64,000 nt of DNA from Salinibacter ruber DSM 13855 (GTDB lineage Bacteria; Bacteroidota; Rhodothermia; Rhodothermales; Salinibacteraceae), in contig NC_007677.1 of NCBI RefSeq assembly GCF_000013045.1, forward strand, positions 992,001-1,056,000, in the 5' to 3' direction. Position 1 is the first letter of the stretch. Each line of letters starts with the position of its first letter. This document shows, in pieces, positions 1-64,000 of this stretch. Position numbers and translations under genes: made by a program. Below the pieces are notes generated by a model, which was not told the DNA's origin, searched no databases, and was given only the letters and a program-made list of their open reading frames with translations.

Positions 1-2
1 TC

Positions 3-521
3 GCGGGCCTGGAGGGCACCGTGGTCGAGATCGGGCCGGGGACGGGCGTCAACCTGCCGCACCTGCCCGACGGCCTCCGGTGGATCGGGCTGGAGCCCAA
101 TCCGCACATGCACGGGTACATCCGGGAGCGGCTGGACGGACGCGCCCTCGACGCCGAGATCCGCACCGCCCCGGCACAGGACACCGGCCTACCGGACGAG
201 AGCGTAGACGCCGTCGTCAGCACGCTCGTCCTCTGCTCCGTCTCCGACGTGAGGGACACGCTGGCCGAACTGCGGCGCGTCCTGCGGCCCGGTGGGCGTC
301 TCCTGTTTATCGAGCACGTCGCGGCGGAGCGGCACACGCCCCTCTGTTGGTTTCAACACGGGATTCGGCCCGTGTGGCGGGCCGTGGCCGACGGGTGCCG
401 TCCGGATCGCGACACCGGCGCTCAGCTCCGGCGGGCGGGGTTCTCGACGGTCGAGATGGAGCGGTTCGACATTGGGGTCCCGCCGGTGTCCCCCCACATC
501 GTGGGGACGGCGACGAAATGA
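3..521 (+). CDS. Class I SAM-dependent methyltransferase, 5'-truncated by the window edge
   Basis: The reading frame is open from base 3, so the gene begins before the window. The visible 172 residues carry the Rossmann-fold motif I (VVEIGPGTGVNLPHL), an acidic residue closing strand 2 (GLEPN), a motif-IV-like stretch (SVDAVVSTLVLCSV) and the post-motif [16 protein letters not shown]. This is the Methyltransf_11 layout, close to the METTL7/UbiE-like group that acts on small molecules or lipids. The substrate cannot be read from the sequence. The next gene on the same strand is a Nudix hydrolase 87 bases downstream. Fold call firm; substrate unknown. Confidence 0.85.
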   Translation, partial: AGLEGTVVEIGPGTGVNLPHLPDGLRWIGLEPNPHMHGYIRERLDGRALDAEIRTAPAQDTGLPDESVDAVVSTLVLCSVSDVRDTLAELRRVLRPGGRLLFIEHVAAERHTPLCWFQHGIRPVWRAVADGCRPDRDTGAQLRRAGFSTVEMERFDIGVPPVSPHIVGTATK

Positions 522-608
522 GTCCAAAAGGGGCCCGTGGCGGGAGGAAAACCGGCGTGTGAGTGCGGGGGATGCTCAGTGTTTGTCCATAGACTCCGTG
601 TTGTGTCG

Positions 609-1046
609 ATGCCTACGGTCCATCTTCTTGCGCGCGCCGTCGTGCGGGAGGCCAATCATGTGCTCGTCGTTCGGGCCGAGGGGCAGCCCCACACGTTTCT
701 GCCGGGCGGCCATCGGGAGCCCGGGGAGGGCCTGGAAGGATGCCTGCGTCGCGAGCTCGACGAGGAGCTGGGCGTCCGTGCCGAGGTGGGCCGCTACCTG
801 GGGGCCGTGGAGCACCAGTGGAGGCGGGAGGGGGAGCGTCAGTACGAGATCAACCACTGCTACGCGACCACGAGTCCCGCGCTTACGGCCGACACGCCCC
901 CGCAGGCCCAAGAGGACTACCTATCGTTTGCCTGGGCGCCCGTCGACCAGCTCGATCGGGTGTCCCTGCAGCCGCCGCCCCTACGTGCCCTGCTGGCGGG
1001 GACGGACGCGGCGGACGCTGCGTGGTGGGGGTCTACGGTTCGTTGA
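609..1046 (+). CDS. Nudix (MutT-like) hydrolase
   Basis: A 145-residue protein with a canonical Nudix box: GHREPGE followed by RELDEELGV fits G-x5-E-x7-REU-x-EE-x-GU, so it should hydrolyse a nucleoside diphosphate linked to another moiety, using Mg2+. An in-frame start exists at 537, but homologous sequence begins at MPTVHLLARAVV, so the ATG at 609 is chosen. The N-terminal strand, the box and the C-terminal FAWAPVDQLD (typical of Nudix strand/helix order) are all present, so the domain is complete. Substrate is not predictable. It is followed by tRNA-Arg on the same strand. Confidence 0.85.
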   Translation: MPTVHLLARAVVREANHVLVVRAEGQPHTFLPGGHREPGEGLEGCLRRELDEELGVRAEVGRYLGAVEHQWRREGERQYEINHCYATTSPALTADTPPQAQEDYLSFAWAPVDQLDRVSLQPPPLRALLAGTDAADAAWWGSTVR

Positions 1047-1195
1047 CCGCCGCGGACCGCCAGCCCACTCCGGCCCCGTAGGACCCAGGGGGCTTCTGGG
1101 GCGTCGTCGCGCATTCCTCATTTCTTTAGAGGGGGACCGGCTGGGATCCAGGATCCCGCCCCGACGACGCGTGTATAGACCGTGCTTTAGAAGAA

Positions 1196-1270
1196 GGGCC
1201 TGTAGCTCAGCCTGGATAGAGCATCGGCCTTCGGAGCCGAGTGTCGGGGGTTCGAATCCTCCCGGGCCCG
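1196..1270 (+). tRNA. tRNA-Arg (anticodon TCG)
   Basis: A 75-nt cloverleaf. The acceptor strands are GGGCCTG (1196-1202) and CGGGCCC (1263-1269) with one G-T pair and discriminator G1270. The D arm has TAGCTCAGCCTGGATAGAGCA. The anticodon stem TCGGC/GCCGA encloses loop CTTCGGA, giving anticodon TCG (arginine, CGA codons). The T arm has the invariant GTTCGAAT. CCA is not encoded. Confidence 0.95.
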
Positions 1271-1286
1271 CCCTTGGTGCCCTGAG

Positions 1287-1318
1287 CCCGCCTCCCGTGT
1301 CGCTGGAGGCGGGTTTTT
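1287..1318 (+). terminator. Rho-independent terminator after tRNA-Arg
   Basis: Perfect 9-bp stem CCCGCCTCC (1287-1295) / GGAGGCGGG (1305-1313) with a 9-nt loop, followed by five T (1314-1318). It lies 17 bases after the tRNA and so ends its transcript. Confidence 0.85.
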
Positions 1319-1414
1319 GTGTGGGCGTCCACGGTGCATCGCTCCCTGGTCCGTGAGGCGCGCGGTCCGGTTGCAGGGCGCACGCATCCATCCGGGGAAG
1401 GGGGAACCCTGGTT

Positions 1415-2317
1415 TTAATCCGATGTCGGGAAGTCGCGGGCCGCGAGCACGGGCCCGCTCGCCTCCCGAAGCACCTCCTCGGTGACACTGCCCAGCATCG
1501 CGCGCCGGACGCCCCGAAGGCCACGGGTGGCCATGACGATCAGATCGGTCTCGTGTGGGGCACTGCGAAGAATGCTCGGCGCCGGCTCGCCCCGGTGCAC
1601 AACGTAGGACACCGTCAGGTCTCCGCCTGCCAGATCGCTGCCCCAGTCTTCGAGGGCCGTTTCGGCCTTCTCCTTCGTCTTGTGGCTCGTGACCGTCGGG
1701 GACTCCGGGCCGTAGACCGAAGGGGTATCGGGCGTTTCGACGACGTGCACCAGCTTCAGGGGGGCCTCGTAGATCGTTGCGAGACGACCGGCCTGCTGCA
1801 GAGCGCCCCGGGACGGATTCGAGAAGTCAACCGGCGCCACGATCCGCTCGATGGAGGCGGCCGCCTCTTCGTCGTCGGGGGACTGGACGGTAAAGACCGG
1901 AGTGGGGGCCGTCCGTAGGGTCTCCTCCGCCACGCTGCCGTAGAAGGCCCGCTCGACGCCCCGACGCCCATGGGTCCCCATCGCGATCATGCCGACGTCC
2001 TTGCTCTCGGCGTACCGTACGAGGGCGGGGGCGACGGCGTCTGCCCGCTCGGCGTTGAATGTGAGGCGGTCGTCGTCTGCGTCGAGGCCGTGGGCCGAGA
2101 GGGCGTCTTGGCAACGCTCCTCAAACTCTTCTTCAAGCTTGTAAGTCGGGACGGGCGAGCGCGGCTCCCGCTGGAAGGGGCCCTGCGGCACCTCCTGAAC
2201 GTGCATCAGGTGCAGCCGGGCGTCGGTTCGTTGGAGAAGATCGGCGCCGTAGGCGAAGGCCCGCTTCGAAGAGGGGGAGAAGTCGAAGGCGAGCAGAAGG
2301 TCGTTGAGTTCGAACAT
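1415..2317 (-). CDS. Universal stress protein, tandem two-domain UspA type
   Basis: A 300-residue cytoplasmic protein made of two UspA domains (about 1-150 and 155-300). Each ends with the nucleotide-binding pattern G-x2-G-x9-G-S: GTHGRRGVERAFYGS in domain 1 and [15 protein letters not shown] in domain 2, so both halves probably bind ATP. Domain 1 starts with the typical LLLAFDFSPSSKRAF strand-helix. Such tandem USPs are stress-related, but the individual role is unknown. A second tandem USP is encoded at 29127-30029 in this window. It stands alone, convergent with tRNA-Arg. Confidence 0.9.
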   Translation of the reverse strand: MFELNDLLLAFDFSPSSKRAFAYGADLLQRTDARLHLMHVQEVPQGPFQREPRSPVPTYKLEEEFEERCQDALSAHGLDADDDRLTFNAERADAVAPALVRYAESKDVGMIAMGTHGRRGVERAFYGSVAEETLRTAPTPVFTVQSPDDEEAAASIERIVAPVDFSNPSRGALQQAGRLATIYEAPLKLVHVVETPDTPSVYGPESPTVTSHKTKEKAETALEDWGSDLAGGDLTVSYVVHRGEPAPSILRSAPHETDLIVMATRGLRGVRRAMLGSVTEEVLREASGPVLAARDFPTSD

Positions 2318-2616
2318 GAGATGGGGGAGAGGTTAACGTATCGGTTTTCAGGGCATTGAAGTGAACGGTCGAGGCGGGGGCGTCCGGCCCCACTCGCTCG
2401 TATCGAAGCCGTGAGGGACGATTGGCGTTCCGGGCCGCAACGGCTCGGACAGCAGGGGAACAAGAAAGACGACAGGCGGCCTTTCGGATGTGCTCCACGC
2501 GCAAACGGAAGGCCCAGGGGTGAGGTCCATCTGGCGTATGGAGCCCGTGTGTACGGACCGGTGCCCGGGCCTCCAGACGGCCGGGCCGCCGTTGCACCGG
2601 GTGCGGCCACGATGAC

Positions 2617-5511
2617 TCACGGAATGGAGCTGCCGGGCCCTCCCCCGCCGGCCACGCTGCTCGCCGTGTTGCGGAGGCGGTTTCCGAAGCCGCCCAGGGG
2701 GCCGCCCCGGCCCGAGTTTGGAATCTGGAGCCGGAGCAACTGGGACAGCTGCCCGCTCTTGACCTGGAGGCTGAAGCTGTACGACTGGCGCGCCCCGAAG
2801 GGAACCCAACTGAAAGACATCACCCAACACCGGCAGCGCCCGATGTCCCGGTTGAGGTTGATGCTCGTGGTGGCCAGCTCGTTCTGAACAAAATCGTAGC
2901 CCGTGCGGCCTTCCAGGGACCATCGTGGCGTTACGTCGAAGCTGAACCGGGTGTTGAGTGTTGTGGTCTGGCCCTCAATCTGCTTCCGCGGCTTGCGGAA
3001 GCTGTAGTTGAAGTCAAAACTCAGCGTCCAGGGAATATCCGTGCCGAGGTAGCCCTGCTGGGAACGCGTCCCAGACGCCCGCCCTCCTTGTTGCGCCCCG
3101 GAGCCCCCCGACGAGCGGCCTTGCTCGGGGCGCTGTTGCCCGGGGCGGCCTGTGCCCCCCCCTGCGCCCGACGGTATGCCGGGCCGGGTGCCGACCCCGC
3201 TGCCCCCGCCGCCGCCCTCGAACGAACTGCTGAGGTTGAGGCTAAAGCGTGTGAGCCGGACCGGCGTGAGGGGGCTTTCCGAAAACATATAACGGTCGAC
3301 GCGTCGGAGGCGGCGCCCGTCGCCGTCCCCAGTAGGGCGGAGTGCGTAGGGGGAGAAGGTCATGGACGACCGGACGCTAAAGTCGCGGATCGAGGTGCGG
3401 GCCCGGAGGCCAATGTCACTGAGTTTGAAGGCATCGGCCGTGAAGTTGTAGGAGGTATCCAGGTCGAAGTCCAGCAGCTTAATCGTCTCCTCGTCCGTCT
3501 CCCCGGTCGAGTCGACGCGTACCCGTTTCGTTTCGAGCTCGTTGTCGAGCCGGAAGCTTAGGGTGCGCTGCTCGTTGCTCCCGCGCACTCGGTTTCCGTT
3601 GAGAATGTCGTACCGGACCGGGTCGCCCTCGTCGTTGAGCACAGGGTCTCCGTTCGCGTAGCGGAGCGGGCGCGTCCGTCCCCAGAAGGGGGCGTTGAAG
3701 TTGGGACTGTAGCTGAACGAGAGGGAGGGCGAGACCCGGTGGCGGAGGCCCTGGAAGGGGCCGACCCGGATTGGGAAGAGGCCGTACAGCTCCGTGTTGG
3801 CCGAGATGCCCGTCGAGAAGTCCCGCCGGGCGTAGAAGCCCTGGACCCGCCGTTCCTCGGTTGTACGGGTGGTGTCCTCCGCGGTCGTGTCGCGGTCAAC
3901 GACCCGGCGGAGGGTGCTGATGCGCCAGTCCGAGTTGTACCGAAAATTGGGGCTGAGGCTGAGGTTGTAGCGGTTGACCCGGAAAGAGGCGCTCACCGGG
4001 ATCTGGTGCGTCGCGCTGAAGTCGAACTGCTCGTCGTCGCCGGTGGCGGTCCGATACTTCTCCCGGTCCACGAGTGCCTCGTACCAGGCGATGTCGGCGA
4101 CCCGGTCCGCCTCCAGGGAGTCGCCCTGCTCGCGGAGTTGCTCGACGTCCCGCGGGGAGAAGGAGTAGCTGTTGTCGACCGACAGGTCGTAGGAGGTCGT
4201 GATCTTCTCGAACCACCGGTCGTCGCCCACCGCCTGCTCCACCTCGAAGGGCTTAAACGAGCGCTGCGAGAAACTCAGGCTGGGAAGGGTCATGGACACC
4301 TCCCCGCTTTGAAGCTGCTGCCGCTGGTTGGCGCTGAGGTTCAGGTTTTTGCCGCTTCCGGGCCAGCTTTTGCTGTAGCGCAGGTTCGACGAAATCTCCT
4401 GGCTGACGGCGTCGTCGTAGTTGTTGCTGTTGCGGCGTGCGAAGTCCGTCGAGGTGGCCAGGTTGATGTCGCCGCGGATGGATGCGGTGGGGGAGAGGTC
4501 CTGGCTGTGTTGCCACTGGAGCTGCCCCCGGTGTCGGTTGGTGAAGTCGGGGTCCTCCTCCTCCCCAATTTGGGTGCGCCGGTAGGTGAGGTCCACGCTC
4601 CCGTCGTAGTTGTATCGCTTGCTGTACCGGAATATGGGGTTAATCTCGAAGCTGCCCTTCGACCAGACGCTGGCCTGGAGCTGTAGGTCCGTGTAGGCGT
4701 TCATCGCGAAGTACCAGCCCCAGTTGCGGAGGAAGAGGCCCTTCTCCCGGTCTTGGCCGTAGTTCGGCGCCAGGGGGCCGCTCCGGCGGCCCGACACGTT
4801 GGGCAAAAACCCGAACGGGAGCCACAGGGGGGTGGGGATGTCGAACAGGTACAGGTGAATGGGGCCGGTGTAGACCCATTCCCCGTCGACCTTCATCTGG
4901 TTGGAGCGCAGCGAGTAGGAGGGGGTCTCGCCGGGGGGGCAGTCACAGGTCGTGTACCTGCCCTCCTGCACAAACAGGGTGCTGTCCTCGAACGCCTTTA
5001 CGGCATCGCCCTGCACGTAGCCGTCCTGTTGCTGGGTGCGGGCCGTCACGACCCGGCCCCGTTTGGTGCGGAGGCTGTAGGAGAGGGTCTCTCCGGTGAA
5101 CGACTGGCCGCCGCCCTGTTGCCCCCCGCCCCGCTCGAACGTCGGGCGGGTTTGTGCGGTGTCGGAGGGGGAGCCGAACGCTTCCAGGACGCTCGTTTTG
5201 AGATTCATCTCGATGGTGCCGGCCTTCAGGGTTGCGCCCTGGTACGACATCTGCGCCTGGCCGTGGAGGGTCCCGTGGTCCGCCGAGTCCGGAGGGGTAA
5301 CGATGACCAGCGAGTCCGACGCCGCGAACTCCACGCCGGCGGCGTCGGCGTTCGGCGCCCCCGATGCGGACGGTTGCTGAGACGGGCGGGCCGAGTCGGG
5401 GATGGCGCGGCGGTCCTGGGCGGCGCCCGGAGGGGCCAGGAGGGCGAACACGAGTAGGGCGCCGAGCCCAACGGTCAATCGGTCCGGTCGGGGGGAGCGA
5501 AGCACAGTCAC
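2617..5511 (-). CDS. lptD: LptD-like outer-membrane lipopolysaccharide-assembly protein
   Basis: About 964 residues. A signal peptide (arginine-rich start, hydrophobic LTVGLGALLVFALLA, cleavage near PGAAQD) leads into an OstA/LptA-like N-domain (SDSLVIVTPP..., LHGQAQMSYQGATLKAGTIEMN). A long beta-barrel follows, with the family block LWLPFGFLPNVSGRRSGPLAPN. This is the Bacteroidota LptD form, which inserts LPS in the outer leaflet. The only cysteines of the mature protein are two CxC pairs, TCDCP near residue 190 and GRCRCW near the C-terminus. A Gly/Gln-rich linker of about 50 residues precedes the last barrel part. The frame is open further upstream into the ROK gene; I chose the GTG at 5511 because it gives a compact signal peptide. 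An ATG at 5616 is the alternative and would overlap the ROK gene by 23 bases. Confidence 0.85.
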   Translation of the reverse strand: MTVLRSPRPDRLTVGLGALLVFALLAPPGAAQDRRAIPDSARPSQQPSASGAPNADAAGVEFAASDSLVIVTPPDSADHGTLHGQAQMSYQGATLKAGTIEMNLKTSVLEAFGSPSDTAQTRPTFERGGGQQGGGQSFTGETLSYSLRTKRGRVVTARTQQQDGYVQGDAVKAFEDSTLFVQEGRYTTCDCPPGETPSYSLRSNQMKVDGEWVYTGPIHLYLFDIPTPLWLPFGFLPNVSGRRSGPLAPNYGQDREKGLFLRNWGWYFAMNAYTDLQLQASVWSKGSFEINPIFRYSKRYNYDGSVDLTYRRTQIGEEEDPDFTNRHRGQLQWQHSQDLSPTASIRGDINLATSTDFARRNSNNYDDAVSQEISSNLRYSKSWPGSGKNLNLSANQRQQLQSGEVSMTLPSLSFSQRSFKPFEVEQAVGDDRWFEKITTSYDLSVDNSYSFSPRDVEQLREQGDSLEADRVADIAWYEALVDREKYRTATGDDEQFDFSATHQIPVSASFRVNRYNLSLSPNFRYNSDWRISTLRRVVDRDTTAEDTTRTTEERRVQGFYARRDFSTGISANTELYGLFPIRVGPFQGLRHRVSPSLSFSYSPNFNAPFWGRTRPLRYANGDPVLNDEGDPVRYDILNGNRVRGSNEQRTLSFRLDNELETKRVRVDSTGETDEETIKLLDFDLDTSYNFTADAFKLSDIGLRARTSIRDFSVRSSMTFSPYALRPTGDGDGRRLRRVDRYMFSESPLTPVRLTRFSLNLSSSFEGGGGGSGVGTRPGIPSGAGGGTGRPGQQRPEQGRSSGGSGAQQGGRASGTRSQQGYLGTDIPWTLSFDFNYSFRKPRKQIEGQTTTLNTRFSFDVTPRWSLEGRTGYDFVQNELATTSINLNRDIGRCRCWVMSFSWVPFGARQSYSFSLQVKSGQLSQLLRLQIPNSGRGGPLGGFGNRLRNTASSVAGGGGPGSSIP

Positions 5512-5593
5512 CAGGCGGTGGGATAGGCACGAACCGTCCCGCCCCGGGCCCCGTGCGCAGATCGCGTGTGGCGGCGGATGGGCGGGCCGACGA

Positions 5594-6577
5594 CTATCGG
5601 GTTCCAACCTGGGCATCCTTGCCTTCAAAGGCGAGGCGGGCCGCCCCGAGAAGACTGGCCTCGTTCCCGAGGTCTTCCCGGTGAATTTGGAGGTCGTCCC
5701 GAAGGCCCGGCGTGACGAAGCGGGGGAGGACGTCGCGGGCAGGATCGAGGATATAGTCTCCGGCCGCAGAAACGCCCCCGCCCACCACAATGGTTCGAAT
5801 GTCCAGAAGATTTACGGCGGAGCCGAGCACGCACCCGAGCTTGTGGCCGGCCCAGGCCAGCATGGCCTGCGCAAACTCGTCGCCCTGCGTGGCCGCGTCG
5901 TACAGCGTGCGGGGCGACATCTGCTCCAGATCGCCCTCCACGAGGTCCCGGACGGTGCTGTCGGGGTAGTTGACGATCCGGTCGCGGGCGTGACGGGTCA
6001 GGAATCTCTGGCCGAGGTAGCCTTCGATGGCCCCGCCCACGCCCGTATTGGCGAACGGCCCTTCGTAGTCGACCGTCATGTGTCCAATCTCGCCGGCCCC
6101 GCCCGTGCTACCCCGAAAGATTTTGTTCTGGTATATGATGCCCCCGCCCACGCCGGTGCCAAGGGTGACCATGATAAAAGAGTCGACGTGCCGGCCGGCC
6201 CCGTGGAAGGCGGATCCGAGGGCGGCCACGTTCGCGTCGTTCTCCACGATGATGGGGAGGGACCGGCCGAGCCGCGACTGAAGGGATGCGCGCAGGTTGA
6301 CGGATTCCCAGTCGTCGATATTGGGCGGGTGGGATACCGTTGTGCGCTCCCAGTTCACGGCGCCGGGGGCCCCAATCCCAACGCCCATCACGGCATCCGA
6401 CGGGGCGAGATCGATCAGGTCCGCGACGAGGCCCGTGATCTGGGACGTGACGTGCTCGGGCCCCTTCCGGGCCTCCGTGGGACGTTGGGTTTGTTCGAGC
6501 AGGCCGTCCTCGCGGGCCACGAGGGCGGCCTTCAGGTTCGTCCCGCCAATGTCAACCCCAATGGCGTACGAACTCAT
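5594..6577 (-). CDS. ROK-family sugar kinase (glucokinase-like)
   Basis: 327 residues. The N-terminal phosphate-binding loop GVDIGGTNLKAALV, the catalytic-base segment ENDANVAALGSAFHGAG and the ATP-site TLGTGVGGGII are intact, so it should phosphorylate a hexose, probably glucose, feeding glycolysis alongside enolase in the same gene string. The usual ROK zinc motif CxCGxxGCxE is replaced by FANTGVGGAIE after GHMTV: all three cysteines are gone while the histidine stays. It lies between ftsB (upstream, 84 bases away) and lptD. Family certain; sugar specificity inferred from the glucokinase-like pattern. Confidence 0.88.
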   Translation of the reverse strand: MSSYAIGVDIGGTNLKAALVAREDGLLEQTQRPTEARKGPEHVTSQITGLVADLIDLAPSDAVMGVGIGAPGAVNWERTTVSHPPNIDDWESVNLRASLQSRLGRSLPIIVENDANVAALGSAFHGAGRHVDSFIMVTLGTGVGGGIIYQNKIFRGSTGGAGEIGHMTVDYEGPFANTGVGGAIEGYLGQRFLTRHARDRIVNYPDSTVRDLVEGDLEQMSPRTLYDAATQGDEFAQAMLAWAGHKLGCVLGSAVNLLDIRTIVVGGGVSAAGDYILDPARDVLPRFVTPGLRDDLQIHREDLGNEASLLGAARLAFEGKDAQVGTR

Positions 6578-6661
6578 GCTAGTCCGTGGAGCGGGTGATG
6601 GGCAGAGAGGTGGGGGAGGGGACCGGGAGGCCCCGGTCGTGGGGCGCCGGAGTGCCCCGTC

Positions 6662-6958
6662 TCATTCGGCGGGCTCGACGCGGTAGATGGTTTCGCCGGG
6701 TCGTTTCATGCCGTACTCCTCACGGGCGATCCGTTCGACGAGGCTATCCGACAGGGGGCGATCGAGCTGAGAACGAAGGCGTTCAATTTCCGCGCGGAGG
6801 TCGGCGTTCTCCCGAGCGGTCGCCTCCAGTTCCTGGTGCCAGCGGTATCGCTGCCAGAGGCTGTGGCTGTCGAAGAACGCAACCCAGACCAGCACACCGC
6901 CCAGCAGAAGGCCGAGTCCCCACCGCACGTGGCGACCGGAGAGCGTAGAGTCGGGCAT
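6662..6958 (-). CDS. ftsB: FtsB/DivIC-family septum formation initiator
   Basis: 98 residues with a short cytoplasmic head, one transmembrane helix (WGLGLLLGGVLVWVAFF) and a periplasmic coiled coil (WHQELEATARENADLRAEIERLRSQL). It ends in the family signature ERIAREEYGMKRPGETIYRV. FtsB/DivIC proteins bridge FtsL and FtsQ in the divisome. The gene starts 15 bases after enolase ends, the eno-ftsB order seen in many bacteria, so the two are probably cotranscribed. Confidence 0.9.
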   Translation of the reverse strand: MPDSTLSGRHVRWGLGLLLGGVLVWVAFFDSHSLWQRYRWHQELEATARENADLRAEIERLRSQLDRPLSDSLVERIAREEYGMKRPGETIYRVEPAE

Positions 6959-6973
6959 GGTGGACGGGGCCGA

Positions 6974-8347
<1,374 letters not shown>

Positions 8348-8464
8348 CTACGTGGTCGGCGTCCAGAACCACAAGACCGAGTCAGCAAGGGCGTTCAAAA
8401 ATGATCGGCCGTGCTCGCAGACGGCCGGCACACGGATGAGGCCCGGCCTTCCTCCGTGACAACG

Positions 8465-8499
8465 AAAAGGGCCGACGGCCTCAACGGCACGCCGGCCCC
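8465..8499 (-). terminator. Rho-independent terminator of the TPR gene
   Basis: Read on the minus strand: GGGGCCGGCG, a loop with an internal mismatch, CGTCGGCCC, then TTTT. The hairpin starts 25 bases past the stop codon of the TPR gene at 8524-9879 and separates it from enolase. Confidence 0.6.
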
Positions 8500-8523
8500 T
8501 CTGCTCTACCGAAAACGTCCGAG

Positions 8524-9879
8524 TCACCCGGAGGAAGGAGCCGACCGGACGGAGGTCGACTCGCCGATCCAGGAGTAGCAGCCGTAGTCGATGGTAAACG
8601 ACGCGCCGCTCTCCCAATCCTCCCGGTAGAAGATGTCTTCCTTGGTCGGAAACACCTTTCGGTAAGTTCGAATCTTGCTGTCCGCGACCGAGGAGAGTGA
8701 AGAGTCGACTTCCTTGGCCTGCCGGTACTTGTCCACGGCGGCCCAGTACACGGCCTTGTCGTTCCGGGCCATTTCGCCTCCGCTGCACTGGTTCACGGCA
8801 CGCGCGTACAGGTCCCCGATGGCAATGTACGCCCGTCCAAAGCTGTCCTTCATGTCGATGGCCTTCTGGAAGGCCTGGCGGGCCTGGGCGAGCTGCTTCA
8901 TCTTCTGGTAGGCCGTGCCCCGGTTGAAGTGATCCTCGGCCTTGAGCTCGGCGCCCTGCTTCTTGGCCCGCTTGTACGCCCGAAGTGCAGCCTCCGGGCG
9001 GCCGTCCTCGAGACGCATCTGTGCAATCTCCCGGACCGTCTCGGCCGACGGTTCCATCTTGATGAGGCGCTTCGAAAGCTCCGAGGCCTTCTTGATGTTG
9101 CCCTGCTGGTTGTACGCGTCGAAGAGCTCCGTGAGCAACTGGGTGCTGTCCGGGCTCTGCTCCACCTGCTTCTCCAAATACGCGATCTGGGCCTGCGGGT
9201 TTTTGCCGAAGATGTCCTCACGGACCGAGCTGATCATCCCGGCCACCTCCTCGTCGTCGCCCCGCTTCGACTCGACCGTGTTGGCGAAGTCGAGGGCCTT
9301 TTGCAGGTCGTTGTTCTCGAGGTGCGACTGCAGCACCTGCTGAATGTAGTAGGGGTCCAGCTCCTTCGGGGCCATCTCAAAGGCCCGTCGGTAGTGGGCC
9401 GTCGGGGTCTCAAGCCCCTCCACACCGTCCGGGAGCGAGCCCTGATGCTTTTCGAGGAACCGGCCTTTGCGGCGCTCCCACTTGTACGGCGTGTACTCCA
9501 GGCCGTGCTTCTCAAGGTTTTCCGAGGCGGACGCCAGGTAGGTCGCCGCGGTGTCCAGGTATGCCTTCCGGACGTCCTCCTTCGTGGCCTGCTCGGCGAG
9601 CCCCTCGTAGAGACTGATCACGCGGCGGTAGTTGTCGTCGTCCCCGTCGGGGGTGCCGGGGGCATTTTCGAGTATCCAGAGCAGATCGCTCCGCGCGCTT
9701 TCGAAGTTATCGTTCTTGTAATTCTCGTAGTAGAGGCTGTAGTGCATCAGCTTCTCCCGCTTGCTCGGCTCGCTGTCCTGAGCGGAGGCCGGCGGAACCG
9801 CCACGAGGAAGGCGAGCCCTGCGCAGAGGGCACCGGCGACGAGAGACTGAAACCGGAGGAGGGGGGCAGATTGAGGCAT
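8524..9879 (-). CDS. Exported tetratricopeptide-repeat protein
   Basis: 451 residues. A signal peptide (SLVAGALCAGLAFLVAVPPASAQD) precedes about 400 residues of helical repeats; recognisable TPR units include DHFNRGTAYQKMKQLAQARQAFQKAIDMKDSFGRAYIAIGDLYA-like spacing around residues 315-360. The C-terminal region holds CYSWIGESTS. TPR proteins of this sort in Bacteroidota are periplasmic scaffolds, often in gliding, secretion or cell-wall complexes, but no partner is evident here. The gene has its own terminator and lies 133 bases from the next gene, so it is probably monocistronic. Family firm, role unknown. Confidence 0.8.
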   Translation of the reverse strand: MPQSAPLLRFQSLVAGALCAGLAFLVAVPPASAQDSEPSKREKLMHYSLYYENYKNDNFESARSDLLWILENAPGTPDGDDDNYRRVISLYEGLAEQATKEDVRKAYLDTAATYLASASENLEKHGLEYTPYKWERRKGRFLEKHQGSLPDGVEGLETPTAHYRRAFEMAPKELDPYYIQQVLQSHLENNDLQKALDFANTVESKRGDDEEVAGMISSVREDIFGKNPQAQIAYLEKQVEQSPDSTQLLTELFDAYNQQGNIKKASELSKRLIKMEPSAETVREIAQMRLEDGRPEAALRAYKRAKKQGAELKAEDHFNRGTAYQKMKQLAQARQAFQKAIDMKDSFGRAYIAIGDLYARAVNQCSGGEMARNDKAVYWAAVDKYRQAKEVDSSLSSVADSKIRTYRKVFPTKEDIFYREDWESGASFTIDYGCYSWIGESTSVRSAPSSG

Positions 9880-10012
9880 ATTGGGGGCAGTTCTGTCCGA
9901 TATTTTGAACAGGCTAGGGCCTTAGACTGGACGCTCATCGTTGAGTTTCAGTCAAGAGGGCCCGTGGCGGGACCTGCTCGGCGAAGGGATGACCCGCGGA
10001 TCCCTGAGAACG

Positions 10013-11398
10013 CTACCGGAGCTTGCGCCGCTGGAACCACCGTTCGCCGAAGTTCACGTGAAGGGAGACCCCGAAGAACCGGTCGCGGACGAGGGAGTTG
10101 GTGGTCGTCCCTCGCGTTCCGGCAGTTGTATTCAGGTCAATTCGCGTGCCAGAGAGAGAGGTGGGGAGGCTGATGCCCGCGGTGAGGGCAAATTCGTAGA
10201 GGGTCGTCTCCTGGTCCGGGCGCACGTACATCCGCTCCGCGTATCCCCCGAAGCGGTAGGCCGCCTGGGCAAAGTACCCGGCCAGCTGATCGTCGCCGGC
10301 GGGCACCACCTCGGCTCCGGTGGAGAGGCGCCATCGATCCGCGAGGGTGCCCGGGCCGCCGGCCGGAAAGCGGGACGGGACGGTTTCGGAGGCGCCGGTG
10401 GAGAAGTCGCTCGAAAAGGTGCTCCACGGCTCGAAGGCCCCGTCGAGGACAACCGTCCATCGGGCATTGGGCTGGTAGGACAGCCCCAGGCGGCCCTTCC
10501 AGGGCAGCGTGACGTCCCCCCGCTCGGTGGACAGGGTGTCGCGGGCAAGGTCCTCGTCGAGGGTTCGGTACTGTTCGCCCGACAAGTTTGCGGGAAGGGT
10601 CACGGAGGCCCCGATGGAGAAGGCATCGTCCTCGGCGAATACATCGGCGAGGGCGAGGTGGCCGCCGAGCGTGCTGGTCAGTCCGGAGAGCTGCACGCCA
10701 TCGGAGACGATGGTGTTGCGGAGCTGGGGGGCTGCCCACGTCGTGCGCCGCCGACGCTCGAGGGTGCCGAACAGGAGGTCGGCGGTGGCCCCGACGCTCA
10801 GCATGTCGTTGACCCGGTATCCCAGCCCGCCCCGCAACCGATGAAGGCCGCCGGATCCGGAGAAGGTGGTCTCGTATCTCGCCTCTGCGTCCTGACGAGG
10901 GCCAATTGACTCCTGTCCCGTGCGGGTGGCGCTGTAGTTCGAGCGGGAATATGGCTGAAAGGAGATGCCGACGCCCAGAGAGCGCTCGTAGAGCGGGAAG
11001 TTGAACTGGAGGGCCTGCACGTTGCCGGAACTGAGGCGCCCGGAGTTGCCCTGGTCGTCCTCCACGCTGGTGGAGCGGTAGGCGGCGCTTCCGGACAGGC
11101 GGGTGAACACCTGGTCGCTCCAGAGGGCCGGATTGGCGTCGGGGTTGTAGTTGAGGGACCGAAGCGCGTAGCCGCCGCCCCCCATCGCGTCGCTCTGAGA
11201 CGAGGAGAACTCAAGCAGACTCCCCATCCCGAACCGGGAGTAGATCGTGCCCTCGCCGTTGGACTGGGCCTGTGCGGGGGAGGGGGCGGCCAAGAGAATG
11301 ACGGCGGCGCAAGTCCCCAGGAAGAGCAAGCGCGAAAAGCCTGGCATTCGCACGAGACCGTTGCGCAGTGTGCAGAGAAGGTGCCGAACGGCAATCAT
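10013..11398 (-). CDS. Outer-membrane beta-barrel protein (FadL/OMPP1-like layout)
   Basis: 461 residues. A signal peptide (LLFLGTCAAVILLAAPSPAQAQ) is followed by SRFGMGSLL, GGGGYALRSLNYNPDANPALWSD and alternating amphipathic strands. The pattern 'SRFG.G....AMGG....NPA' is that of Bacteroidota OmpP1/FadL-type barrels. Its ATG starts 3 bases after the stop of the upstream lipoprotein gene, so the two are translationally coupled; an internal ATG at 11347 also fits the signal peptide. It is the last gene of the locus glycogen-synthase-like, lipoprotein, barrel. Cargo is unknown. Confidence 0.75.
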   Translation of the reverse strand: MIAVRHLLCTLRNGLVRMPGFSRLLFLGTCAAVILLAAPSPAQAQSNGEGTIYSRFGMGSLLEFSSSQSDAMGGGGYALRSLNYNPDANPALWSDQVFTRLSGSAAYRSTSVEDDQGNSGRLSSGNVQALQFNFPLYERSLGVGISFQPYSRSNYSATRTGQESIGPRQDAEARYETTFSGSGGLHRLRGGLGYRVNDMLSVGATADLLFGTLERRRRTTWAAPQLRNTIVSDGVQLSGLTSTLGGHLALADVFAEDDAFSIGASVTLPANLSGEQYRTLDEDLARDTLSTERGDVTLPWKGRLGLSYQPNARWTVVLDGAFEPWSTFSSDFSTGASETVPSRFPAGGPGTLADRWRLSTGAEVVPAGDDQLAGYFAQAAYRFGGYAERMYVRPDQETTLYEFALTAGISLPTSLSGTRIDLNTTAGTRGTTTNSLVRDRFFGVSLHVNFGERWFQRRKLR

Positions 11399-11401
11399 CG
11401 T

Positions 11402-12796
11402 CTAGAGCGGCGTTACGGTCAGAGTGGCGCGGGGCGGACCCGGCTCGGTCCCGTCGACCGGGACGAGAACGGGCAGTGTGGTGGGCAGGCCGGGCCGAAC
11501 GGTGGCGGCCTCGTTGACGGCTGTGTTCTCCCGGTCGGCGATGTGGACCCGAAATGTCGTGAAGACCGGAGACTGGTCGTCGCGGACGCGCTGGAACGAC
11601 TGCCGAAAGGTGGGGCGTGCTACATCGTCCGGAACGAGGGCCGACGCGGGGGCTGCCGACGGAACGAGCGGGAGGACGCAGGCCTCGTTCGCATCGGAAA
11701 GCGTCACGGACCCCACCACGGGGCAGGAGGGGGTCCCCGAAGATCGAGTGGCGATGATGCGGTAGCCCTGCGGCTGGGGCCGCTCAAAGCCGGACGGGGT
11801 CTCCAGCGCGCTCGTGTCGTTCGGTACAAAGATCTCAGCCCGATTCAGCGGAAGAGTTCGTCCGGAGTCAGCGGGCAAACTGTCAATTTCTGTCTCGTTC
11901 ACAAACTCCTTCTCCCCGTAAGCCCATTCCATCGCTAGCCCCTTCCCGATGCCGCCCTGCATCAGCCGGTAGCCGTCCGGTGGGTCGCCGGCGCCCGTCC
12001 GCTCGATATGGGTGAAGGTTTTCAGGCTCGGGTAGTCGGCGGTGGTGGTGTCATTGCTTGATGAAACCGTCCGGAGGCGCAGAGCGGCGGTCGACGAGGA
12101 GAAGCCCACGACGGCCTCGCTGTTCGGCGCGACGATCTTGAAGCCGAAGAACGCGTCCTCAAAATCACTCCCCGTGCTGCGCAACGTCCCTATGTTGTCG
12201 ATGACCCAGGATGCCTTGAGCCGAATGGTGACCGGCGAGTCGGACGGGTTGATCTGGGCCCCGTTTACGGACACCGGGGAGGAGGCGGCGTCGAAGCTCG
12301 CCGTCGCCCGGGCGGAGTCCATGTCGGCCTCCGACGTCAGATCGTACACCTCTACGTCCATCGTCCCGGACGAATGCCCGTGTAGGTAGTCTGTCGTCAG
12401 GCGCAGCTCGGCGGTGAGGGCATCCGGGCTTGCATTTTGAAGGTCTTCAGGGAGGTCGTCTCGCCCCGCAAAGTCGACATATCCGTCCGTCGTCACAACG
12501 CCTGTGCCCGGCGTCGGGTCGTCGACGCTCCCAACCAGGAATCGCCACGCACTTTGGTTCTGAGACTGGGCCGGAGGGCGCCCCTGAGCACTATCCCTCG
12601 TGATCCCTGTGATGGGGGCCACCGTCGTGTCGCGGACGTCAGGCGTCACGTCGAGCGTGGAAGGATTGCCGCCCTGCAGCCCAGAGCCCACCCCCAGCCC
12701 GACGTCCGACGAGTCGCTGCAGGCGGTGAGCGAGACGAGCAAAGCGCCCCCAACGAGAAGTCCAGGGAGCCAGGAAGACCTCATAGACATCGGCAT
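11402..12796 (-). CDS. DUF4270-like lipoprotein
   Basis: About 464 residues. A lipoprotein signal (LPGLLVGGALLVSLTAC, lipobox SLTAC followed by SDSSDVGLG) anchors it in a membrane. Beta-rich segments include TAELRLTTDYL, AQINPSDSPVTIRLKASWVID and NRAEIFVPND. DUF4270 lipoproteins of Bacteroidota sit beside a short glycogen-synthase-like gene, exactly as here, which is part of the reason for this call. ATGs at 12796, 12790 and 12784 all fit the signal; the frame also extends to 12859. Function of the family is not established. The following gene is an outer-membrane barrel, coupled by a 3-base gap. Confidence 0.6.
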   Translation of the reverse strand: MPMSMRSSWLPGLLVGGALLVSLTACSDSSDVGLGVGSGLQGGNPSTLDVTPDVRDTTVAPITGITRDSAQGRPPAQSQNQSAWRFLVGSVDDPTPGTGVVTTDGYVDFAGRDDLPEDLQNASPDALTAELRLTTDYLHGHSSGTMDVEVYDLTSEADMDSARATASFDAASSPVSVNGAQINPSDSPVTIRLKASWVIDNIGTLRSTGSDFEDAFFGFKIVAPNSEAVVGFSSSTAALRLRTVSSSNDTTTADYPSLKTFTHIERTGAGDPPDGYRLMQGGIGKGLAMEWAYGEKEFVNETEIDSLPADSGRTLPLNRAEIFVPNDTSALETPSGFERPQPQGYRIIATRSSGTPSCPVVGSVTLSDANEACVLPLVPSAAPASALVPDDVARPTFRQSFQRVRDDQSPVFTTFRVHIADRENTAVNEAATVRPGLPTTLPVLVPVDGTEPGPPRATLTVTPL

Positions 12797-12988
12797 TGCG
12801 AGCGGCGAACGCCGGTTCGGTACAAAAGGCGAGGAGGGTCCCCCGAATGCACGACGCATTGACGCAGGACATCCGAGCGGGTGCGGTGCCGTGGGGGCCC
12901 GACGGGTCTACGCCAACGGCACGGGCCCATCCCGGAATCGGGTCCCTGAATGCCACCTGGAAGCAGGGTGTTTCTCGGCGGGCGAACC

Positions 12989-13780
12989 CTACGCAGGGAC
13001 TTCACCGAGCATTTGATCGTACAGCGCCACCGTTTGCTCGGTGCGCGGCTGGGGATCGGCCTGAAATCTCGACACGTCCTCGGCCTGTGCGCCATTGGCC
13101 GACGTCCCGTTCGGGGGGAGAATTGTGGCGTCCGCGTGGGTGCGGCCGACCTCCGAGAGCGTCGCCCCGGCATTGCCGTCGATCGGAAGGTTCATCGTGT
13201 CGGCAAACGAGGCCTCAAGGGTCGTTGCCGGCGCCTGTCCCCCGGGCGTGAAGACCGACTTCGTGGCGCCCAGCAGGTCGTCGTCCGCGTAGGTGGTGGA
13301 GAGAAGGGTCGGAAGGAGGCCACTGATCCACCCGAAGCCGTGGATCAGGTCCGGGCCCCAGCGCAGCTCCCGAAGCGTCTCCAGCACGGAGCGGTTGAAA
13401 AACAGAGCCCGGTCCGCGTTGTCGTCGAACGCGCTGCCGTCGCCATCGGTTGCGCGGCCCGACCGGCCGAAGTATCCCTCATGATCCATGAAGTAGACCT
13501 GCAGCTGCACGTCCGGCACCGAGGCCACCTTCACGGAAACCGACTCGGTGTTCGCCCCCATCGGGACGTCTGTGTCCGAGAGCCGGATGACCTCGTGGAG
13601 GCTGTGCTTTCGCTCGTTGATGTCCCCGTAGCAGGGCATCATGATTCGTACTTCGAAGTCCCCGGCTTCTTGTACCTGTTCGGGGAGCGACCGGGTGAGG
13701 GTGGCGAGTGGAGACTGCTCGGTGAACGGTGCAAGTGCTTCGGCGACGTACAGAAGACGATAGGAGGAGGCCATGTGCAT
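12989..13780 (-). CDS. Short glycogen/starch-synthase-like protein (GT5 N-domain only)
   Basis: 263 residues. It covers only the N-terminal GT5 domain of glycogen synthase: LLYVAEALAPF, VRIMMPCYGDINERKHSLHEVIRLS, VQLQVYFMDHEGYF and ELRWGPDLIHGFGWISGLLP. The C-terminal GT1 half is absent, and the ADP-glucose-binding KxGGL motif is replaced by EQSPL. This matches a conserved short family found next to DUF4270 lipoprotein genes (and often panC/panD) in Bacteroidota. It is therefore unlikely to be an active synthase, although databases often name it so. The lipoprotein gene follows on the same strand. ATG at 13774 is an alternative start. Confidence 0.75.
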   Translation of the reverse strand: MHMASSYRLLYVAEALAPFTEQSPLATLTRSLPEQVQEAGDFEVRIMMPCYGDINERKHSLHEVIRLSDTDVPMGANTESVSVKVASVPDVQLQVYFMDHEGYFGRSGRATDGDGSAFDDNADRALFFNRSVLETLRELRWGPDLIHGFGWISGLLPTLLSTTYADDDLLGATKSVFTPGGQAPATTLEASFADTMNLPIDGNAGATLSEVGRTHADATILPPNGTSANGAQAEDVSRFQADPQPRTEQTVALYDQMLGEVPA

Positions 13781-14797
13781 CGATGGATTTGGGAAGACAA
13801 CGGTGGGTGCGGACGAAGGGCGTCCTGCCCGGACGAAATGCCCGGGTGGCCCTCGTCCAATCGGTGGGGCGACGTGCGGCCGGGCTGTCGCTGAGGGAGC
13901 GCACGAGGCAGGAGTGCCCCCTCAGGAGAAAGATCCCGGGTCGGAAACGGAGACTGGCCCGAAAACTGCGGCAACCAGGCCATAACGGCTCCGTGCCTCA
14001 GCGTTGATTCTGAAGGTTCTGTGTCAGCGGATGCGATGATCCACTGGTGTACTTTTCATAAAAACAAAGGTATCGCTATTTGCCTCGGAAATCAACTTCA
14101 AAAACCACTGCCCCGAAGAAGTCGCGTCAAAACCGTGAAAATTTGAAATTGGTCGGGGGCTGATTCCCCCCTCGGGAGGGTACGACGCCCGTCTGCGCTC
14201 AGCCCCCGTTAACGAAGTCTTCCAGCCGGGAACAAGGACGATGTCGGGGCGACGCGTGAGTGACGAAAGGGTCCTTATCGAGGGGCCCACGGGGAAGAGA
14301 GATGCTGGTTGGCTGAACCCATCCTTCTGGAGGGGCACCGTCCGGCCCTTCGGCGTCATGCCAACACCCCTGTGGTCCCCTGGCCCTGTAGTCCAGGGGG
14401 AGGGGGCGCCGAGGGGCCGAACGGAGCCTCCCCTAATTTATGCTGGTTTACCCAATTTTCAGAACAAAGTGCATGCCAGACAGAAGTCCATCGACCCGTG
14501 GACCGAGAACGCGTCCAGTTGAGGGGCTTGAAGAAAGTGAAGCCCGTACAATGCATGTGCGACTGGGGAACCCGAGTGCAGGGGAGGTAGAACGGTCGGG
14601 TGACGGGGAAACAGTGGGGGGCCCCGACGGGCGTACGGGAAAAGAGGCCTCGTTCGTCGATGCGCACAGCGGTATGGCGGTCCGGGCGACCGGCACGACG
14701 TCTCCGGATTGGCCGGCAATTTCTTTGGGGTTGGTCGGAGAAGGCTGTATTTTCCGTGCCACGAACGACTCCTCGCGACGATCCGTTTTGCCGCCGC
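13781..14797. other. Intergenic region of 1 kb without a convincing gene
   Basis: The divergent space between the glycogen-synthase-like gene (minus) and the ABC ATPase (plus). Open frames here lack domain-like sequence. It holds a more AT-rich stretch (about 14040-14150) with a candidate Bacteroidota promoter, an interrupted inverted repeat at 14155-14207, a small hairpin CCCCTGG/CCAGGGG (14377-14399), and another AT-rich patch near 14430-14470. Confidence 0.6.
14065..14095 (-). promoter_or_regulatory. Candidate Bacteroidota-type promoter (-33/-7)
   Basis: On the minus strand TACCTTTG (14072-14065) matches the Bacteroidota -7 box TAnnTTTG exactly. TTGA (14095-14092) lies 19 bases upstream, where the -33 TTTG box is expected, with one mismatch. 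It would serve the glycogen-synthase-like operon with a leader of about 280 nt. Inference from motif only. Confidence 0.4.
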
Positions 14798-15424
14798 ATG
14801 CCGACCCTTACGGCCGAGCACGTCGGGCACTACTTTGGACGACTGTTGCTCTTCCGAGAGCTGTCGGTGACCCTGCACGCGGGGGAGACGCTGGCAGTGA
14901 CGGGGGCCAACGGGGCCGGCAAGTCGACCCTTCTCCGGATCCTGGCCGGCCTGCTCACGCCCCGCACCGGTCGCGTGGTGCTTACCGTAAGCGGGGCCCC
15001 CGTGCCGGACGAGGAGCATCCGCTCCGGGCCGGGCTCGTGGCCCCGGCCGTCGGCGTCTACGAAGAGCTTACGGCGCGAGAGACCCTTCGCTTTCTGGCC
15101 CGTGCACGGAGGGTGGCGGACCCCGCGGCCCGGATCGACGAGGTGCTCGCTCGGGTCGGGCTCGCCGGTCGGGCCAACGACCGGGTGGGGACGTATTCCT
15201 CAGGCATGCGGCAGCGGGTGAAGTATGCAGCCGCGCTGCTCGCCGCCCCACCGCTCCTGCTTCTCGACGAGCCCGCTGCGAACCTCGATGCGGCCGGGCG
15301 GGAGATGGTCGCGTCGATTACGGAAGCGTGGCGGGCCCAGGAGCGCCTCCTCGTCGTGGCGACGAACCGACCCGATGAGGCAGAGCGGCACGACCGACAG
15401 CTGCGCATCGAGAACCACCGATAG
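14798..15424 (+). CDS. ABC transporter ATP-binding protein (CcmA-like)
   Basis: 208 residues, a minimal ABC ATPase: Walker A TGANGAGKSTLLRIL, Q-loop region AGLVAPAVGVYEELTARE, signature YSSGMRQRVKYAAALL, Walker B LLLLDEPAANLDAAG, and a C-terminal VVATNRPDEA in place of the usual H-loop. The small size and the 'YEELTARETLRFLARARR' stretch resemble the haem-exporter ATPase CcmA, but no permease gene is adjacent, so the substrate is open. The frame is open upstream to 14600; ATG 14798 is where homology begins. The H-loop histidine seems to be replaced by asparagine (ATNRPDE), common in this subgroup. Confidence 0.82.
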   Translation: MPTLTAEHVGHYFGRLLLFRELSVTLHAGETLAVTGANGAGKSTLLRILAGLLTPRTGRVVLTVSGAPVPDEEHPLRAGLVAPAVGVYEELTARETLRFLARARRVADPAARIDEVLARVGLAGRANDRVGTYSSGMRQRVKYAAALLAAPPLLLLDEPAANLDAAGREMVASITEAWRAQERLLVVATNRPDEAERHDRQLRIENHR

Positions 15425-15493
15425 CGCCTGAGGTGTCCGGTGGGGGCGTCCCCCCTCGATTTCTGTTTCCTCAAGTGTGCATTTCTTCCGCCC

Positions 15494-15868
15494 ATGGCCC
15501 ACGACACGACCGAAATATACGTACGGGACCTTTCCGAAGACGCCGCTGCCGACTGGCTGCAGGGCGTCTTTGAGGGCCTCGAACAGGTGCAAGAGGCCCC
15601 GATCGTGACCTACGAGGGGCGGTACGACGGAGAGGCTGTTCCGGTACAGATTACCGAGCAGGTAAAAAACGGGCCGTACACCAGCATCTGGTTCAACGCG
15701 CCCCGGCTGCCGTGGGAGAGTATCCGGGAGTGTGCCCGGGCCGCGCACGACGCACTCGGGGCCGAGGTGCTCTGCTACCTGAATCAACCCAAGGAGCCGT
15801 GGCGCATGCTGCGGATGGAAGCGGGCGAGATGGAGCGGGTCGACGAACGCACCCTGGAAGACTTTTAA
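15494..15868 (+). CDS. Conserved hypothetical acidic protein
   Basis: 124 residues, no signal peptide or membrane segment, strongly acidic (many D/E, C-terminus VDERTLEDF). Its regular strand/helix pattern (TEIYVRDL, AADWLQGVFEGLEQ, VPVQITEQVKNGPYTSIWFN, WESIRECARAAHDALGAEVLCYL) suggests a compact alpha/beta fold. I do not recognise the family. It starts 69 bases after the ABC ATPase gene on the same strand. Its TAA stop overlaps the stop codon of the convergent gene in the palindrome TTAA. Confidence 0.65.
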   Translation: MAHDTTEIYVRDLSEDAAADWLQGVFEGLEQVQEAPIVTYEGRYDGEAVPVQITEQVKNGPYTSIWFNAPRLPWESIRECARAAHDALGAEVLCYLNQPKEPWRMLRMEAGEMERVDERTLEDF

Positions 15869-16725
15869 TGCGGACCGGCGGCCTCGTGCGCCTCCAGGGG
15901 GCGTACCGTGACTGCACCGGGCGGGGCGTCGAGGGCAAGCGTGGGCCCGCCGCCATTGAAGGCGCGGCCCTCGTCGTTGGTTGAAGGGGGGCCAAAGGCC
16001 TCGTCAACGACGAGGCCGGTACTATCCAGGTCCGTCTGGAGCGTAAATCCGGCCTCCGCGGGCAGAAAGAAGCGCAGCGTGCCCGAATGGGTCTCCGCCG
16101 TGCTCGGCGCGGAAAGGGTCTCGAAGGCGACGGACGCGTCCCCGGAAAAGACATCGAGCGCGATCCCTCCCCGGATGCCGGTCGCCGTGATCCGTCCGGA
16201 GTGGGCGCCCAGGTCGAGCATCCCGTCGACCGAGTCGACGGCCACGGTGCCCGCGTGGGTGTCGATCTCCACGTCGCCCTCTACCCCAGAGACATCGATG
16301 GTGGAGGTGTAGTCCTTGATCTCGAGCGTTGCCGTCTCTGGCATCGTGACGTGGTAGTGGGCGGCCAGGTTGCCGCCCGCGCTCGGAGAAATGCGGAGGA
16401 GGCCCGGAATGCGAAGTGACCAGGAGGCTCCGTCCTGGTCGATCAAGAAGCCCTGATCGGTCCGGCGGACGATGGCGTTGGACGCCACCATGGAGTCTTT
16501 GGCGCTCACCGGGGCGATCCTGTAGGCAAGCCGGTCCCGCTCCCACGTCGTGACGGTGATGGTGCCCTCGTGGGTGTCGCTAAGGTCAACAGCCCCCTCG
16601 GGGGCGAGACGGACCGTGTCCTCCACGGTGTCGGGGGGAGCGGGCTGTCCAGCAGCCCCTGTAGCAACGCCAAGGCTGAGCACAAGCCCGATGGCAGCGT
16701 TCCACAAAGCGGTGGGGTCGGACAT
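15865..16725 (-). CDS. Exported DUF4097-type beta-helix protein (paralogue 2)
   Basis: 286 residues. A signal peptide (LWNAAIGLVLSLGVATGAAGQP) precedes a region of short repeated strands such as DTHEGTITVTTWERD, VSGVEGDVEIDTHAGTVAVDSVDGMLDLGAHSGRI, the layout of DUF4097 (right-handed beta-helix, 'head GIN-like') proteins. Expected location is periplasm or cell surface; biochemical role unknown. The upstream gene at 16825 is a clear paralogue: both begin the mature part with VEDTV-LA-(E/D)GAV and share EGTITVTTWERDR. Probably cotranscribed. Confidence 0.72.
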   Translation of the reverse strand: MSDPTALWNAAIGLVLSLGVATGAAGQPAPPDTVEDTVRLAPEGAVDLSDTHEGTITVTTWERDRLAYRIAPVSAKDSMVASNAIVRRTDQGFLIDQDGASWSLRIPGLLRISPSAGGNLAAHYHVTMPETATLEIKDYTSTIDVSGVEGDVEIDTHAGTVAVDSVDGMLDLGAHSGRITATGIRGGIALDVFSGDASVAFETLSAPSTAETHSGTLRFFLPAEAGFTLQTDLDSTGLVVDEAFGPPSTNDEGRAFNGGGPTLALDAPPGAVTVRPLEAHEAAGPH

Positions 16726-16824
16726 GGGAAGCCGAGAGGAATGGATTGGCTTTTTCCCTACCTACCCAATGAGAAGCACCGATGCAACCGGCCCGGAACC
16801 GCCCGCCGTGGCCCCCGGACCAGC

Positions 16825-17799
16825 CTACCGGGTGCGGAGGGCGACGTCTCCGTCGTCAGCCTCGAGGTACAGTTCAGGGCCGCCCCCATTGATGTCGCCC
16901 CGGTAGTTGGGCTCGTCCTCGTCCCCAATCCGGATCGCGGAGAGGTCGAAGTCGGAGCGCAGGTCCACGTCGTCGTCGAAGTCGGTGTTGAGGTCGATCC
17001 CCGAAGTGGGGGGGAGGGTGAGGGTCGCATCGCCGTCGTGGGTACTGACGTGTACGTCGTCGGTCACCGTTGCAAACGACGCGGAGACCGTCCCGTCGTG
17101 CGCGTCGAACCGAAGGCTGCCCTCCAGTTCCTCGACGGAAAGGGTTCCCTCGTGAGTGTCCACCGACAGGCGGCCCGCGATGTTGCGGAGGTCCATGCGC
17201 CCCTCGTGGGTGTCGAGCGTCACGTCGCCGTCCTGGTTCGTGATGGAGAGCGAACTCTCGTGGCTGTCGATGGTGACCGCGCCGCGCTGGTCGGTGACGG
17301 TGACTGGTCCCTCGTGCGTGTCGATGCGGAGCGCCCCGGCCAGGCCGGTCACCTCGATGGCCGATTCGTGGTCGTCGAGGCGGAGGGCGGCGGACCGTGG
17401 CATTCTGATTGTGTAGTGGACCGCCGGGATGTCGATGCCGCCCCACCGGAACCCGTCTTCGTCGAAGCCGAAGACCGTCGATTCGTCATCCCCGTCCTCG
17501 TGGTCCGTCGCGAGTCGGAGCCGCTCGTCGTTGGTGCGAGCTTGGATCGTCACCTTCTCGGCGTCGGGGTCCTCATCGGTCGGCATGATCTCGGCTTCGT
17601 ACCGCACGCGGTCCCGCTCCCAGGTGGTGACGGTGATGGTGCCCTCGTGGGTGTCGACGGCGACCGCCCCGTCGGCGGCAAGGGGCACCGTATCCTCCAC
17701 GGTGCGGGCCGGATCCTGCGCGGCGACGGAGGGGGCGACGCCCAGGCCGAGGACAGCGGCGGCGAGCAGGGCACAGAGCGAGGGGACGGATCGAGGCAT
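16825..17799 (-). CDS. Exported DUF4097-type beta-helix protein (paralogue 1)
   Basis: 324 residues from ATG 17799. The signal peptide is SLCALLAAAVLGLGVAPSVAAQD. The body consists of regular rungs of about 17-20 residues built around 'DTHEG' or 'DSHES' (DTHEGPVTVTDQRGAVTI, DSHESSLSITNQDGDVTL, DTHEGRMDLRNIAGRLSV), as in a beta-solenoid; at least six such rungs are visible. The C-terminus has acidic turns (DLNTDFDDDVDLRSDFDL), possible Ca2+ ligands or simply halophilic bias. The frame is open upstream to 18060, but the signal peptide fixes the start. Function unknown. Confidence 0.75.
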   Translation of the reverse strand: MPRSVPSLCALLAAAVLGLGVAPSVAAQDPARTVEDTVPLAADGAVAVDTHEGTITVTTWERDRVRYEAEIMPTDEDPDAEKVTIQARTNDERLRLATDHEDGDDESTVFGFDEDGFRWGGIDIPAVHYTIRMPRSAALRLDDHESAIEVTGLAGALRIDTHEGPVTVTDQRGAVTIDSHESSLSITNQDGDVTLDTHEGRMDLRNIAGRLSVDTHEGTLSVEELEGSLRFDAHDGTVSASFATVTDDVHVSTHDGDATLTLPPTSGIDLNTDFDDDVDLRSDFDLSAIRIGDEDEPNYRGDINGGGPELYLEADDGDVALRTR

Positions 17800-18139
17800 G
17801 AGGGACGAAGTGACTGCGCAACAGACGATGGAAGGGCCCGCGGGAACCCGCAGGGGCATCCCATCAAACGAGAACACTCGCCAATCCGTTACACTCGTCG
17901 CCGAAATAAATCCGCAGCGAGCCGGAGCGCGGCCGTGTTTTCGGGTCCCGGCCGTCCCCACGAGAGGGAATAGCGTTCGCCCCGACCGCGCGTCTGCGCA
18001 AGCGATGCCCTGCCGGGCTGCCCACGGGCCCTTTCCGTGCGAGGGACCAGCCGCGTTCACCGGTCAATGCCCACCTGCCGCCCGAAAGGAGGGGGACGGG
18101 GCATCTCGTTCCTGAAGCGACCGCGGACTGGGCCGCGAA
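17800..18139. other. Intergenic region, 340 bp
   Basis: Between lipA and the DUF4097-type pair, all on the minus strand. No gene is supported. It should contain the promoter for the pair; an AT-richer patch (17880-17915) is the likeliest place but no consensus boxes stand out. A short imperfect inverted repeat (CGCGG/CCGCG) follows the lipA stop codon without a T-run. Confidence 0.4.
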
Positions 18140-19138
18140 TTACACGTGCTCCTCGGCGTGGTAGGACGAACGCGTGAGCGGACTGCTCTCGACGTGGTCG
18201 ATGCCCTTTTCCTCTCCGACCTCCTTGTACCAGTCGAACACCTCGGGTTCGACCCACTCCTCGACGGGGAGGTGGTGGTCGGTCGGTTGCATGTACTGGC
18301 CGATCGTCATCACGTCGAGCCCAATCTCGACGAAGTCCTCCATGATCTCCAGAACCTCTTCTTTCGACTCGCCGAGGCCCACCATGATGCCGCTCTTCGT
18401 GCGCAGGCCTTCCTCCTTCGCCCACCGGAGGACCCTGAGGGACCGCTCGTAATCGGCCTGGGGACGGACGCGACGGTAGAGGCTGGGCACCGTTTCCACG
18501 TTGTGATTAAAGATGTCCGGCTCCGCCTCAAAGACCGTCTCGCAGGGGTCCCGCATGCCCCGAAAGTCGGGCGTGAGCACCTCGCAGGTCGCGCCCAGGT
18601 CGTGGATGCGCTCGATGACCTCCGCAAAGATGGGCGCGCCCCCATCCTCTCGCTCGTCCCGGTTCACGCTGGTAATGACGGCGTGGTCGAGGTCCATCTT
18701 GTCGACGGCGTCGGCCACGCGGCGCGGCTCATCCCAGTCGAGGCCGTCCTGGGGCTGCCCCGTCTTGACGGCGCAGAAGCCGCAGGAGCGGGTGCACACG
18801 TCGCCCAGAATCATAAACGTCGCCGTGCCACGGCTCCAGCACTCCCCCATGTTCGGACAGTTGGCGCTCTCACAGACCGTGTGGAGGTCGTGGTCCTCCA
18901 CGGTCTGGCGGACCTCGGTGTACGATTCGCCTTGGGGAAGGGAGACGCGGAGCCACTCCGGGCGCTCGCCGCGTTTGTTCTTGTTGGTGTTCTCGACGAC
19001 GGGCAGTTCAACGAATCCAGGATCGCCGTCGCCCGAGGGGCCAATGGGATCGGGCTCTACGGCGCCCAGGTCCGTGTCGCCGGGCATCGTGGGCTCGTTC
19101 TCGGAGGTGTCCGGGTCGCGGGTCTCGGTGGTGGACAT
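18140..19138 (-). CDS. lipA: Lipoyl synthase
   Basis: 332 residues. A radical-SAM enzyme that inserts two sulfurs into octanoyl groups on lipoyl domains, for example those of the E2 protein encoded at 39637-41463. The auxiliary cluster is CESANCPNMGEC and the radical-SAM cluster CTRSCGFCAV; GTATFMILGD and the C-terminal SSPLTRSSYHAEEHV (catalytic RSSY) are intact. The first 75 residues are an acidic, low-complexity extension not usual for LipA. The frame is open to 19318, but ATG 19138 is the first sensible start. Confidence 0.96.
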   Translation of the reverse strand: MSTTETRDPDTSENEPTMPGDTDLGAVEPDPIGPSGDGDPGFVELPVVENTNKNKRGERPEWLRVSLPQGESYTEVRQTVEDHDLHTVCESANCPNMGECWSRGTATFMILGDVCTRSCGFCAVKTGQPQDGLDWDEPRRVADAVDKMDLDHAVITSVNRDEREDGGAPIFAEVIERIHDLGATCEVLTPDFRGMRDPCETVFEAEPDIFNHNVETVPSLYRRVRPQADYERSLRVLRWAKEEGLRTKSGIMVGLGESKEEVLEIMEDFVEIGLDVMTIGQYMQPTDHHLPVEEWVEPEVFDWYKEVGEEKGIDHVESSPLTRSSYHAEEHV

Positions 19139-19371
19139 ACGCAAAAGGGAAGTGTCAATCAGCCGACCATCGGGGCGGACGAACGGCCCGCCGGGGTCGG
19201 CACGAAAACACGGAAGAGGAAATACGTGGGCCCGCGATGCCCGTTCCTCTCTCTGGGCCGGCCGGCCGGTTCGCGCCGGTCCCCAGCAGACAGGTAACAG
19301 GGACGTAGGCTTTACCAAAAAGGCGGAACGACGGAGGAGGCCGATCGACGGGGCGGAATGAGGACCCCCGA

Positions 19372-19926
19372 TCAGTCACGGGCCCCGTCGAGGTCCGCAC
19401 GCAGCAGGCCAAAGTAGCGAACGTCTACCAGGGCCCCGTCTTTTTCGCGGTGCTTGCGCAGGCGGCCCTCCTGGGTGAATCCGGCCTTTTGCAGAACCCG
19501 GGCCGACGCCTCATTCCAGGCGAAGACCTCTGCCGTGAGCCGCACCACGTCCAACTCCGTAACGGCGTACTCGGCGTACCGGGTGACCGCCTTGGTCATC
19601 AGGCCCCGCCCCCAGTAGGGCTTTGCGAGCCAGTAGCCGATCCGGGCACGGTGGGAGGCGCCGACGTCGAGGTCGTCGGCCCCCACCACGCCGACGAGTC
19701 GCCCGTCGGCCCGACGGAGGGCGAAGGTCGTCTCTTTGGGCTGCTCGGACCGGTGCTGGATCCGGCCCTCAATCCAGGCGGCGGCGTCGTCCTCGGTGTA
19801 GGGCCACGGGATGTCGAGGGTGTTCTCCCAGATCTCTTTCTCCTGCAGGTGTTCGACCACCGCTGCTTTGTCCCGCCGCTCCACGCCGGAGAGACGGAAT
19901 CCGTCGTCGAGGTGCCGTTCGTTCAT
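19372..19926 (-). CDS. GNAT acetyltransferase of the RimJ/RimL type
   Basis: 184 residues. The layout is that of ribosomal-protein N-acetyltransferases: FRLSGVERRDKAAVVEHLQ, IGYWLAKPYWGRGLMTKAV (acetyl-CoA loop, R/Q-x-x-G-x-G/A here WGRGLMT), DVVRLTAEVFAWNEASARVLQKAGFTQEGRLR and the ending DVRYFGLLR. It transfers acetyl from acetyl-CoA to an amino group; the acceptor may be a ribosomal protein N-terminus or a small molecule. ATG 19926 is preferred to 19962, as homologous sequence begins at MNERHLDD. Isolated gene. Confidence 0.85.
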   Translation of the reverse strand: MNERHLDDGFRLSGVERRDKAAVVEHLQEKEIWENTLDIPWPYTEDDAAAWIEGRIQHRSEQPKETTFALRRADGRLVGVVGADDLDVGASHRARIGYWLAKPYWGRGLMTKAVTRYAEYAVTELDVVRLTAEVFAWNEASARVLQKAGFTQEGRLRKHREKDGALVDVRYFGLLRADLDGARD

Positions 19927-20178
19927 GAGGGGATGCGTTCCACAGATAGACAGCGTGCTCAAAAAACGAGCGCAGAAAGGGCGTGCTCCGTCGCGTCCAT
20001 GCCGGATGGGTAGGCCATCGGGTTGGACGGGGCCGGTGGAGCGTCGTAGCGGCGTCGCAGTCGGCGCGTGAGGCCCGCACGCCTTGACAAGGCGTCCCGG
20101 AGTCGCGAGACTGTGTGGGCCGTTCCGAGATCAAGAAGGAGACGGTTCTAATCTCATTGACCGATCCGACGCTACGTC

Positions 20179-21894
20179 ATGGCCCTCCGATCGCTTGTCC
20201 TTTTCGCGGCCCTTGCCCTGGTGGGCTGTTCGTCGTCCCCGACGGCCGACCTCGTGCTGACGAACGGAACCGTCGCTACGCTCGACGACGACCACGAACA
20301 GGTGGAGGCCCTGGCGGCCGCGGACGATACCCTCCTGGCCGTCGGCAGCGCCGACGCGATCGACGCCTACGTCGGGGGCGACACGCGCGTCATCGACCTT
20401 CAGGGACGGCTTGCCGTCCCGGGCTTCATCGAGGGACACGGCCACTACATGGGCATGGGGCAGGCACAGATGCAACTCGACCTCCTGGGCACCTCGTCGT
20501 GGGGGCGGGTGGTGGCGAAGGTAGACTCGTCCGCCGACGAGACGGCCTCCGGCGCATGGGTGGAGGGGCGCGGCTGGCATCAGGAAAAGTGGACCTCGAC
20601 GCCCGAGCGCATGGTGCGCGGCTTCCCGACGAACGCGCGGTTGAACGAGGCCGCGCCCGACACCCCGGTGTACCTGACCCACGCCAGCGGCCACGCGGCC
20701 ATCGCCAACGACGCGGCCCTGGAGGCGGCGGGGATCGGGCCGAACACGCCCGATCCGGAGGGGGGCACCATCGTGCGGGACGCGCAGGAGCGGGTGACCG
20801 GCGTGCTTCTCGAAACGGCGGCGGGGCTGGTGCAGGAGGCCCTCGACGCGTCGCGGAGTGGCATGAGCGCGGCGGACCGCCGCGCCCGGCGTGAGAGACA
20901 GGTACGGCTGGCCGCCGAGGAGGCGCTCGCGAACGGCGTGACGAGCTTCCAGGACCAGGGGGCGTCCTTCGAGACCATCCGCCTGTACCGCGAGATGGCC
21001 GAGCGCGGGGCCCTCGACATTCGGATGTACGCGATGGTGGCGCAGGGGGAGGTCACGCCCGAAACCCAGGAGCGCCTCGCGGAAATACGCACCGTGGGCG
21101 CTGCCGACCAGCACCTCACCGTGCGGGCCATCGGGGAGGTGACGGTCGATGGGGCCCTTGGCTCGCGCAGCGCCTGGATGCTGGAGCCGTACGACGACGC
21201 CCCGAATGACACGGGCATCAACGTGACACCGATGGAGCGCGTGCGAGAAATCGCCGAGATTGGGCTCGACGAGGACTACCAAATCGCGGTCCACGCCATC
21301 GGGGACCGGGCGAACCGAGAGACGCTCGACCTGTACGCGTCGCTGTTTGAGGCGGCCGACGGGCGCGGGGCGGAGCGGCGCTGGCGCGTCGAGCACGCCC
21401 AGCACCTCCACCCGGACGACATTTCCCGCTTCGCGGACCTGGGCGTTATGGCCTCCATGCAGGCCATCCACGCCTGCTCCGATGCCCCGTACAATTACCA
21501 GCGCCTCGGGGCCCAGCGGGTGGACCAGGGGGCCTACCTCTGGAATACGCTGTGGGCGGACGGGGCCGTGGTGGGCAACGGCACCGACGTGCCCGTCGAG
21601 AAGATCGATCCGCTCGCCAGCCTCCATTGCACGGCGACGCGGCAGGTGCCCGGCACCGACACGACGTTCACCCCCGACGAGACCCTCACGCGTCGCCGGG
21701 CGCTCCAGTCCTACACGATCAACAACGCCCGGATGGCGTTCGAGGAGGACGTGAAGGGCACCCTCACCCCCGGCAAGCTGGCCGACGTGACGGTGCTCTC
21801 CGAAAACATCCTGACGGGCCCGCCGGAGCGGCTCCGGGAGGCGACGGTCGACTATACGATCGTGGGGGGAGAGGTGGCCTACGCCAACGAGTGA
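20179..21894 (+). CDS. Lipoprotein amidohydrolase (YtcJ-like, amidohydrolase 3)
   Basis: 571 residues. A lipoprotein signal (SLVLFAALALVGC) is followed by a metal-dependent amidohydrolase: composite beta-domain LVLTNGTVATLDDD, metal site VPGFIEGHGHYMGMG (HxH near residue 85), VTSFQDQGAS, the later histidines AVHAIGDRANRET and VEHAQHLHPDD, and GTDVPVEKIDPL. YtcJ-like enzymes hydrolyse amide or related bonds of poorly known substrates. Anchoring in an envelope membrane implies an extracytoplasmic substrate. Monocistronic by spacing. Confidence 0.9.
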   Translation: MALRSLVLFAALALVGCSSSPTADLVLTNGTVATLDDDHEQVEALAAADDTLLAVGSADAIDAYVGGDTRVIDLQGRLAVPGFIEGHGHYMGMGQAQMQLDLLGTSSWGRVVAKVDSSADETASGAWVEGRGWHQEKWTSTPERMVRGFPTNARLNEAAPDTPVYLTHASGHAAIANDAALEAAGIGPNTPDPEGGTIVRDAQERVTGVLLETAAGLVQEALDASRSGMSAADRRARRERQVRLAAEEALANGVTSFQDQGASFETIRLYREMAERGALDIRMYAMVAQGEVTPETQERLAEIRTVGAADQHLTVRAIGEVTVDGALGSRSAWMLEPYDDAPNDTGINVTPMERVREIAEIGLDEDYQIAVHAIGDRANRETLDLYASLFEAADGRGAERRWRVEHAQHLHPDDISRFADLGVMASMQAIHACSDAPYNYQRLGAQRVDQGAYLWNTLWADGAVVGNGTDVPVEKIDPLASLHCTATRQVPGTDTTFTPDETLTRRRALQSYTINNARMAFEEDVKGTLTPGKLADVTVLSENILTGPPERLREATVDYTIVGGEVAYANE

Positions 21895-21976
21895 CGATTC
21901 CGAATGGAGGGAAACGTCCCCGCGGCTGGCGAATTTCTATATTCCACTCGGTCATTTTCACGAGCCCGTCCCCTTT

Positions 21977-23365
21977 ATGGAAGCGGTTTCCCCAAACTCG
22001 GTTCGTCCTGCTGAGGTCAAAGAGCTTCTGTCCGAGCACATGCTGACGAAGGGCATGATGCCCATGGTGCTCGACATGGAGGCGAGTCAGGGCGTTCGGC
22101 TGCACGACCAGAAAAGCGGCCGCTCACTCATTGACCTGTTCGGCTTCTACGCCTCGAACCCCCTCGGGATGAACCACCCGAAGATGAGTGGGGACGAGGC
22201 GTTCATGGAGCGGCTGGTAGACGCGGCCCTCAACAAGGTGACCAACTCCGACGTCATGACCGGGCACATGGCGCGGTTTGTGGACACCTTCGATCGGGTG
22301 GGCATTCCGGACTACCTGCCGTACACGTTCTTCATCTCCGGCGGGGCCCTGGCCGTGGAGAACGCGCTGAAGACGGCGTTCGACTGGAAGGTGCGCAAGA
22401 ACCATCAGAAGGGATACCGCCGCGAGGTGGGGCACCAGGTGCTGCACCTGGACCAGGCCTTCCACGGGCGCACGGGCTATACCATGTCGCTCACGAACAC
22501 GGCCGACCCGCGGAAGACGATGTACTTCCCGAAGTTCGACTGGCCGCGCATCACGAACCCGAAGGTCCACTTTCCGCTCGATGCCGACGAGAAGGAGCGC
22601 GTGCGGGCCCACGAGGAGGAGGCCCTCCGACAGGCCAAGCGCCACTTCCACGAGCGCGAGGACCAGATTGCCGCCGTCATCCTGGAGCCGATTCAAGGGG
22701 AGGGGGGCGACAACCACTTCCGGCCCGCCTTCCTGCGAGAGCTGAAGGCCCTGGCCCACGAGAACGACACCCTGCTCGTGTTTGACGAGGTGCAGAGTGG
22801 CGTCGGCATCACGGGCGAGTTCTGGGCGCACCAGGCCCTGGGCGTAAAGCCCGACATCATGGCGTTCGGCAAGAAGTCCCAGGTGTGCGGCATCCTGGCC
22901 GGGCGCAAGCTCGACGAGGTGGACGATCATGTCTTCGAGACGCCCAGCCGCATCAACTCCACGTGGGGCGGCAACATCGTGGACATGGTACGCTTCGACC
23001 GCATCCTCGAAATCATGGAGGAGGAGCAGCTCGTAGACCACGCGGGACGGGTGGGGACGCACCTCCAGCACCGGCTGCACGAACTGGCGGAGGAGTTCCC
23101 GGCCGTGTCCAACGTACGGGGCGAGGGCCTCATGACGGCCTTTACGCTTCCGAGCACCGAGTACCGCGACCACGTGGCCCAGCAGACGTACGAGGAGGGG
23201 GCCATCATTCTCGGGTGCGGCGACCGGTCCATCCGCTTCCGCACGCCGCTCACAATTACGGAGGACGAGGTGGACGAGGGCATGGGCTGCATCCGCCGCG
23301 CGCTGAAGACGATGGCGAGTGAGCACGGCCCACACGCCGACGAGACCCGGGCCCACGCCCAGTAG
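21977..23365 (+). CDS. lat: L-lysine 6-transaminase
   Basis: 462 residues. A fold-type I PLP aminotransferase with the special features of lysine epsilon-aminotransferase: LIDLFGFYASNPLGMNHPK, FISGGALAVENALKTAFDWKVRKN, LDQAFHGRTGYTMSLTNT, EPIQGEGGDNHF, VFDEVQSGVGITG and the PLP lysine in AFGKKSQVCG (about residue 297). It transfers the epsilon-amino group of lysine to 2-oxoglutarate, giving aminoadipate semialdehyde (piperideine-6-carboxylate). No dehydrogenase or other lysine gene is nearby, so catabolism versus a biosynthetic use cannot be decided. Convergent with recN. Confidence 0.92.
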   Translation: MEAVSPNSVRPAEVKELLSEHMLTKGMMPMVLDMEASQGVRLHDQKSGRSLIDLFGFYASNPLGMNHPKMSGDEAFMERLVDAALNKVTNSDVMTGHMARFVDTFDRVGIPDYLPYTFFISGGALAVENALKTAFDWKVRKNHQKGYRREVGHQVLHLDQAFHGRTGYTMSLTNTADPRKTMYFPKFDWPRITNPKVHFPLDADEKERVRAHEEEALRQAKRHFHEREDQIAAVILEPIQGEGGDNHFRPAFLRELKALAHENDTLLVFDEVQSGVGITGEFWAHQALGVKPDIMAFGKKSQVCGILAGRKLDEVDDHVFETPSRINSTWGGNIVDMVRFDRILEIMEEEQLVDHAGRVGTHLQHRLHELAEEFPAVSNVRGEGLMTAFTLPSTEYRDHVAQQTYEEGAIILGCGDRSIRFRTPLTITEDEVDEGMGCIRRALKTMASEHGPHADETRAHAQ

Positions 23366-23435
23366 GGCACCTTGGCGTTGAGCGGGCCGGAGCGCACCGT
23401 TCCGGGCCGGGCGTCCCGACGGGGCCCCGACGCCG

Positions 23436-25154
23436 CTATTCGTCGCGCTCCCCCGCCGCCATCAGCTCGCGGGCGCTCGCGAGGGCCGCGTCGGTGATGT
23501 CCTCGCCGCTGATGAGGGAGGCGACCTGCGTGGCCTGCTCGTCCTCGTCGAGCCGGTGGATCGTGGTCTTCGTGGTGCCGTCCTCCACGATCTTTTCCAC
23601 CTTGAAGTGGCAGTCCCCGAGGGCGGCGATCTGGGGGAGGTGCGTGATCGTGATGATCTGGTGGTAGCGGGCGAGGTCGTGCATGCTCTCGCCCACGCGG
23701 CGGGCCATGTTGCCGGAGATGCCCACGTCGATCTCGTCGAACACGAGGATGGGGAGCCGCTCGCTCTTGGCGAGGATCGTCTTGAGCGCGAGCATGATGC
23801 GGCTGATCTCGCCGCCGGACGCCACCTCGGCGAGGGGCATGGGGGAGACGCCGACGTTGGTGGAAATAAAGAACTCGACCTGGTCCATCCCCTTCTGAAA
23901 CGCCCGGTAGTGGGCGTCCGCGTCGTCGGGTTGGATCCACCCGTCGGGGTCCTCCTGTCGAGTGAAGCGCACCTCGAACTGGCTGTTGGGCATCCCGAGC
24001 GTGCCCAGCTCCTCGAGGATGGCGTCTTCGATCCGGGTGGCCACCTCGCGGCGCTTCTGGGAGAGGCGCTGCGCCACGTCCGTCAGGTCCGCCTTCGCCT
24101 CGTCGATCTGCGCGTCGAGGCGCTCCAGGTTGCCCTCAAAATCCTGGGCCAGCTCGTACTTCTCGCCGATCTCGCGCCGGTGCTCCAGGACGGCCTCCAG
24201 GCTGCCCCCGTACTTCCGCTTCAGCTTCTCGATCTCCGTGGTGCGCTCCCGAATGTCCTGCAGGCGCTCCGGGTCGAACTCGACGTGGGCGTTGTAGTCC
24301 TGCAGGAAGTTGGCCAGCTCGCTGACGATGATGCGGGCCGACTCGATCTCGTCGACGTGCTCCTCGAACGCGTCGTCGATGCGGGCAAGGTCCTGCAGGT
24401 CGTTGCGTGAGATCACGAGCTGATCGTGCAGCGCGTTTTCGCTCTCGAAGAGGCGCTCGTACAGCTCCTTCGTGGAGGCGTAGAGGTGCTCGGCGTTTTC
24501 GAGCACGCGCTGCTCGGCCCGCAGCTCGTCCTCCTCGCCGGGCTGGGGGTCGACGGCGTCAATCTCCTCGATCTGAAACTCGTACAGCTCCTTCTGCTGC
24601 CGCAGCTCCCGCTCGCGGGCGGCCAGCGCCTCGCGCTCCTCCACGAGCTCGGCCACCCGGCTCCGCTGGTCCCGGTAGCTTTCGACGAGCCCGCTCAGCC
24701 CGCCGAAGCTGTCGAGCAGCCGAAGGTGGGTTTCGGTGTGGAGGAGGCTCTGGTGCTCGTGCTGCCCGTGCAGGTCGATCAGCTCGCCGGCCACCGCCCG
24801 CATCACGTCGAGCGTGGCCGGGGTGTCGTTCACGAAGCCGCGGCTGCCCCGCTCCGTGATGCGGCGGCGCAGGATGACGCGGGGGAGGGGATCGGTGGGA
24901 ATCTCGTTTTCCCGGAGGACGGCCCGGATGCGCTCGGTGTCCGCGTCGTCGAAGATGCCCTCCACGACCGCCTTCGAGGTGCCCTCCCGCACCACGTCGG
25001 TGTTGGCCCGCTCGCCCAGAATCATGCGCAGCGCCCCGATCAGGATCGACTTGCCGGCCCCCGTGGCGCCCGTGATGATGTTCAGCCCGCTCTCGAACTC
25101 CATCTCCAGCTCCTTGATCAGGGCATAGTCCTGAACGGACAACGACTGCAGCAT
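23436..25154 (-). CDS. recN: DNA repair protein RecN
   Basis: 572 residues, SMC-like. Walker A is ITGATGAGKSILIGAL (near residue 31), followed by the coiled coil (about 160-360, e.g. REALAARERELRQQKELYEFQIEEID), the signature ASGGEISRIMLALK (near 445) and Walker B LPILVFDEIDVGISG, ending ITHLPQIAALGDCHFKV. RecN binds DNA ends and aids recombinational repair of double-strand breaks. The short space to secA upstream contains an inverted-repeat element (25174-25231). Confidence 0.96.
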   Translation of the reverse strand: MLQSLSVQDYALIKELEMEFESGLNIITGATGAGKSILIGALRMILGERANTDVVREGTSKAVVEGIFDDADTERIRAVLRENEIPTDPLPRVILRRRITERGSRGFVNDTPATLDVMRAVAGELIDLHGQHEHQSLLHTETHLRLLDSFGGLSGLVESYRDQRSRVAELVEEREALAARERELRQQKELYEFQIEEIDAVDPQPGEEDELRAEQRVLENAEHLYASTKELYERLFESENALHDQLVISRNDLQDLARIDDAFEEHVDEIESARIIVSELANFLQDYNAHVEFDPERLQDIRERTTEIEKLKRKYGGSLEAVLEHRREIGEKYELAQDFEGNLERLDAQIDEAKADLTDVAQRLSQKRREVATRIEDAILEELGTLGMPNSQFEVRFTRQEDPDGWIQPDDADAHYRAFQKGMDQVEFFISTNVGVSPMPLAEVASGGEISRIMLALKTILAKSERLPILVFDEIDVGISGNMARRVGESMHDLARYHQIITITHLPQIAALGDCHFKVEKIVEDGTTKTTIHRLDEDEQATQVASLISGEDITDAALASARELMAAGERDE

Positions 25155-25173
25155 GGCAGAATGGGGCTTTCAA

Positions 25174-25231
25174 ATTACGGATTGAAGACTGTGCGGGGGC
25201 AAGGCCCGAACGCCCATCCTCAATCTGTAAT
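25174..25231. repeat. 58-bp element bounded by near-perfect 12-bp inverted repeats
   Basis: ATTACGGATTGA (25174-25185) and TCAATCTGTAAT (25220-25231) are inverted copies with one difference. They enclose a 34-bp G/C-rich core between the recN start and the secA stop. It may be a miniature repeat or, as RNA, an attenuating stem; copies elsewhere in the genome would decide. Confidence 0.5.
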
Positions 25232-25293
25232 CGTCAGTGGAAGAGGGGTCGCCCGGCCGACGCAAGGCCATCGTGCGCGGCGGCACGGCCGGA

Positions 25294-28200
25294 TCAAGAC
25301 ACCAGGGACCAGCCGCCCTGATTGATCTTCTTCTTGGCGTACTTCCACTTCATCTCCGTGGTCTCGCCGTTGGCGTTGTTGCGGACGGTGACGTACTCGT
25401 TGCGGCCCGGCTCGTCGGCCACGGTCACCGGCTGCTTCTCCTCGACGGTGGGGTCGCGCTCGGCGGCCTCGCCCTCCTGGCCGCCGCCCCCGTCGCCGTC
25501 GGCGTCGATGCTGTAGTCGGGCTGGGCGGAGTCGTGCTGGGTCTGGGCGTTGCGCTGGCTGAGGCGGCGGCGCGGGCCCTGGCCCTCCGTCTGCACCTCG
25601 TCGTCGACCACCGGCCCGGCGCGGAAGACGAGGGAGACGACCTCCTGGCCAATCTCGGCCATCATGTCGGAGAAGAGGTCGAACGCCTCCATCTTGTACT
25701 CCACGACCGGGTCCTTGCGCCCGAACGAGCGGAGGCCGATGCCCTCCTTCAGCTCGTCGAGCTCGCGCAGGTGGTCGGTCCACTTCTCGTCGATCGTCTG
25801 GAGCATGGCGGTGCGCTCCAGCGCCTCGTTGATCTCCTCCCCGTTCGTCTCGAGGGCCTCGTCGACGTCCGCCACGGCCCGGATCGCGTCCTGGCCGTCG
25901 GTGAAGTCGACGAACACCTGCTCGATCATGTCGTCGCCGCGCTCCTGCTTCAGGTCGCGCAGCGTCTGGTGGAACGGCTGGGCAATGTTGGCGCGCTTCT
26001 GCCGGTAGTAGTCGGTCGCCACGTCGTAGACGTGGTCCACGACGCCATCCTCCCCGAGCTGCACGAACTCCTCGCGGTCCATCTCCAGGTCGAAGGCGAG
26101 GGTGCGGAGGAGGTCCTCCCGCAGGCCCGCGATGTTGCCCTGCCCGTAGTGCCGCTCCACGAGCGCCTCGATGTACTCGTAGAGCATGTTGAGCACCTGG
26201 CCGTGGAACCGCTCGCCGGTAAGGGCCTCGCGGCGGCGCTTGTAGATGACCTCGCGCTGCGAGTTGAGCACGTCGTCGTACTCCAACTGGCGCTTCCGGA
26301 TGGCGAAGTTGTTCTGCTCCACCTTCGACTGCGCCCGCTTGATGCTCTTGTTGATCCAGGGGTGCGTGATGACCTCGCCCTCCTCGATGCCCATGCTGTC
26401 CATGACCTTCGCCACCCGGTCCGAGCCGAAGAGGCGCATCAGGTCGTCCTCGAGGGAGACGTAGAACTGGCTCTCGCCCGGGTCGCCCTGGCGCCCGGCA
26501 CGGCCGCGCAACTGAAGGTCGATGCGGCGGCTTTCGTGGCGCTCCGAGCCCAGGATCGCCAGCCCGCCGAGCTCGCGCACCTCGTCGGTAATCTGGATGT
26601 CGGTCCCGCGCCCCGCCATGTTCGTCGCGATCGTGACGGAGCCCTTCTGCCCGGCCTCGGCCACGATCTGGGCCTCCTCCTTGGCCCGGTCCTGCTTGGC
26701 GTTGAGCACGTTGTGGGGAATGCCTTCCCGCTCAAGGGTTCGGCTGATCGTCTCGGACACCTCCACCGAGGCCGAGCCCACGAGCACCGGCTGGCCGCGC
26801 TTGTTGTACTCCTTGACCTTCTCGACGATGGCGTTGTACTTCTCCCGCTTCGTCTGGAAGACGAGGTCGTCCTTGTCGTCCCGCCGCACCGGCTCGTGGG
26901 TGGGGACGACCACCACGTCCAGGTCGTAGATCTCGTTGAACTCCTCCGCCTCCGTCTCCGCCGTGCCGGTCATGCCGGACAGCTTGTCGTACATGCGGAA
27001 GTAGTTCTGGAGCGTGACGGAGGCGTAGGTCTGCGTGGCGTTCTGAATCTCGACCTCCTCCTTCGCCTCCAGCGCCTCGTGGAGGCCCTCCGAGTAGCGG
27101 CGCCCCTCCATGACGCGTCCGGTGTGCTCGTCGACGATCTGTACCTTGCCCTCCTGCACGATGTACTCGGTGTCGCGCTCGTACAGGGTGAACGCCTTTA
27201 GGAGCTGCTCGATGGCGTGGACGCGCTCGGCCCGCTCCGAATAGGTGTTGTAGATCTCGCGCTTCGTCTCCTGGAGCTCCTTCTCCAGCTCCCGCTTGTC
27301 GTTCATGTACTTGTTCTCGCGCTTCTCCTGGGACAGGTCTTCCTCCTGGAGCGCCTCCTCCAGCTCGTCGACCTTCTCCTGGTACTCGTCCTCGACCTCG
27401 GCAATCTTGTCGCCGACGACGGGGAGGACGAACAGGTCCTCCGACTCGTCCATGATCTTGGCGATGTACTCCTGGCCCTTCTCCGTCATCTCCACGGTCT
27501 GCTTCTTCTCGTCGACCGAGAAGTAGAGCTCCTGGTCGACAAACGGCATGCGCTTGGCGTTCTCCTGCAGGTAGAAGTTCTCGGTCTTCTGCCGCAGGCG
27601 CTCCATGCCGGGCTCGTTGAGGAGCTTCTGGAGCTGGCGGTTCTTGGGGTAGCCACGGGAGGCCCGGAAGAGGGACAGGCCTGCCTCGTCCTCCAGCTCC
27701 TGGGCGCGTCGCGAGTCGCCTTCTTCCTCGGCCTCTTCTTTCTCCTCCAGCAGCTCGCGCGTCTCCTTCACGAACGACCGCACGAGGCGGCGCTGGGCCT
27801 CCACGAGCTGCTCCACCGGGTCGCGCAGCTCCCGGTACTCGTCGTTCTCCTGGTCGGGCACCGGGCCGCTGATGATAAGCGGCGTGCGGGCCTCGTCGAT
27901 CAGGACCGAGTCGATCTCGTCGATGATGGCGTAGTGGTGGCCCCGCTGCATCAACTGCTCGGGGCGCACGACGAACGAGTTGTCCCGCAGGTAGTCGAAG
28001 CCAATCTCGTTGTTGGTGCCGTACGTGATGTCGGCCTCGTACGCCTCCTTGCGGCCCTCCGTGTGCGGGTCGTAGCGGTTGACGCAGTCGACCGTGAGGC
28101 CGTGAAACTCGTAGATGGGCCCCATCCACTCGGTGTCCCGTTCGGCGAGGTAGTCGTTGACCGTCACGAGCTGGCAGCCCCGGCCCGTGAGGGCGTTGAG

Positions 28201-28776
28201 GTAGAGGGGCATCACGGCGGCCAGCGTCTTCCCCTCGCCGGTTTTCATCTCCGCGATGCGGCCCTGGTGGAGCACGATGGCGCCCAGGATCTGCACGTCG
28301 TAGGGCACCATGTCCCATTCAATCTTCGAGCCGCCGGCCATCCACGTCTCGCCGAGCATGCGGCGGCACGTCTCCTTCACGACGGCAAACGCCTCGGGGA
28401 GCAGCTCCCACAGCGTGTCCTCCACGACGTCCTGCCACTCCTCCTCGAGCTCGTCAAACTCGTCGTACAGGGCGTCCCGCTCGTCGAGGGAGAGGGCCTC
28501 GCCCTCCATCTCGGTTACCTGTCCGTCCCCGCCGACGGGGCCCTCCAGGCCGGGGGCTCGCTTCAGCTTCTCCCGAATCTCATTCTGCCGCGCTTCGATG
28601 TCGGCCACGGCCTCCCGAATCTCTGCCCGAAACGCGTCGGTCTTGGCGCGGAGCTCGTCGTCCGTGAGGTCCTGAAGCTCCTCGTAATGGTCGTTGATCT
28701 CCTCGACGATGGGCCAGAGCTTATTGAGCTCCCGCTCATTCGGGTCGCCGAACAGATTCTTGATCCATTCAAACAT
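25294..28776 (-). CDS. secA: Preprotein translocase ATPase SecA, long Bacteroidota form
   Basis: 1160 residues against about 900 in E. coli. Motor elements: Walker A [19 protein letters not shown] (about 177), [19 protein letters not shown] (about 287), [26 protein letters not shown] and [24 protein letters not shown]. Extra length comes from charged helical insertions in the first nucleotide-binding domain and preprotein cross-linking domain (about 335-365 and 455-515). The C-terminus has a low-complexity acidic linker and ends [14 protein letters not shown], without the cysteine zinc finger that binds SecB. SecA drives export of the many secreted proteins encoded here. Confidence 0.97.
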   Translation of the reverse strand: [1160 protein letters not shown]

Positions 28777-29126
28777 ATGTGCGAAGAGGGCGCGTGCCTG
28801 GGAAGAGAGACGACGAGTCGCATGCTCCAGCGGCGGCGTCCGCCGTATCGACGCCGCCCAAACGAGGGGCGGCGGCGAAATACATCACGGTTGTCACGGA
28901 AGGCGCCGGGTTGCGTTCCCGCTCGGCCTGGCACAGGCGTCCGTGGGCTCCGGAGTGGCCTGGGGGGCAGAAGGCCGCTGAGGGGACGCAGCGGGGCCCC
29001 GAACCCAACGGGGCCCATGTAGTTTCTGCAAATGCGGGCGGGCAGAGCCCGTCTCTTCGAAGTGGGGGCGGCGCTCGGGCGTCGAGGGGAGCCCGTCCCA
29101 ATCTCATTTCCTGCATCCACCGGGCC
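28777..29126. other. Divergent intergenic region between secA and a universal stress gene
   Basis: 350 bp, no supported gene. It must carry the promoters for secA (minus) and the tandem USP (plus). No clear TAnnTTTG box or hairpin terminator was seen. Confidence 0.4.
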
Positions 29127-30029
29127 ATGCTCGTTGTCAATAGAATTCTGGTGCCCCACGACTTTACGCCCGCCTCGGCCCGGGTGCTGCCCCACGGCCT
29201 CGCCCTCGCCGCGAAAATGAAGGCGCGATTTTACGTGCTTCACGTGACCGATCGGTCCGACGCCCCCTACCCGGCCCGGGACCTGCCGGCCGTCCGAGAG
29301 ACGCTTCAACGGACCGGGGCGGTCTCGGAAGAGGCCCTGCGCGCGGTGCACATCGAGGGCGTGTCCCGCAGCGACGGCGGCGTGGCTGAGACCATCCACC
29401 GCTTCGCCGACGAGGAAGAGATCGACCTAATTGCCCTCGGCACGCGGGGCCGCCAGGGGGCCCGCCGGCTTCTGTTGGGGAGCGTGGGCGAGACGGTGAT
29501 CCGCCGCGCCAAACGCCCGGTGCTCGCCCTGCGTGGAAAGGGGGTTGGCGCTCCGCCCGTGCCCGGAATGCTGGACCGCATCCTCGTGCCCGTGGATTTT
29601 TCGGAGAATGCGCGGGAGGCCGCACGGGTGGCGGCGGAGTGGGCCCGCGTCTTCGACGCACAGGTAGACCTCCTGCACGTCGTGACGGGCAGTTCGGCGT
29701 CGCCCCCTGAACCGGCGCCGTCCGTTTCGGACGAGGAGCACGTTGGCCCTGAGAAAAAGGCCCGACGGGCACTGGCGACGATGGGCCGCGGGCTGGGGGC
29801 CCTGGGCGTTCCGGTGGCGGTGCACGTCCGAACCGGCGCGGCCGCGTCCACGATCGCTGCATTCGCCGAGGCCGAGGAGACGGACGCCATCGTCATGTCG
29901 ACTCGGGGGCGGACGGGGCTGGAGCGGTTCCTGCTCGGCAGCGTGGCGGAGGCCGTGATCCGGCACGTGCCCTGTCCCGTGCTCACGGTGCGGACGTACG
30001 GCCGGTCCATCCGGGCGCTCGCGGACTGA
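29127..30029 (+). CDS. Universal stress protein, tandem two-domain
   Basis: 300 residues from ATG 29127 (the frame is open upstream to 28779 without homology). Two UspA domains: the first starts ILVPHDFTPASARVL and ends GTRGRQGARRLLLGSVGETV; the second starts ILVPVDFSENAREAARVA and ends STRGRTGLERFLLGSVAEAV. Both carry the ATP-binding G-x2-G-x9-G-S pattern. Cytoplasmic stress protein. It differs from the copy at 1415-2317 in linker and sequence, so the two are not recent duplicates. Confidence 0.9.
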   Translation: MLVVNRILVPHDFTPASARVLPHGLALAAKMKARFYVLHVTDRSDAPYPARDLPAVRETLQRTGAVSEEALRAVHIEGVSRSDGGVAETIHRFADEEEIDLIALGTRGRQGARRLLLGSVGETVIRRAKRPVLALRGKGVGAPPVPGMLDRILVPVDFSENAREAARVAAEWARVFDAQVDLLHVVTGSSASPPEPAPSVSDEEHVGPEKKARRALATMGRGLGALGVPVAVHVRTGAAASTIAAFAEAEETDAIVMSTRGRTGLERFLLGSVAEAVIRHVPCPVLTVRTYGRSIRALAD

Positions 30030-30103
30030 GCGGCCCGGTGCATCGGGGGGCCTATTGAGGGCCGGCGCCGCCTCGCGCCGCCCCCCTCAGTGCGTTTGGC
30101 TCT

Positions 30104-31051
30104 CTATACGTCCAGCTCTTCCAGGTCCTCCGGGTCGCGTTTGAGGAGGCCCTGCTTCTTGTAGTAGATCATCGTCGTGTCCAGGGTGCCGTGGCGCATG
30201 CGCTCCTTCACCTCTTCGAGCGGCATGCCGTCGTTGAGCCAGAGGAGGGCGGCCGTGTGGGTGAGGCTGTGCGGCGTGACCCCCTTGCGCTTGATGCCGG
30301 CCTCCTTGAGGTAGCCGTTGATGCGGCTTCGCACCGACCGGGTTTGGAGCCGCTTTCCCTTCGACCGGTGGCCGTGCGAGACAAACAGCGGATCCTCGGG
30401 GTGCACATCGTCGCGGGTGTCGAGGTACGCCTCCACGGCCTCCAGCACGGGCGGATCGAGCGGCGCCTCCTGGTCCTTGACCTCGCGCCCCTTGCCCTGC
30501 ACGCGTAGCACCGGGCCCATGAGGGTGTGCTCCAGGTCCTCCACGTCGGCCCGCACGATCTCGATCTCGCTAAGGCCCGCGTAGAGCATGAGCGAGATGA
30601 TGGCGTGGTCGCGCTTGTCGATCTGGGTCGCGTCGTCCACGACTGCCTCCAGCTTCTCGATGTCGGACTCCGTGAGCACGGAGCGGGAGTGCGTCTCGGG
30701 CCGACGGTTGCCCTTCACGCCCGTGGCCGGGTTTTCGGTCAGCTCGCCGACGTCGGTCAGGTACTGGCAGAAGCGCCGCAGGGCCGTCAGGTAGGTGGAC
30801 ACGGAGACCTGGCTCAGGTCGCGGTCCTCCATCAGGTAGCGCTTGTACTCGCGCACCCCGTCCTCGGTGAACCGGAAGGTGTTCTGCTGGACGAACCACT
30901 TCTCAAACGAGTTCAGGGAGCGGCGGTACGTGCCCACCGTCTCGTCGCTTTTGTCCTCCAGGTAGTCGTCTTGAAAGGCCTGCAGGTGGTCGCGCAATTC
31001 CCGGAGGGAGAGCTCCAGCTCCGGGTCGGGCGAGGACGTGTCGTCGGGCAT
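30104..31051 (-). CDS. Tyrosine-recombinase-like protein lacking both catalytic arginines
   Basis: 315 residues. An N-terminal SAM-like core-binding domain (LQAFQDDYLEDKSDETVGTYRRSL...STYLTALRRFCQYL) precedes a XerC/D-type catalytic domain. Compared with XerD, the lysine (VQGKG), the first histidine (TPHSL), the second histidine (RMRHGTLDTT) and the tyrosine (MIYY) are present. Arg I, expected in GLR, is serine (YAGLSEIEIV), and Arg II in HxLRH is threonine (HSLTHTAALL). Both arginines activate the scissile phosphate, so strand cleavage is doubtful; it may be a DNA-binding pseudo-recombinase. No att sites or cargo are evident around it. The frame and codon use look intact, not decayed. Confidence 0.8.
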   Translation of the reverse strand: MPDDTSSPDPELELSLRELRDHLQAFQDDYLEDKSDETVGTYRRSLNSFEKWFVQQNTFRFTEDGVREYKRYLMEDRDLSQVSVSTYLTALRRFCQYLTDVGELTENPATGVKGNRRPETHSRSVLTESDIEKLEAVVDDATQIDKRDHAIISLMLYAGLSEIEIVRADVEDLEHTLMGPVLRVQGKGREVKDQEAPLDPPVLEAVEAYLDTRDDVHPEDPLFVSHGHRSKGKRLQTRSVRSRINGYLKEAGIKRKGVTPHSLTHTAALLWLNDGMPLEEVKERMRHGTLDTTMIYYKKQGLLKRDPEDLEELDV

Positions 31052-31250
31052 GGGATGGGGAGCAGAGAGGAAGAGAAACCGTCATCGTTTAATCAACGGC
31101 CCACGCTGGACGGTGTCAATAACGGAATCCGACGGGTCCCCTGTCCTGAGGGCCTGCACCGTGTACGAACCTTCTCCCGGGCGCGACCTTCAAGGACCGG
31201 CCCCAATTCCCCCGCCCCAAAACCGCCCGCACCGTCCGTCTCGTCCTTCG

Positions 31251-31531
31251 ATGGCTGCCCTTTTTCTCGTCGCGGGAATCGCATTACTGGTGATCGGGGC
31301 CGCCGTGGCCTGCCTGCCGATTTTCTTCACCGGACAGGTGGTGGCCCGGTGGGAGGGGGCCTCTTCCTCGGCTATTATTACGGGGCGTACGTGGGGTATC
31401 TTTTTCTCGCCGCGACGCAACGCGACGCGCTTCCCACATTCAGCACGGCCATGTGGACAGTTGTCATTCCCCTGACGGTGCTCACCCTGCTCGGGGCGTC
31501 CATCCGGGAGTGGTGGGGCGAAGGCCATTAG
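31251..31531 (+). pseudogene. Small membrane protein gene broken by a -1 frameshift
   Basis: From ATG 31251 the frame encodes a membrane helix (ALFLVAGIALLVIGAAVACLPIFF, then TGQVVARWEG). At the G-run 31355-31359 the hydrophobic sequence jumps to another frame, which gives GLFLGYYYGAYVGYLFLAA, then WTVVIPLTVLTLLGASIREWW and a TAG at 31529. One added G would join them into a 93-residue protein with about three membrane helices. It could be a real mutation, a sequencing error in a homopolymer, or programmed frameshifting. Family not recognised. It sits between the recombinase and corA. Confidence 0.55.
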
Positions 31532-31614
31532 ACGGGCTGCCACGCACGAGAATCCTTCGGGCAGTCCCCCCGTTGACTCCCAAAGATGTTTTGCCTTTGT
31601 CAGCCAGTGCCTGC

Positions 31615-32697
31615 ATGTCTTTTGACGACCGCGACCTGGCCTCCTTGTCCCCGGAGCAAAAGGTGGGGCTGCCCCCCGGCTCCGTCGTGTTTGTGGGAGA
31701 GGATCGCACCGCGCCCGTCCAGTTTCGGGTTCTGGAATACGGGCCCGACCATCTTGTTGAGACCGACGACGAAGGCCTCGACGAGGTGCTCACGTACCGG
31801 GACACGGCGCCGGTCACGTGGATCAACGTCACGGGGGTTCACGACGAGTCCGTAATCCGAACCGTTGGGGACCACTTCCACGTCCACCCGCTCATTCAGG
31901 AGGACATCGCCCACACGGGCCAGCGGCCCAAGCTGGACCCCCAGGCCGACTATCTCTACCTCGTCGTCAAGATGCTCTACTTCGACGAGGATCTGGGCGG
32001 CGCCCTCCGGGCCGAGCAGGTAAGCTTTCTGGTGGGGGAACGCAATCTCATCTCGTTTCAGGAAGACCCCGGCGACGTGTTCGATCCCGTCCGCAAGCGC
32101 ATCCGCAACAGGCGGGGGCACATCCGCGACCGGGGCCCGGATTACCTTGCCTACGCCCTCCTCGATGTAATCGTCGACCACTACTTCATGGTGTTGGACG
32201 AACTGGGGACCCGCACCGAAGACCTCGAAGACGAGATTATGGGGGCGGACGGTCACGACGTGGAGGACGACATCCACGACCTGCGCCGCGATCTGATCTT
32301 CATGCGCCGGATGACGTGGCCGATGCGGGAGCTCCTTCACCAGCTCGAACGACTCGACTCGTCCTTCTGGGCGGATGACAACCGGCCCTACGTGCGCGAC
32401 ACGTACGACCATGTGGTGCAGGTGCTCGACCTCGTGGAGGCGCTCCGCGACACGGCGAGCGGGCTGCACGACCTGCACATGACGTCCATCAGCAACCGCA
32501 TGAACGAGATCATGAAGGTGCTGACGATCATCGGGACGATCTTCATCCCGCTCACGTTCGTGGCCGGGATCTACGGCATGAATTTCGAATACATGCCCGA
32601 GCTGACATGGCAATGGGCCTACCCCGCCGTATGGGGCCTGATGATCGTCACGGCCGGGGCGCTCCTGGTGTACTTCCGGCGCCGCGAATGGATTTGA
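31615..32697 (+). CDS. corA: CorA-type magnesium/cobalt transporter
   Basis: 360 residues. A large cytoplasmic N-domain (VTWINVTGVHDESVIRTVGDHFHVHPLIQEDI, QRPKLDPQADYLYLVVKM) and a long helix lead to two C-terminal transmembrane helices: VLTIIGTIFIPLTFVAGIYGMNFEYMPEL with the ion-selective GMN at about residue 320, then WAYPAVWGLMIVTAGALLVYF and a basic tail. CorA forms a pentameric channel for Mg2+ (or Co2+/Ni2+). The frame is open upstream to 31453, but ATG 31615 fits the family. Confidence 0.95.
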   Translation: MSFDDRDLASLSPEQKVGLPPGSVVFVGEDRTAPVQFRVLEYGPDHLVETDDEGLDEVLTYRDTAPVTWINVTGVHDESVIRTVGDHFHVHPLIQEDIAHTGQRPKLDPQADYLYLVVKMLYFDEDLGGALRAEQVSFLVGERNLISFQEDPGDVFDPVRKRIRNRRGHIRDRGPDYLAYALLDVIVDHYFMVLDELGTRTEDLEDEIMGADGHDVEDDIHDLRRDLIFMRRMTWPMRELLHQLERLDSSFWADDNRPYVRDTYDHVVQVLDLVEALRDTASGLHDLHMTSISNRMNEIMKVLTIIGTIFIPLTFVAGIYGMNFEYMPELTWQWAYPAVWGLMIVTAGALLVYFRRREWI

Positions 32698-32814
32698 GGG
32701 GACGCTTCACGCCCCTCGTCTCGCCATGCGAACGTCGGGACTGCCCCTCGCGCGACACGGGTCCCCAGAACAACACGTTTTTCCGCACCATCCCTACCTC
32801 CCCCCTTCTCCCTG

Positions 32815-33387
32815 ATGCCTTCTTCCGACTCCGCCGACCCGGCCGTCTATCAGCGCGGCGACGCCCTCGACGAGGTTCTGCCGCCCGAGTTGACCGGGAG
32901 GGGGCCCTCCGCCGCACGCTCGACGGAGGAGTGGGCCGCAGACGCAGGAATCTACGACCTTTCGGAGCAGGAGTACTGGAACTGGCTTGCGACGCTGATC
33001 CAGGAGGGAAGCGAGCTTGATGAGCATCTGGACGACATTCTCGAGGACGTATACGACCTGGAGCCGGCCTTCTACAGCCGGAACGGGCGGCGAGCGCTCC
33101 AGGAGCGCCTCCGTCAGCTTCACGAGGTGCGCACCTCCGTACGGGCGTTCGAGCAGGACGTGGAGCAGCTCTCATTCGTCTTCGCGAGGGCCGACACGGT
33201 CGAGACCGGTGGGGCAGACAACGCTGAACTCGTCCTGTCGAGCATCAAACGAACGTACGACCGCGCCTACGACCTGTGCCTCTACAAACTGGACCGCATC
33301 AGTGACGGCTGGGTCACGGCCACCAACCTCCTGATTAGCCTGACCATCCTCGTCGTCACCATCCTGTTCTGGTTGGAGTTCCGGTAG
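32815..33387 (+). CDS. Hypothetical tail-anchored membrane protein
   Basis: 190 residues. An acidic, mostly helical cytoplasmic part (EEWAADAGIYDLSEQEYWNWLATLIQEG, coiled region ALQERLRQLHEVRTSVRAFEQDVEQL) is followed by a single C-terminal helix (VTATNLLISLTILVVTILFWLEF) ending almost at the stop, so it is probably tail-anchored. No family recognised. It lies 117 bases after corA on the same strand and may be cotranscribed with it. Confidence 0.7.
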   Translation: MPSSDSADPAVYQRGDALDEVLPPELTGRGPSAARSTEEWAADAGIYDLSEQEYWNWLATLIQEGSELDEHLDDILEDVYDLEPAFYSRNGRRALQERLRQLHEVRTSVRAFEQDVEQLSFVFARADTVETGGADNAELVLSSIKRTYDRAYDLCLYKLDRISDGWVTATNLLISLTILVVTILFWLEFR

Positions 33388-33566
33388 CGGCGCGGCCCCG
33401 ACGAGGCGGTTGATCGTGACCATCCGGGCCGGTGATCGGGGAGGGGACCCCTGGATGTTCTCCTCGTGTTGACCCTGGTTTTGAATGGCCGTGGCGCCGA
33501 GCGCCGTCTCTTCGAAAGACGGGCGGCCCCTCGCTCATTTTGTTTTGTGACTGGTGACACCCCACG

Positions 33567-34613
33567 ATGTCGTTTGCTGCCGTCTTGAGACACTCTGCCC
33601 TGGGATTCGCCGTGCTGCTCGTCGGGCTGTGTGCGGGGGCGCTCCCGGCAGTCGCCCAGTCGCCTGGTGAAGCGGGGGGTACGGTGGGGGCCGGCGATGC
33701 CCTCCGCGTGGGCGGCCTCGTGCAGGCGGATGCCTACCTGGGGCGGACCGGCGGCCCCAACGATGGCTTCCGGGCCCGAAGTGCGCGGCTGCGGCTCGGG
33801 GGGCAGGCCGAGGGGCTCTCCTACGTCGTACAGACCGACTTCACGTCGTCGAGTCCCCTCCTCGACGCGTACGTGCAGCTCCCCCTTGCCAACCGGGTCC
33901 GGCTCCGTGGGGGGCTGTTCAAAACGCCGTATAGCGCCGAATTTCTCACGTCGCGTCCGCGCATTCGATTCGCCGAGCGGGCCCGCGTGGTCAATGCCCT
34001 CGCCCCGAACCGACAGGCTGGGGTTCAGCTGTCGGGCGACCTGACGGCGGAGGCGAGGGACGCGCAGGTCACCGCCACCCTGGGGGCCTTCAACGGGACG
34101 CGGGGCCTCAGCACGAACGACAACGACCACCTCCTGTACCTGGGGCGACTGATCGGCGCCGTGCCCCTCGGCCCCGGCACGCTCGACGTGGGCGCGAGTG
34201 GGGGCTACAGCATCGACGACCAGGCAACCATTCCGAATACCGCGTCCTCGTTTACGGGGACGCGCCTCCTCGTGCAGGCCGACGCCCAGTACGAGACGGA
34301 GCGGTGGCTCGTGGCCGGGGCCCTGCACGCGGCCGACCTGGAGCATGACGGGCCCACCGTCCCCGAAACAGAGGCCCAGTCGCCCGTCGGCTACTACGCG
34401 ACGGCCGGGCTGAACGTCGACGACCGGCATCAGGTGCTCGCGCGGCTGGAGGGCTACGACCCCGACACGCCCGGTTCGTCCCCCGACGACCAGCTCGTCC
34501 TGGGATACAACTACGACGCCTCGTCGGTCTTGCGGGTGGTGGTCAACTACAAGGCGTCGACCAAGGACGTGGCCGACGGCTTCTTCACGGGGCGACTGCA
34601 GGTGGCCTTTTAG
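33567..34613 (+). CDS. OprP/OprO-like porin
   Basis: 348 residues. Signal peptide (LGFAVLLVGLCAGALPAVAQ), then a barrel that follows the phosphate-selective porin pattern: LRVGGLVQADAYLG, FRARSARLRLGGQAEGLSYVVQTDF, LLDAYVQLPLANRVRLRGGLFKTPYS, and strands ending at a terminal phenylalanine (LQVAF), as typical for outer-membrane insertion. Family membership suggests anion or phosphate passage; selectivity residues cannot be judged by eye. A stem CCGTCT/AGACGG lies about 60 bases upstream. Confidence 0.8.
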   Translation: MSFAAVLRHSALGFAVLLVGLCAGALPAVAQSPGEAGGTVGAGDALRVGGLVQADAYLGRTGGPNDGFRARSARLRLGGQAEGLSYVVQTDFTSSSPLLDAYVQLPLANRVRLRGGLFKTPYSAEFLTSRPRIRFAERARVVNALAPNRQAGVQLSGDLTAEARDAQVTATLGAFNGTRGLSTNDNDHLLYLGRLIGAVPLGPGTLDVGASGGYSIDDQATIPNTASSFTGTRLLVQADAQYETERWLVAGALHAADLEHDGPTVPETEAQSPVGYYATAGLNVDDRHQVLARLEGYDPDTPGSSPDDQLVLGYNYDASSVLRVVVNYKASTKDVADGFFTGRLQVAF

Positions 34614-34707
34614 GAGACACGAATCCGAACGCCCCGTACCCATCAGTTATTTTTGCGGAGCGGGCGCGAATGTATTCGGGGGGCGTCCCCGTCGTGTTTG
34701 CTATTTG

Positions 34708-35448
34708 CTAGAAGCGGTGGGCCAGGCCGAGGCCGGCGAAGAACGCGCCCCGGTTCTCGTCGACCTGAAGCCCGGTATTCACGTCCAGCTGCGTGTTCGG
34801 GCTCGACAGGAGGGTGAGGCCCGCCTCCACGTAGTTCCGATTGAGGCCGGTGGTGTAGAACCCGGCGTAGCCGACGTACGCGCCCACACGGTCGGTAACG
34901 CCGAAGCTCAGCGTCGGGATGAAGAGGTATGAGGGGTCCGCGTCGCCGCCGTACGGAACGGAGGTCCCGGCATTTGCCGAGAGGCCGAGGCCCTCCCCGA
35001 GGGCGCCGTTGAAGGCGAGCGCCAGGGTTTGGGACACGCGCTCGTTCTCGAAGGCGCCCGTTCCGGTCGGGAGGGCCCAGGTGCTGACCACGCTGAGTGT
35101 GGACAGGGACGACTGGGCGAGGCGGAGCTTGCCGCCGACGCTCGTGCCGGTGTACTCGGTGTCGGGGGCGTCGAGGGCGAAGGAGCCGACACCGCCCCGA
35201 AGTTCGAGGAAGTCGGCCACGCCGTAGCGGAGCAGGAGCTGCCCGAGCTCGGCGTTCGTGCCGAAGTCGTCGTTGGCCGCGGCGGCCCCGAGTTCAGCCT
35301 GAACGGTGCCGGGCGCGACCGTCGCCGGGCCGTCCCCAAACCCGGGACGATCCGCAGAGATCTGTCCCGTCGCGGACGAGGGGGCCAGCAATACAACGGC
35401 GAACGGGAGGACAAGAGCGAGGGCAAGGCGGGTCGAAGAGAGGTTCAT
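34708..35448 (-). CDS. Outer-membrane barrel protein (transporter/phenol-MetA-like)
   Basis: 246 residues. Signal peptide (LALALVLPFAVVLLAPSSATGQ), then ISADRPGFGDGPATVAPGTVQAELG, the hallmark opening of the PF13557-type 'transporter' family, and strands such as LRGGVGSF, STWALPTGTGAF, FGVTDRVGAYVGYAGFYT. The final residue is phenylalanine (GLAHRF), the usual barrel-assembly signal. Convergent with the porin gene. Substrate unknown. Confidence 0.78.
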   Translation of the reverse strand: MNLSSTRLALALVLPFAVVLLAPSSATGQISADRPGFGDGPATVAPGTVQAELGAAAANDDFGTNAELGQLLLRYGVADFLELRGGVGSFALDAPDTEYTGTSVGGKLRLAQSSLSTLSVVSTWALPTGTGAFENERVSQTLALAFNGALGEGLGLSANAGTSVPYGGDADPSYLFIPTLSFGVTDRVGAYVGYAGFYTTGLNRNYVEAGLTLLSSPNTQLDVNTGLQVDENRGAFFAGLGLAHRF

Positions 35449-35508
35449 GCGTCGGAAAGAGGCGTTTACGAGAGGGAATGAGGGAGAGACGAGTGAGGGC
35501 CGAAGGGG

Positions 35509-36387
35509 CTAGGTCGGTTCCGGGTTCGGGGCGGAGGGGAACGGATCGTCCGTTTCGCCCGCCTGCTGCACCGGAAACGGCGTCGTCTCGCTGCCGGTGT
35601 AGAGGGTCCGGTGGGGGAAGGGAATTTCGATATCGTGCTCGTCGAAGGCTTCCTTAATTTCCACGGGAATGCTGTTGCGGAGGTCGAGGAAGTGTTCGGT
35701 CTTGGCCCACACCGAGAACTGGTGATTGATGGACGAGTCCCCGTAGCCCTGAAAAATGATAAGAGGGGTCGGTTCTTCGAGGCACAGGGGGTTGCGGTCC
35801 GCCACCTCCATCAGCACCTCGCGCACCTCCCGCAGGTCTTCTTTGTAGGCCACCCCCACCTGCAGGTCAATCCGCCGGATGGGAAACCGGCGCAGGTTGG
35901 TCACCTCCGACTTGATCATCGTCTCGTTCGGAATGCGGACGAACAGGTTGTCGAAGGTGCGGAGCTTGACCGAGAGCAGGTCGACCGAAAGCACCTCGCC
36001 GGTGGTGCCGTTCACGCGGATCACGTCGCCGACGGCGAAGGGCCGCTCGCCCAGCAGGAAGAGGCCACTGATGACGTTGGAGGCCGAGGTTTGGGAGGCA
36101 AACCCGATCGCGACGGTCAGGATGCCGGCCGCCCCGAGCAGCACGCTCAGGTCGAACCCAAGCTCCATGAGGGCCGAGGCCGTGAACAGCCCGGCGATGC
36201 CGTAGAGCGCGCCCCGCCGGAGGATCATGGCTCGTTGCGCGTCGTCCTCTGCAAACAGCCGGGCCAGTCCGTTTCCGGCCAGGCGGCCGAGCGCAAGGCC
36301 GACGAGGATTTTTAGCAGGGCCTTGAGCGCGCTTACGGCCTGCGGGCTCGTCAGGTAGTCGACGGCAAGGGTCCACCACTGCTCCAT
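35509..36387 (-). CDS. mscS: MscS-family mechanosensitive channel
   Basis: 292 residues. Membrane helices (AVSALKALLKILVGLALGRLA; GALYGIAGLFTASALMELGFDLSVLLGAAGILTVAIGFA) lead into the pore helix and the beta-domain QTSASNVISGLFLLGERPFAVGDVIRVNGTTGEVLSVDLLSVKLRT, then FVRIPNETMI, the conserved family block. It opens under membrane tension to release solutes on hypo-osmotic shock, which is relevant to a halophile. The next gene upstream (36428-37288) ends 40 bases before it and probably shares its transcript. Confidence 0.93.
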   Translation of the reverse strand: MEQWWTLAVDYLTSPQAVSALKALLKILVGLALGRLAGNGLARLFAEDDAQRAMILRRGALYGIAGLFTASALMELGFDLSVLLGAAGILTVAIGFASQTSASNVISGLFLLGERPFAVGDVIRVNGTTGEVLSVDLLSVKLRTFDNLFVRIPNETMIKSEVTNLRRFPIRRIDLQVGVAYKEDLREVREVLMEVADRNPLCLEEPTPLIIFQGYGDSSINHQFSVWAKTEHFLDLRNSIPVEIKEAFDEHDIEIPFPHRTLYTGSETTPFPVQQAGETDDPFPSAPNPEPT

Positions 36388-36427
36388 GAGACGGTTCGGT
36401 TGGAAAAGAGAACGTTGCGGGGAGGCG

Positions 36428-37288
36428 CTACGGGGCGAAGAGCGTGCTCACGGCGCTGAACGTGCTCGTGAAGAGGCTCTTCTTGGTCGTCTCGCGGGGC
36501 TCTTGGAGACGCTCGGCCGCCTTCGCGTCGGCCGGGGGGCCGCTTCGGACCTGCACGTCGGCCCCCTCCCGGCCGGCCGAGTGCGTCATCGTCACGGCCT
36601 GGGTCCAGAGCCGACCGCCGGAGGCCGTGTACAGGGCCAGGTGCTGGGTCGGCAGTTGGACCCGCTCCAGGGCCAGCGGGTCCGCAGCGGTGTTTCGGAT
36701 CCGGAGCGGCGTCACGGCCCGGTGGTCGCGGCGCGGAAGGGCGTCGAGGCGGAGCCGGCCGGCGGTGCGGGTGGCGTAGCAGAGTTCCCCGTCGACGGTG
36801 GAGGGGCCGAACCACGTGTCGGACATGCGGAACGACGGCACCTCCTGCAGTTTCCGCTCCGAGTCCGGAAGCGTGATCTGAATCCAGAGGGCCGTGCTCA
36901 GGTAGAGCGTCACCGATTCCTCCGGGGGCACGTACAGCGGATGCTCCGGCCGCGAGACGACCGGCCGGTCGGCCAGGGCCGGCCGCAGCGCAATGCGCGG
37001 CTCGGTGTCGCCGAAGCTGTAGCGGCTGGTGTGAACGGCCGGATCGTCCGTGTCGAGAACAGGCGCCATGTCCGCCTCCGAGAGGGGCATCGTGACGTCG
37101 CTTCGGTTGGACAGGGGATCTGCGGCCCCGGCGTCGGGGGACGGCCGATGAACGATCCGCCACTCGCGGTCCGTGCGGTAGAGCCAGAGCGTCGACGGGC
37201 CGACGGCCCACCGGCCGCCGGTCCGCACGTCGAGGGAGACCGTGCCCCACCACGGCGTCGGGTCCCCGTTGGGCGTGGAGGGCTCCAT
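36428..37288 (-). CDS. DUF432-like protein upstream of mscS
   Basis: 286 residues, no signal peptide or membrane helix. Beta-rich sequence (WWGTVSLDVRTGGRWAVGPSTLWLYR, EHPLYVPPEESVTLYLSTALWIQITLPDSERKLQEVPSFRMSDTWFGPS, TPLRIRNTAADPLALERVQLP). The pairing with mscS and the 'LYVPPEESVTLYLSTALWIQI' pattern recall the DUF432 family, found mostly in archaea beside MscS-type channels; this is from memory of the family, not a search. ATG 37288 is preferred to the upstream frame, which runs through a 15-bp tandem repeat. Role may be channel-linked. Confidence 0.6.
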   Translation of the reverse strand: MEPSTPNGDPTPWWGTVSLDVRTGGRWAVGPSTLWLYRTDREWRIVHRPSPDAGAADPLSNRSDVTMPLSEADMAPVLDTDDPAVHTSRYSFGDTEPRIALRPALADRPVVSRPEHPLYVPPEESVTLYLSTALWIQITLPDSERKLQEVPSFRMSDTWFGPSTVDGELCYATRTAGRLRLDALPRRDHRAVTPLRIRNTAADPLALERVQLPTQHLALYTASGGRLWTQAVTMTHSAGREGADVQVRSGPPADAKAAERLQEPRETTKKSLFTSTFSAVSTLFAP

Positions 37289-37600
37289 GGTCCGGCTGAG
37301 GAATTGGAAGAAGAGGGCGAGGGGGGAACCGCTCGAAAATAAAGCGCAATCTCGGCAATCGCCATCCAAGCAATCGCCATCCAAAAATAAAGGCAGAGGT
37401 GTCCGTGGGCAACCGGAAGAGACCGCGTGTGCGGGGCACCCGTACGATGCCCCCGAGCCGGTCGAGTGCACGCCCCGACATTTTCATAAGATCGGAAGGA
37501 TTTCGGGCGGCGCGGCCCTGGTGGTTGTGTCTCCGAGGCCGGCTCTTCACCATGTGCGTACCCATTCCTCGTCCTTCGCCTCGCTCCCGCCTCTCCACCC
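37289..37600. other. Divergent intergenic region with a 15-bp tandem repeat
   Basis: 312 bp between the DUF432-like gene (minus) and the SLC13 gene (plus). It contains two perfect adjacent copies of GCAATCGCCATCCAA (37355-37384), preceded by a diverged partial copy (GCAATCTCG). Nothing gene-like is supported. Confidence 0.5.
37355..37384. repeat. Perfect 15-bp tandem duplication
   Basis: GCAATCGCCATCCAA at 37355-37369 and again at 37370-37384, about 67 bases upstream of the DUF432-like gene start. It may be a replication-slippage product or a doubled binding site. Confidence 0.7.
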
Positions 37601-39433
37601 GTGGCTTCGCTTCTTTTGGCCCAGACGGCGCCCGTCTTTACCCTCGACATGTTCGTCGTGTTGGGGCTCATCGCCGTCGTGCTTGTCCTGTTCATCACGG
37701 AGGTCATCCCGATCGACATGACCGCTCTTGGGGTCATCGTGGCGGTTGTGCTGCTGGAGCCGTGGACGGGCGTGGGGCCGACGGACGGCGTGGCGGGCTT
37801 CGCGAGCCCGGCCACCATCACGGTGCTGGCGATGTTCGTGCTCAGTGAGGGCGTCCGGCGGACCGGGGTGCTTCGGCGGATCGGAAATTGGATCGTGGAC
37901 TGGGCGAAGGGAAGCTTCTACAAGCAGTACGGGGCGCTGGTGGGGCTCTCCGGCACCACGGCGGGCGTCATCAACAACACCCCCGTGGTGGCGATGATGA
38001 TTCCGATGGCGATCAACATTGCACGCAAGACGAAGATGTCGCCGTCGAAGCTGCTGATGCCGATTTCGTTCGCGTCGATGCTGGGGGGGATGCTTACGGT
38101 GATTGGGACCTCCACCTCCATCCTGGCGAGCGACGTGAGCGCGCGCTTGATCGGGCATCCGTTTTCGATGTTCGAGTTTACGGCGCTGGGGGCGCTCGTG
38201 CTGACGACGGGCGTCGTGTACCTGATGGCGGTGGGGCACCGGCTGCTGCCGGAGCGCATCAAGCCGGAGGAAGACCTGACCGACGAGTTTGAGATGAGCG
38301 GCTACCTGACGGAGGTCGTGGTGACCGAGGCCTCGCCCCTCGTCGGGGTGGCGGTGCGGCAGGCGCTGACCGCGCTGGACCTGGACATCGATGTCATGCA
38401 GATGCGCCGCGACGGGGAGGCGTTCGCCGCTCCGCTCGGGCCCAAGCAGTTTCGCGCGGGCGACGTGCTTCTGCTGCGAACGAGCCGCGATTCGCTAATG
38501 GAGCTGATGCAAACCCAGAAGCTGGAGCCGGTGGTGCACACGAAGATCACGCAGGATGACGTCGAGATCGAGCGGGAGAAGGAGGTGCTTACGGAGGTGG
38601 TGCTGCTGTCGGACAATCCGCTCCTCGGGGAGACGCTGCGGTCGATCCGGTTTGCGCAGCAGTACGACGCGTTGGTGCTCGCGATTCGGCGGCACGGGAA
38701 GCTGCTCTACGACGAGATCGACGCGATGCCGCTGCGCGGGGGCGACACGCTGCTGGTCCAGGCGTCGGCCCCCGCCGTTGAACAATTCGAGCGGAACCGG
38801 ACCTTCGTGGTCGTGCAGGACGACGAGGAGACGTCCTTTCGGAGCGAAAAGCTCCCGCTTGCCCTCAGCATTGTGGGAGGGGTGGTCGGGCTTGCGGCGC
38901 TGGAGGTGATGCCGATCCTCGTTTCGGCCCTGGGCGGGGTCGTGGCCATGGTGGCCACCGGCTGCGTGCGGCCCACCGAGGTGTATGAGGCGGTGGACTG
39001 GAGTGTGATCGTGCTCCTGGCGGGCCTCATTCCGCTGGGGATGGCCATGGAGCGGTCCGGCACCGCGGCGTACCTGGCCCACGGGGTGACGGCGGTGTCG
39101 GAGGGGATCCCCGCCGTCGCGCTCCTGCTCGTCTTCTACGTCTTCACCAGCCTCGTCACCCAACTCATCAGCAACAATGCCAGCGTCATCCTGATGATTC
39201 CGATGGCCGTGGAGGCGGCCCAGCTGACGGGGGCGGATCCCTTTTCGTTCGTGCTCGCGGTCACCTTCGCCGCGAGCGGGGCCCTGCTCACCCCGATCGG
39301 GTACCAGACGAACCTGATGGTGTACGGGCCGGGCGGGTACCGCTTTACCGACTTCCTACGGATGGGGGCGCCGCTGCAGGTGCTGCTCGCCCTCGTCACG
39401 TGCGGGGGCATCTGGCTGCTGTGGGGCGTGTAG
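37601..39433 (+). CDS. SLC13-family anion/dicarboxylate transporter with two RCK_C domains
   Basis: 610 residues. N-terminal helices (TLDMFVVLGLIAVVLVLFITEVIPIDMTALG) and SGTTAGVINNTPVVAMMIPMA carry the SLC13/CitT signature (SNT-type hairpin). A cytoplasmic insert has two TrkA-C (RCK_C) domains, LTEVVVTEASPLVGVAVRQALTALDLDI...AGDVLLLRTS and LTEVVLLSDNPLLGETLRSI...GGDTLLVQAS. The second half repeats the fold with LISNNASVILMIPMAVEAA and LTPIGYQTNLMVYGPGGYRFTDF. It is a Na+-coupled or similar carrier for sulfate, phosphate or dicarboxylates; the RCK_C insert is typical of the sulfate/SAC1 subgroup. Confidence 0.9.
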   Translation: MASLLLAQTAPVFTLDMFVVLGLIAVVLVLFITEVIPIDMTALGVIVAVVLLEPWTGVGPTDGVAGFASPATITVLAMFVLSEGVRRTGVLRRIGNWIVDWAKGSFYKQYGALVGLSGTTAGVINNTPVVAMMIPMAINIARKTKMSPSKLLMPISFASMLGGMLTVIGTSTSILASDVSARLIGHPFSMFEFTALGALVLTTGVVYLMAVGHRLLPERIKPEEDLTDEFEMSGYLTEVVVTEASPLVGVAVRQALTALDLDIDVMQMRRDGEAFAAPLGPKQFRAGDVLLLRTSRDSLMELMQTQKLEPVVHTKITQDDVEIEREKEVLTEVVLLSDNPLLGETLRSIRFAQQYDALVLAIRRHGKLLYDEIDAMPLRGGDTLLVQASAPAVEQFERNRTFVVVQDDEETSFRSEKLPLALSIVGGVVGLAALEVMPILVSALGGVVAMVATGCVRPTEVYEAVDWSVIVLLAGLIPLGMAMERSGTAAYLAHGVTAVSEGIPAVALLLVFYVFTSLVTQLISNNASVILMIPMAVEAAQLTGADPFSFVLAVTFAASGALLTPIGYQTNLMVYGPGGYRFTDFLRMGAPLQVLLALVTCGGIWLLWGV

Positions 39434-39636
39434 GGGCGGGGCCGACCTTCCGTCTCCCGCACCGCCGCTCCCACTCGATGTGGGGCCCATCCGACAATGG
39501 GGCCGGCGTCCTCGCGCGGCGGGCGCCCCAGGTCCGATTCCGTCGGAGGCGCAGCCCGGGCCCCTCTTGGTCCTCTTTGGGACGGCGGGCTACAGGGACG
39601 GGGCCACGCGACCGATCTGAGTGGGGGGCGTTGGGA

Positions 39637-41463
39637 TTAGAACAGGTCCGCGTCCGCGGAAAAGGACTCCAGCTCCGTCACCACGCGCTGCAGGAAGCTG
39701 GACCCCATGGCGCCGTCGATAATGCGGTGGTCGTAGCTGAGGGAAAGGTACATCATGTGGCGCACGGAGATGGCGTCGCCGAGGCCGTCGTTTTCCACGA
39801 CGACCGGCCGCTTCTGAATGGCCCCGGTGGCGAGGATGCCCACTTGCGGCTGGTTGATGATGGGCGTGCCCATCAGGGAGCCGAGCGAGCCGATGTTGGT
39901 GACCGTGAAGGTGCCGCCCTGCAGCTCATCGGGCTGGAGCTCCTTGTTGCGGGCCCGTTCGGCCACGTTCGCCGCCTTGCGGGCCAGCCCCGACACGTTG
40001 TAGTCCCCCGCGTTGCGAATGACCGGGGCGAGGAGGCCCTTGTTGCCGATGGCCACGGCGATGCCGACGTGGAAGTCGTGCTTGATGACAATCTTGTCGC
40101 CCTCCACGCTCGCGTTGAGCAGGGGATGTTCGCGGAGCGCCTCCACCGCGGCCTTCACGAAGAAGGGCGTGTACGTCAGCTTCACGCCCTCGCGCTCCCG
40201 AAAGGCCTCCTTGTTGGCCTCCCGGAGCTGAACCAGGCCCGTCACGTCGGCCTCGGCGAAGGAGGTGACGTGAGCGGACGTGGCTTTCGACCGCACCATG
40301 TGCTCGGCGGTCATCTTGCGCATCCGGTCCATGGGCTGCACCTCGATGCGGTCGCCGTACTGCTGGCGCAGCTCCTCGTCGCTCGGGCCCTCGTCGACCG
40401 TGTAGTCGCCGCGGGCGGGGGGGGCCTCGTCCGAACGACCGGGGCGCGGCGGCCGCTCGGGGGCGGATGCAGGGGCCGCGGGGGCCTCCTCGCGTTCGTC
40501 GAGGTAGGCGAGCACGTCCTCCTTCGTCACGCGACCGCCCCGGCCGGAGCCCTCAAGCGACTCCAGCTCGCTCATGCGAAGCCCTTCCTCCTTCGCGATC
40601 GAGCGCACGAGGGGCGAGTAGAAGCGCCCGTCGTCGCCGCGGCGCGTAATCGTCTCCTCGGGGGCGCGCTGCGGCTCGTCGGCGTCGGGCACCGCCCCGT
40701 CGCCGGAGGGGGGCGTGGAGGGCAGCTCCGCCTCGTCGGCCTCGGGGGCCGTCTCCTGCGTGGTGTCGGGCTCGTCGGACGCGGGGGGCTCCACCGATCC
40801 GGCCTCCGCCTCCGAGGCCAAGAGGGCCACGACCGTGCCGACCTCGACGGTTTCGCCCTCCTCGACGAGCTTCTCGGTAAGCACGCCCTCGGCGGGGGAG
40901 GGCACCTCCGTGTCCACCTTGTCGGTGCCAATCTCCAGAATGGTCTCGTCGATGGCGACCGCCTCGCCGATGTCCTTGTACCAGGCGACGACGGTGCCCT
41001 CGGTAATGCTCTCGCCCATCTTGGGCATCACGACCTCCACCTCGTCGCCGGAGGGGGCCGGAGACGCAGCTTCTTCTGAATCCGTCTCTGGGGGCGTCGC
41101 CTCCGCCTCATCCTCGGCGTCCGCGTCCGGAGCGGCCTCTTTCGCCTCGTCCGCGGCCGCTTCGTCGTCGGACGGCGCCTCGGCGGGGGGCTCGTCGTCG
41201 GCGTCCACCTCCGCGGCTGCTGTGTCGGTGTCTAGCGTTGCGATGATGGTTCCCACCTCCACCGTGTCGCCCTCCTCGACGAGCGTCTCCGTGAGCACGC
41301 CGCCCTTGGGGGAGGGCACTTCCGTATCGACCTTGTCGGTCCCGATTTCGAGCAGAATCTCGTCCTGCTCCACCTCGTCGCCGGGCTGCTTGTGCCAGGC
41401 AATGACGGTGCCTTCGGTAATGCTCTCGCCCATCTTGGGCATTTCAACGTCAACTTGTGCCAT
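39637..41463 (-). CDS. 2-oxoacid dehydrogenase E2 (dihydrolipoyl acyltransferase)
   Basis: 608 residues. Two lipoyl domains (about 1-75 and 144-220), each with the lipoylated lysine in IGTDKVDTEVPSP, joined by long acidic Ala/Glu linkers. A peripheral-subunit-binding domain follows (about 281-321; SPLVRSIAKEEGLRMSELESLEGSGRGGRVTKEDVLAYL), then the catalytic core (about 377-608) with the active HRIIDGAMGS near the end. It carries acyl groups between E1 and E3. The DKVDTEV lipoyl motif and lack of neighbouring E1/E3 leave branched-chain, pyruvate or 2-oxoglutarate as options. ATG 41463 chosen; upstream frame shows no homology. Confidence 0.92.
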   Translation of the reverse strand: MAQVDVEMPKMGESITEGTVIAWHKQPGDEVEQDEILLEIGTDKVDTEVPSPKGGVLTETLVEEGDTVEVGTIIATLDTDTAAAEVDADDEPPAEAPSDDEAAADEAKEAAPDADAEDEAEATPPETDSEEAASPAPSGDEVEVVMPKMGESITEGTVVAWYKDIGEAVAIDETILEIGTDKVDTEVPSPAEGVLTEKLVEEGETVEVGTVVALLASEAEAGSVEPPASDEPDTTQETAPEADEAELPSTPPSGDGAVPDADEPQRAPEETITRRGDDGRFYSPLVRSIAKEEGLRMSELESLEGSGRGGRVTKEDVLAYLDEREEAPAAPASAPERPPRPGRSDEAPPARGDYTVDEGPSDEELRQQYGDRIEVQPMDRMRKMTAEHMVRSKATSAHVTSFAEADVTGLVQLREANKEAFREREGVKLTYTPFFVKAAVEALREHPLLNASVEGDKIVIKHDFHVGIAVAIGNKGLLAPVIRNAGDYNVSGLARKAANVAERARNKELQPDELQGGTFTVTNIGSLGSLMGTPIINQPQVGILATGAIQKRPVVVENDGLGDAISVRHMMYLSLSYDHRIIDGAMGSSFLQRVVTELESFSADADLF

Positions 41464-41815
41464 GATTTCGGTCGTGTGCCGTGCAGTGAGAATGCGTGGT
41501 GGCGATCCGGGGAGACGCCGTGTGGAAGGACTTCCAATGTAGGGAATGACGCCCACGAATCAAATAGTGGGACGGTTCTGGCGCATGTGGAAAATCGGAG
41601 GGTGCGGCAAGAAACGATGGCAAAAAACGGAAGAATCAGTGCTGGCGGTTGCGTTCTTCGTCGCCAGCAAAGATCCTAAAGAACCTTCGCACAGCGCAGC
41701 ATTGCTAACGTCTTTGAGCCGCGGACACTGCGCTTCCGCGCCTGTCACGGGGCTTCTAATCCAGAAGCCCGTCTTTCCGTCTCGTTCGAGAACCGATCAC
41801 AGTCTCTCTTCTGTC
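41464..41815. other. Divergent leader between E2 and hppA
   Basis: 352 bp, relatively AT-rich. It holds an 8-bp perfect inverted repeat TGCTGGCG (41640-41647) / CGCCAGCA (41662-41669) upstream of hppA. The frame of hppA is open through it to 41546, but that part has no homology and no signal-like sequence. Confidence 0.5.
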
Positions 41816-43945
<2,130 letters not shown>

Positions 43946-43974
43946 CGCGCCCTCACATTCTGTGTCTTCCTGTC

Positions 43975-44010
43975 CCCCCGGCCGGGCGCCCCGGTCGGGG
44001 GTTTTGTTTT
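43975..44010 (+). terminator. Rho-independent terminator of hppA
   Basis: 12-bp stem CCCCCGGCCGGG (43975-43986) / CCCGGTCGGGGG (43990-44001) with one G-T pair and a 3-nt loop, followed by TTTTGTTTT. It lies 29 bases after the hppA stop and 25 before the pth stop. Confidence 0.85.
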
Positions 44011-44034
44011 GAGGCCCACGCCAGCGGAGGCGCG

Positions 44035-44601
44035 TCAGTTGAAGCGATTCATCGCCGCGTCTATGTCGTCCCGGGCCATCGTGAGGACGGCGTCCTCGGC
44101 GTCCTCGCGGGCCGACCGGGCCGCCGGCCGCTGCTCGTCGGTGAAGGGGGAGAGGACGTAGTCGGACTGGCGTCCCTCGGGAAAGTCGTTGCCGATGCCG
44201 ACGCGGAGGCGGGAGAATTCGGTGGTGCCGAGCCGCTGGGCCACGTGGGCGAGGCCGTTGTGCCCGCCGCTGCTGCCCGTGGGGCGGAGCCGGATGGTGC
44301 CGACGGGAAGGTGCAGGTCGTCGACGATGACGAGCAGCCGGTCGATCGGAAGGTCGTAGTGGGCCCGAAGGCCCGCGACGGCGTCGCCGCTCCGGTTCAT
44401 GTAGGTGAGCGGCACGGCCAGCCCGATTTTCTGATCGACGTACCGTCCCCAGCCGACGAGCGCGTCGGACTGGTGCTGGAGCGAGATGTCGAGGCGCCCG
44501 GAGAGCCCGTCGATGACCTGATGGCCGACGTTGTGGCGCGTGTCTTCGTACTCGGCGCCCGGGTTGCCGAGGCCAATGGCGAGCAGGGAGGGGGTGGACA
44601 T
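44035..44601 (-). CDS. pth: Peptidyl-tRNA hydrolase
   Basis: 188 residues. It frees tRNA from peptidyl-tRNAs dropped by ribosomes. Motifs: LLAIGLGNPGAEYEDTRHNVGHQVID with the catalytic histidine, LTYMNRSGDAVAG, VIVDDLHLPVGTIRLRPTGSSGGHNGLAHV and FSRLRVGIG. Follows rplY by 100 bases on the same strand, the common rplY-pth arrangement. Confidence 0.96.
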   Translation of the reverse strand: MSTPSLLAIGLGNPGAEYEDTRHNVGHQVIDGLSGRLDISLQHQSDALVGWGRYVDQKIGLAVPLTYMNRSGDAVAGLRAHYDLPIDRLLVIVDDLHLPVGTIRLRPTGSSGGHNGLAHVAQRLGTTEFSRLRVGIGNDFPEGRQSDYVLSPFTDEQRPAARSAREDAEDAVLTMARDDIDAAMNRFN

Positions 44602-44701
44602 GCGGTCTCAGGGAGTGGGGGGAGAAATAGAAAAGGGCGACCGGGGTCGGCCGCCCTTCTGGGGGTCAAATGGAGGGGCGTCGGCGCGCGGCCGACTGTG
44701 C

Positions 44702-45397
44702 TTACTGATACTCCTCGTCCGCGCCGCCCTCGCCGGCTGCCTCTTCGCCCTCGGCGGGCTCGCCTTCTTCCGTGTCGACGGCCTCGCCCTCTTCGGCAAT
44801 CTCCTCCTCTGTGAGCTCCTCCTCTTCTTCTTCAGCCTCGGTCGTGGGTGCGGTCTCGATCTGCGGCGCCACGACCGTGACGAGCGTCTGGTCCCTCGAC
44901 GTTTTGATCTCGTAGTCGGTCTCGAGGTCGTAGACGTGCAACGAGTCGCCGATGACGAGCTCGCCGATGTCGACCTCGATCTGGGCGGGAATGTTCTCGG
45001 GCAGCACCGAGATCGTGAGCTCACGGGCGATCTGCTGCGTGTCGCCGCCGTTCTGCTGGCCCACCGGAATCCCGGTGTAGTTCAGCGGCACCGTCAGCGT
45101 AACCTCGTCGCCCTCTTCGAGCGCCTGGAAGTCGGCGTGCAGGGGCCGGTCCGTGAGTGGGTGCAGGTCGTAGTCCTTCAGGATGCAGTTCCACGTGTCC
45201 CCGTTCATCTCAACCTCAGCCACCGGGGCCGAGCGCCGATAGATCAGCTTGTTGAGGGCGGCGATCGGAATCTGCAGCGGCGTCGACTCCACGGTGCGCC
45301 CGTACAGCACGCACGGAACGCGATCGTTGTTGCGGATTTCGCGGGCGGCCTTCGAGCCGGTCTCGCGCGGCTGGGCTTCGATGACGGGGGCGTCCAT
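44702..45397 (-). CDS. rplY: 50S ribosomal protein L25, long Ctc form
   Basis: 231 residues from ATG 45397 (the frame is open to 45484). The N-terminal L25 domain binds 5S rRNA ([26 protein letters not shown]...), and a second beta-domain follows ([47 protein letters not shown]), as in Ctc/TL5. The last 50 residues are an extremely acidic tail ([17 protein letters not shown]), longer than in most homologues and in keeping with a salt-in lifestyle. Part of prs-rplY-pth on the minus strand, a widespread order. Confidence 0.95.
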
Positions 45398-45620
45398 GAC
45401 GGGAAGACGGTCCGGTGAAAAGGGTGACAGCAACCGGGGCAGATGACCGGTCACCTCTCTATGCAGAATGCATGCTAAGTCCACCCCTCCGTTTGGTTCC
45501 AGGGGGGCGGGACCGATTCAAGCAAAATAGACGCCGACGGGCTGGTGGGGCCCATCCGGGCCGCCCGGACGCCTCGCCCCAACGCCTCCTGGTTCCTGCC
45601 GCACGGGACAGCGGCCCCCG

Positions 45621-46568
45621 CTAGTCGGTGAAGAGCGTGGAGACCGACCGGTCGGTGTAAATGTGGCGGATGGCCTTGGCGAACAGGTTCGACACGCTGA
45701 CCACCTCGATGCAGTCGGACGGGCGCTTGAGGGGCACCGTGTCGGTGATCATGAGTCGCTCAAGGGGGGAGTTCTCGATGCGGTCGTAGGCCGGGCCGGA
45801 GAGGAGGCCGTGCGTGCAGGCCGCCATGATTTTCAGGGCGCCGTGGTCCTTGAGTGCCTTCGCGGCGCGGGTTAGGGTGCCGGCCGTATCGACGATGTCG
45901 TCGATGATGAGGACATCCTTCCCCTCCACGTCCCCGATCACGTTCATCACCCGTGCTTCGTTTTGACGGGGGCGGCGCTTGTCGATGAGGGCCAGGTCCA
46001 CGCCCAGGCGCTGGGCGTAGGCGCGGGCCATCTTGAGGCCGCCCACGTCCGGGGCCAGCACGACGAAGTCGTCGAGGTCGAACTGGCGAACGTGGTCGGT
46101 CAGGACGGTGGAGCCGTACAGGTGGTCCACCGGGACGTCGAAAAAGCCCTGGATCTGGGCGGCGTGAAGCTCCATGGTCAGGATGCGGTCCACGCCGGCG
46201 GAGGTGAGCATGTTGGCCATGAGCTTCGCCGCGATGGAGACGCGCGGCTGGTCCTTGCGCTCCTGTCGGGCGTAGCCGAAGTAGGGGATCACGGCCGTTA
46301 CGCGTTCGGCCGAGGCCCGCTTGGCGGCGTCGATCAGGAGGAGCAGCTCCATCCAGTTGTCCGCCTTCGGATGGGTGCTCTGAATGATAAACAGGTCCGC
46401 TCCCCGAATGGACTCCTCGAACCGCACGTAGATCTCGCCGTCCGCAAAGTCGCGGATGCTGAGGTCCCCGAGGGTCGTGCCGTAGGCCTCGGCAATCTTG
46501 TTGGCGAGGGCCGGGTTGGAGCGGCCCCCGAAGATGGCGACGCGGTGTTCATTGCTCGACGCACGCAT
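45621..46568 (-). CDS. prs: Ribose-phosphate pyrophosphokinase
   Basis: 315 residues. It makes PRPP from ribose 5-phosphate and ATP. Motifs: VAIFGGRSNPALANKIAEAYG, GADLFIIQSTHPKADNWMELLLLIDAAKRASA, VIPYFGYARQERKDQPRVSIAAK, the histidine in MELHAAQIQGFFDVPVDHLYG, and the PRPP loop LIIDDIVDTAGTL. GTG 46583 is possible, but ATG 46568 is the better start. The gene lies 49 bases downstream of tRNA-Gln and may share its transcript. Confidence 0.97.
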   Translation of the reverse strand: MRASSNEHRVAIFGGRSNPALANKIAEAYGTTLGDLSIRDFADGEIYVRFEESIRGADLFIIQSTHPKADNWMELLLLIDAAKRASAERVTAVIPYFGYARQERKDQPRVSIAAKLMANMLTSAGVDRILTMELHAAQIQGFFDVPVDHLYGSTVLTDHVRQFDLDDFVVLAPDVGGLKMARAYAQRLGVDLALIDKRRPRQNEARVMNVIGDVEGKDVLIIDDIVDTAGTLTRAAKALKDHGALKIMAACTHGLLSGPAYDRIENSPLERLMITDTVPLKRPSDCIEVVSVSNLFAKAIRHIYTDRSVSTLFTD

Positions 46569-46617
46569 GAGTGGGCGGGGCACCGGGGCGGCAGCGGTCA
46601 GGGGGATAGAGAGCTGG

Positions 46618-46688
46618 TTGCCCGGGGTGGATTCGAACCACCACTAACGGCTCCAAAGGCCGCTGTCCTGCCATTAGACCACCGGGCA
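46618..46688 (-). tRNA. tRNA-Gln (anticodon TTG)
   Basis: 71 nt on the minus strand. Acceptor TGCCCGG pairs perfectly with CCGGGCA, discriminator A. D arm GGTCTAATGGCAGGAC; anticodon stem GCGGC/GCCGT around loop CTTTGGA, anticodon TTG; T arm GGTGG-TTCGAAT-CCACC. CCA is not encoded. Confidence 0.95.
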
Positions 46689-46836
46689 ATGCGGGGCGCA
46701 CGGTCTCCTCTTCGTGCTCCTCCTGTAGAGTAGAAAAGAACAGGGACTGAGTCAACGAGCCAACGGGGGATCAGTTCGTGAAGAGGGGCTGAGAAGTACC
46801 GGGTTACAGACGGGACGGCCCTCCCAGGCCCAGCCG

Positions 46837-48120
46837 TCAGGTCCAGGCGCGGAGTTCGGTGAGCTCCTCCGTTACGGTGTCGATCGCGTCGGCCGCCAGC
46901 CTGCCCCGATCGGTAAGCAGGCCCCCGGTGACGAGGGCGGCGGGGGTGGTGTCAAACCGAGGGGCCCATACCTCCACGTCCCGAGAGCCGTCGTACACGG
47001 CCCGGTCCGCGGCGGACTCGTCGGACGCACCGTCGTCCACTGCGATCTTGTCGACGGCGCACGCAGCGTACACGGGCACATCGGCCCGATGCGCCGCGAG
47101 GGCGGCCCCGTACGTTCCGGCCTTATTGACCACCGCCCCCGAAGGCTGCACCGTGTCCGCCCCCACGAGCACGGCGTCGACGCTGCCCCCCTGCAGGCGA
47201 CGCGCGACGGCGGCGTCGGGGAGGAGCGTCACGTCGAGGCCCGCTTCGGTGAGGCGCTCGGCGACGGCCACGCCCTCGTCCCCGGGCGCCGAGACGGCCA
47301 CGCTGACGGTGGGGGACGGGTCGGCCGCCTGCAGGGCCGACAACACGGTGCCGGAGCGGGACAGGGTGAGCACGTGGGTCCCGCTTAGCTGAGTGGCTGC
47401 GGTCTCGGCCGCCGCCGCGTCGGCCGCCAGGGCGTTCTGGATGGCCTCGTGGGCGTTGGTCTCGACCGCATCAGGGGGGAGCTCCGGGAGGCTCGCGTGC
47501 ATGGCGCGGTGCAGCCGGTTCGCCAGCGCCGCCATCGACGGCCGGGCGTCCAGCAGGCGATGCGCGGTGCCGATTAGGCGGCCCCGGGCATCCTCAATCG
47601 TGGCGGCCTCGGAATGGGCGAGCATGCCGGCCCGGTCGCGCAGTACCTCCAGGGCCCGAATGGAGAGATAGGCCGACCCGTGCGTCGTGTCGTTCGTGAG
47701 GCCGAGGATGGACGGCGCCACGCGGCGGTACGAGGTCCAAAGGTCCGGTACTGTGTCGCGCCGCAACAGTACGGTAGGGGAGGCCCACTCGACCGCCTCG
47801 GTTTCCCAGTTCGTCTGGATCGACCGGCTGTCGACGTCGAAGAGGAACGGGTGCACCCGCCAGTGCGCCCCGTGGTCGTCGTCCTCGACCGTGAACGCCG
47901 AGCCCTGCCGCCGGGGATGCACGTCGGCGCCACGCAGGCCTGTCTCCTCCTCCACCTCCCGCAGCGCGGACGCCGCGGGATCGCCGTCCTCGACGTGCCC
48001 GGCAACGGCGCCCCACCGACCGGGATAAGAGTCCACCGCGTCGCTGCGGCGAAGCAGCAACACTTCGCCTCGGTGTCGGAGAAACACGGTGACGACGGGC
48101 GTCGGGTCGGCGTCGGGCAT
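46837..48120 (-). CDS. Nudix domain fused to an eIF-2B-like (ribose-1,5-bisphosphate isomerase family) domain
   Basis: 427 residues from ATG 48120. Residues 1-140 are a Nudix domain (VVTVFLRHRGEVLLLRRSD, GRWGAVAGHVEDGDPAASALREVEEETGL); its box is one residue shorter than canonical and has D for the first E. Residues about 165-427 are an eIF-2B alpha/beta/delta-like domain (SGTHVLTLSRSGTVLSAL, VLVGADTVQPSGAVVNKAGTYGAALAAHRADVPVYAACAVDKI), the family that includes MtnA and archaeal ribose-1,5-bisphosphate isomerase. True eIF-2B does not occur in bacteria, so a sugar-phosphate isomerase-type role is more likely. Similar Nudix/IF-2B fusions are annotated in haloarchaea (from memory); transfer is an inference. 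Confidence 0.85.
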   Translation of the reverse strand: MPDADPTPVVTVFLRHRGEVLLLRRSDAVDSYPGRWGAVAGHVEDGDPAASALREVEEETGLRGADVHPRRQGSAFTVEDDDHGAHWRVHPFLFDVDSRSIQTNWETEAVEWASPTVLLRRDTVPDLWTSYRRVAPSILGLTNDTTHGSAYLSIRALEVLRDRAGMLAHSEAATIEDARGRLIGTAHRLLDARPSMAALANRLHRAMHASLPELPPDAVETNAHEAIQNALAADAAAAETAATQLSGTHVLTLSRSGTVLSALQAADPSPTVSVAVSAPGDEGVAVAERLTEAGLDVTLLPDAAVARRLQGGSVDAVLVGADTVQPSGAVVNKAGTYGAALAAHRADVPVYAACAVDKIAVDDGASDESAADRAVYDGSRDVEVWAPRFDTTPAALVTGGLLTDRGRLAADAIDTVTEELTELRAWT

Positions 48121-48236
48121 GAGAGAAAGACCAGAACACGTGCAGGGAAGCAAGGCGACGAAGGGACTGCCTCGCACGCGCCCCGCCGCTCAGCGATCCG
48201 GCCGCAAGGGCGGGCGGTTGGAAATTTTGCGTCCGA

Positions 48237-48257
48237 TTACTACTATAGAAGTAGTAA
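48237..48257. promoter_or_regulatory. Perfect palindrome with A-run upstream of a TPR lipoprotein gene
   Basis: TTACTACT (48237-48244) and AGTAGTAA (48250-48257) are perfect inverted copies with spacer ATAGA, followed by an A-run to about 48263. It is an AT island in GC-rich DNA, 24-44 bases before the ATG at 48281. It could be an operator; TACTAT also resembles a -10 element. The A-run does not suit a terminator for either strand. Confidence 0.4.
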
Positions 48258-48280
48258 AAAAAACAGAGGCACCTGCCGCC

Positions 48281-49702
48281 ATGTCGACCCTTCACGATTT
48301 TCTTTGGCTCCTGCTGGCCTGCGCGTGGGTCTGCGCCGGGTGTGTTGCGACATCCCCCGACCCTACTCGAGAGGCCCGGCCGGGGCCGGTCGACGCGAGG
48401 CCCGACTCGACTCGATCGGTACCGGTTGATCGGGACACGACGCGCCGTCCATCCGGTGATGCCGGACCGGTGCAGGCCCTACGGGCCGCCTACAGGGAGG
48501 GCGCGTACGACGCGGTGGTCCGTCGCATCCGCAGCCGACGACGCGACGACTCGCTCCACAGCTCCGCATCGCAGGCGCTCCACGTCCTGCTTGGGCGAGC
48601 GGAACAGGCCCGGGGACGCCATGCGGCCGCCATTGACGCTCTGAACACGGCCCGACGCATTGCCGAGGGCGAAGGGCGGGCCACGACGGCGATCGATCGG
48701 GCCCTCGGGGACAGCCACGCCGCGCTGTATCGGTGGCCGGAGGCGGCGTCGGCGTTCGAGCGTGTGCTCGGCGCGCGTCCCGACGACCGGGCGGCCCGGC
48801 AGGCGCTCGCGGAGGTGTACCGGCGCGCTCGAAGGTGGTCGAAGGCGCGGGCCCAGTACGCACGACTGGTGCGTGCCGACGCCTCGAACGGACGGTGGTG
48901 GGCGCGCCTCGGGCAGTGCAACCTTGGGCTCAATCAAACAGAGCGGGCGCGGCGCCACTTCGGGAAGGCCCACCGGCGCGTGCCGCAGTCCGCGGAGGTC
49001 GCGCTGTCGCTCAGTCGACTGCACCGCGCGGCAGGACATCTCGACGCAGCCCGGCGCGTGGTGGACACCACCCTGACCCACCAGTCGGGGGACCCCCGAC
49101 TGTGGCGCCGTCGGGCCGACCTCGCATTCGAGCGAGAGAATCTCAAGAGGGCGCGCCGTGCGTACGTCCGGACGCTAGCCACAGGCGACTCGTCGGCGAC
49201 GGTGTACCGGCGGATTGGCCTCGCCGACGTGCGCCGCCAGCAGTATGCCCGGGCCCTGCCCTTCCTCCGGCGGTCCCTGCAACGCGATTCCAGTCACGCC
49301 CGTACCACCCTCTATCTGGGCGTCACATACCTGCGGCTCGATAGCCTGCGCCGGGCGAGCAGGTACCTTCAGAACACCATCGACCAGGAGGCGAGCGGGC
49401 CGATCACGGACGCCTTGGCGCACCAGGGGGCCACGTACAGTCGACGCGGGAACGTGTCCGCCGCGCTTGAGGCCTACAAAACGGCCCGTCGGCTGCGTCC
49501 GGGGCGGGCGGAGCTTGACTTCCGCCTCGCGACGGTCTACGACGAGCACTACCGGGACAAGGCCCCCGCCGCCCGCTACTACCGCCGATTTCTCCAGGCA
49601 CACGAGGGGGGACTTCCCGAGCTGCGCCGATACGCGATGTCTCGTCTGAAGGCCCTTCGCCCCACCCTCCACATGCAACAGGGGCCCGCGTCGAGTGAGT
49701 AG
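48281..49702 (+). CDS. TPR lipoprotein
   Basis: 473 residues. Lipoprotein signal (FLWLLLACAWVCAGC, cysteine near residue 20), then a Pro/Arg/Asp-rich linker and about ten tetratricopeptide repeats from residue 65 on (AIDALNTARRIAEGEGRATTAIDRALGDSHAAL; AASAFERVLGARPDDRAARQALAEVYRRA; ALPFLRRSLQRDSSHARTTLYLGVTYLRL; AALEAYKTARRLRPGRAELDFRLATVYDE). Unusually arginine-rich for this window. Probably an envelope scaffold; no partner evident. A barrel protein gene follows on the same strand after 171 bases. ATG 48281 is set by the lipoprotein signal. Confidence 0.82.
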   Translation: MSTLHDFLWLLLACAWVCAGCVATSPDPTREARPGPVDARPDSTRSVPVDRDTTRRPSGDAGPVQALRAAYREGAYDAVVRRIRSRRRDDSLHSSASQALHVLLGRAEQARGRHAAAIDALNTARRIAEGEGRATTAIDRALGDSHAALYRWPEAASAFERVLGARPDDRAARQALAEVYRRARRWSKARAQYARLVRADASNGRWWARLGQCNLGLNQTERARRHFGKAHRRVPQSAEVALSLSRLHRAAGHLDAARRVVDTTLTHQSGDPRLWRRRADLAFERENLKRARRAYVRTLATGDSSATVYRRIGLADVRRQQYARALPFLRRSLQRDSSHARTTLYLGVTYLRLDSLRRASRYLQNTIDQEASGPITDALAHQGATYSRRGNVSAALEAYKTARRLRPGRAELDFRLATVYDEHYRDKAPAARYYRRFLQAHEGGLPELRRYAMSRLKALRPTLHMQQGPASSE

Positions 49703-49873
49703 GGGTAGGGATCCAGCCGGGGCGGGCCCTGTTAGAAGACTGTGCAAAGCGGGCAACCATCGGGCGGGGCAGGAGGGCGCGACTGTTTCGAAGCACGCCT
49801 GCTCGGGCGGCCCGACTCCCTCCCTTCGATTCTTCAGAGGGGCCCTCCCCCACACAATCGATCCTTTGGCTCC

Positions 49874-50497
49874 ATGCGACGGACCGCCGCGCTTCTCATC
49901 GTCCTCGGCCTCATTTTTAGCACCCGCGTGTCGGCCCAGCCGGCGGTCTCGGTCCGCGGAAATGTAGGGGCGGCGTTCTTTCAGTCGCCCGAAGGCCTGA
50001 ACAACATCCTGAACTCCGGGGTGGACCTGGGGCTTGAGGCAGGACTCGAGGTGTACGATGGGTTGGAGGTCGTCCTGCAGGGGAGCTACGACCGGTTTAC
50101 CCTGAACAGCGACAATGTTGCGCTTCTGGACGACAACCTATCGGTCGGGACGTCGGTGGAGGGCGGTGCGCTGAACCTTATAAACGGGACCGTCGGGCTG
50201 CGCTACACCCTCAAGAATCAGAGCGATGCCCATCCGTACGTGGCGGGGGGCATCGGGCTGTACCGGACCGAGCTCGCGGAGGCACGGGTGCGCCAGGGTG
50301 AAAACGTGCTTCCGGAGCGATCCACGAGAGGAAGGGGCTTTCACCTCGCGATCGGGTCTAACTTTCGGGTCGACGAGACCTACGGGGTCTTTTTCGAGCC
50401 GCGGTACGTCGTCGTCGACACGGGCGGCTCGGATCTTCAGACGGGGGATTCGACCCGCTACGTCACCGTCCGGCTGGGAGTGGAGGTGCAGTTTTGA
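49874..50497 (+). CDS. Outer-membrane beta-barrel protein, porin-family size
   Basis: 207 residues. Signal peptide (TAALLIVLGLIFSTRVSAQ), then eight-strand-type barrel sequence: VSVRGNVGAAFFQSPEGLNN, VDLGLEAGLEVYDGLEVVLQGSYDRF, INGTVGLRYTLKNQSDAHPYVAGGIGLYR, FHLAIGSNFRVDETYGVFFEPRYVVVD, and the C-terminal VTVRLGVEVQF ending in phenylalanine. This is an OmpA-barrel/OmpW-like surface protein; function not readable. ATG 49874 is chosen because it starts the signal peptide. Confidence 0.75.
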   Translation: MRRTAALLIVLGLIFSTRVSAQPAVSVRGNVGAAFFQSPEGLNNILNSGVDLGLEAGLEVYDGLEVVLQGSYDRFTLNSDNVALLDDNLSVGTSVEGGALNLINGTVGLRYTLKNQSDAHPYVAGGIGLYRTELAEARVRQGENVLPERSTRGRGFHLAIGSNFRVDETYGVFFEPRYVVVDTGGSDLQTGDSTRYVTVRLGVEVQF

Positions 50498-50567
50498 CCC
50501 GCCAGGGACTTCCAGCGACACATGAAGGTTGACGGAGACACGCAGAGGACACGAGGTCCGTCCAGAC

Positions 50568-50873
50568 CTACGCGGCCGCCGTGGCGTTGACCGCCTCGAC
50601 CCGCTTCACTTTCGGCACGGACCGCTTGAGGGCCTGCTCGATGCCCGCGCGCAGCGTCATGGTGCTCATGGGGCACGATCCACAGGCCCCCAACAGCTCG
50701 AGCTCCACGACGTAGTCGGCGGTCACGTTCAGCAGCCGGACCGACCCGCCGTCCGCCATGAGGTAGGGGCGGATCGTGTCGAGGGCCTCCTCGATGTTGT
50801 CGCGCAGTTCCGGGTCGATGTGTGGGGACGACCCGTCTTCGGTGTCGGGGGAGGAAGGCACGTCGTCGGACAT
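50568..50873 (-). CDS. NifU-like (Nfu) iron-sulfur scaffold/carrier protein
   Basis: 101 residues, a stand-alone NifU C-terminal domain: LRDNIEEALDTIRPYLMADGGSVRLL, ELELLGACGSCPMSTMTLRAGIEQAL, with the cluster-binding CxxC in GACGSCPMS. It carries [4Fe-4S] clusters to target proteins such as LipA. The first 20 residues are an acidic extension. The mrp gene lies 145 bases upstream on the same strand, and both work in Fe-S assembly. The upstream frame to 51110 lacks homology. Confidence 0.93.
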   Translation of the reverse strand: MSDDVPSSPDTEDGSSPHIDPELRDNIEEALDTIRPYLMADGGSVRLLNVTADYVVELELLGACGSCPMSTMTLRAGIEQALKRSVPKVKRVEAVNATAAA

Positions 50874-51018
50874 AAGGCGTCGAGGCGATTGCGTGAGGCG
50901 GCGTGAACCCGGACGTCGTACTTCTTCAATCCCTAACGGACGGGACGCGGGCGCGTTCGGAAAATGTGCGGGGCGCGGCCCTGTTCGGTGCCATTCCGGG
51001 CCGGCAGCCGGGCGGCCC

Positions 51019-52143
51019 TTATTCGTAGAGGATCTCGATCTTCTGCGTCGGGTCGTCCTCGGCGTTGCGGAGGGCGACCTGCTCGGTGAGCTGATCGGCG
51101 ATCTCGGCAAACGCCTGGGTCGAGGCGCTGTCCGGGGCGGACCGCACGATGGGGGTGCCCTGGTCGCTGCTCTTGCGGATCTCCTGCTGAATTGGCACCT
51201 CCCCGAGAAACGGCACGTCGAGCTCCTGGGCCAGCTCCTGGGCGCCCGCCCGGCCGAAGAGGTAGTATTTGCGGTCCGGCTGGTCGGGTGGGGAGAAGTA
51301 GGCCATGTTCTCGACCATGCCCACCACGGGCACGTTTACGTTGTCGAACATCGCCTTGCCCTTCCGCGCGTCGGCGAGAGCGAGGTCCTGCGGCGTCGAG
51401 ACGATGACGGCCCCGGTGAGGGGGATGGTCTGGACGATGGTGAGCTGGACGTCGCCCGTTCCGGGGGGCAGGTCGAGGATCATGTACTCGATGTCGCCCC
51501 AGTCCACGTCGCCGAGAAACTGGCGCACGGCCTTCGTGACCATCGGCCCGCGCCAGACGACCGCCTGATCGGGGTCGACCATGAAGCCCATCGACAGGGT
51601 TTTGACGCCGTGCTTCTCGAGCGGCACCATCTTGCGCTCGTCGTTGACGCGCGGCTTCTCCCCCTCCATCCCCATCATCTTTGGAATCGAGGGGCCGTAG
51701 ATGTCGGTGTCCACGAGCGCCACCTCGTAGCCCTGCTCGGAGAGGGACATCGCCAGGTTGACGGCGACGGTGCTCTTGCCCACCCCGCCCTTGCCGCTGG
51801 CCACGGCAATGGTGTTCTGCACGCCGTCCTCGCCGCTCGTCTGCTGCTTCTCGCCCCCCTGATCGCCCACCATCACGTCGTCCCCCAGCGGAATCATCTC
51901 GCTGTCCACCTCCACGTCCACCGTCAGTTCACGGCTCACTTCTTCGTGCAGCAGGCGCTGGCAGGCCTCTTCGACCTGACTGGCGAAGGGCCCGTCCGGG
52001 TCCTTCACGACGACGGTGAATGAGACGTGCCCGTCCTCGATCGTGAGGTCCTTCACCATGTCGAGCCGGATGATGTCCTTCTCCTCCTTTGGGTGCTTGA
52101 TCTGTCGGAGGACATCCAGGATGTCTTCGCGGGGGACGGACAT
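51019..52143 (-). CDS. mrp: Mrp/NBP35-type P-loop Fe-S carrier ATPase
   Basis: 374 residues. An N-terminal MIP18/DUF59 domain (EDILDVLRQIKHPKEEKDIIRLDMVKDLTIEDGHVSFTVVV) precedes the ParA-like ATPase: deviant Walker A ASGKGGVGKSTVAVNLA, VALVDTDIYGPSIPKMMG, and YMILDLPPGTGDVQLT. Mrp/ApbC proteins load Fe-S clusters onto apoproteins. The CxxC found in the C-terminal part of many Mrp proteins is absent here: the stretch after VGMVENMAYF reads SPPDQPDRKYYLFG, without cysteines. The nfu gene downstream supports the Fe-S role. Confidence 0.92.
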   Translation of the reverse strand: MSVPREDILDVLRQIKHPKEEKDIIRLDMVKDLTIEDGHVSFTVVVKDPDGPFASQVEEACQRLLHEEVSRELTVDVEVDSEMIPLGDDVMVGDQGGEKQQTSGEDGVQNTIAVASGKGGVGKSTVAVNLAMSLSEQGYEVALVDTDIYGPSIPKMMGMEGEKPRVNDERKMVPLEKHGVKTLSMGFMVDPDQAVVWRGPMVTKAVRQFLGDVDWGDIEYMILDLPPGTGDVQLTIVQTIPLTGAVIVSTPQDLALADARKGKAMFDNVNVPVVGMVENMAYFSPPDQPDRKYYLFGRAGAQELAQELDVPFLGEVPIQQEIRKSSDQGTPIVRSAPDSASTQAFAEIADQLTEQVALRNAEDDPTQKIEILYE

Positions 52144-52391
52144 AGGAGCAGGAGAGCTGGTGCGGCAGAATACTGAAGCGATACACCCCACCACAGGAAC
52201 GGGTGGATGTTCCTCTCAGCGGCGGAGATTTCCGCCGAATTCCCGCATCCCGCAACGCCGGGTTGCCGGGGCAGCAGCGTCGGGAAGGAGGGGGCGATCG
52301 GAAACGTGAAGGCACCCGGGACGGGGGGAGGAGAACTGGCAGGGGACAGAGTCCGGCGGGCCCTGAACGGGGCGGCACTCGGGGGCCCTGA

Positions 52392-53354
52392 TCAGGACGG
52401 GGAGGCCGGCGCCGAGGCCAGGAGGCGGAGGGCCAGGCCGTGCCGCAGTTCGTAGGGACTCACGCGAAGATCATCCAGGTCGTAGTGGGCCAGAGTGCGG
52501 TCGAGGAGAATCACGCCCATCGGGAACACGTCGGCCCGGCCCGCCATCGCCTCCGGGTGCAGCTCAAGGATGCCGTCGACGGACCGACCGAGGAGACGCT
52601 CGCGCCAGTCGCGTACGTCCTTCCGAGACAGGACGAGGCCGTTGTCGTGTAGCGCGTCCCAGGTGCTGGCGGGGCCCGCGTGGACGAGCGCCAGGGCGGC
52701 GGCGGTGCCGGCCGTGCCGATGAGCACAGGGGCGTCCCCGACCGCCGGCGCGCGGGCCGCAAGGGCCTCGTCGACCACCTGCGCGGCCGTCGTGACGGCA
52801 CCGGGGGACGGGGGCTGCGACGCGAAGCAGCGCTCGGTCAGGCGCACGCACCCGACATCGAGGCTGGCGTGATCCCGGATGGCCTCGGCGGGCGACGAGC
52901 GCGTCTGGCCTGGGGCCGCGCCGGCGATGAGTTCCGTGGACCCGCCGCCTACGTCAACGACCAGGCATGCTCCCGAACGGTCGTCGAATGCCGCGCGGGC
53001 CGCCGCAAAGCTCCACGTCGCCTCCTCGGTGCCGGAGAGAAGATCGACGGACAGTCCCAGGGCGTCCCGCACCGACGCGAGAACGGCGTCCCGGTTCGCC
53101 GCGTCGCGGAGGGCACTCGTGCCGGCGGCCGAGACCCGATCCACGTCGTACGTCCGGGCCTCCTGGAGGTGGTCGCGCAGTGCATCGAGGAGGCGCCCCT
53201 GCGCCTCCCGGCCAATGCGGCCCCGGGCATCCACCCCCTCCCCGAGCCGCACGAACCGCTCGGCCGTGTGGAGGCGGCGCAGCTCGGTCCCGTCCCGCTC
53301 GGCGACGAGGAGCTGAGCCGTGTTCGTGCCGATGTCGATGGTGGCGAGGCGCAT
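52392..53354 (-). CDS. ppx: Ppx/GppA-family phosphatase
   Basis: 320 residues. An actin-fold phosphatase acting on polyphosphate or pppGpp: phosphate-1 loop ATIDIGTNTAQLLVAER, AAGTSALRDAANRDAVL, LLSGTEEATWSFAAAR, LVVDVGGGSTELIAG (phosphate-2) and IGTAGTAAALALVHAG. At this length it has only the two N-terminal domains, as in many short exopolyphosphatases, so polyP versus pppGpp is undecided. Starts 5 bases after prmA ends; last gene of ubiE-prmA-ppx. Confidence 0.9.
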   Translation of the reverse strand: MRLATIDIGTNTAQLLVAERDGTELRRLHTAERFVRLGEGVDARGRIGREAQGRLLDALRDHLQEARTYDVDRVSAAGTSALRDAANRDAVLASVRDALGLSVDLLSGTEEATWSFAAARAAFDDRSGACLVVDVGGGSTELIAGAAPGQTRSSPAEAIRDHASLDVGCVRLTERCFASQPPSPGAVTTAAQVVDEALAARAPAVGDAPVLIGTAGTAAALALVHAGPASTWDALHDNGLVLSRKDVRDWRERLLGRSVDGILELHPEAMAGRADVFPMGVILLDRTLAHYDLDDLRVSPYELRHGLALRLLASAPASPS

Positions 53355-53359
53355 GGGCG

Positions 53360-54202
53360 TCAGGGGGATGGGGAACGAGCGAATCGACCGGCCCACCATC
53401 CCTCCTCCGCAGCCTCTGCGTCGAGGGCAAGGCCGTGGGACGCAACCGCATCGCGGATGTCGTCGCGCTGCGGCCGGAGGAGGCCGGAGAGAAGAAGAGA
53501 GGCGCCCGGGGCGAGGCGGGCGACGAGGGCCGGCATCAACTCCAGCAGGACGCGTCGCGTGATGTTTGCGGCCACGAGGTCGTACTGGGTGTCCGATGCG
53601 ACGTCCACGGACCCCTCCTGTACGGTGACACAGTCGGTCTCCTCATTCCGGCGTACGTTTTCGCGGGCGTTGCGCACCGCGTCGGGGTTGGTGTCCACCC
53701 CCCGTGCCGCGTCGGCACCGATGCGACAGGCCGCAATGGCGAGCACGCCGGTCCCGGTGCCCACGTCGAGCACGCGATCGCCGGGGGCGAGGGCCTCGGC
53801 CAAAAGCCGCAGGGCCAGTCGTGTGGTGGCGTGGTGTCCCGTGCCGAAACTCATTTCCGGATCGATGCGGAGCACCGTGGCGTCGTCCCGGGCGGACGGT
53901 GGGGCCACCGAGGTGGGACAGACGAGAAACGGCCCGGCCCGTACGGGCGAGAGGGTGTCCTCCCAGACGGCGTTCCAGTTCTTCGATTCCAGGGGCCGAA
54001 TCGACAGCGCATCGGGGTGCCCGTCGGCGGCCAGGCGGGCTTTCAACTGCTTCTGATCGACGGCGGCCCAGCGCTCGGCCGGCACGTAAGCGCGGAGTTC
54101 GGTGTCGTTCTGCACGAAGCCGGTGGCGGGCTCTTCCAGCTCCGCCAGAAACGGGGCGTGCTCCACGGGCGGAATGGTGAGAGTGAGCTCGATCGTATCC
54201 AT
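53360..54202 (-). CDS. prmA: Ribosomal protein L11 methyltransferase
   Basis: 280 residues. The N-terminal substrate-recognition domain ([17 protein letters not shown]...[19 protein letters not shown]) is followed by a class I methyltransferase: [73 protein letters not shown] (NIT in place of the usual NIL) and [14 protein letters not shown]. It trimethylates L11. Located between ubiE (25 bases upstream) and ppx, in one transcription unit by spacing. Confidence 0.93.
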
Positions 54203-54227
54203 CTCATTATGCAGGCGTCGTTGTGCT

Positions 54228-54962
54228 TCATCGCACCCGACCCGTGTACAGGGAGGCGATGCCGAACGTGAGGGGCGTCCACGTCAGGTCGACGAAGCCG
54301 GTCCCTTCCATTCGTCGGAGAAAGTCCACGCCGTCCGGAAACGCCGCGACCGAACTGGGCAGGTACTCGTAGGCCCCCTGGTCGGGGCTCAGCAGGCCGC
54401 CGATGCGGGGCAGGACGTGGCGGCTGTACCACGCGTAGAGCTGCTTGATGGGCGTCGTGCGGGGCGTGCTAAACTCCAGCACGACGAGGGCGCCGCCGGG
54501 CCGCAGCACGCGCCGAATGTCGTCGAGGCCGGCGTCGAGGTCCTCGAAGTTGCGCACGCCGAACGCCACGAAGGCCGCGTCGAATGTGCCGTCGTCGAAC
54601 GGCAGGTCGGCAGCGTCCGCCTTCTGGAGCACGATCCGGGAGGCGAGGTTCGCCCGCTCGATCTTCTCCCGCCCCCGGTCCAGCATTTCTGCGGAGAGGT
54701 CGATGCCGATGGTCTCGCGGGGATGAAGGGTGCGCTGGGCCTTGAGGGCCAGGTCGGCGGTGCCGGTCGCCACGTCCAGCACCCGCCGCGGCTGCTCGGC
54801 CCGCAGCGTCCGGACGGCCCGGGACCGCCAGTACCGGTCAATGCCGGCACTGAGGACCCGGTTCAGGAGGTCGTAGCGGGGCGCCACGGCGTCGAACATG
54901 GACTCCACGGCCTCTGCCTTGCCGTCGGCCTCGCCGATGGGGGGATGAGAGGGGTCGGGCAT
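54228..54962 (-). CDS. ubiE: Demethylmenaquinone methyltransferase
   Basis: 244 residues from ATG 54962. UbiE/MenG signature blocks: [105 protein letters not shown] and [19 protein letters not shown]. It C-methylates demethylmenaquinone in respiratory quinone synthesis; Bacteroidota use menaquinone. The last ten residues ([10 protein letters not shown]) are typical. A palindrome and direct repeats lie 88-125 bases upstream. Confidence 0.95.
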
Positions 54963-55271
54963 CAGAATTGAAGATATGAAACACAACGAGGGATGCGCCC
55001 ACCCGAGCACCGCGCTCCTTCGGGTCGTCCTTGTTGCTCGGAAAAGCGCCTCATTAATGAGCAACGTGAAGCAATTAATGAACAGCGCGGAGTACGAAAA
55101 GGGTCCGACATATGCCCAAACCGGCGTCTGCCACTGAGGACCGTCTCGCCGGCACTTCTACTTGGTCCTCACATTTCGTCTGTGTCCCAGTGGAGTACGG
55201 CACTGACGCAATGACCCCGCTCGGCTCCTACTGAGATCCCGAGGGGCCCCCCTGGGGCCATTGGGATGGGG
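54963..55271. other. Intergenic region upstream of ubiE
   Basis: 309 bp between the ubiE start and the pfkA stop, both minus strand. It carries the 12-bp palindrome at 55050-55061 and the paired ATTAATGA repeats (55053-55087). No gene is supported; a small plus-strand frame (54993-55214) is not convincing. Confidence 0.5.
55050..55087 (-). promoter_or_regulatory. Candidate operator: palindrome and 21-bp-spaced direct repeats
   Basis: CTCATTAATGAG (55050-55061) is a perfect palindrome. ATTAATGAGCAACG (55053-55066) is repeated as ATTAATGAACAGCG (55074-55087), two mismatches in 14, offset by 21 bp or two helical turns. It lies about 90-125 bases before the ubiE start. Binding protein unknown. 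Confidence 0.4.
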
Positions 55272-56255
55272 TTAGCTCAGAATCTGCGTCAGCTTCAGCA
55301 GGTCGTAGTCGATCGACTTGCGCCGGCCGTAGACGTTGCGGAGGGGCGTGAGCTTGATCTCGTTGTTGGTCATGCCCACCATCACATCCGAATGGCCGTC
55401 CATCAAGGACTCGACGGCGGCTACGCCGAGGCGGCTCGCCAGGACCCGGTCGCTGGCCGTCGGGGCCCCGCCCCGCTGCGTGTGGCCGAGAATGGTGGAG
55501 CGGAGCTCGATGTCCGAGAAGGCCGCGTCGTCCCGCAGCGCGCGCTCGATGCCCTGGGCCCCGCCCAGCTCGTCCCCCTCGGCCACGACCACGATGGTGG
55601 AGCGCCGCTGGGCCGTCATGAGGGACAAGATGCGCTCCTTTACCATGTCCATCTCCGTGATGGTTTCGGGGATCAGGATCAGCTCCGCCCCGCCCCCGAT
55701 GCCGGAGTTGAGGGCAATAAACCCGGCGTCCCGCCCCATCACTTCCACGAGGAACAGCCGGTTGTGGGCGTCGGCCGTATCGCGGATGCGGTCGATGTTG
55801 TCGATGGCCGTATTGAGGGCCGTGTCGTACCCGATCGTTTGGTCGGTGCCGTACAGGTCGTTGTCGATGGTTCCCGGGCAGCCCACCACCCCGAGCCCGT
55901 GTTCGTCGTAGAGCTTCGAGGCCCCCCGAAACGTGCCGTCCCCCCCAATGGCCACGAGGGCGTCGATGCCGTTCTCGCGGAGGCTGTTGGCCGCCGCCCG
56001 GCGTCCCTCCTCGGTGCGAAAGGCCTCCGACCGGGCACTCTTGAGGATCGTGCCGCCCGACTGGAGGATGTTGGAGACCGAGCGCCGCTCCATCTCCACG
56101 AAGTCGGCCTCGATCATGCCCTCGTACCCCCGACGGATGCCCATCACCGCAATGTCGTTGGCGATGGCCGTGCGGACGACGGCCCGGAGGCACGCGTTCA
56201 TGCCCGGGGCGTCGCCGCCACTGGTGTACACGCCGAGGCACTCGATGTCCTGCAT
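55272..56255 (-). CDS. pfkA: ATP-dependent 6-phosphofructokinase
   Basis: 327 residues. It phosphorylates fructose 6-phosphate. Motifs: VYTSGGDAPGMNACLRAVV, GGDGTFRGASKLYDE (the GGDG form marks ATP rather than PPi use), GTIDNDLYGTDQTIGYDTA with the catalytic aspartate, EVMGRDAGFIAL and LGHTQRGGAPTASDRVLASRLG. The frame is open to 56354; ATG 56255 begins the family sequence. Together with eno and the ROK kinase it gives three glycolytic genes in the window, not clustered. Confidence 0.95.
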   Translation of the reverse strand: MQDIECLGVYTSGGDAPGMNACLRAVVRTAIANDIAVMGIRRGYEGMIEADFVEMERRSVSNILQSGGTILKSARSEAFRTEEGRRAAANSLRENGIDALVAIGGDGTFRGASKLYDEHGLGVVGCPGTIDNDLYGTDQTIGYDTALNTAIDNIDRIRDTADAHNRLFLVEVMGRDAGFIALNSGIGGGAELILIPETITEMDMVKERILSLMTAQRRSTIVVVAEGDELGGAQGIERALRDDAAFSDIELRSTILGHTQRGGAPTASDRVLASRLGVAAVESLMDGHSDVMVGMTNNEIKLTPLRNVYGRRKSIDYDLLKLTQILS

Positions 56256-56316
56256 GGTCGGTCGAGAGGGGTCGATGACGGGGAAAAGAGAAGAAGGCAG
56301 CGGCCCGGGCTGGCCC

Positions 56317-57282
56317 TCACCGGACGGGCCGAGGGCGCGCCACCACCATACCAATCTGACGATCGATCGTCCGAACGTACCGTTGAAGATCGGGCGAAAC
56401 CGTCACGCCGTCGGTGAGGGAGGCGTGCAGGAGGCCGATCGTGTTCGGTCCGCTGTCGGGGGGGACGTAGACGAGCCCGGTGTGGGCCACGTCGAGCCCG
56501 TCGATCGAAGAAACGAGCGCCACGATGTCCCCGGCCTGGAGCTGATCGTAGACGGCACGGACCGAGTCCTGCGGCACGTACCGCACCGGATCGCGCCGCT
56601 GCTGCGCACGCAGGCGCGCCTCCATCTCCTGCACGCAGGCGAAGAGGCTGTCGTCGGTGGCGAATCGGTCGTACGCCGACCGGTGGGTGCTCATGAAGTC
56701 GAGCGTGTCGCGCAGGGGACGCCCTTCCAGCTGCGCGCCCAGCCGCCGCACATGGCCCCGCGTCGCGTTGTTGGTGATCCACTCCGTGAAGTAGTGCAGC
56801 CGCCCGCAGTAGCCCACCGGCCCGCCGCCGCGGTACCGCTGCTCCGCGAGGCGTCGTGCGAAGCCCGCGTACGTCGTGTCGGATGCCTGGGCGCCGCGGG
56901 CCAGGGCGAGGGCGGTCTCGACAAACGTCACGCAGTCGAACCCATCAAAGCGAGCGACGAGCGTCTCGGTCGTGGGGGCGTTGAGCGTGCCGGTGCGGTA
57001 GGGACGCCCGCGGAAGTGACGTCCCACGGCCTGCACCACCGGCCCGATTGAGTCGGTGGCCTCCGAGTGCGACAGGGCCGTCTGCAGGGCCGCCTCGAAG
57101 CGATCGGCGGTCGTGTCCGGCGGGGAGAGCACGCTGTCCGGCAGGGCAAGGGACCCGCTGGATTGTGGAGGGGCGGCCGCCTCGGTGGAGCCGTCGGGGT
57201 TGGGCCGGCAGCCGCCCAGCAGCGCAAGGCCGATGAGCAGCCCCGGCAGTGTGACGAGCAGGCTTCGGCGATATGCGGGCAT
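56317..57282 (-). CDS. DUF1460 (N-acetylmuramoyl-L-alanine amidase-like) lipoprotein
   Basis: 321 residues. Lipoprotein signal (LLVTLPGLLIGLALLGGC). The body has the DUF1460 pattern: GRHFRGRPYRTGTLNAPTTETLVARFDGFDCVTFVETALALARG, where the cysteine of FDCVTF is the presumed nucleophile of an NlpC/P60-like fold, and GYCGRLHYFTEWI with the later histidines (LDVAHTGLVYVP). Likely a cell-wall amidase or peptidase acting in the periplasm. It follows aat on the same strand by 37 bases. The gene start is fixed by the lipoprotein signal. Confidence 0.85.
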   Translation of the reverse strand: MPAYRRSLLVTLPGLLIGLALLGGCRPNPDGSTEAAAPPQSSGSLALPDSVLSPPDTTADRFEAALQTALSHSEATDSIGPVVQAVGRHFRGRPYRTGTLNAPTTETLVARFDGFDCVTFVETALALARGAQASDTTYAGFARRLAEQRYRGGGPVGYCGRLHYFTEWITNNATRGHVRRLGAQLEGRPLRDTLDFMSTHRSAYDRFATDDSLFACVQEMEARLRAQQRRDPVRYVPQDSVRAVYDQLQAGDIVALVSSIDGLDVAHTGLVYVPPDSGPNTIGLLHASLTDGVTVSPDLQRYVRTIDRQIGMVVARPRPVR

Positions 57283-57319
57283 GGTGGGCGGGGCTGGAGT
57301 GGACACGTCGAGTCCGGTT

Positions 57320-58000
57320 TCACCCATTTGGGGGCGACTCGTTTCCGCGCAGGGTGGGGGCCGCGGCGGAGAACTCGGACACGGGGGTGTCGAGATCCGC
57401 CGCCTCGGCGTCGGCGAGGGGCCACCAGTCGGGGCTGACGTCGAGTGCCCGGATGAGCTTTTGCTCGAACGCGGGCCGGGGGACGGTCGTTACCCCGAAG
57501 CGTTCGAGGTGCTCGGTCGAGTACTGCGTGTCGAGCAGCGTAAAGCCGCCCGCCCGCAGCTGCCGCACGAGATGGACGAGCGCCACCTTCGAGGCATTGC
57601 TGACCCGATAGAACATCGATTCGCCGAAGAACGCCCCTTTGAGGCCCACCCCGTAGAGCCCGCCTGCCAGGTCCCCCTCCTGCCAGCATTCCACGCTGTG
57701 GGCGTACCCGCGCTCGTGCAGTTCAGTGTAGACCCGAATGATGCGCGGGGTGATCCAGGTGCGGGCCCGGTCCGCACAGGCCTCGATGACGGACGCGAAG
57801 GCGCGATCGGCGGTCACCGAAAACTCCCGCCGCCGCACCCGCCGACGGAGGTTGTGGGGGATGTGGAACGCATCGAGCGGAAGATATGCCCGCGGGTCCG
57901 GCGCGTGCCACCGCACGATGCCGGTGTCGTCGTCCCCCATCGGAAAGACGCCGTTGGCGTAGGCGCGGATCAGGAGATCGGGCGTGAGGTCATCGGGCAT
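57320..58000 (-). CDS. aat: Leucyl/phenylalanyl-tRNA-protein transferase
   Basis: 226 residues. It adds Leu or Phe to N-terminal Arg/Lys of proteins, marking them for ClpAP (N-end rule). Family blocks: LLIRAYANGVFPMGDDDTGIVRWHAPDPRAYLPLD, FSVTADRAFASVIEACAD, TWITPRIIRVYTELHERGYAHSVECWQEGDLAGGLYGVGLKGAFFGESMFYRVSNASKVAL and FTLLDTQYSTEHLERFG. Somewhat tighter than the E. coli enzyme. Start ATG 58000; the frame runs to 58057. Confidence 0.95.
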   Translation of the reverse strand: MPDDLTPDLLIRAYANGVFPMGDDDTGIVRWHAPDPRAYLPLDAFHIPHNLRRRVRRREFSVTADRAFASVIEACADRARTWITPRIIRVYTELHERGYAHSVECWQEGDLAGGLYGVGLKGAFFGESMFYRVSNASKVALVHLVRQLRAGGFTLLDTQYSTEHLERFGVTTVPRPAFEQKLIRALDVSPDWWPLADAEAADLDTPVSEFSAAAPTLRGNESPPNG

Positions 58001-58136
58001 AGACGGCAGAAGAAGGATGGGGGCGAGCGGAGAAAGCCGACGCGTTCGGGTGCTCATTTTGGAGTAAAACTATGCCTACGGGTGTGAGTTTGTGTCGGGT
58101 GATCGCGTCGTTTTGCCCCAAACAGATGCTTCCCTC

Positions 58137-58652
58137 ATGGACGCTTCGGATGGCCAGGTCTACCGCGCGCTCGTCGACGATCGGGCGTTCGATATTGCGA
58201 TTCAGGACGACCAACTCGTCGTGGACGGCGAGGCGAAAGACTACACCTTCGAAGTGCTACGGGAGGGCTACGTGTCGATGATCGTGGACGGTGCGAGCGT
58301 GCCCGTGTCGGTGGAACCGACGGGGAAGGACACGCTGCGCGTGACCATCGACGGGCGGCGCACGGAGGTCCAGGTGAAGGATGAACGCGACCTGCTCGTG
58401 GAAGAATTTGGGCTTGGGGAGGAGGCCGTAGCGGGGGGCGAGGTGCGGGCGCCCATGCCGGGCCTCGTGCTCGACCTGCTCGTGGAGGTGGGCGACGAGG
58501 TGGCGGTCGACGAGGGCCTTCTGGTGCTGGAGGCGATGAAGATGGAGAACGAACTGAAGGCCCCGTCCGGCGGCGTCGTACAGGCCATCTACGCCGCGAG
58601 CGGCGACGCGGTGGACAAAGACGCGCTGCTAATTAAGATTGAGGCCGCGTGA
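58137..58652 (+). CDS. Biotin carboxyl carrier protein
   Basis: 171 residues from ATG 58137 (GTG 58092 is also possible). A beta-rich N-part (DIAIQDDQLVVDGEAKDYTFEVLREGYVSMIVDG) precedes a C-terminal biotinyl domain: VRAPMPGLVLDLLVEVGDEVAVDEGLLVLEAMKMENEL, with the biotin lysine in EAMKMEN and SGDAVDKDALLIKI at the end. This size fits a carrier subunit of an acyl-CoA (propionyl-/methylcrotonyl-type) or pyruvate carboxylase system; no carboxylase gene is adjacent. Its stop TGA overlaps a GTG of the next frame. Confidence 0.88.
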   Translation: MDASDGQVYRALVDDRAFDIAIQDDQLVVDGEAKDYTFEVLREGYVSMIVDGASVPVSVEPTGKDTLRVTIDGRRTEVQVKDERDLLVEEFGLGEEAVAGGEVRAPMPGLVLDLLVEVGDEVAVDEGLLVLEAMKMENELKAPSGGVVQAIYAASGDAVDKDALLIKIEAA

Positions 58653-58678
58653 CCCCCACCGAAGACCGTCGTCGATCC

Positions 58679-59683
58679 ATGGCTTCTTCCCATTCTGTTC
58701 TCGTCACCGGCGCCACCGGCTTCGTCGGCTCCGTCCTCACCCGCCAGCTCGTCGATGCCGGGACCGACGTGCGCATCTTCCGGCGCGACACCTCGTCCCT
58801 CGACCTCTTGGGCACGTACGCCGAGCGGGTCGACCACGCGGTGGGCGACCTCCGGCGGGCCCGAAGCCTGTACGAAGCAATGCAGGGGGTCGACCGGGTC
58901 TACCACGTGGCGGCCAAGGTGAGTTTTGCGCGGGGCGACCGGGCGGCCGTCCGGCGCGTCAACGCGGACGGCACGGCCCACGTCGTCAACGCCGCCCTGA
59001 AGGCCGGGGTCGACCGGCTCGTGCACACCTCCAGCATCGCGGCCCTGGGCCGCCCGCCGGAGCCGGACGGGGCGATTGACGAGACGACCGAGTGGCAGGG
59101 CCTGCCCCACCGCTCCGCCTACGCCCGGTCCAAGCGCCGGGCCGAGTTGGAGGTGCACCGCGGCATCGCCGAAGGGCTCGACGCGACCCTCGTCAACCCT
59201 TCGCTCGTCTTCGGGGTGGGCGGGCCCGAGACCAACACGCGCCGCATCGTCGACGCGGTGCGCAGCGGCTGGCTGCTCGCCGTGCCGCCGGGCGGGACCA
59301 ACGTGGTGGACGTGCGTGACGTGGCGGCGGGCCTGCGGGCGGCGATGCAGAAGGGCGAGACGGGCCGTCGCTACTTCCTAGGGGGAGAGAACCTGTCGTG
59401 GAGGACGCTCGCCACGACGCTCGCGGACGAATTTGGGGTGGCGCCGCCCCGCTACACGATTCCGCCGTCGCTTCTACGAGTCGGGGGCATGCTGGCCGAG
59501 GGCGTCGCCGCCCTCACCCGCACGCAGCCGGTCCTCGCACGCACCACGGCCCGAACCGCCGCCCGCACCTACCGCTACGACAACAGCCGTGCCCGCGCCG
59601 AGCTTGGGTGCACGTTTCGGCCCTTTGCGGAGACGGCCCGACGCGTCGCTGCCGTGCTGTCCGGGGACGCCCCGACGCCGTAG
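58679..59683 (+). CDS. NAD(P)-dependent epimerase/reductase (extended SDR, dihydroflavonol-reductase-like)
   Basis: 334 residues. Nucleotide-binding VLVTGATGFVGSVLTRQLVDAG, acidic turn VDHAVGDLRRARSLYEAMQGVDRVYHVAAKV, active site SAYARSKRRAE (YxxxK) and the serine in HTSSIAALG. These are the extended SDR features seen in UDP-sugar epimerases and dihydroflavonol-4-reductase-like enzymes. Substrate unknown. GTG 58649 overlapping the stop of the carrier-protein gene would give translational coupling; ATG 58679 gives the usual start. Confidence 0.88.
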   Translation: MASSHSVLVTGATGFVGSVLTRQLVDAGTDVRIFRRDTSSLDLLGTYAERVDHAVGDLRRARSLYEAMQGVDRVYHVAAKVSFARGDRAAVRRVNADGTAHVVNAALKAGVDRLVHTSSIAALGRPPEPDGAIDETTEWQGLPHRSAYARSKRRAELEVHRGIAEGLDATLVNPSLVFGVGGPETNTRRIVDAVRSGWLLAVPPGGTNVVDVRDVAAGLRAAMQKGETGRRYFLGGENLSWRTLATTLADEFGVAPPRYTIPPSLLRVGGMLAEGVAALTRTQPVLARTTARTAARTYRYDNSRARAELGCTFRPFAETARRVAAVLSGDAPTP

Positions 59684-59753
59684 CCGAATGCGCTCGGGGA
59701 CATCGCGCGTGGGGACACCGACGCGTCTCTTCCCCTCGTGCCCGGGGCCCTCG

Positions 59754-59984
59754 TCAACCTCCGAGTTCGGAGACGGCCCGTGCGATCGTGTACGGGACGA
59801 GCGCGATGACCAGGCCCAGCACCGCCACGGCAATCTGTTGCTGTCCGCCCCGCACGGCGTAGAAGTGGGTCGTGACGAAGATTCCGGCCCCCACCGAGCA
59901 AAGGATCGAGAGCGTCCAACAGAGGGTGCGGACCGCCCATCCTGCCCACGACAGAATCGACGATGAGGAGTCGCTGGAAGACAT
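59754..59984 (-). CDS. Small hypothetical membrane protein (two helices)
   Basis: 76 residues. A serine-rich start (SSSDSSSSILSW) leads into two hydrophobic segments (TLCWTLSILCSVGAGIFVTTHFY and IAVAVLGLVIALVPYTIARAV). The first is a clear membrane helix, the second likely one. No family recognised. The frame is open upstream to 60074, but the extra part is Arg/Pro-rich and non-conserved in appearance. The short intergenic distance from the next minus-strand gene (60108-60359) could make them a pair. Confidence 0.55.
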   Translation of the reverse strand: MSSSDSSSSILSWAGWAVRTLCWTLSILCSVGAGIFVTTHFYAVRGGQQQIAVAVLGLVIALVPYTIARAVSELGG

Positions 59985-60107
59985 GGCGGGGGACGTAGTC
60001 GGTGGAAAAGGGAGGACGAACGGAACGGGCAGCCCAGGCACCGACCGGACGCGGCGTGCCGCCGATCGTGGCATGAAGGCGGGTGTGCCGAGGCGTTCCG
60101 GACAGGG

Positions 60108-60359
60108 TCACGTCCCGTCCGGGGTACGGTTGGGCCGGGACGCATCGGCGAAGACGCGACGCCCGGCCAGTGCCGTGCCGGCGACCATGGTCAGTCCCCC
60201 GCCAACGTACGCCATCGCAATTCCACCGGTCGCGTCCCCCAATCGAATTGGGAGGTCTGCGGGCATTGCGTCAATCACGAGACCGCCCGCGGCCACCGCG
60301 GCGCCGACCACGAGGGCAAAGCGAGAGAGTCGTTCTACGTACACGGAGGGAGACGTCAC
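60108..60359 (-). CDS. Small hypothetical membrane protein (two helices)
   Basis: 83 residues with two hydrophobic segments (FALVVGAAVAAGGLVIDAMPA and GGIAMAYVGGGLTMVAGTALAG) and a basic C-terminus. No family recognised. It is plausible by hydrophobicity and by location in tandem with the gene at 59754, but not strongly supported. Confidence 0.45.
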   Translation of the reverse strand: MTSPSVYVERLSRFALVVGAAVAAGGLVIDAMPADLPIRLGDATGGIAMAYVGGGLTMVAGTALAGRRVFADASRPNRTPDGT

Positions 60360-60932
60360 GGGGGCGCTAACGAGAGCCGGAAGTGCGTGGGGACGAGAAG
60401 AGTCTTCACGGTCGGGACCTGTGGTGCTTCATGTCTCTCCCACGTCCGCTGGAAAAATACGTTCGAGGCCTCAGCGCCCAGAACCTGAAAGTCAAGCTAC
60501 GTCCCCGCCTTCGGCAGTCGTCGATTGGGTGTTCGGACGCGCAGGGGGCGTCACAGGAACGGCCCGGATGTTACGGTTCTCCGATTCTTGCGCTTTGCCC
60601 CGTCGACCACGAAAGGACTTTCCACGAGACATGTTGATACGGTCCCAACAAGATAGAGCAGTTCCATCGCGCCGTCCTCGGCGTTTGAGTCCAGCGTCCG
60701 GAGAAGCGACCGGACGATGGGCCCCACGCAGAATCGGAAGGAAGCCCGGCTGTTGAACCCCAATGCCGACGACGGCATCGGGCCCGTGTCCTCTTGCTCA
60801 GGTGCGTTCGCCATGCGTGTCGCCGTTCCGTTTTGCCTGTCTCTACTCATGTTCGCCGCCTCGTGGATGGGGGACGGAGAAGAACGCCGACGGGCCCTCC
60901 CCAGCGCTCTGCTTCATTCGAGTCCTCTGACC
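60360..60932. other. Region with no convincing gene
   Basis: 573 bp before the DUF4864-like gene. Frames on both strands (including a minus one at 60551-60850) lack recognisable sequence. The gene start at 60813 would shorten it. Base composition is less extreme than in the flanks, which hints at decayed or noncoding sequence. Confidence 0.4.
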
Positions 60933-61358
60933 ATGACCACTGCTGCCGACTCCCTTCCCGAGCCGTCCCCCGACCTGTCCCCGATGGAGGTGATTCGCCT
61001 GCAGGTGGAGGCGCTCGGCAGCAACGACACGCCGTACGAGGATGCCGGCATCGAGGCGGCCTTCAACTTTGCCTCCCCCGCCAACAAACGCGCCACCGGC
61101 CCGCTCCGTCGATTTCGACGGCTGTTCGAGACGCCCGCCTACGGGCCCATGATTGACCACGAGAACGCGACCTACAGCACACCCCAGGTCGAGGGGGCCG
61201 TGGCCCGGATGGGCGTGATCCTCACCACCGCGCAGGGCGACCGCGTGGGGTACCTGTTCCGCCTTTCGAAACAGGACGGCGGGGCGCACACGGACTGCTG
61301 GATGACCGACGCCGTTCAGCGTGTGCCGGTCGATCAGGTCGACACCCAGGAAATCTAA
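60933..61358 (+). CDS. DUF4864-like protein
   Basis: 141 residues from ATG 60933. The core [50 protein letters not shown] is the DUF4864 pattern (SnoaL-like cone fold), followed by [38 protein letters not shown] and [11 protein letters not shown]. Function unknown; related proteins occur in cyanobacteria and plants. An ATG at 60813 would add a hydrophobic segment ([18 protein letters not shown]) that could be a signal peptide; I prefer the shorter form because the added linker has no homology in appearance. Confidence 0.7.
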
Positions 61359-61417
61359 CCCGTCCCGAGGCCGTCCCCGACTGCCGCCATTGTTGACGAA
61401 GAGACGAGTCTAGACGC

Positions 61418-62071
61418 ATGCCCGACGCTGTGCTTACCGACGAAGAGCGCGCCCAACAAGACGATCGGCCCGACCGGGCGTTTTACCGGGAGCCGCGCCT
61501 CGTGCAGCACGTCGACGAGCAGTTCCGGGAGCGCCTGACCGACCTCTACCGTCGGCAGCTCGGGACGGGCGATGACGTCCTCGACCTGATGAGCAGCTGG
61601 GTGTCCCACCTGCCCGACGACCTGGACCTGGGGCGCGTGGCCGGGCACGGTATGAACGAGGAGGAGCTGGCGGCCAACGAGCGCCTGACCAAGTGCTTCG
61701 TTCAGGACCTGAACGAGACGCAGGGCCTTCCGCTGGAAACGGGGGCCTTCGACGCGGCCCTCTGTGCGGTATCGGTACAGTATCTGCGCCACCCCGAGCA
61801 GGTCTTCGCCGAAGTGGCCCGCGTCCTGCGGCCGGGCGGAATTTTCGTCGTGAGCTTCTCGAACCGAATGTTTGCCCAGAAGGCCATCCGCGCCTGGCGG
61901 ACGGCCTCCGGGCCCGGACGCCTGCAACTCGTGAAGCAGTATTTTGAGGCCGTCGAGGCCTTTCGGGACCCCACGACGATCACCGAGAATCCCTTCGTGC
62001 CGCCCACGCGCCGGTTCCTGGGAGGGGCGCCGGACCCCTTTTACGCCGCTCACGCCCGAACACAAGACTGA
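61418..62071 (+). CDS. SAM-dependent methyltransferase with an atypical motif I
   Basis: 217 residues. Class I layout: VLDLMSSWVSHLPDDLDL (motif I position), VAGHGMNEEELAANERL (acidic/hydroxyl strand-2 region), FDAALCAVSVQYLRHPEQVFAEVARVLRPGGIFVVSFSNRMF. Motif I reads DLMSSWVSH rather than DxGxGxG, as in a family seen in cyanobacteria and plants. A C-terminal extension (VKQYFEAVEAFRDPTTI) follows. Substrate unknown. It starts 59 bases after the DUF4864-like gene; those genes may form an operon. Confidence 0.82.
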   Translation: MPDAVLTDEERAQQDDRPDRAFYREPRLVQHVDEQFRERLTDLYRRQLGTGDDVLDLMSSWVSHLPDDLDLGRVAGHGMNEEELAANERLTKCFVQDLNETQGLPLETGAFDAALCAVSVQYLRHPEQVFAEVARVLRPGGIFVVSFSNRMFAQKAIRAWRTASGPGRLQLVKQYFEAVEAFRDPTTITENPFVPPTRRFLGGAPDPFYAAHARTQD

Positions 62072-62199
62072 GGTGCCGGTGCTCAGGCGCGTGCGCCGGA
62101 AGGGGCCGGGAAGCGGTCACGGTAGGGGCAGGCCGTCTCCGCCCCAGCCCTTCGAGGGGCCTCGGCCCAGGGGGGCGGCGTTCCGGTCGGTCGGCGGCT

Positions 62200-63999
62200 C
62201 TACAGCGTCGCCTCCTCCGACGGATGCCCGTCCCCGCTGTACTCCTGTGGCACCTCCTCCGGCGCGGAGTGGCCTGCGGAGGCCGACTGGCCTGACGGGG
62301 CGGGCTGGCCTGTTGAAGGCGACGAGCCTGCCCCCGCCTCGATCCGGAACTGCTGAACCGTCTCCTCCAGCTCGGTGCTGAGCCGCTCCAGCCGGTCGGC
62401 GGTGTCGGACACCTCCGTCACCCCGGCCGCCGACTCCTGGGCCGCCGTCGAGATCGACTGGACGCTCCGGGCAATCTCCTCGCTGGTGGTGGACTGCTCT
62501 TCGGAGGCCGCCGCAATCTCGTCGGTCATCTGCTCGACCCGGCTGATCGAGCCGACAATCTCGTCCAGCACGGCGCTGGCCTCGCGGGAGAGCTCGATCC
62601 CCTCCTCCGCGTTGGCGCTGCTTTGGCGGGCCGCCTCCACCGCCTCCTGGATTTCGGTCTGGACCTCGCCGATGATCTCGGCAATCTCGGTGGTGGCCTG
62701 GTCGGTCTCCTCCGCCAGCTGGCGCACCTCCTCGGCCACGACCCCGAAGCCCTGGCCGGTGTCGCCCGATCCGGACTCGCTGCCGGCCCGGGAGGCCTCG
62801 ATCGCCGCGTTGAGGGCCAGCAGGTTGGTCTGGCCGGCGATGTCGTCGATCGTCTCGACGACCTGGCTGATCTCCTCGCTGGAGGCCTGGAGGCGCTCGA
62901 TGGTCTCGGCGGTGCCCTGGACCTCCGCGGCGATCTCCTCCATCTTGCCGGTCGCCTCGGCGACGACCTGTTGGCCCTCCTGGGCCTGCTGGCTGCCGTC
63001 CCCGGCGGCCTCGGCGACCTGCTGGACGCTGCGGGCGTTTTCCCCGATCGTCTGGTTGAGCTCTTCGACGGCGGCGGCCACCTCCTCGGCCTGGGCGGAC
63101 TGCTCCTCCGCAGACGCGGCCATCTGCTCGGAGGAGGCACTGATCTGCTCGGTCGCCGAGGCGGTCGAGCCGGCCGCCTCCCGGACCCGCCCGACGATGG
63201 AGCGGAGGCCGGCGACCGCCTCGTTGAAGCCCTCAAACAAGCGACCGATCGCGCCCTCCCGGCCGGTGGGGAGGCGAACGGTCAGGTCCCCGTCGGCAAA
63301 GCGGCCGATCGCCTCCAGCATCGTGTCGACGCTCTCCTGGAGGCGCTCCTTCTGCTGCTCGGACTCCCGGACGGCCTCCTCCACGCGGCGCTCGACGGAG
63401 GCCTTCTCGTCTTCGAGTGCCTCCATGGCCTCGGCGATCTGGCGCTGCTGCTGGTTGAACGCCTCGGCGACCGCGGTAATCTCGCGGGCCCCCTCGACCG
63501 AGACGGTCACGTTCTCCTCCTCGCTGTCGGTCAGCTGGCGGGCGAAGGACCGGAGCGGGTTGGTGACCCGGCTGCGCAGGACGTAGAGGATCGCCGCGAT
63601 CCCCGCCGCCAGGAGGATGAAGATGCCGACCATGGCCCACCGGACGGTTGCCGACCAGCTTTGGTTCGACGCGACCCTCTGCGCGGCCTGCTCCTCGATG
63701 GTTCGTCGAAACTGCTGCGTCGGTTTCATAATCGTCTCCTTCGCCGCCGCGTATTCTTCGCCAAACATCAGCTGCTGGGCCTTGTCGCGCTTCTCCTCGG
63801 CGGTAAGGGCCTGATCTGCCGCGGTCAGAGTGGCCTCCGCGACCGCACTGGGCATCTCCGATTCCGGTACGCCTTTGGCCTCCAGGACGAGGCGCATCGC
63901 CTGCATCTCGGTTTTCACGAGTGCATCGGACGCTTTCTTTGCCTCTTTTAGGAACTGAAGCGCCTCGTCCGATGCTCCCTTCAACTCCAACTCGTTGAC
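62200..63999 (-). CDS. Methyl-accepting chemotaxis protein, 5' end outside the window
   Basis: 600 residues visible; the frame is open to the window edge. A periplasmic part (about the first 115 residues) is followed by a membrane helix (AMVGIFILLAAGIAAILYVL), HAMP (RVTNPLRSFARQLTDSEEENV), a second HAMP-like segment (GRFADGDLTVRLP) and the signalling domain with hairpin tip AGQTNLLALNAAIEASRAGSES...GFGVVAEEVRQLAEET. The tip carries a Gly/Ser insertion. The last 55 residues (PSTGQPAPSGQSASAGH) are a low-complexity tail, without a clear CheR-binding pentapeptide. It senses ligands and drives CheA. Confidence 0.92.
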   Translation of the reverse strand, partial: VNELELKGASDEALQFLKEAKKASDALVKTEMQAMRLVLEAKGVPESEMPSAVAEATLTAADQALTAEEKRDKAQQLMFGEEYAAAKETIMKPTQQFRRTIEEQAAQRVASNQSWSATVRWAMVGIFILLAAGIAAILYVLRSRVTNPLRSFARQLTDSEEENVTVSVEGAREITAVAEAFNQQQRQIAEAMEALEDEKASVERRVEEAVRESEQQKERLQESVDTMLEAIGRFADGDLTVRLPTGREGAIGRLFEGFNEAVAGLRSIVGRVREAAGSTASATEQISASSEQMAASAEEQSAQAEEVAAAVEELNQTIGENARSVQQVAEAAGDGSQQAQEGQQVVAEATGKMEEIAAEVQGTAETIERLQASSEEISQVVETIDDIAGQTNLLALNAAIEASRAGSESGSGDTGQGFGVVAEEVRQLAEETDQATTEIAEIIGEVQTEIQEAVEAARQSSANAEEGIELSREASAVLDEIVGSISRVEQMTDEIAAASEEQSTTSEEIARSVQSISTAAQESAAGVTEVSDTADRLERLSTELEETVQQFRIEAGAGSSPSTGQPAPSGQSASAGHSAPEEVPQEYSGDGHPSEEATL

Positions 64000-64000
64000 G

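Follow-up and report, generated by a model that had tools for sequence, protein, structure and literature searches.

The bamH-bamG pair of Salinibacter ruber and the probably non-catalytic glycogen-synthase descendant that precedes it

BamG and BamH were published in October 2025 as subunits of the Bacteroidota BAM complex (PMC12611786, PMC12578637). According to these two papers, BamG docks onto the rear of BamA and anchors BamH, which arches above the folding site; both serve the assembly of outer-membrane (OM) proteins and of lipoprotein-barrel complexes; they correspond to Fjoh_1412 (BamG) and Fjoh_0823 (BamH) in F. johnsoniae, and to Bt4367 and Bt4306, respectively, in B. thetaiotaomicron. 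Separately, PMC10797578 names BT_4307 a potential glycogen synthase and takes it as a sign that glycogen may be stored, and a 2024 review notes that Bacteroidetes have a GlgA fragment. Since BamH is Bt4306, and in a Bacteroides-type genome (G270) a short GT5-like gene lies directly upstream of a gene resembling BtBamH, BT_4307 would be this same short protein. In the passages and sections of the literature searched, no mention of a link between GT5 proteins and BAM was found; literature searches on whether the short gene is essential likewise returned nothing, nor was any ligand, partner or phenotype of the short protein found.

In the window analysed here (a stretch of 64,000 nucleotides of S. 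ruber DSM 13855), the short GT5-like gene, bamH and bamG follow one another in this order of transcription on the minus strand (Table 1). Most probably, the locus consists of bamH and bamG of the Bacteroidota BAM complex, with a glycogen-synthase descendant devoid of catalytic function ahead of them. Likeness to the described complexes extends to sequence profiles, the BamH fold, the lipobox cysteine, the N-terminal tail of BamG and the presence of BamA-family and SprA-family genes in the genome. The initial annotation had proposed an envelope system of unknown function at this place: its coordinates were right, all three ORFs are real and the system is one of the envelope, yet two of the three genes are known ones, BamH and BamG.

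Table 1. Features of the locus and its conserved neighbours (positions in the window).
Feature	Position	Strand	Remark
Short GT5-like gene (P0001, 263 aa)	12989-13780	-	First in transcription order
bamH (P0002), surface lipoprotein of Bacteroidota BAM complex, DUF4270-type	11402-12859	-	Profile and fold
bamG (P0003), FadL-type barrel of BAM complex	10013-11398	-	Profile and gene order
Conserved block INERKHSLHEVIRLS, codons 54-68 of P0001	13577-13621	-	Computed from ORF start
TPR protein, conserved neighbour downstream of bamG	8524-9879	-	TPR match in 18/20 Rhodothermales loci
Enolase, conserved neighbour	6974-8263	-	In 18/20 Rhodothermales loci
DivIC/FtsB-like protein, conserved neighbour	6662-6958	-	Rhodothermales locus comparison
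ROK-family sugar kinase, conserved neighbour	5594-6577	-	Rhodothermales locus comparison
LptD-family protein, conserved end of gene row	2617-5790	-	ORF start overextended

Identity of the lipoprotein and the barrel

By sequence profile, fold and gene order, the lipoprotein is BamH. P0002 alone gave no Pfam DUF4270 (PF14092) match at E<=1, being too divergent for that model; the description of it as DUF4270-like agrees with the profile of its family, which retrieved the solved DUF4270 chain 9hjm_G (BamH; E 1.7e-13) and aligned with the Bacteroidia DUF4270 alignment (hhalign probability 95.5, E 1.5e-8). DUF4270 matches were present in ten genomes of the order of S. ruber, nine of them adjoining a GT5-like gene, and the Rhodothermales BamH profile matched 13 of the 34 genomes given to it. 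With the structure model of P0002 (pLDDT 80.4, pTM 0.77), Foldseek placed three solved BamH chains at ranks 1-3 (2.5e-15 to 3.9e-13), the next match being at 7.5e-4 with probability 0.10, and VIA gave the three chains Z of 20.9, 18.9 and 17.7 (next 9.4). The lipobox Cys47 (numbered in the longest bamH ORF) is invariant (19/19). For the named loci a wider BamH profile was used, built from 68 ORFs found by profile and 11 picked by position, and BamH identity in deep lineages rests partly on gene position.

The barrel is BamG by sequence profile and gene order. P0003 reached 240 bits (E 4.5e-71) against NCBIfam BamG (NF053685; equivalog cut-off 250), and same-position genes in relatives lie above this cut-off (for example, 266.9, 259.3, 256.7 and 256.4 in G030, G282, G279 and G033, respectively). 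After the signal peptide, Q45, G50, Y53, S54, G57 and G59 of the tail are invariant (19/19). The sole Pfam match of P0003, a weak one to Toluene_X (20.5 bits), together with its score below the BamG cut-off, might indicate an ordinary FadL-type transporter with the lipoprotein as its partner, neither being a BAM part; however, the barrel profile matched solved BamG (9hiv_F, 3.1e-56; 9hjm_F, 5.6e-45; 9n2d_B, 2.1e-41) 35-50 orders of magnitude better than TodX (3.3e-6), and the gene preceding that of the barrel encodes a protein with the BamH fold, which makes such a transporter extremely improbable. A second, weaker BamG-profile match was observed in S. ruber.

The 3-base gap between bamH and bamG (11399-11401), initially read as coupling, holds when the longest ORFs are taken; whether the genes are tightly coupled is uncertain, because both ORFs probably start too early, with likely starts near 12796 for bamH and near 11347 for bamG (signal peptides judged by eye). 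A scan for sigma-70 promoters returned 0 sites, and that for terminators 5 sites (3.3 expected).

A glycogen-synthase descendant without its active site

P0001 has, as first annotated, only the GT5 N-domain. In Pfam it matched only the first half of Glyco_transf_5 (E 2.9e-31, covering positions 2-164 of 239), and its residues 5-178 matched positions 4-177 of PRK14098, a starch-synthase model of 489 positions, at 154 bits (cut-off 754); against NCBIfam TIGR02095 it scored 82.2 bits, below the cut-off of 328.45. The protein consists of a glycogen-synthase N-domain (residues ~5-228) and a C-terminal helix (243-258) that matches the last helix of the synthase and is apparently kept, while the donor-binding C-domain is gone, both C-domain motif windows being gaps in 83/83 short rows and 2/2 mid-length rows. 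The structure model is a single domain (pLDDT 89.5); its alignment with the E. coli synthase begins at residue 7 and ends at residue 258, where the synthase has 1 and 477, and for the fold of glycogen/starch synthases the best VIA rows have Z 24-27. No signal peptide was seen by eye in P0001, and the protein is presumably cytosolic.

The active site has been dismantled as well: TEQSPLA stands in place of the synthase KTGGLAD, G150 and G180 occupy the positions of the cleft residues D150 and H180, and K21 and G23 are lost. After removal of 13 of 125 N-domains as duplicates, KxGG was found in none of the 72 distinct short N-domains, in 10 of 10 canonical ones and in 25 of 30 bam-lineage full-length ones (a set that includes L124, L126, L128, L129 and L130, without recognised bamH or bamG beside them). 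The absence of KxGGL, with EQSPL instead, had been noted at the outset and is correct, but by itself proves little, because the full-length synthases of L129 and L130 (family f26, Chlorobiaceae-like), each the sole GT5-profile match of its genome, also lack the loop (RISAL/RTSAL). It is because the C-domain, D150 and H180 are lost besides the loop that a synthase is ruled out, and the low model scores exclude an active glycogen synthase too. Compared with GT5 GlgA of the PRK14098 type, P0001 is alike in N-domain homology, fold and apparently the final helix, and differs in the loss of the donor domain, KTGGL, D150 and H180, in a bam-lineage patch and in length (~490 aa in GlgA).

The short protein descends from a full-length GT5 glycogen synthase in the same gene position. 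In deep lineages (for example, Ignavibacteria) a full-length, mostly intact synthase occupies the same place before bamH-bamG, and 71 of 72 short forms group as a single clade (SH-aLRT 100) nested among the full-length sequences of the bam lineage, tree support being SH-aLRT only, with several inner branches at 81-91. L010 was left out of A1, and L193, the contig of which is as long as G064:C20 (L122), is probably one locus with the latter. The GT5-family gene and bamG are co-directional in 19/19 deep loci, which come from 22 chosen as stand-ins for families without a listed GT5 place, the other three carrying short forms. At L123, L125 and L127, bamH is beside the full-length synthase and bamG is not there; family f26 has retained a full-length member with neither gene beside it. 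Among the best 80 loci of named genomes, BamH matches occurred at 15, all within 25 FCB loci (FCB status by record title, three without phylum counted as others; one locus without a usable synthase match was left out of the residue count).

The strongly conserved blocks remarked on initially are likewise real: INERKHSLHEVIRLS (residues 54-68) is far from chance and holds R57, H62 and R66, which do not vary (100%) among 73 distinct short sequences, although these share descent and are not independent evidence one by one. Together with Q94, the three residues are specific to bam-lineage synthases and 99-100% kept in short forms. Bam-lineage columns, chosen without the short forms, are kept in them at a mean of 0.89, and general synthase columns at 0.48, with 12 of 31 below 0.2. 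Because short forms keep lineage-specific residues and lose the active site, a non-catalytic role probably preceded this loss.

The short protein is under purifying selection. When GC-rich genes were compared with those of 12 same-genus relatives by plain Nei-Gojobori counting, dN/dS of the N-domain ranged from 0.056 to 0.376 and was below that of the tail in 12/12 comparisons; three pairs gave high N-domain values (0.30-0.38). Furthermore, 59 of 60 relatives have the short form, and 245 of 247 genomes of the phylum have either a short or a full-length one. On these ratios and the near-universal presence a decaying pseudogene was rejected; with R57, H62 and R66 unbroken as well, the loss of the active site and C-domain can scarcely be taken for the decay of a functionless leftover.

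In S. ruber, glgC followed by a TIGR02149-type (GT4) synthase is found elsewhere (G000:C1, about 2.387 Mb), so that the locus is not needed for the organism's own glycogen synthesis. In the order, where its absence had been expected, glgC was found in 51 of 60 genomes over cut-off and in 58 of 60 at E<=0.001. Since 12 of 52 relatives have glgC upstream of the short gene, at a distance of 3.3-5.5 kb, the idea of a locus without glycogen history was dropped. The suspicion of misnaming is thus justified in that the short protein is not a synthase yet is still annotated as one, by which PMC10797578 was apparently misled for BT_4307; it goes too far in that the glycogen link is historical rather than absent. 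The GlgA fragment of the 2024 review very probably belongs to the same family, and appears in the accessible part of that review without the gene context, residue analysis or mention of BamA, unlike in the present analysis.

Gene neighbourhoods across Bacteroidota

The proposed recurrence of the short protein-lipoprotein adjacency across Bacteroidota was borne out by a gene-neighbourhood survey. DUF4270 matches were found in 81 of the 247 Bacteroidota genomes searched, and a GT5-like gene lies directly upstream of the DUF4270 gene on the same strand in 74 of the 79 genomes with both places listed (G075 and G148, whose GT5 place is not listed, stand outside the 79 and have a full-length synthase beside bamH). 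For 72 of the 74, the gap between the two matches is 126-519 nt. In the five exceptions (G038, G195, G061, G065 and G278) the short gene is not beside the DUF4270 gene found, and four of them keep panC as a neighbour; the two genes are thus able to part. Among the matches listed for 62 same-class genomes, a BamG place is given in 38, with the GT5-like gene 1,300-1,732 nt upstream on the same strand in 38/38; the known exception G038 is among the other 24.

Three gene rows were distinguished: (i) GS-(HAD)-bamH-bamG in most deep loci; (ii) GT5-bamH-bamG-TPR-eno in Rhodothermales; (iii) panC / GT5-bamH-glmS in Bacteroidia. In 30 Bacteroidia loci (L080-L109; the 30 best DUF4270 matches, mostly of one family and not an even sample), panC is a neighbour in 29, as steady as bamH, and glmS follows bamH in 27. 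The pair is adjacent in S. ruber, whereas the Bacteroidia loci compared mostly have their best bamG at a distance from bamH; the analysis suggests that bamH and bamG were ancestrally one gene pair. The place beside bam genes, mostly kept across the phylum, suggests that the relic gained a second job.

Possible roles of the short protein

The job of the short protein is perhaps cytosolic binding or regulation. Staying in the cytosol, it would be unable to touch the OM subunits, and R57, H62, R66, K84 and Q94 may form a putative patch that binds an anionic ligand or a partner. A link from envelope sugar-precursor supply to the production of OM-assembly proteins is conceivable, if tentative. A fuller and likewise tentative scenario is that the working synthase of the phylum ancestor already had a second, non-catalytic binding site and shared an operon with bamH-bamG and a GmhB-like phosphatase; the catalytic half would then have been lost in Bacteroidia and Rhodothermia, which kept the second function alone, and the short protein would now sense a sugar phosphate or nucleotide sugar, tying how much BAM canopy is made to the supply of envelope precursors (GmhB-like phosphatase, GlmS). 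In E. coli, RapZ senses sugar phosphates and controls GlmS; the likeness would be one of mode of action (cytosolic sugar sensing on envelope precursor supply), not of homology.

A cytosolic job of its own, unrelated to BAM, with the gene kept beside bamH by an old promoter or gene row, is a serious possibility, albeit short of probable. It would agree with the missing export signal, the five genomes with the short gene away from the DUF4270 gene found, the steadiness of panC in the best-matching Bacteroidia loci, the persistence of the row panC / GT5-like - glmS without bamH in G195, and the gap before the DUF4270 match, which makes separate transcription possible. In addition, PMC12611786 reports use of the 100 bp upstream of fjoh_0824 as a promoter source in F. 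johnsoniae; by its number this gene is next to fjoh_0823 (BamH) and would be the GT5-like gene. Against this stands that bamH is the one partner common to the three different gene rows.

Split GT-B transferases such as Alg13/Alg14 offer another model, in which the short protein would be one half working with a separate donor-binding protein. Its acceptor-side domain does have a high-confidence predicted fold, but K21, G23, D150 and H180, on the side of the cleft that it forms itself, are lost, and retention of the C-terminal helix points to a closed single domain, so that this is improbable.

With bamH and bamG of S. ruber now identified, a protein of nearly all sampled genomes of Bacteroidia and Rhodothermia emerges as a non-enzyme with a conserved site, though annotated as a synthase. 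Its gene stands before that of a core subunit of an extracellular machine; a retired metabolic enzyme might control OM assembly in this phylum.

Identity and setting of the barrel and lipoprotein genes

The three ORFs that the initial annotation had placed at 10013-13780 were found there (see table), in a genome of two contigs (3,587,328 bases) where BamA-family and SprA-family genes were both found. The barrel and the lipoprotein are the already known proteins BamG and BamH, respectively. The barrel scored 240 bits (E 4.5e-71) against the NCBIfam BamG model, whose cut-off of 250 is exceeded by same-position genes of some relatives. A profile of 19 Rhodothermales barrels matched three solved BamG chains (3.1e-56, 5.6e-45 and 2.1e-41) and, far less strongly, TodX (3.3e-6); residues Q45, G50, Y53, S54, G57 and G59, just past the signal peptide, are invariant in it (19/19), in agreement with the conserved N-terminus described for BamG in PMC12578637. 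The lipoprotein is DUF4270-like at the level of its family, whose profile matches both 9hjm_G, a DUF4270 chain from a solved BAM structure (1.7e-13), and a Bacteroidia DUF4270 alignment (hhalign probability 95.5). When its predicted structure (pLDDT 80.4) was searched against PDB by Foldseek, the top three were BamH chains of P. gingivalis, F. johnsoniae and B. thetaiotaomicron (2.5e-15, 4.2e-14 and 3.9e-13; VIA Z 20.9, 18.9 and 17.7), with the next Foldseek match at 7.5e-4 (probability 0.10); the next Z, 9.4, belonged to 8wab, a carbohydrate-binding module named in PMC12611786 as the closest fold to BamH. According to published BAM work, BamG and BamH are conserved in Bacteroidota, with Chlorobiota the sole FCB phylum without either; the essential core is BamA, BamD and BamG, and neither B. 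thetaiotaomicron nor P. gingivalis needs BamH-K in vitro (PMC12578637). Some genomes, such as G075 and G077, hold a second, BamH2/BamG2-like pair at another place (see table).

Coordinates of the genes discussed (window positions unless a locus or genome is named)
Feature	Position	Strand	Remark
Short GT5-like gene (P0001, 263 aa)	12989-13780	-	
bamH (P0002)	11402-12859	-	
bamG (P0003)	10013-11398	-	
LptD-family gene	2617-5790		Closes the same conserved row as bamH-bamG
DUF4097 (Toastrack) gene	15865-16725	-	Adjacent to next
DUF4097 (Toastrack) gene	16825-18060	-	Perhaps a duplication
S. ruber glycogen genes (locus L002)	G000:C1:2386586-2388500		glgC, then GT4-type glycogen/maltose-1-phosphate synthase
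Truncated bam-lineage synthase (genome G220, family f45)	L157:5069-5935		HAD-bamH-bamG still adjoining
Synthase, family f26	L129:5196-6665		Only GT5-profile match of its genome
Synthase, family f26	L130:4654-6123		Only GT5-profile match of its genome
BamH2/BamG2-like pair (genome G075)	L132:7629-10258		
DUF4270/BamG pair (genome G077)	G077:C11:637133-639598		

Conservation of the short gene and its neighbours

The short form was present in 59 of 60 relatives (43/43 good ones), and a short or full-length form in 245 of 247 genomes of the phylum, both misses belonging to family f26. As the initial annotation had proposed, its adjacency to the lipoprotein gene recurs across Bacteroidota: the GT5-like gene adjoins a DUF4270 gene in 74 of 79 genomes, a fraction that is conditional because the Pfam DUF4270 model detects just 81 of the 247. 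Among the five exceptions, four (G195, G278, G061 and G065) retain panC beside the short gene, and G195 also glmS; in the fifth, G038 (locus L049), the GT5-like gene stands alone with bamH-bamG elsewhere. The DUF4270 gene of G270, a Bacteroides-type genome, matches solved BtBamH (5.9e-199), and that of G121 matches F. johnsoniae-type BamH (1.5e-142), the short gene lying directly upstream in both. In 38/38 same-class genomes with BamG among the matches listed (62 sampled), the GT5-like gene lies 1,300-1,732 nt upstream of bamG on the same strand.

Among fetched Rhodothermales loci, 19/20 carry GT5, BamH (or a BamH-like ORF) and BamG in a row, followed in 18 by a TPR gene and in 17 of these by enolase; L050 has enolase without a TPR match, and in L035 no enolase was seen within 5.9 kb. 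Since the LptD-family gene ends this row, bamH, bamG and lptD form one neighbourhood in most of these loci. Of 30 loci from Bacteroidia, 27 have glmS behind bamH and 29 have a divergent panC ahead of the short gene. Six loci (L040, L043, L044, L045, L046 and L048) have a gene of 1,140-1,298 aa upstream of the short gene, DUF4175-like in L044, the one tested. The synthase gene after S. ruber glgC scored 497 bits against TIGR02149; 12/52 Rhodothermales with strong glgC carry glgC at 3.3-5.5 kb upstream of the short gene, in divergent orientation in 11. The N-domain dN/dS was 0.056-0.376, lower than that of the tail in 12/12 same-genus comparisons.

A truncated synthase and its full-length relatives

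As noted initially, profile matches of the short protein to GT5 stop at the N-half, and its predicted structure is a single domain (pLDDT 89.5, pTM 0.90). In structural alignment its first and last pairs are 7/1 and 258/477 with the E. coli synthase (234 aligned, Z 24.0), and 5/23 and 261/516 with starch synthase IV (244 aligned, Z 27.5), so the modelled protein appears to keep the N-domain and the very last helix, with the donor domain between them missing. In agreement, short forms finish with an ..LYxxL helix resembling in sequence the last helix of full-length forms, Tyr254 being retained in at least 90% of 41.

Deep Bacteroidota lineages carry full-length synthases, mostly 490-560 aa, upstream of bamH-bamG. 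BamG was present and co-directional in 19/19 deep loci, the interval between it and the GT5-family gene holding a BamH-profile match in 11 and a BamH-sized ORF in 8. Further deep loci give a weaker picture, with bamG in L120-L122 and L131, bamH alone in L123, L125 and L127, and neither found beside the synthase in L124, L126 and L128-L130. Among the best 80 named synthase loci listed, a BamH profile widened with 11 position-picked ORFs matched downstream in 15 (BamG too in 13), namely Ignavibacteria, a Kapaibacterium (BamH only), Bacteroidetes MAGs and a Calditrichia MAG; all 15 fall within the 25 loci that are FCB by record title, with 0/55 among the others. A HAD phosphatase often lies between synthase and bamH; the four tested stay below the cut-off (178) of PRK08942, the GmhB model, with 125-171 bits, and pass TIGR01656, a model of the histidinol-phosphatase domain. 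In the Chlorobiaceae-like L129 and L130, synthase-HAD is kept and bamH and bamG are absent behind it, possibly a scar marking where the pair may have been lost in Chlorobiota. A radical-SAM/HemN-like gene follows HAD in L129; both synthases lack the KTGGL loop (RISAL/RTSAL) and keep the cleft D and H.

In a quick tree of 112 N-domains, 71 short forms make one clade (SH-aLRT 100) nested in the bam-lineage full-length set, which is separate from canonical GlgA (SH-aLRT 97); several inner branches reach only 81-91. L157, one of the 19 deep loci, holds a 288-aa short form outside this clade (R57, H62, R66 and K84 kept; KTSAI; Tyr replacing the cleft His). Truncation thus probably happened twice, apparently independently in L157.

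Loss of the active site, retention of a patch and possible role

The reported absence of KxGGL was confirmed, KxGG being present in 0/72 short N-domains, 25/30 bam-lineage full-length forms and 10/10 canonical GlgA. Of six catalytic-type positions (K21, G23, G24, D27, D150 and H180), the mean number kept is 0.40 in 73 short forms, 5.39 in 44 bam-lineage full-length, 6.0 in 10 canonical, 5.85 in 54 non-FCB and 5.60 in 10 other FCB forms; D150 and H180 are presumably the counterparts of known cleft residues in E. coli GlgA. For six lineage positions (E56, R57, H62, R66, K84 and Q94), picked with short forms in view, the means are 5.88, 5.27, 0.10, 0.44 and 1.40, respectively. A fairer test left the short forms out of the column choice, which contrasted full-length forms with outsiders alone: the short forms retain eight lineage columns at a mean of 0.89 (six at ≥0.96, the others at 0.45 and 0.70), and 31 general synthase columns at 0.48 (12 below 0.2). 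The conserved block noted initially, INERKHSLHEVIRLS, is the site of this patch.

A GlgA-GT5 fragment in Bacteroidetes is already mentioned in one sentence of PMC11046441; our literature search returned no mention of the link to bamH, the in-place full-length ancestor or the kept patch. BT_4307, presumably the short protein of B. thetaiotaomicron, is listed in PMC8941943 among vitamin B12 probe captures, and its capture may be background.

BamG and BamH would act as published. No signal peptide is evident by eye in the short protein, so direct contact with outer-membrane subunits is unlikely. The basic and polar site would have arisen in the full-length enzyme beside bamH and then outlived catalysis, which would fit a role in binding. 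Most of the varying neighbours belong to the envelope (GmhB-like phosphatase, glmS, lptD and bamG), panC and eno being exceptions. Our preferred guess, a tentative one, is therefore that the short protein might sense or regulate the supply of envelope precursors; a role that has nothing to do with BAM is roughly as probable.
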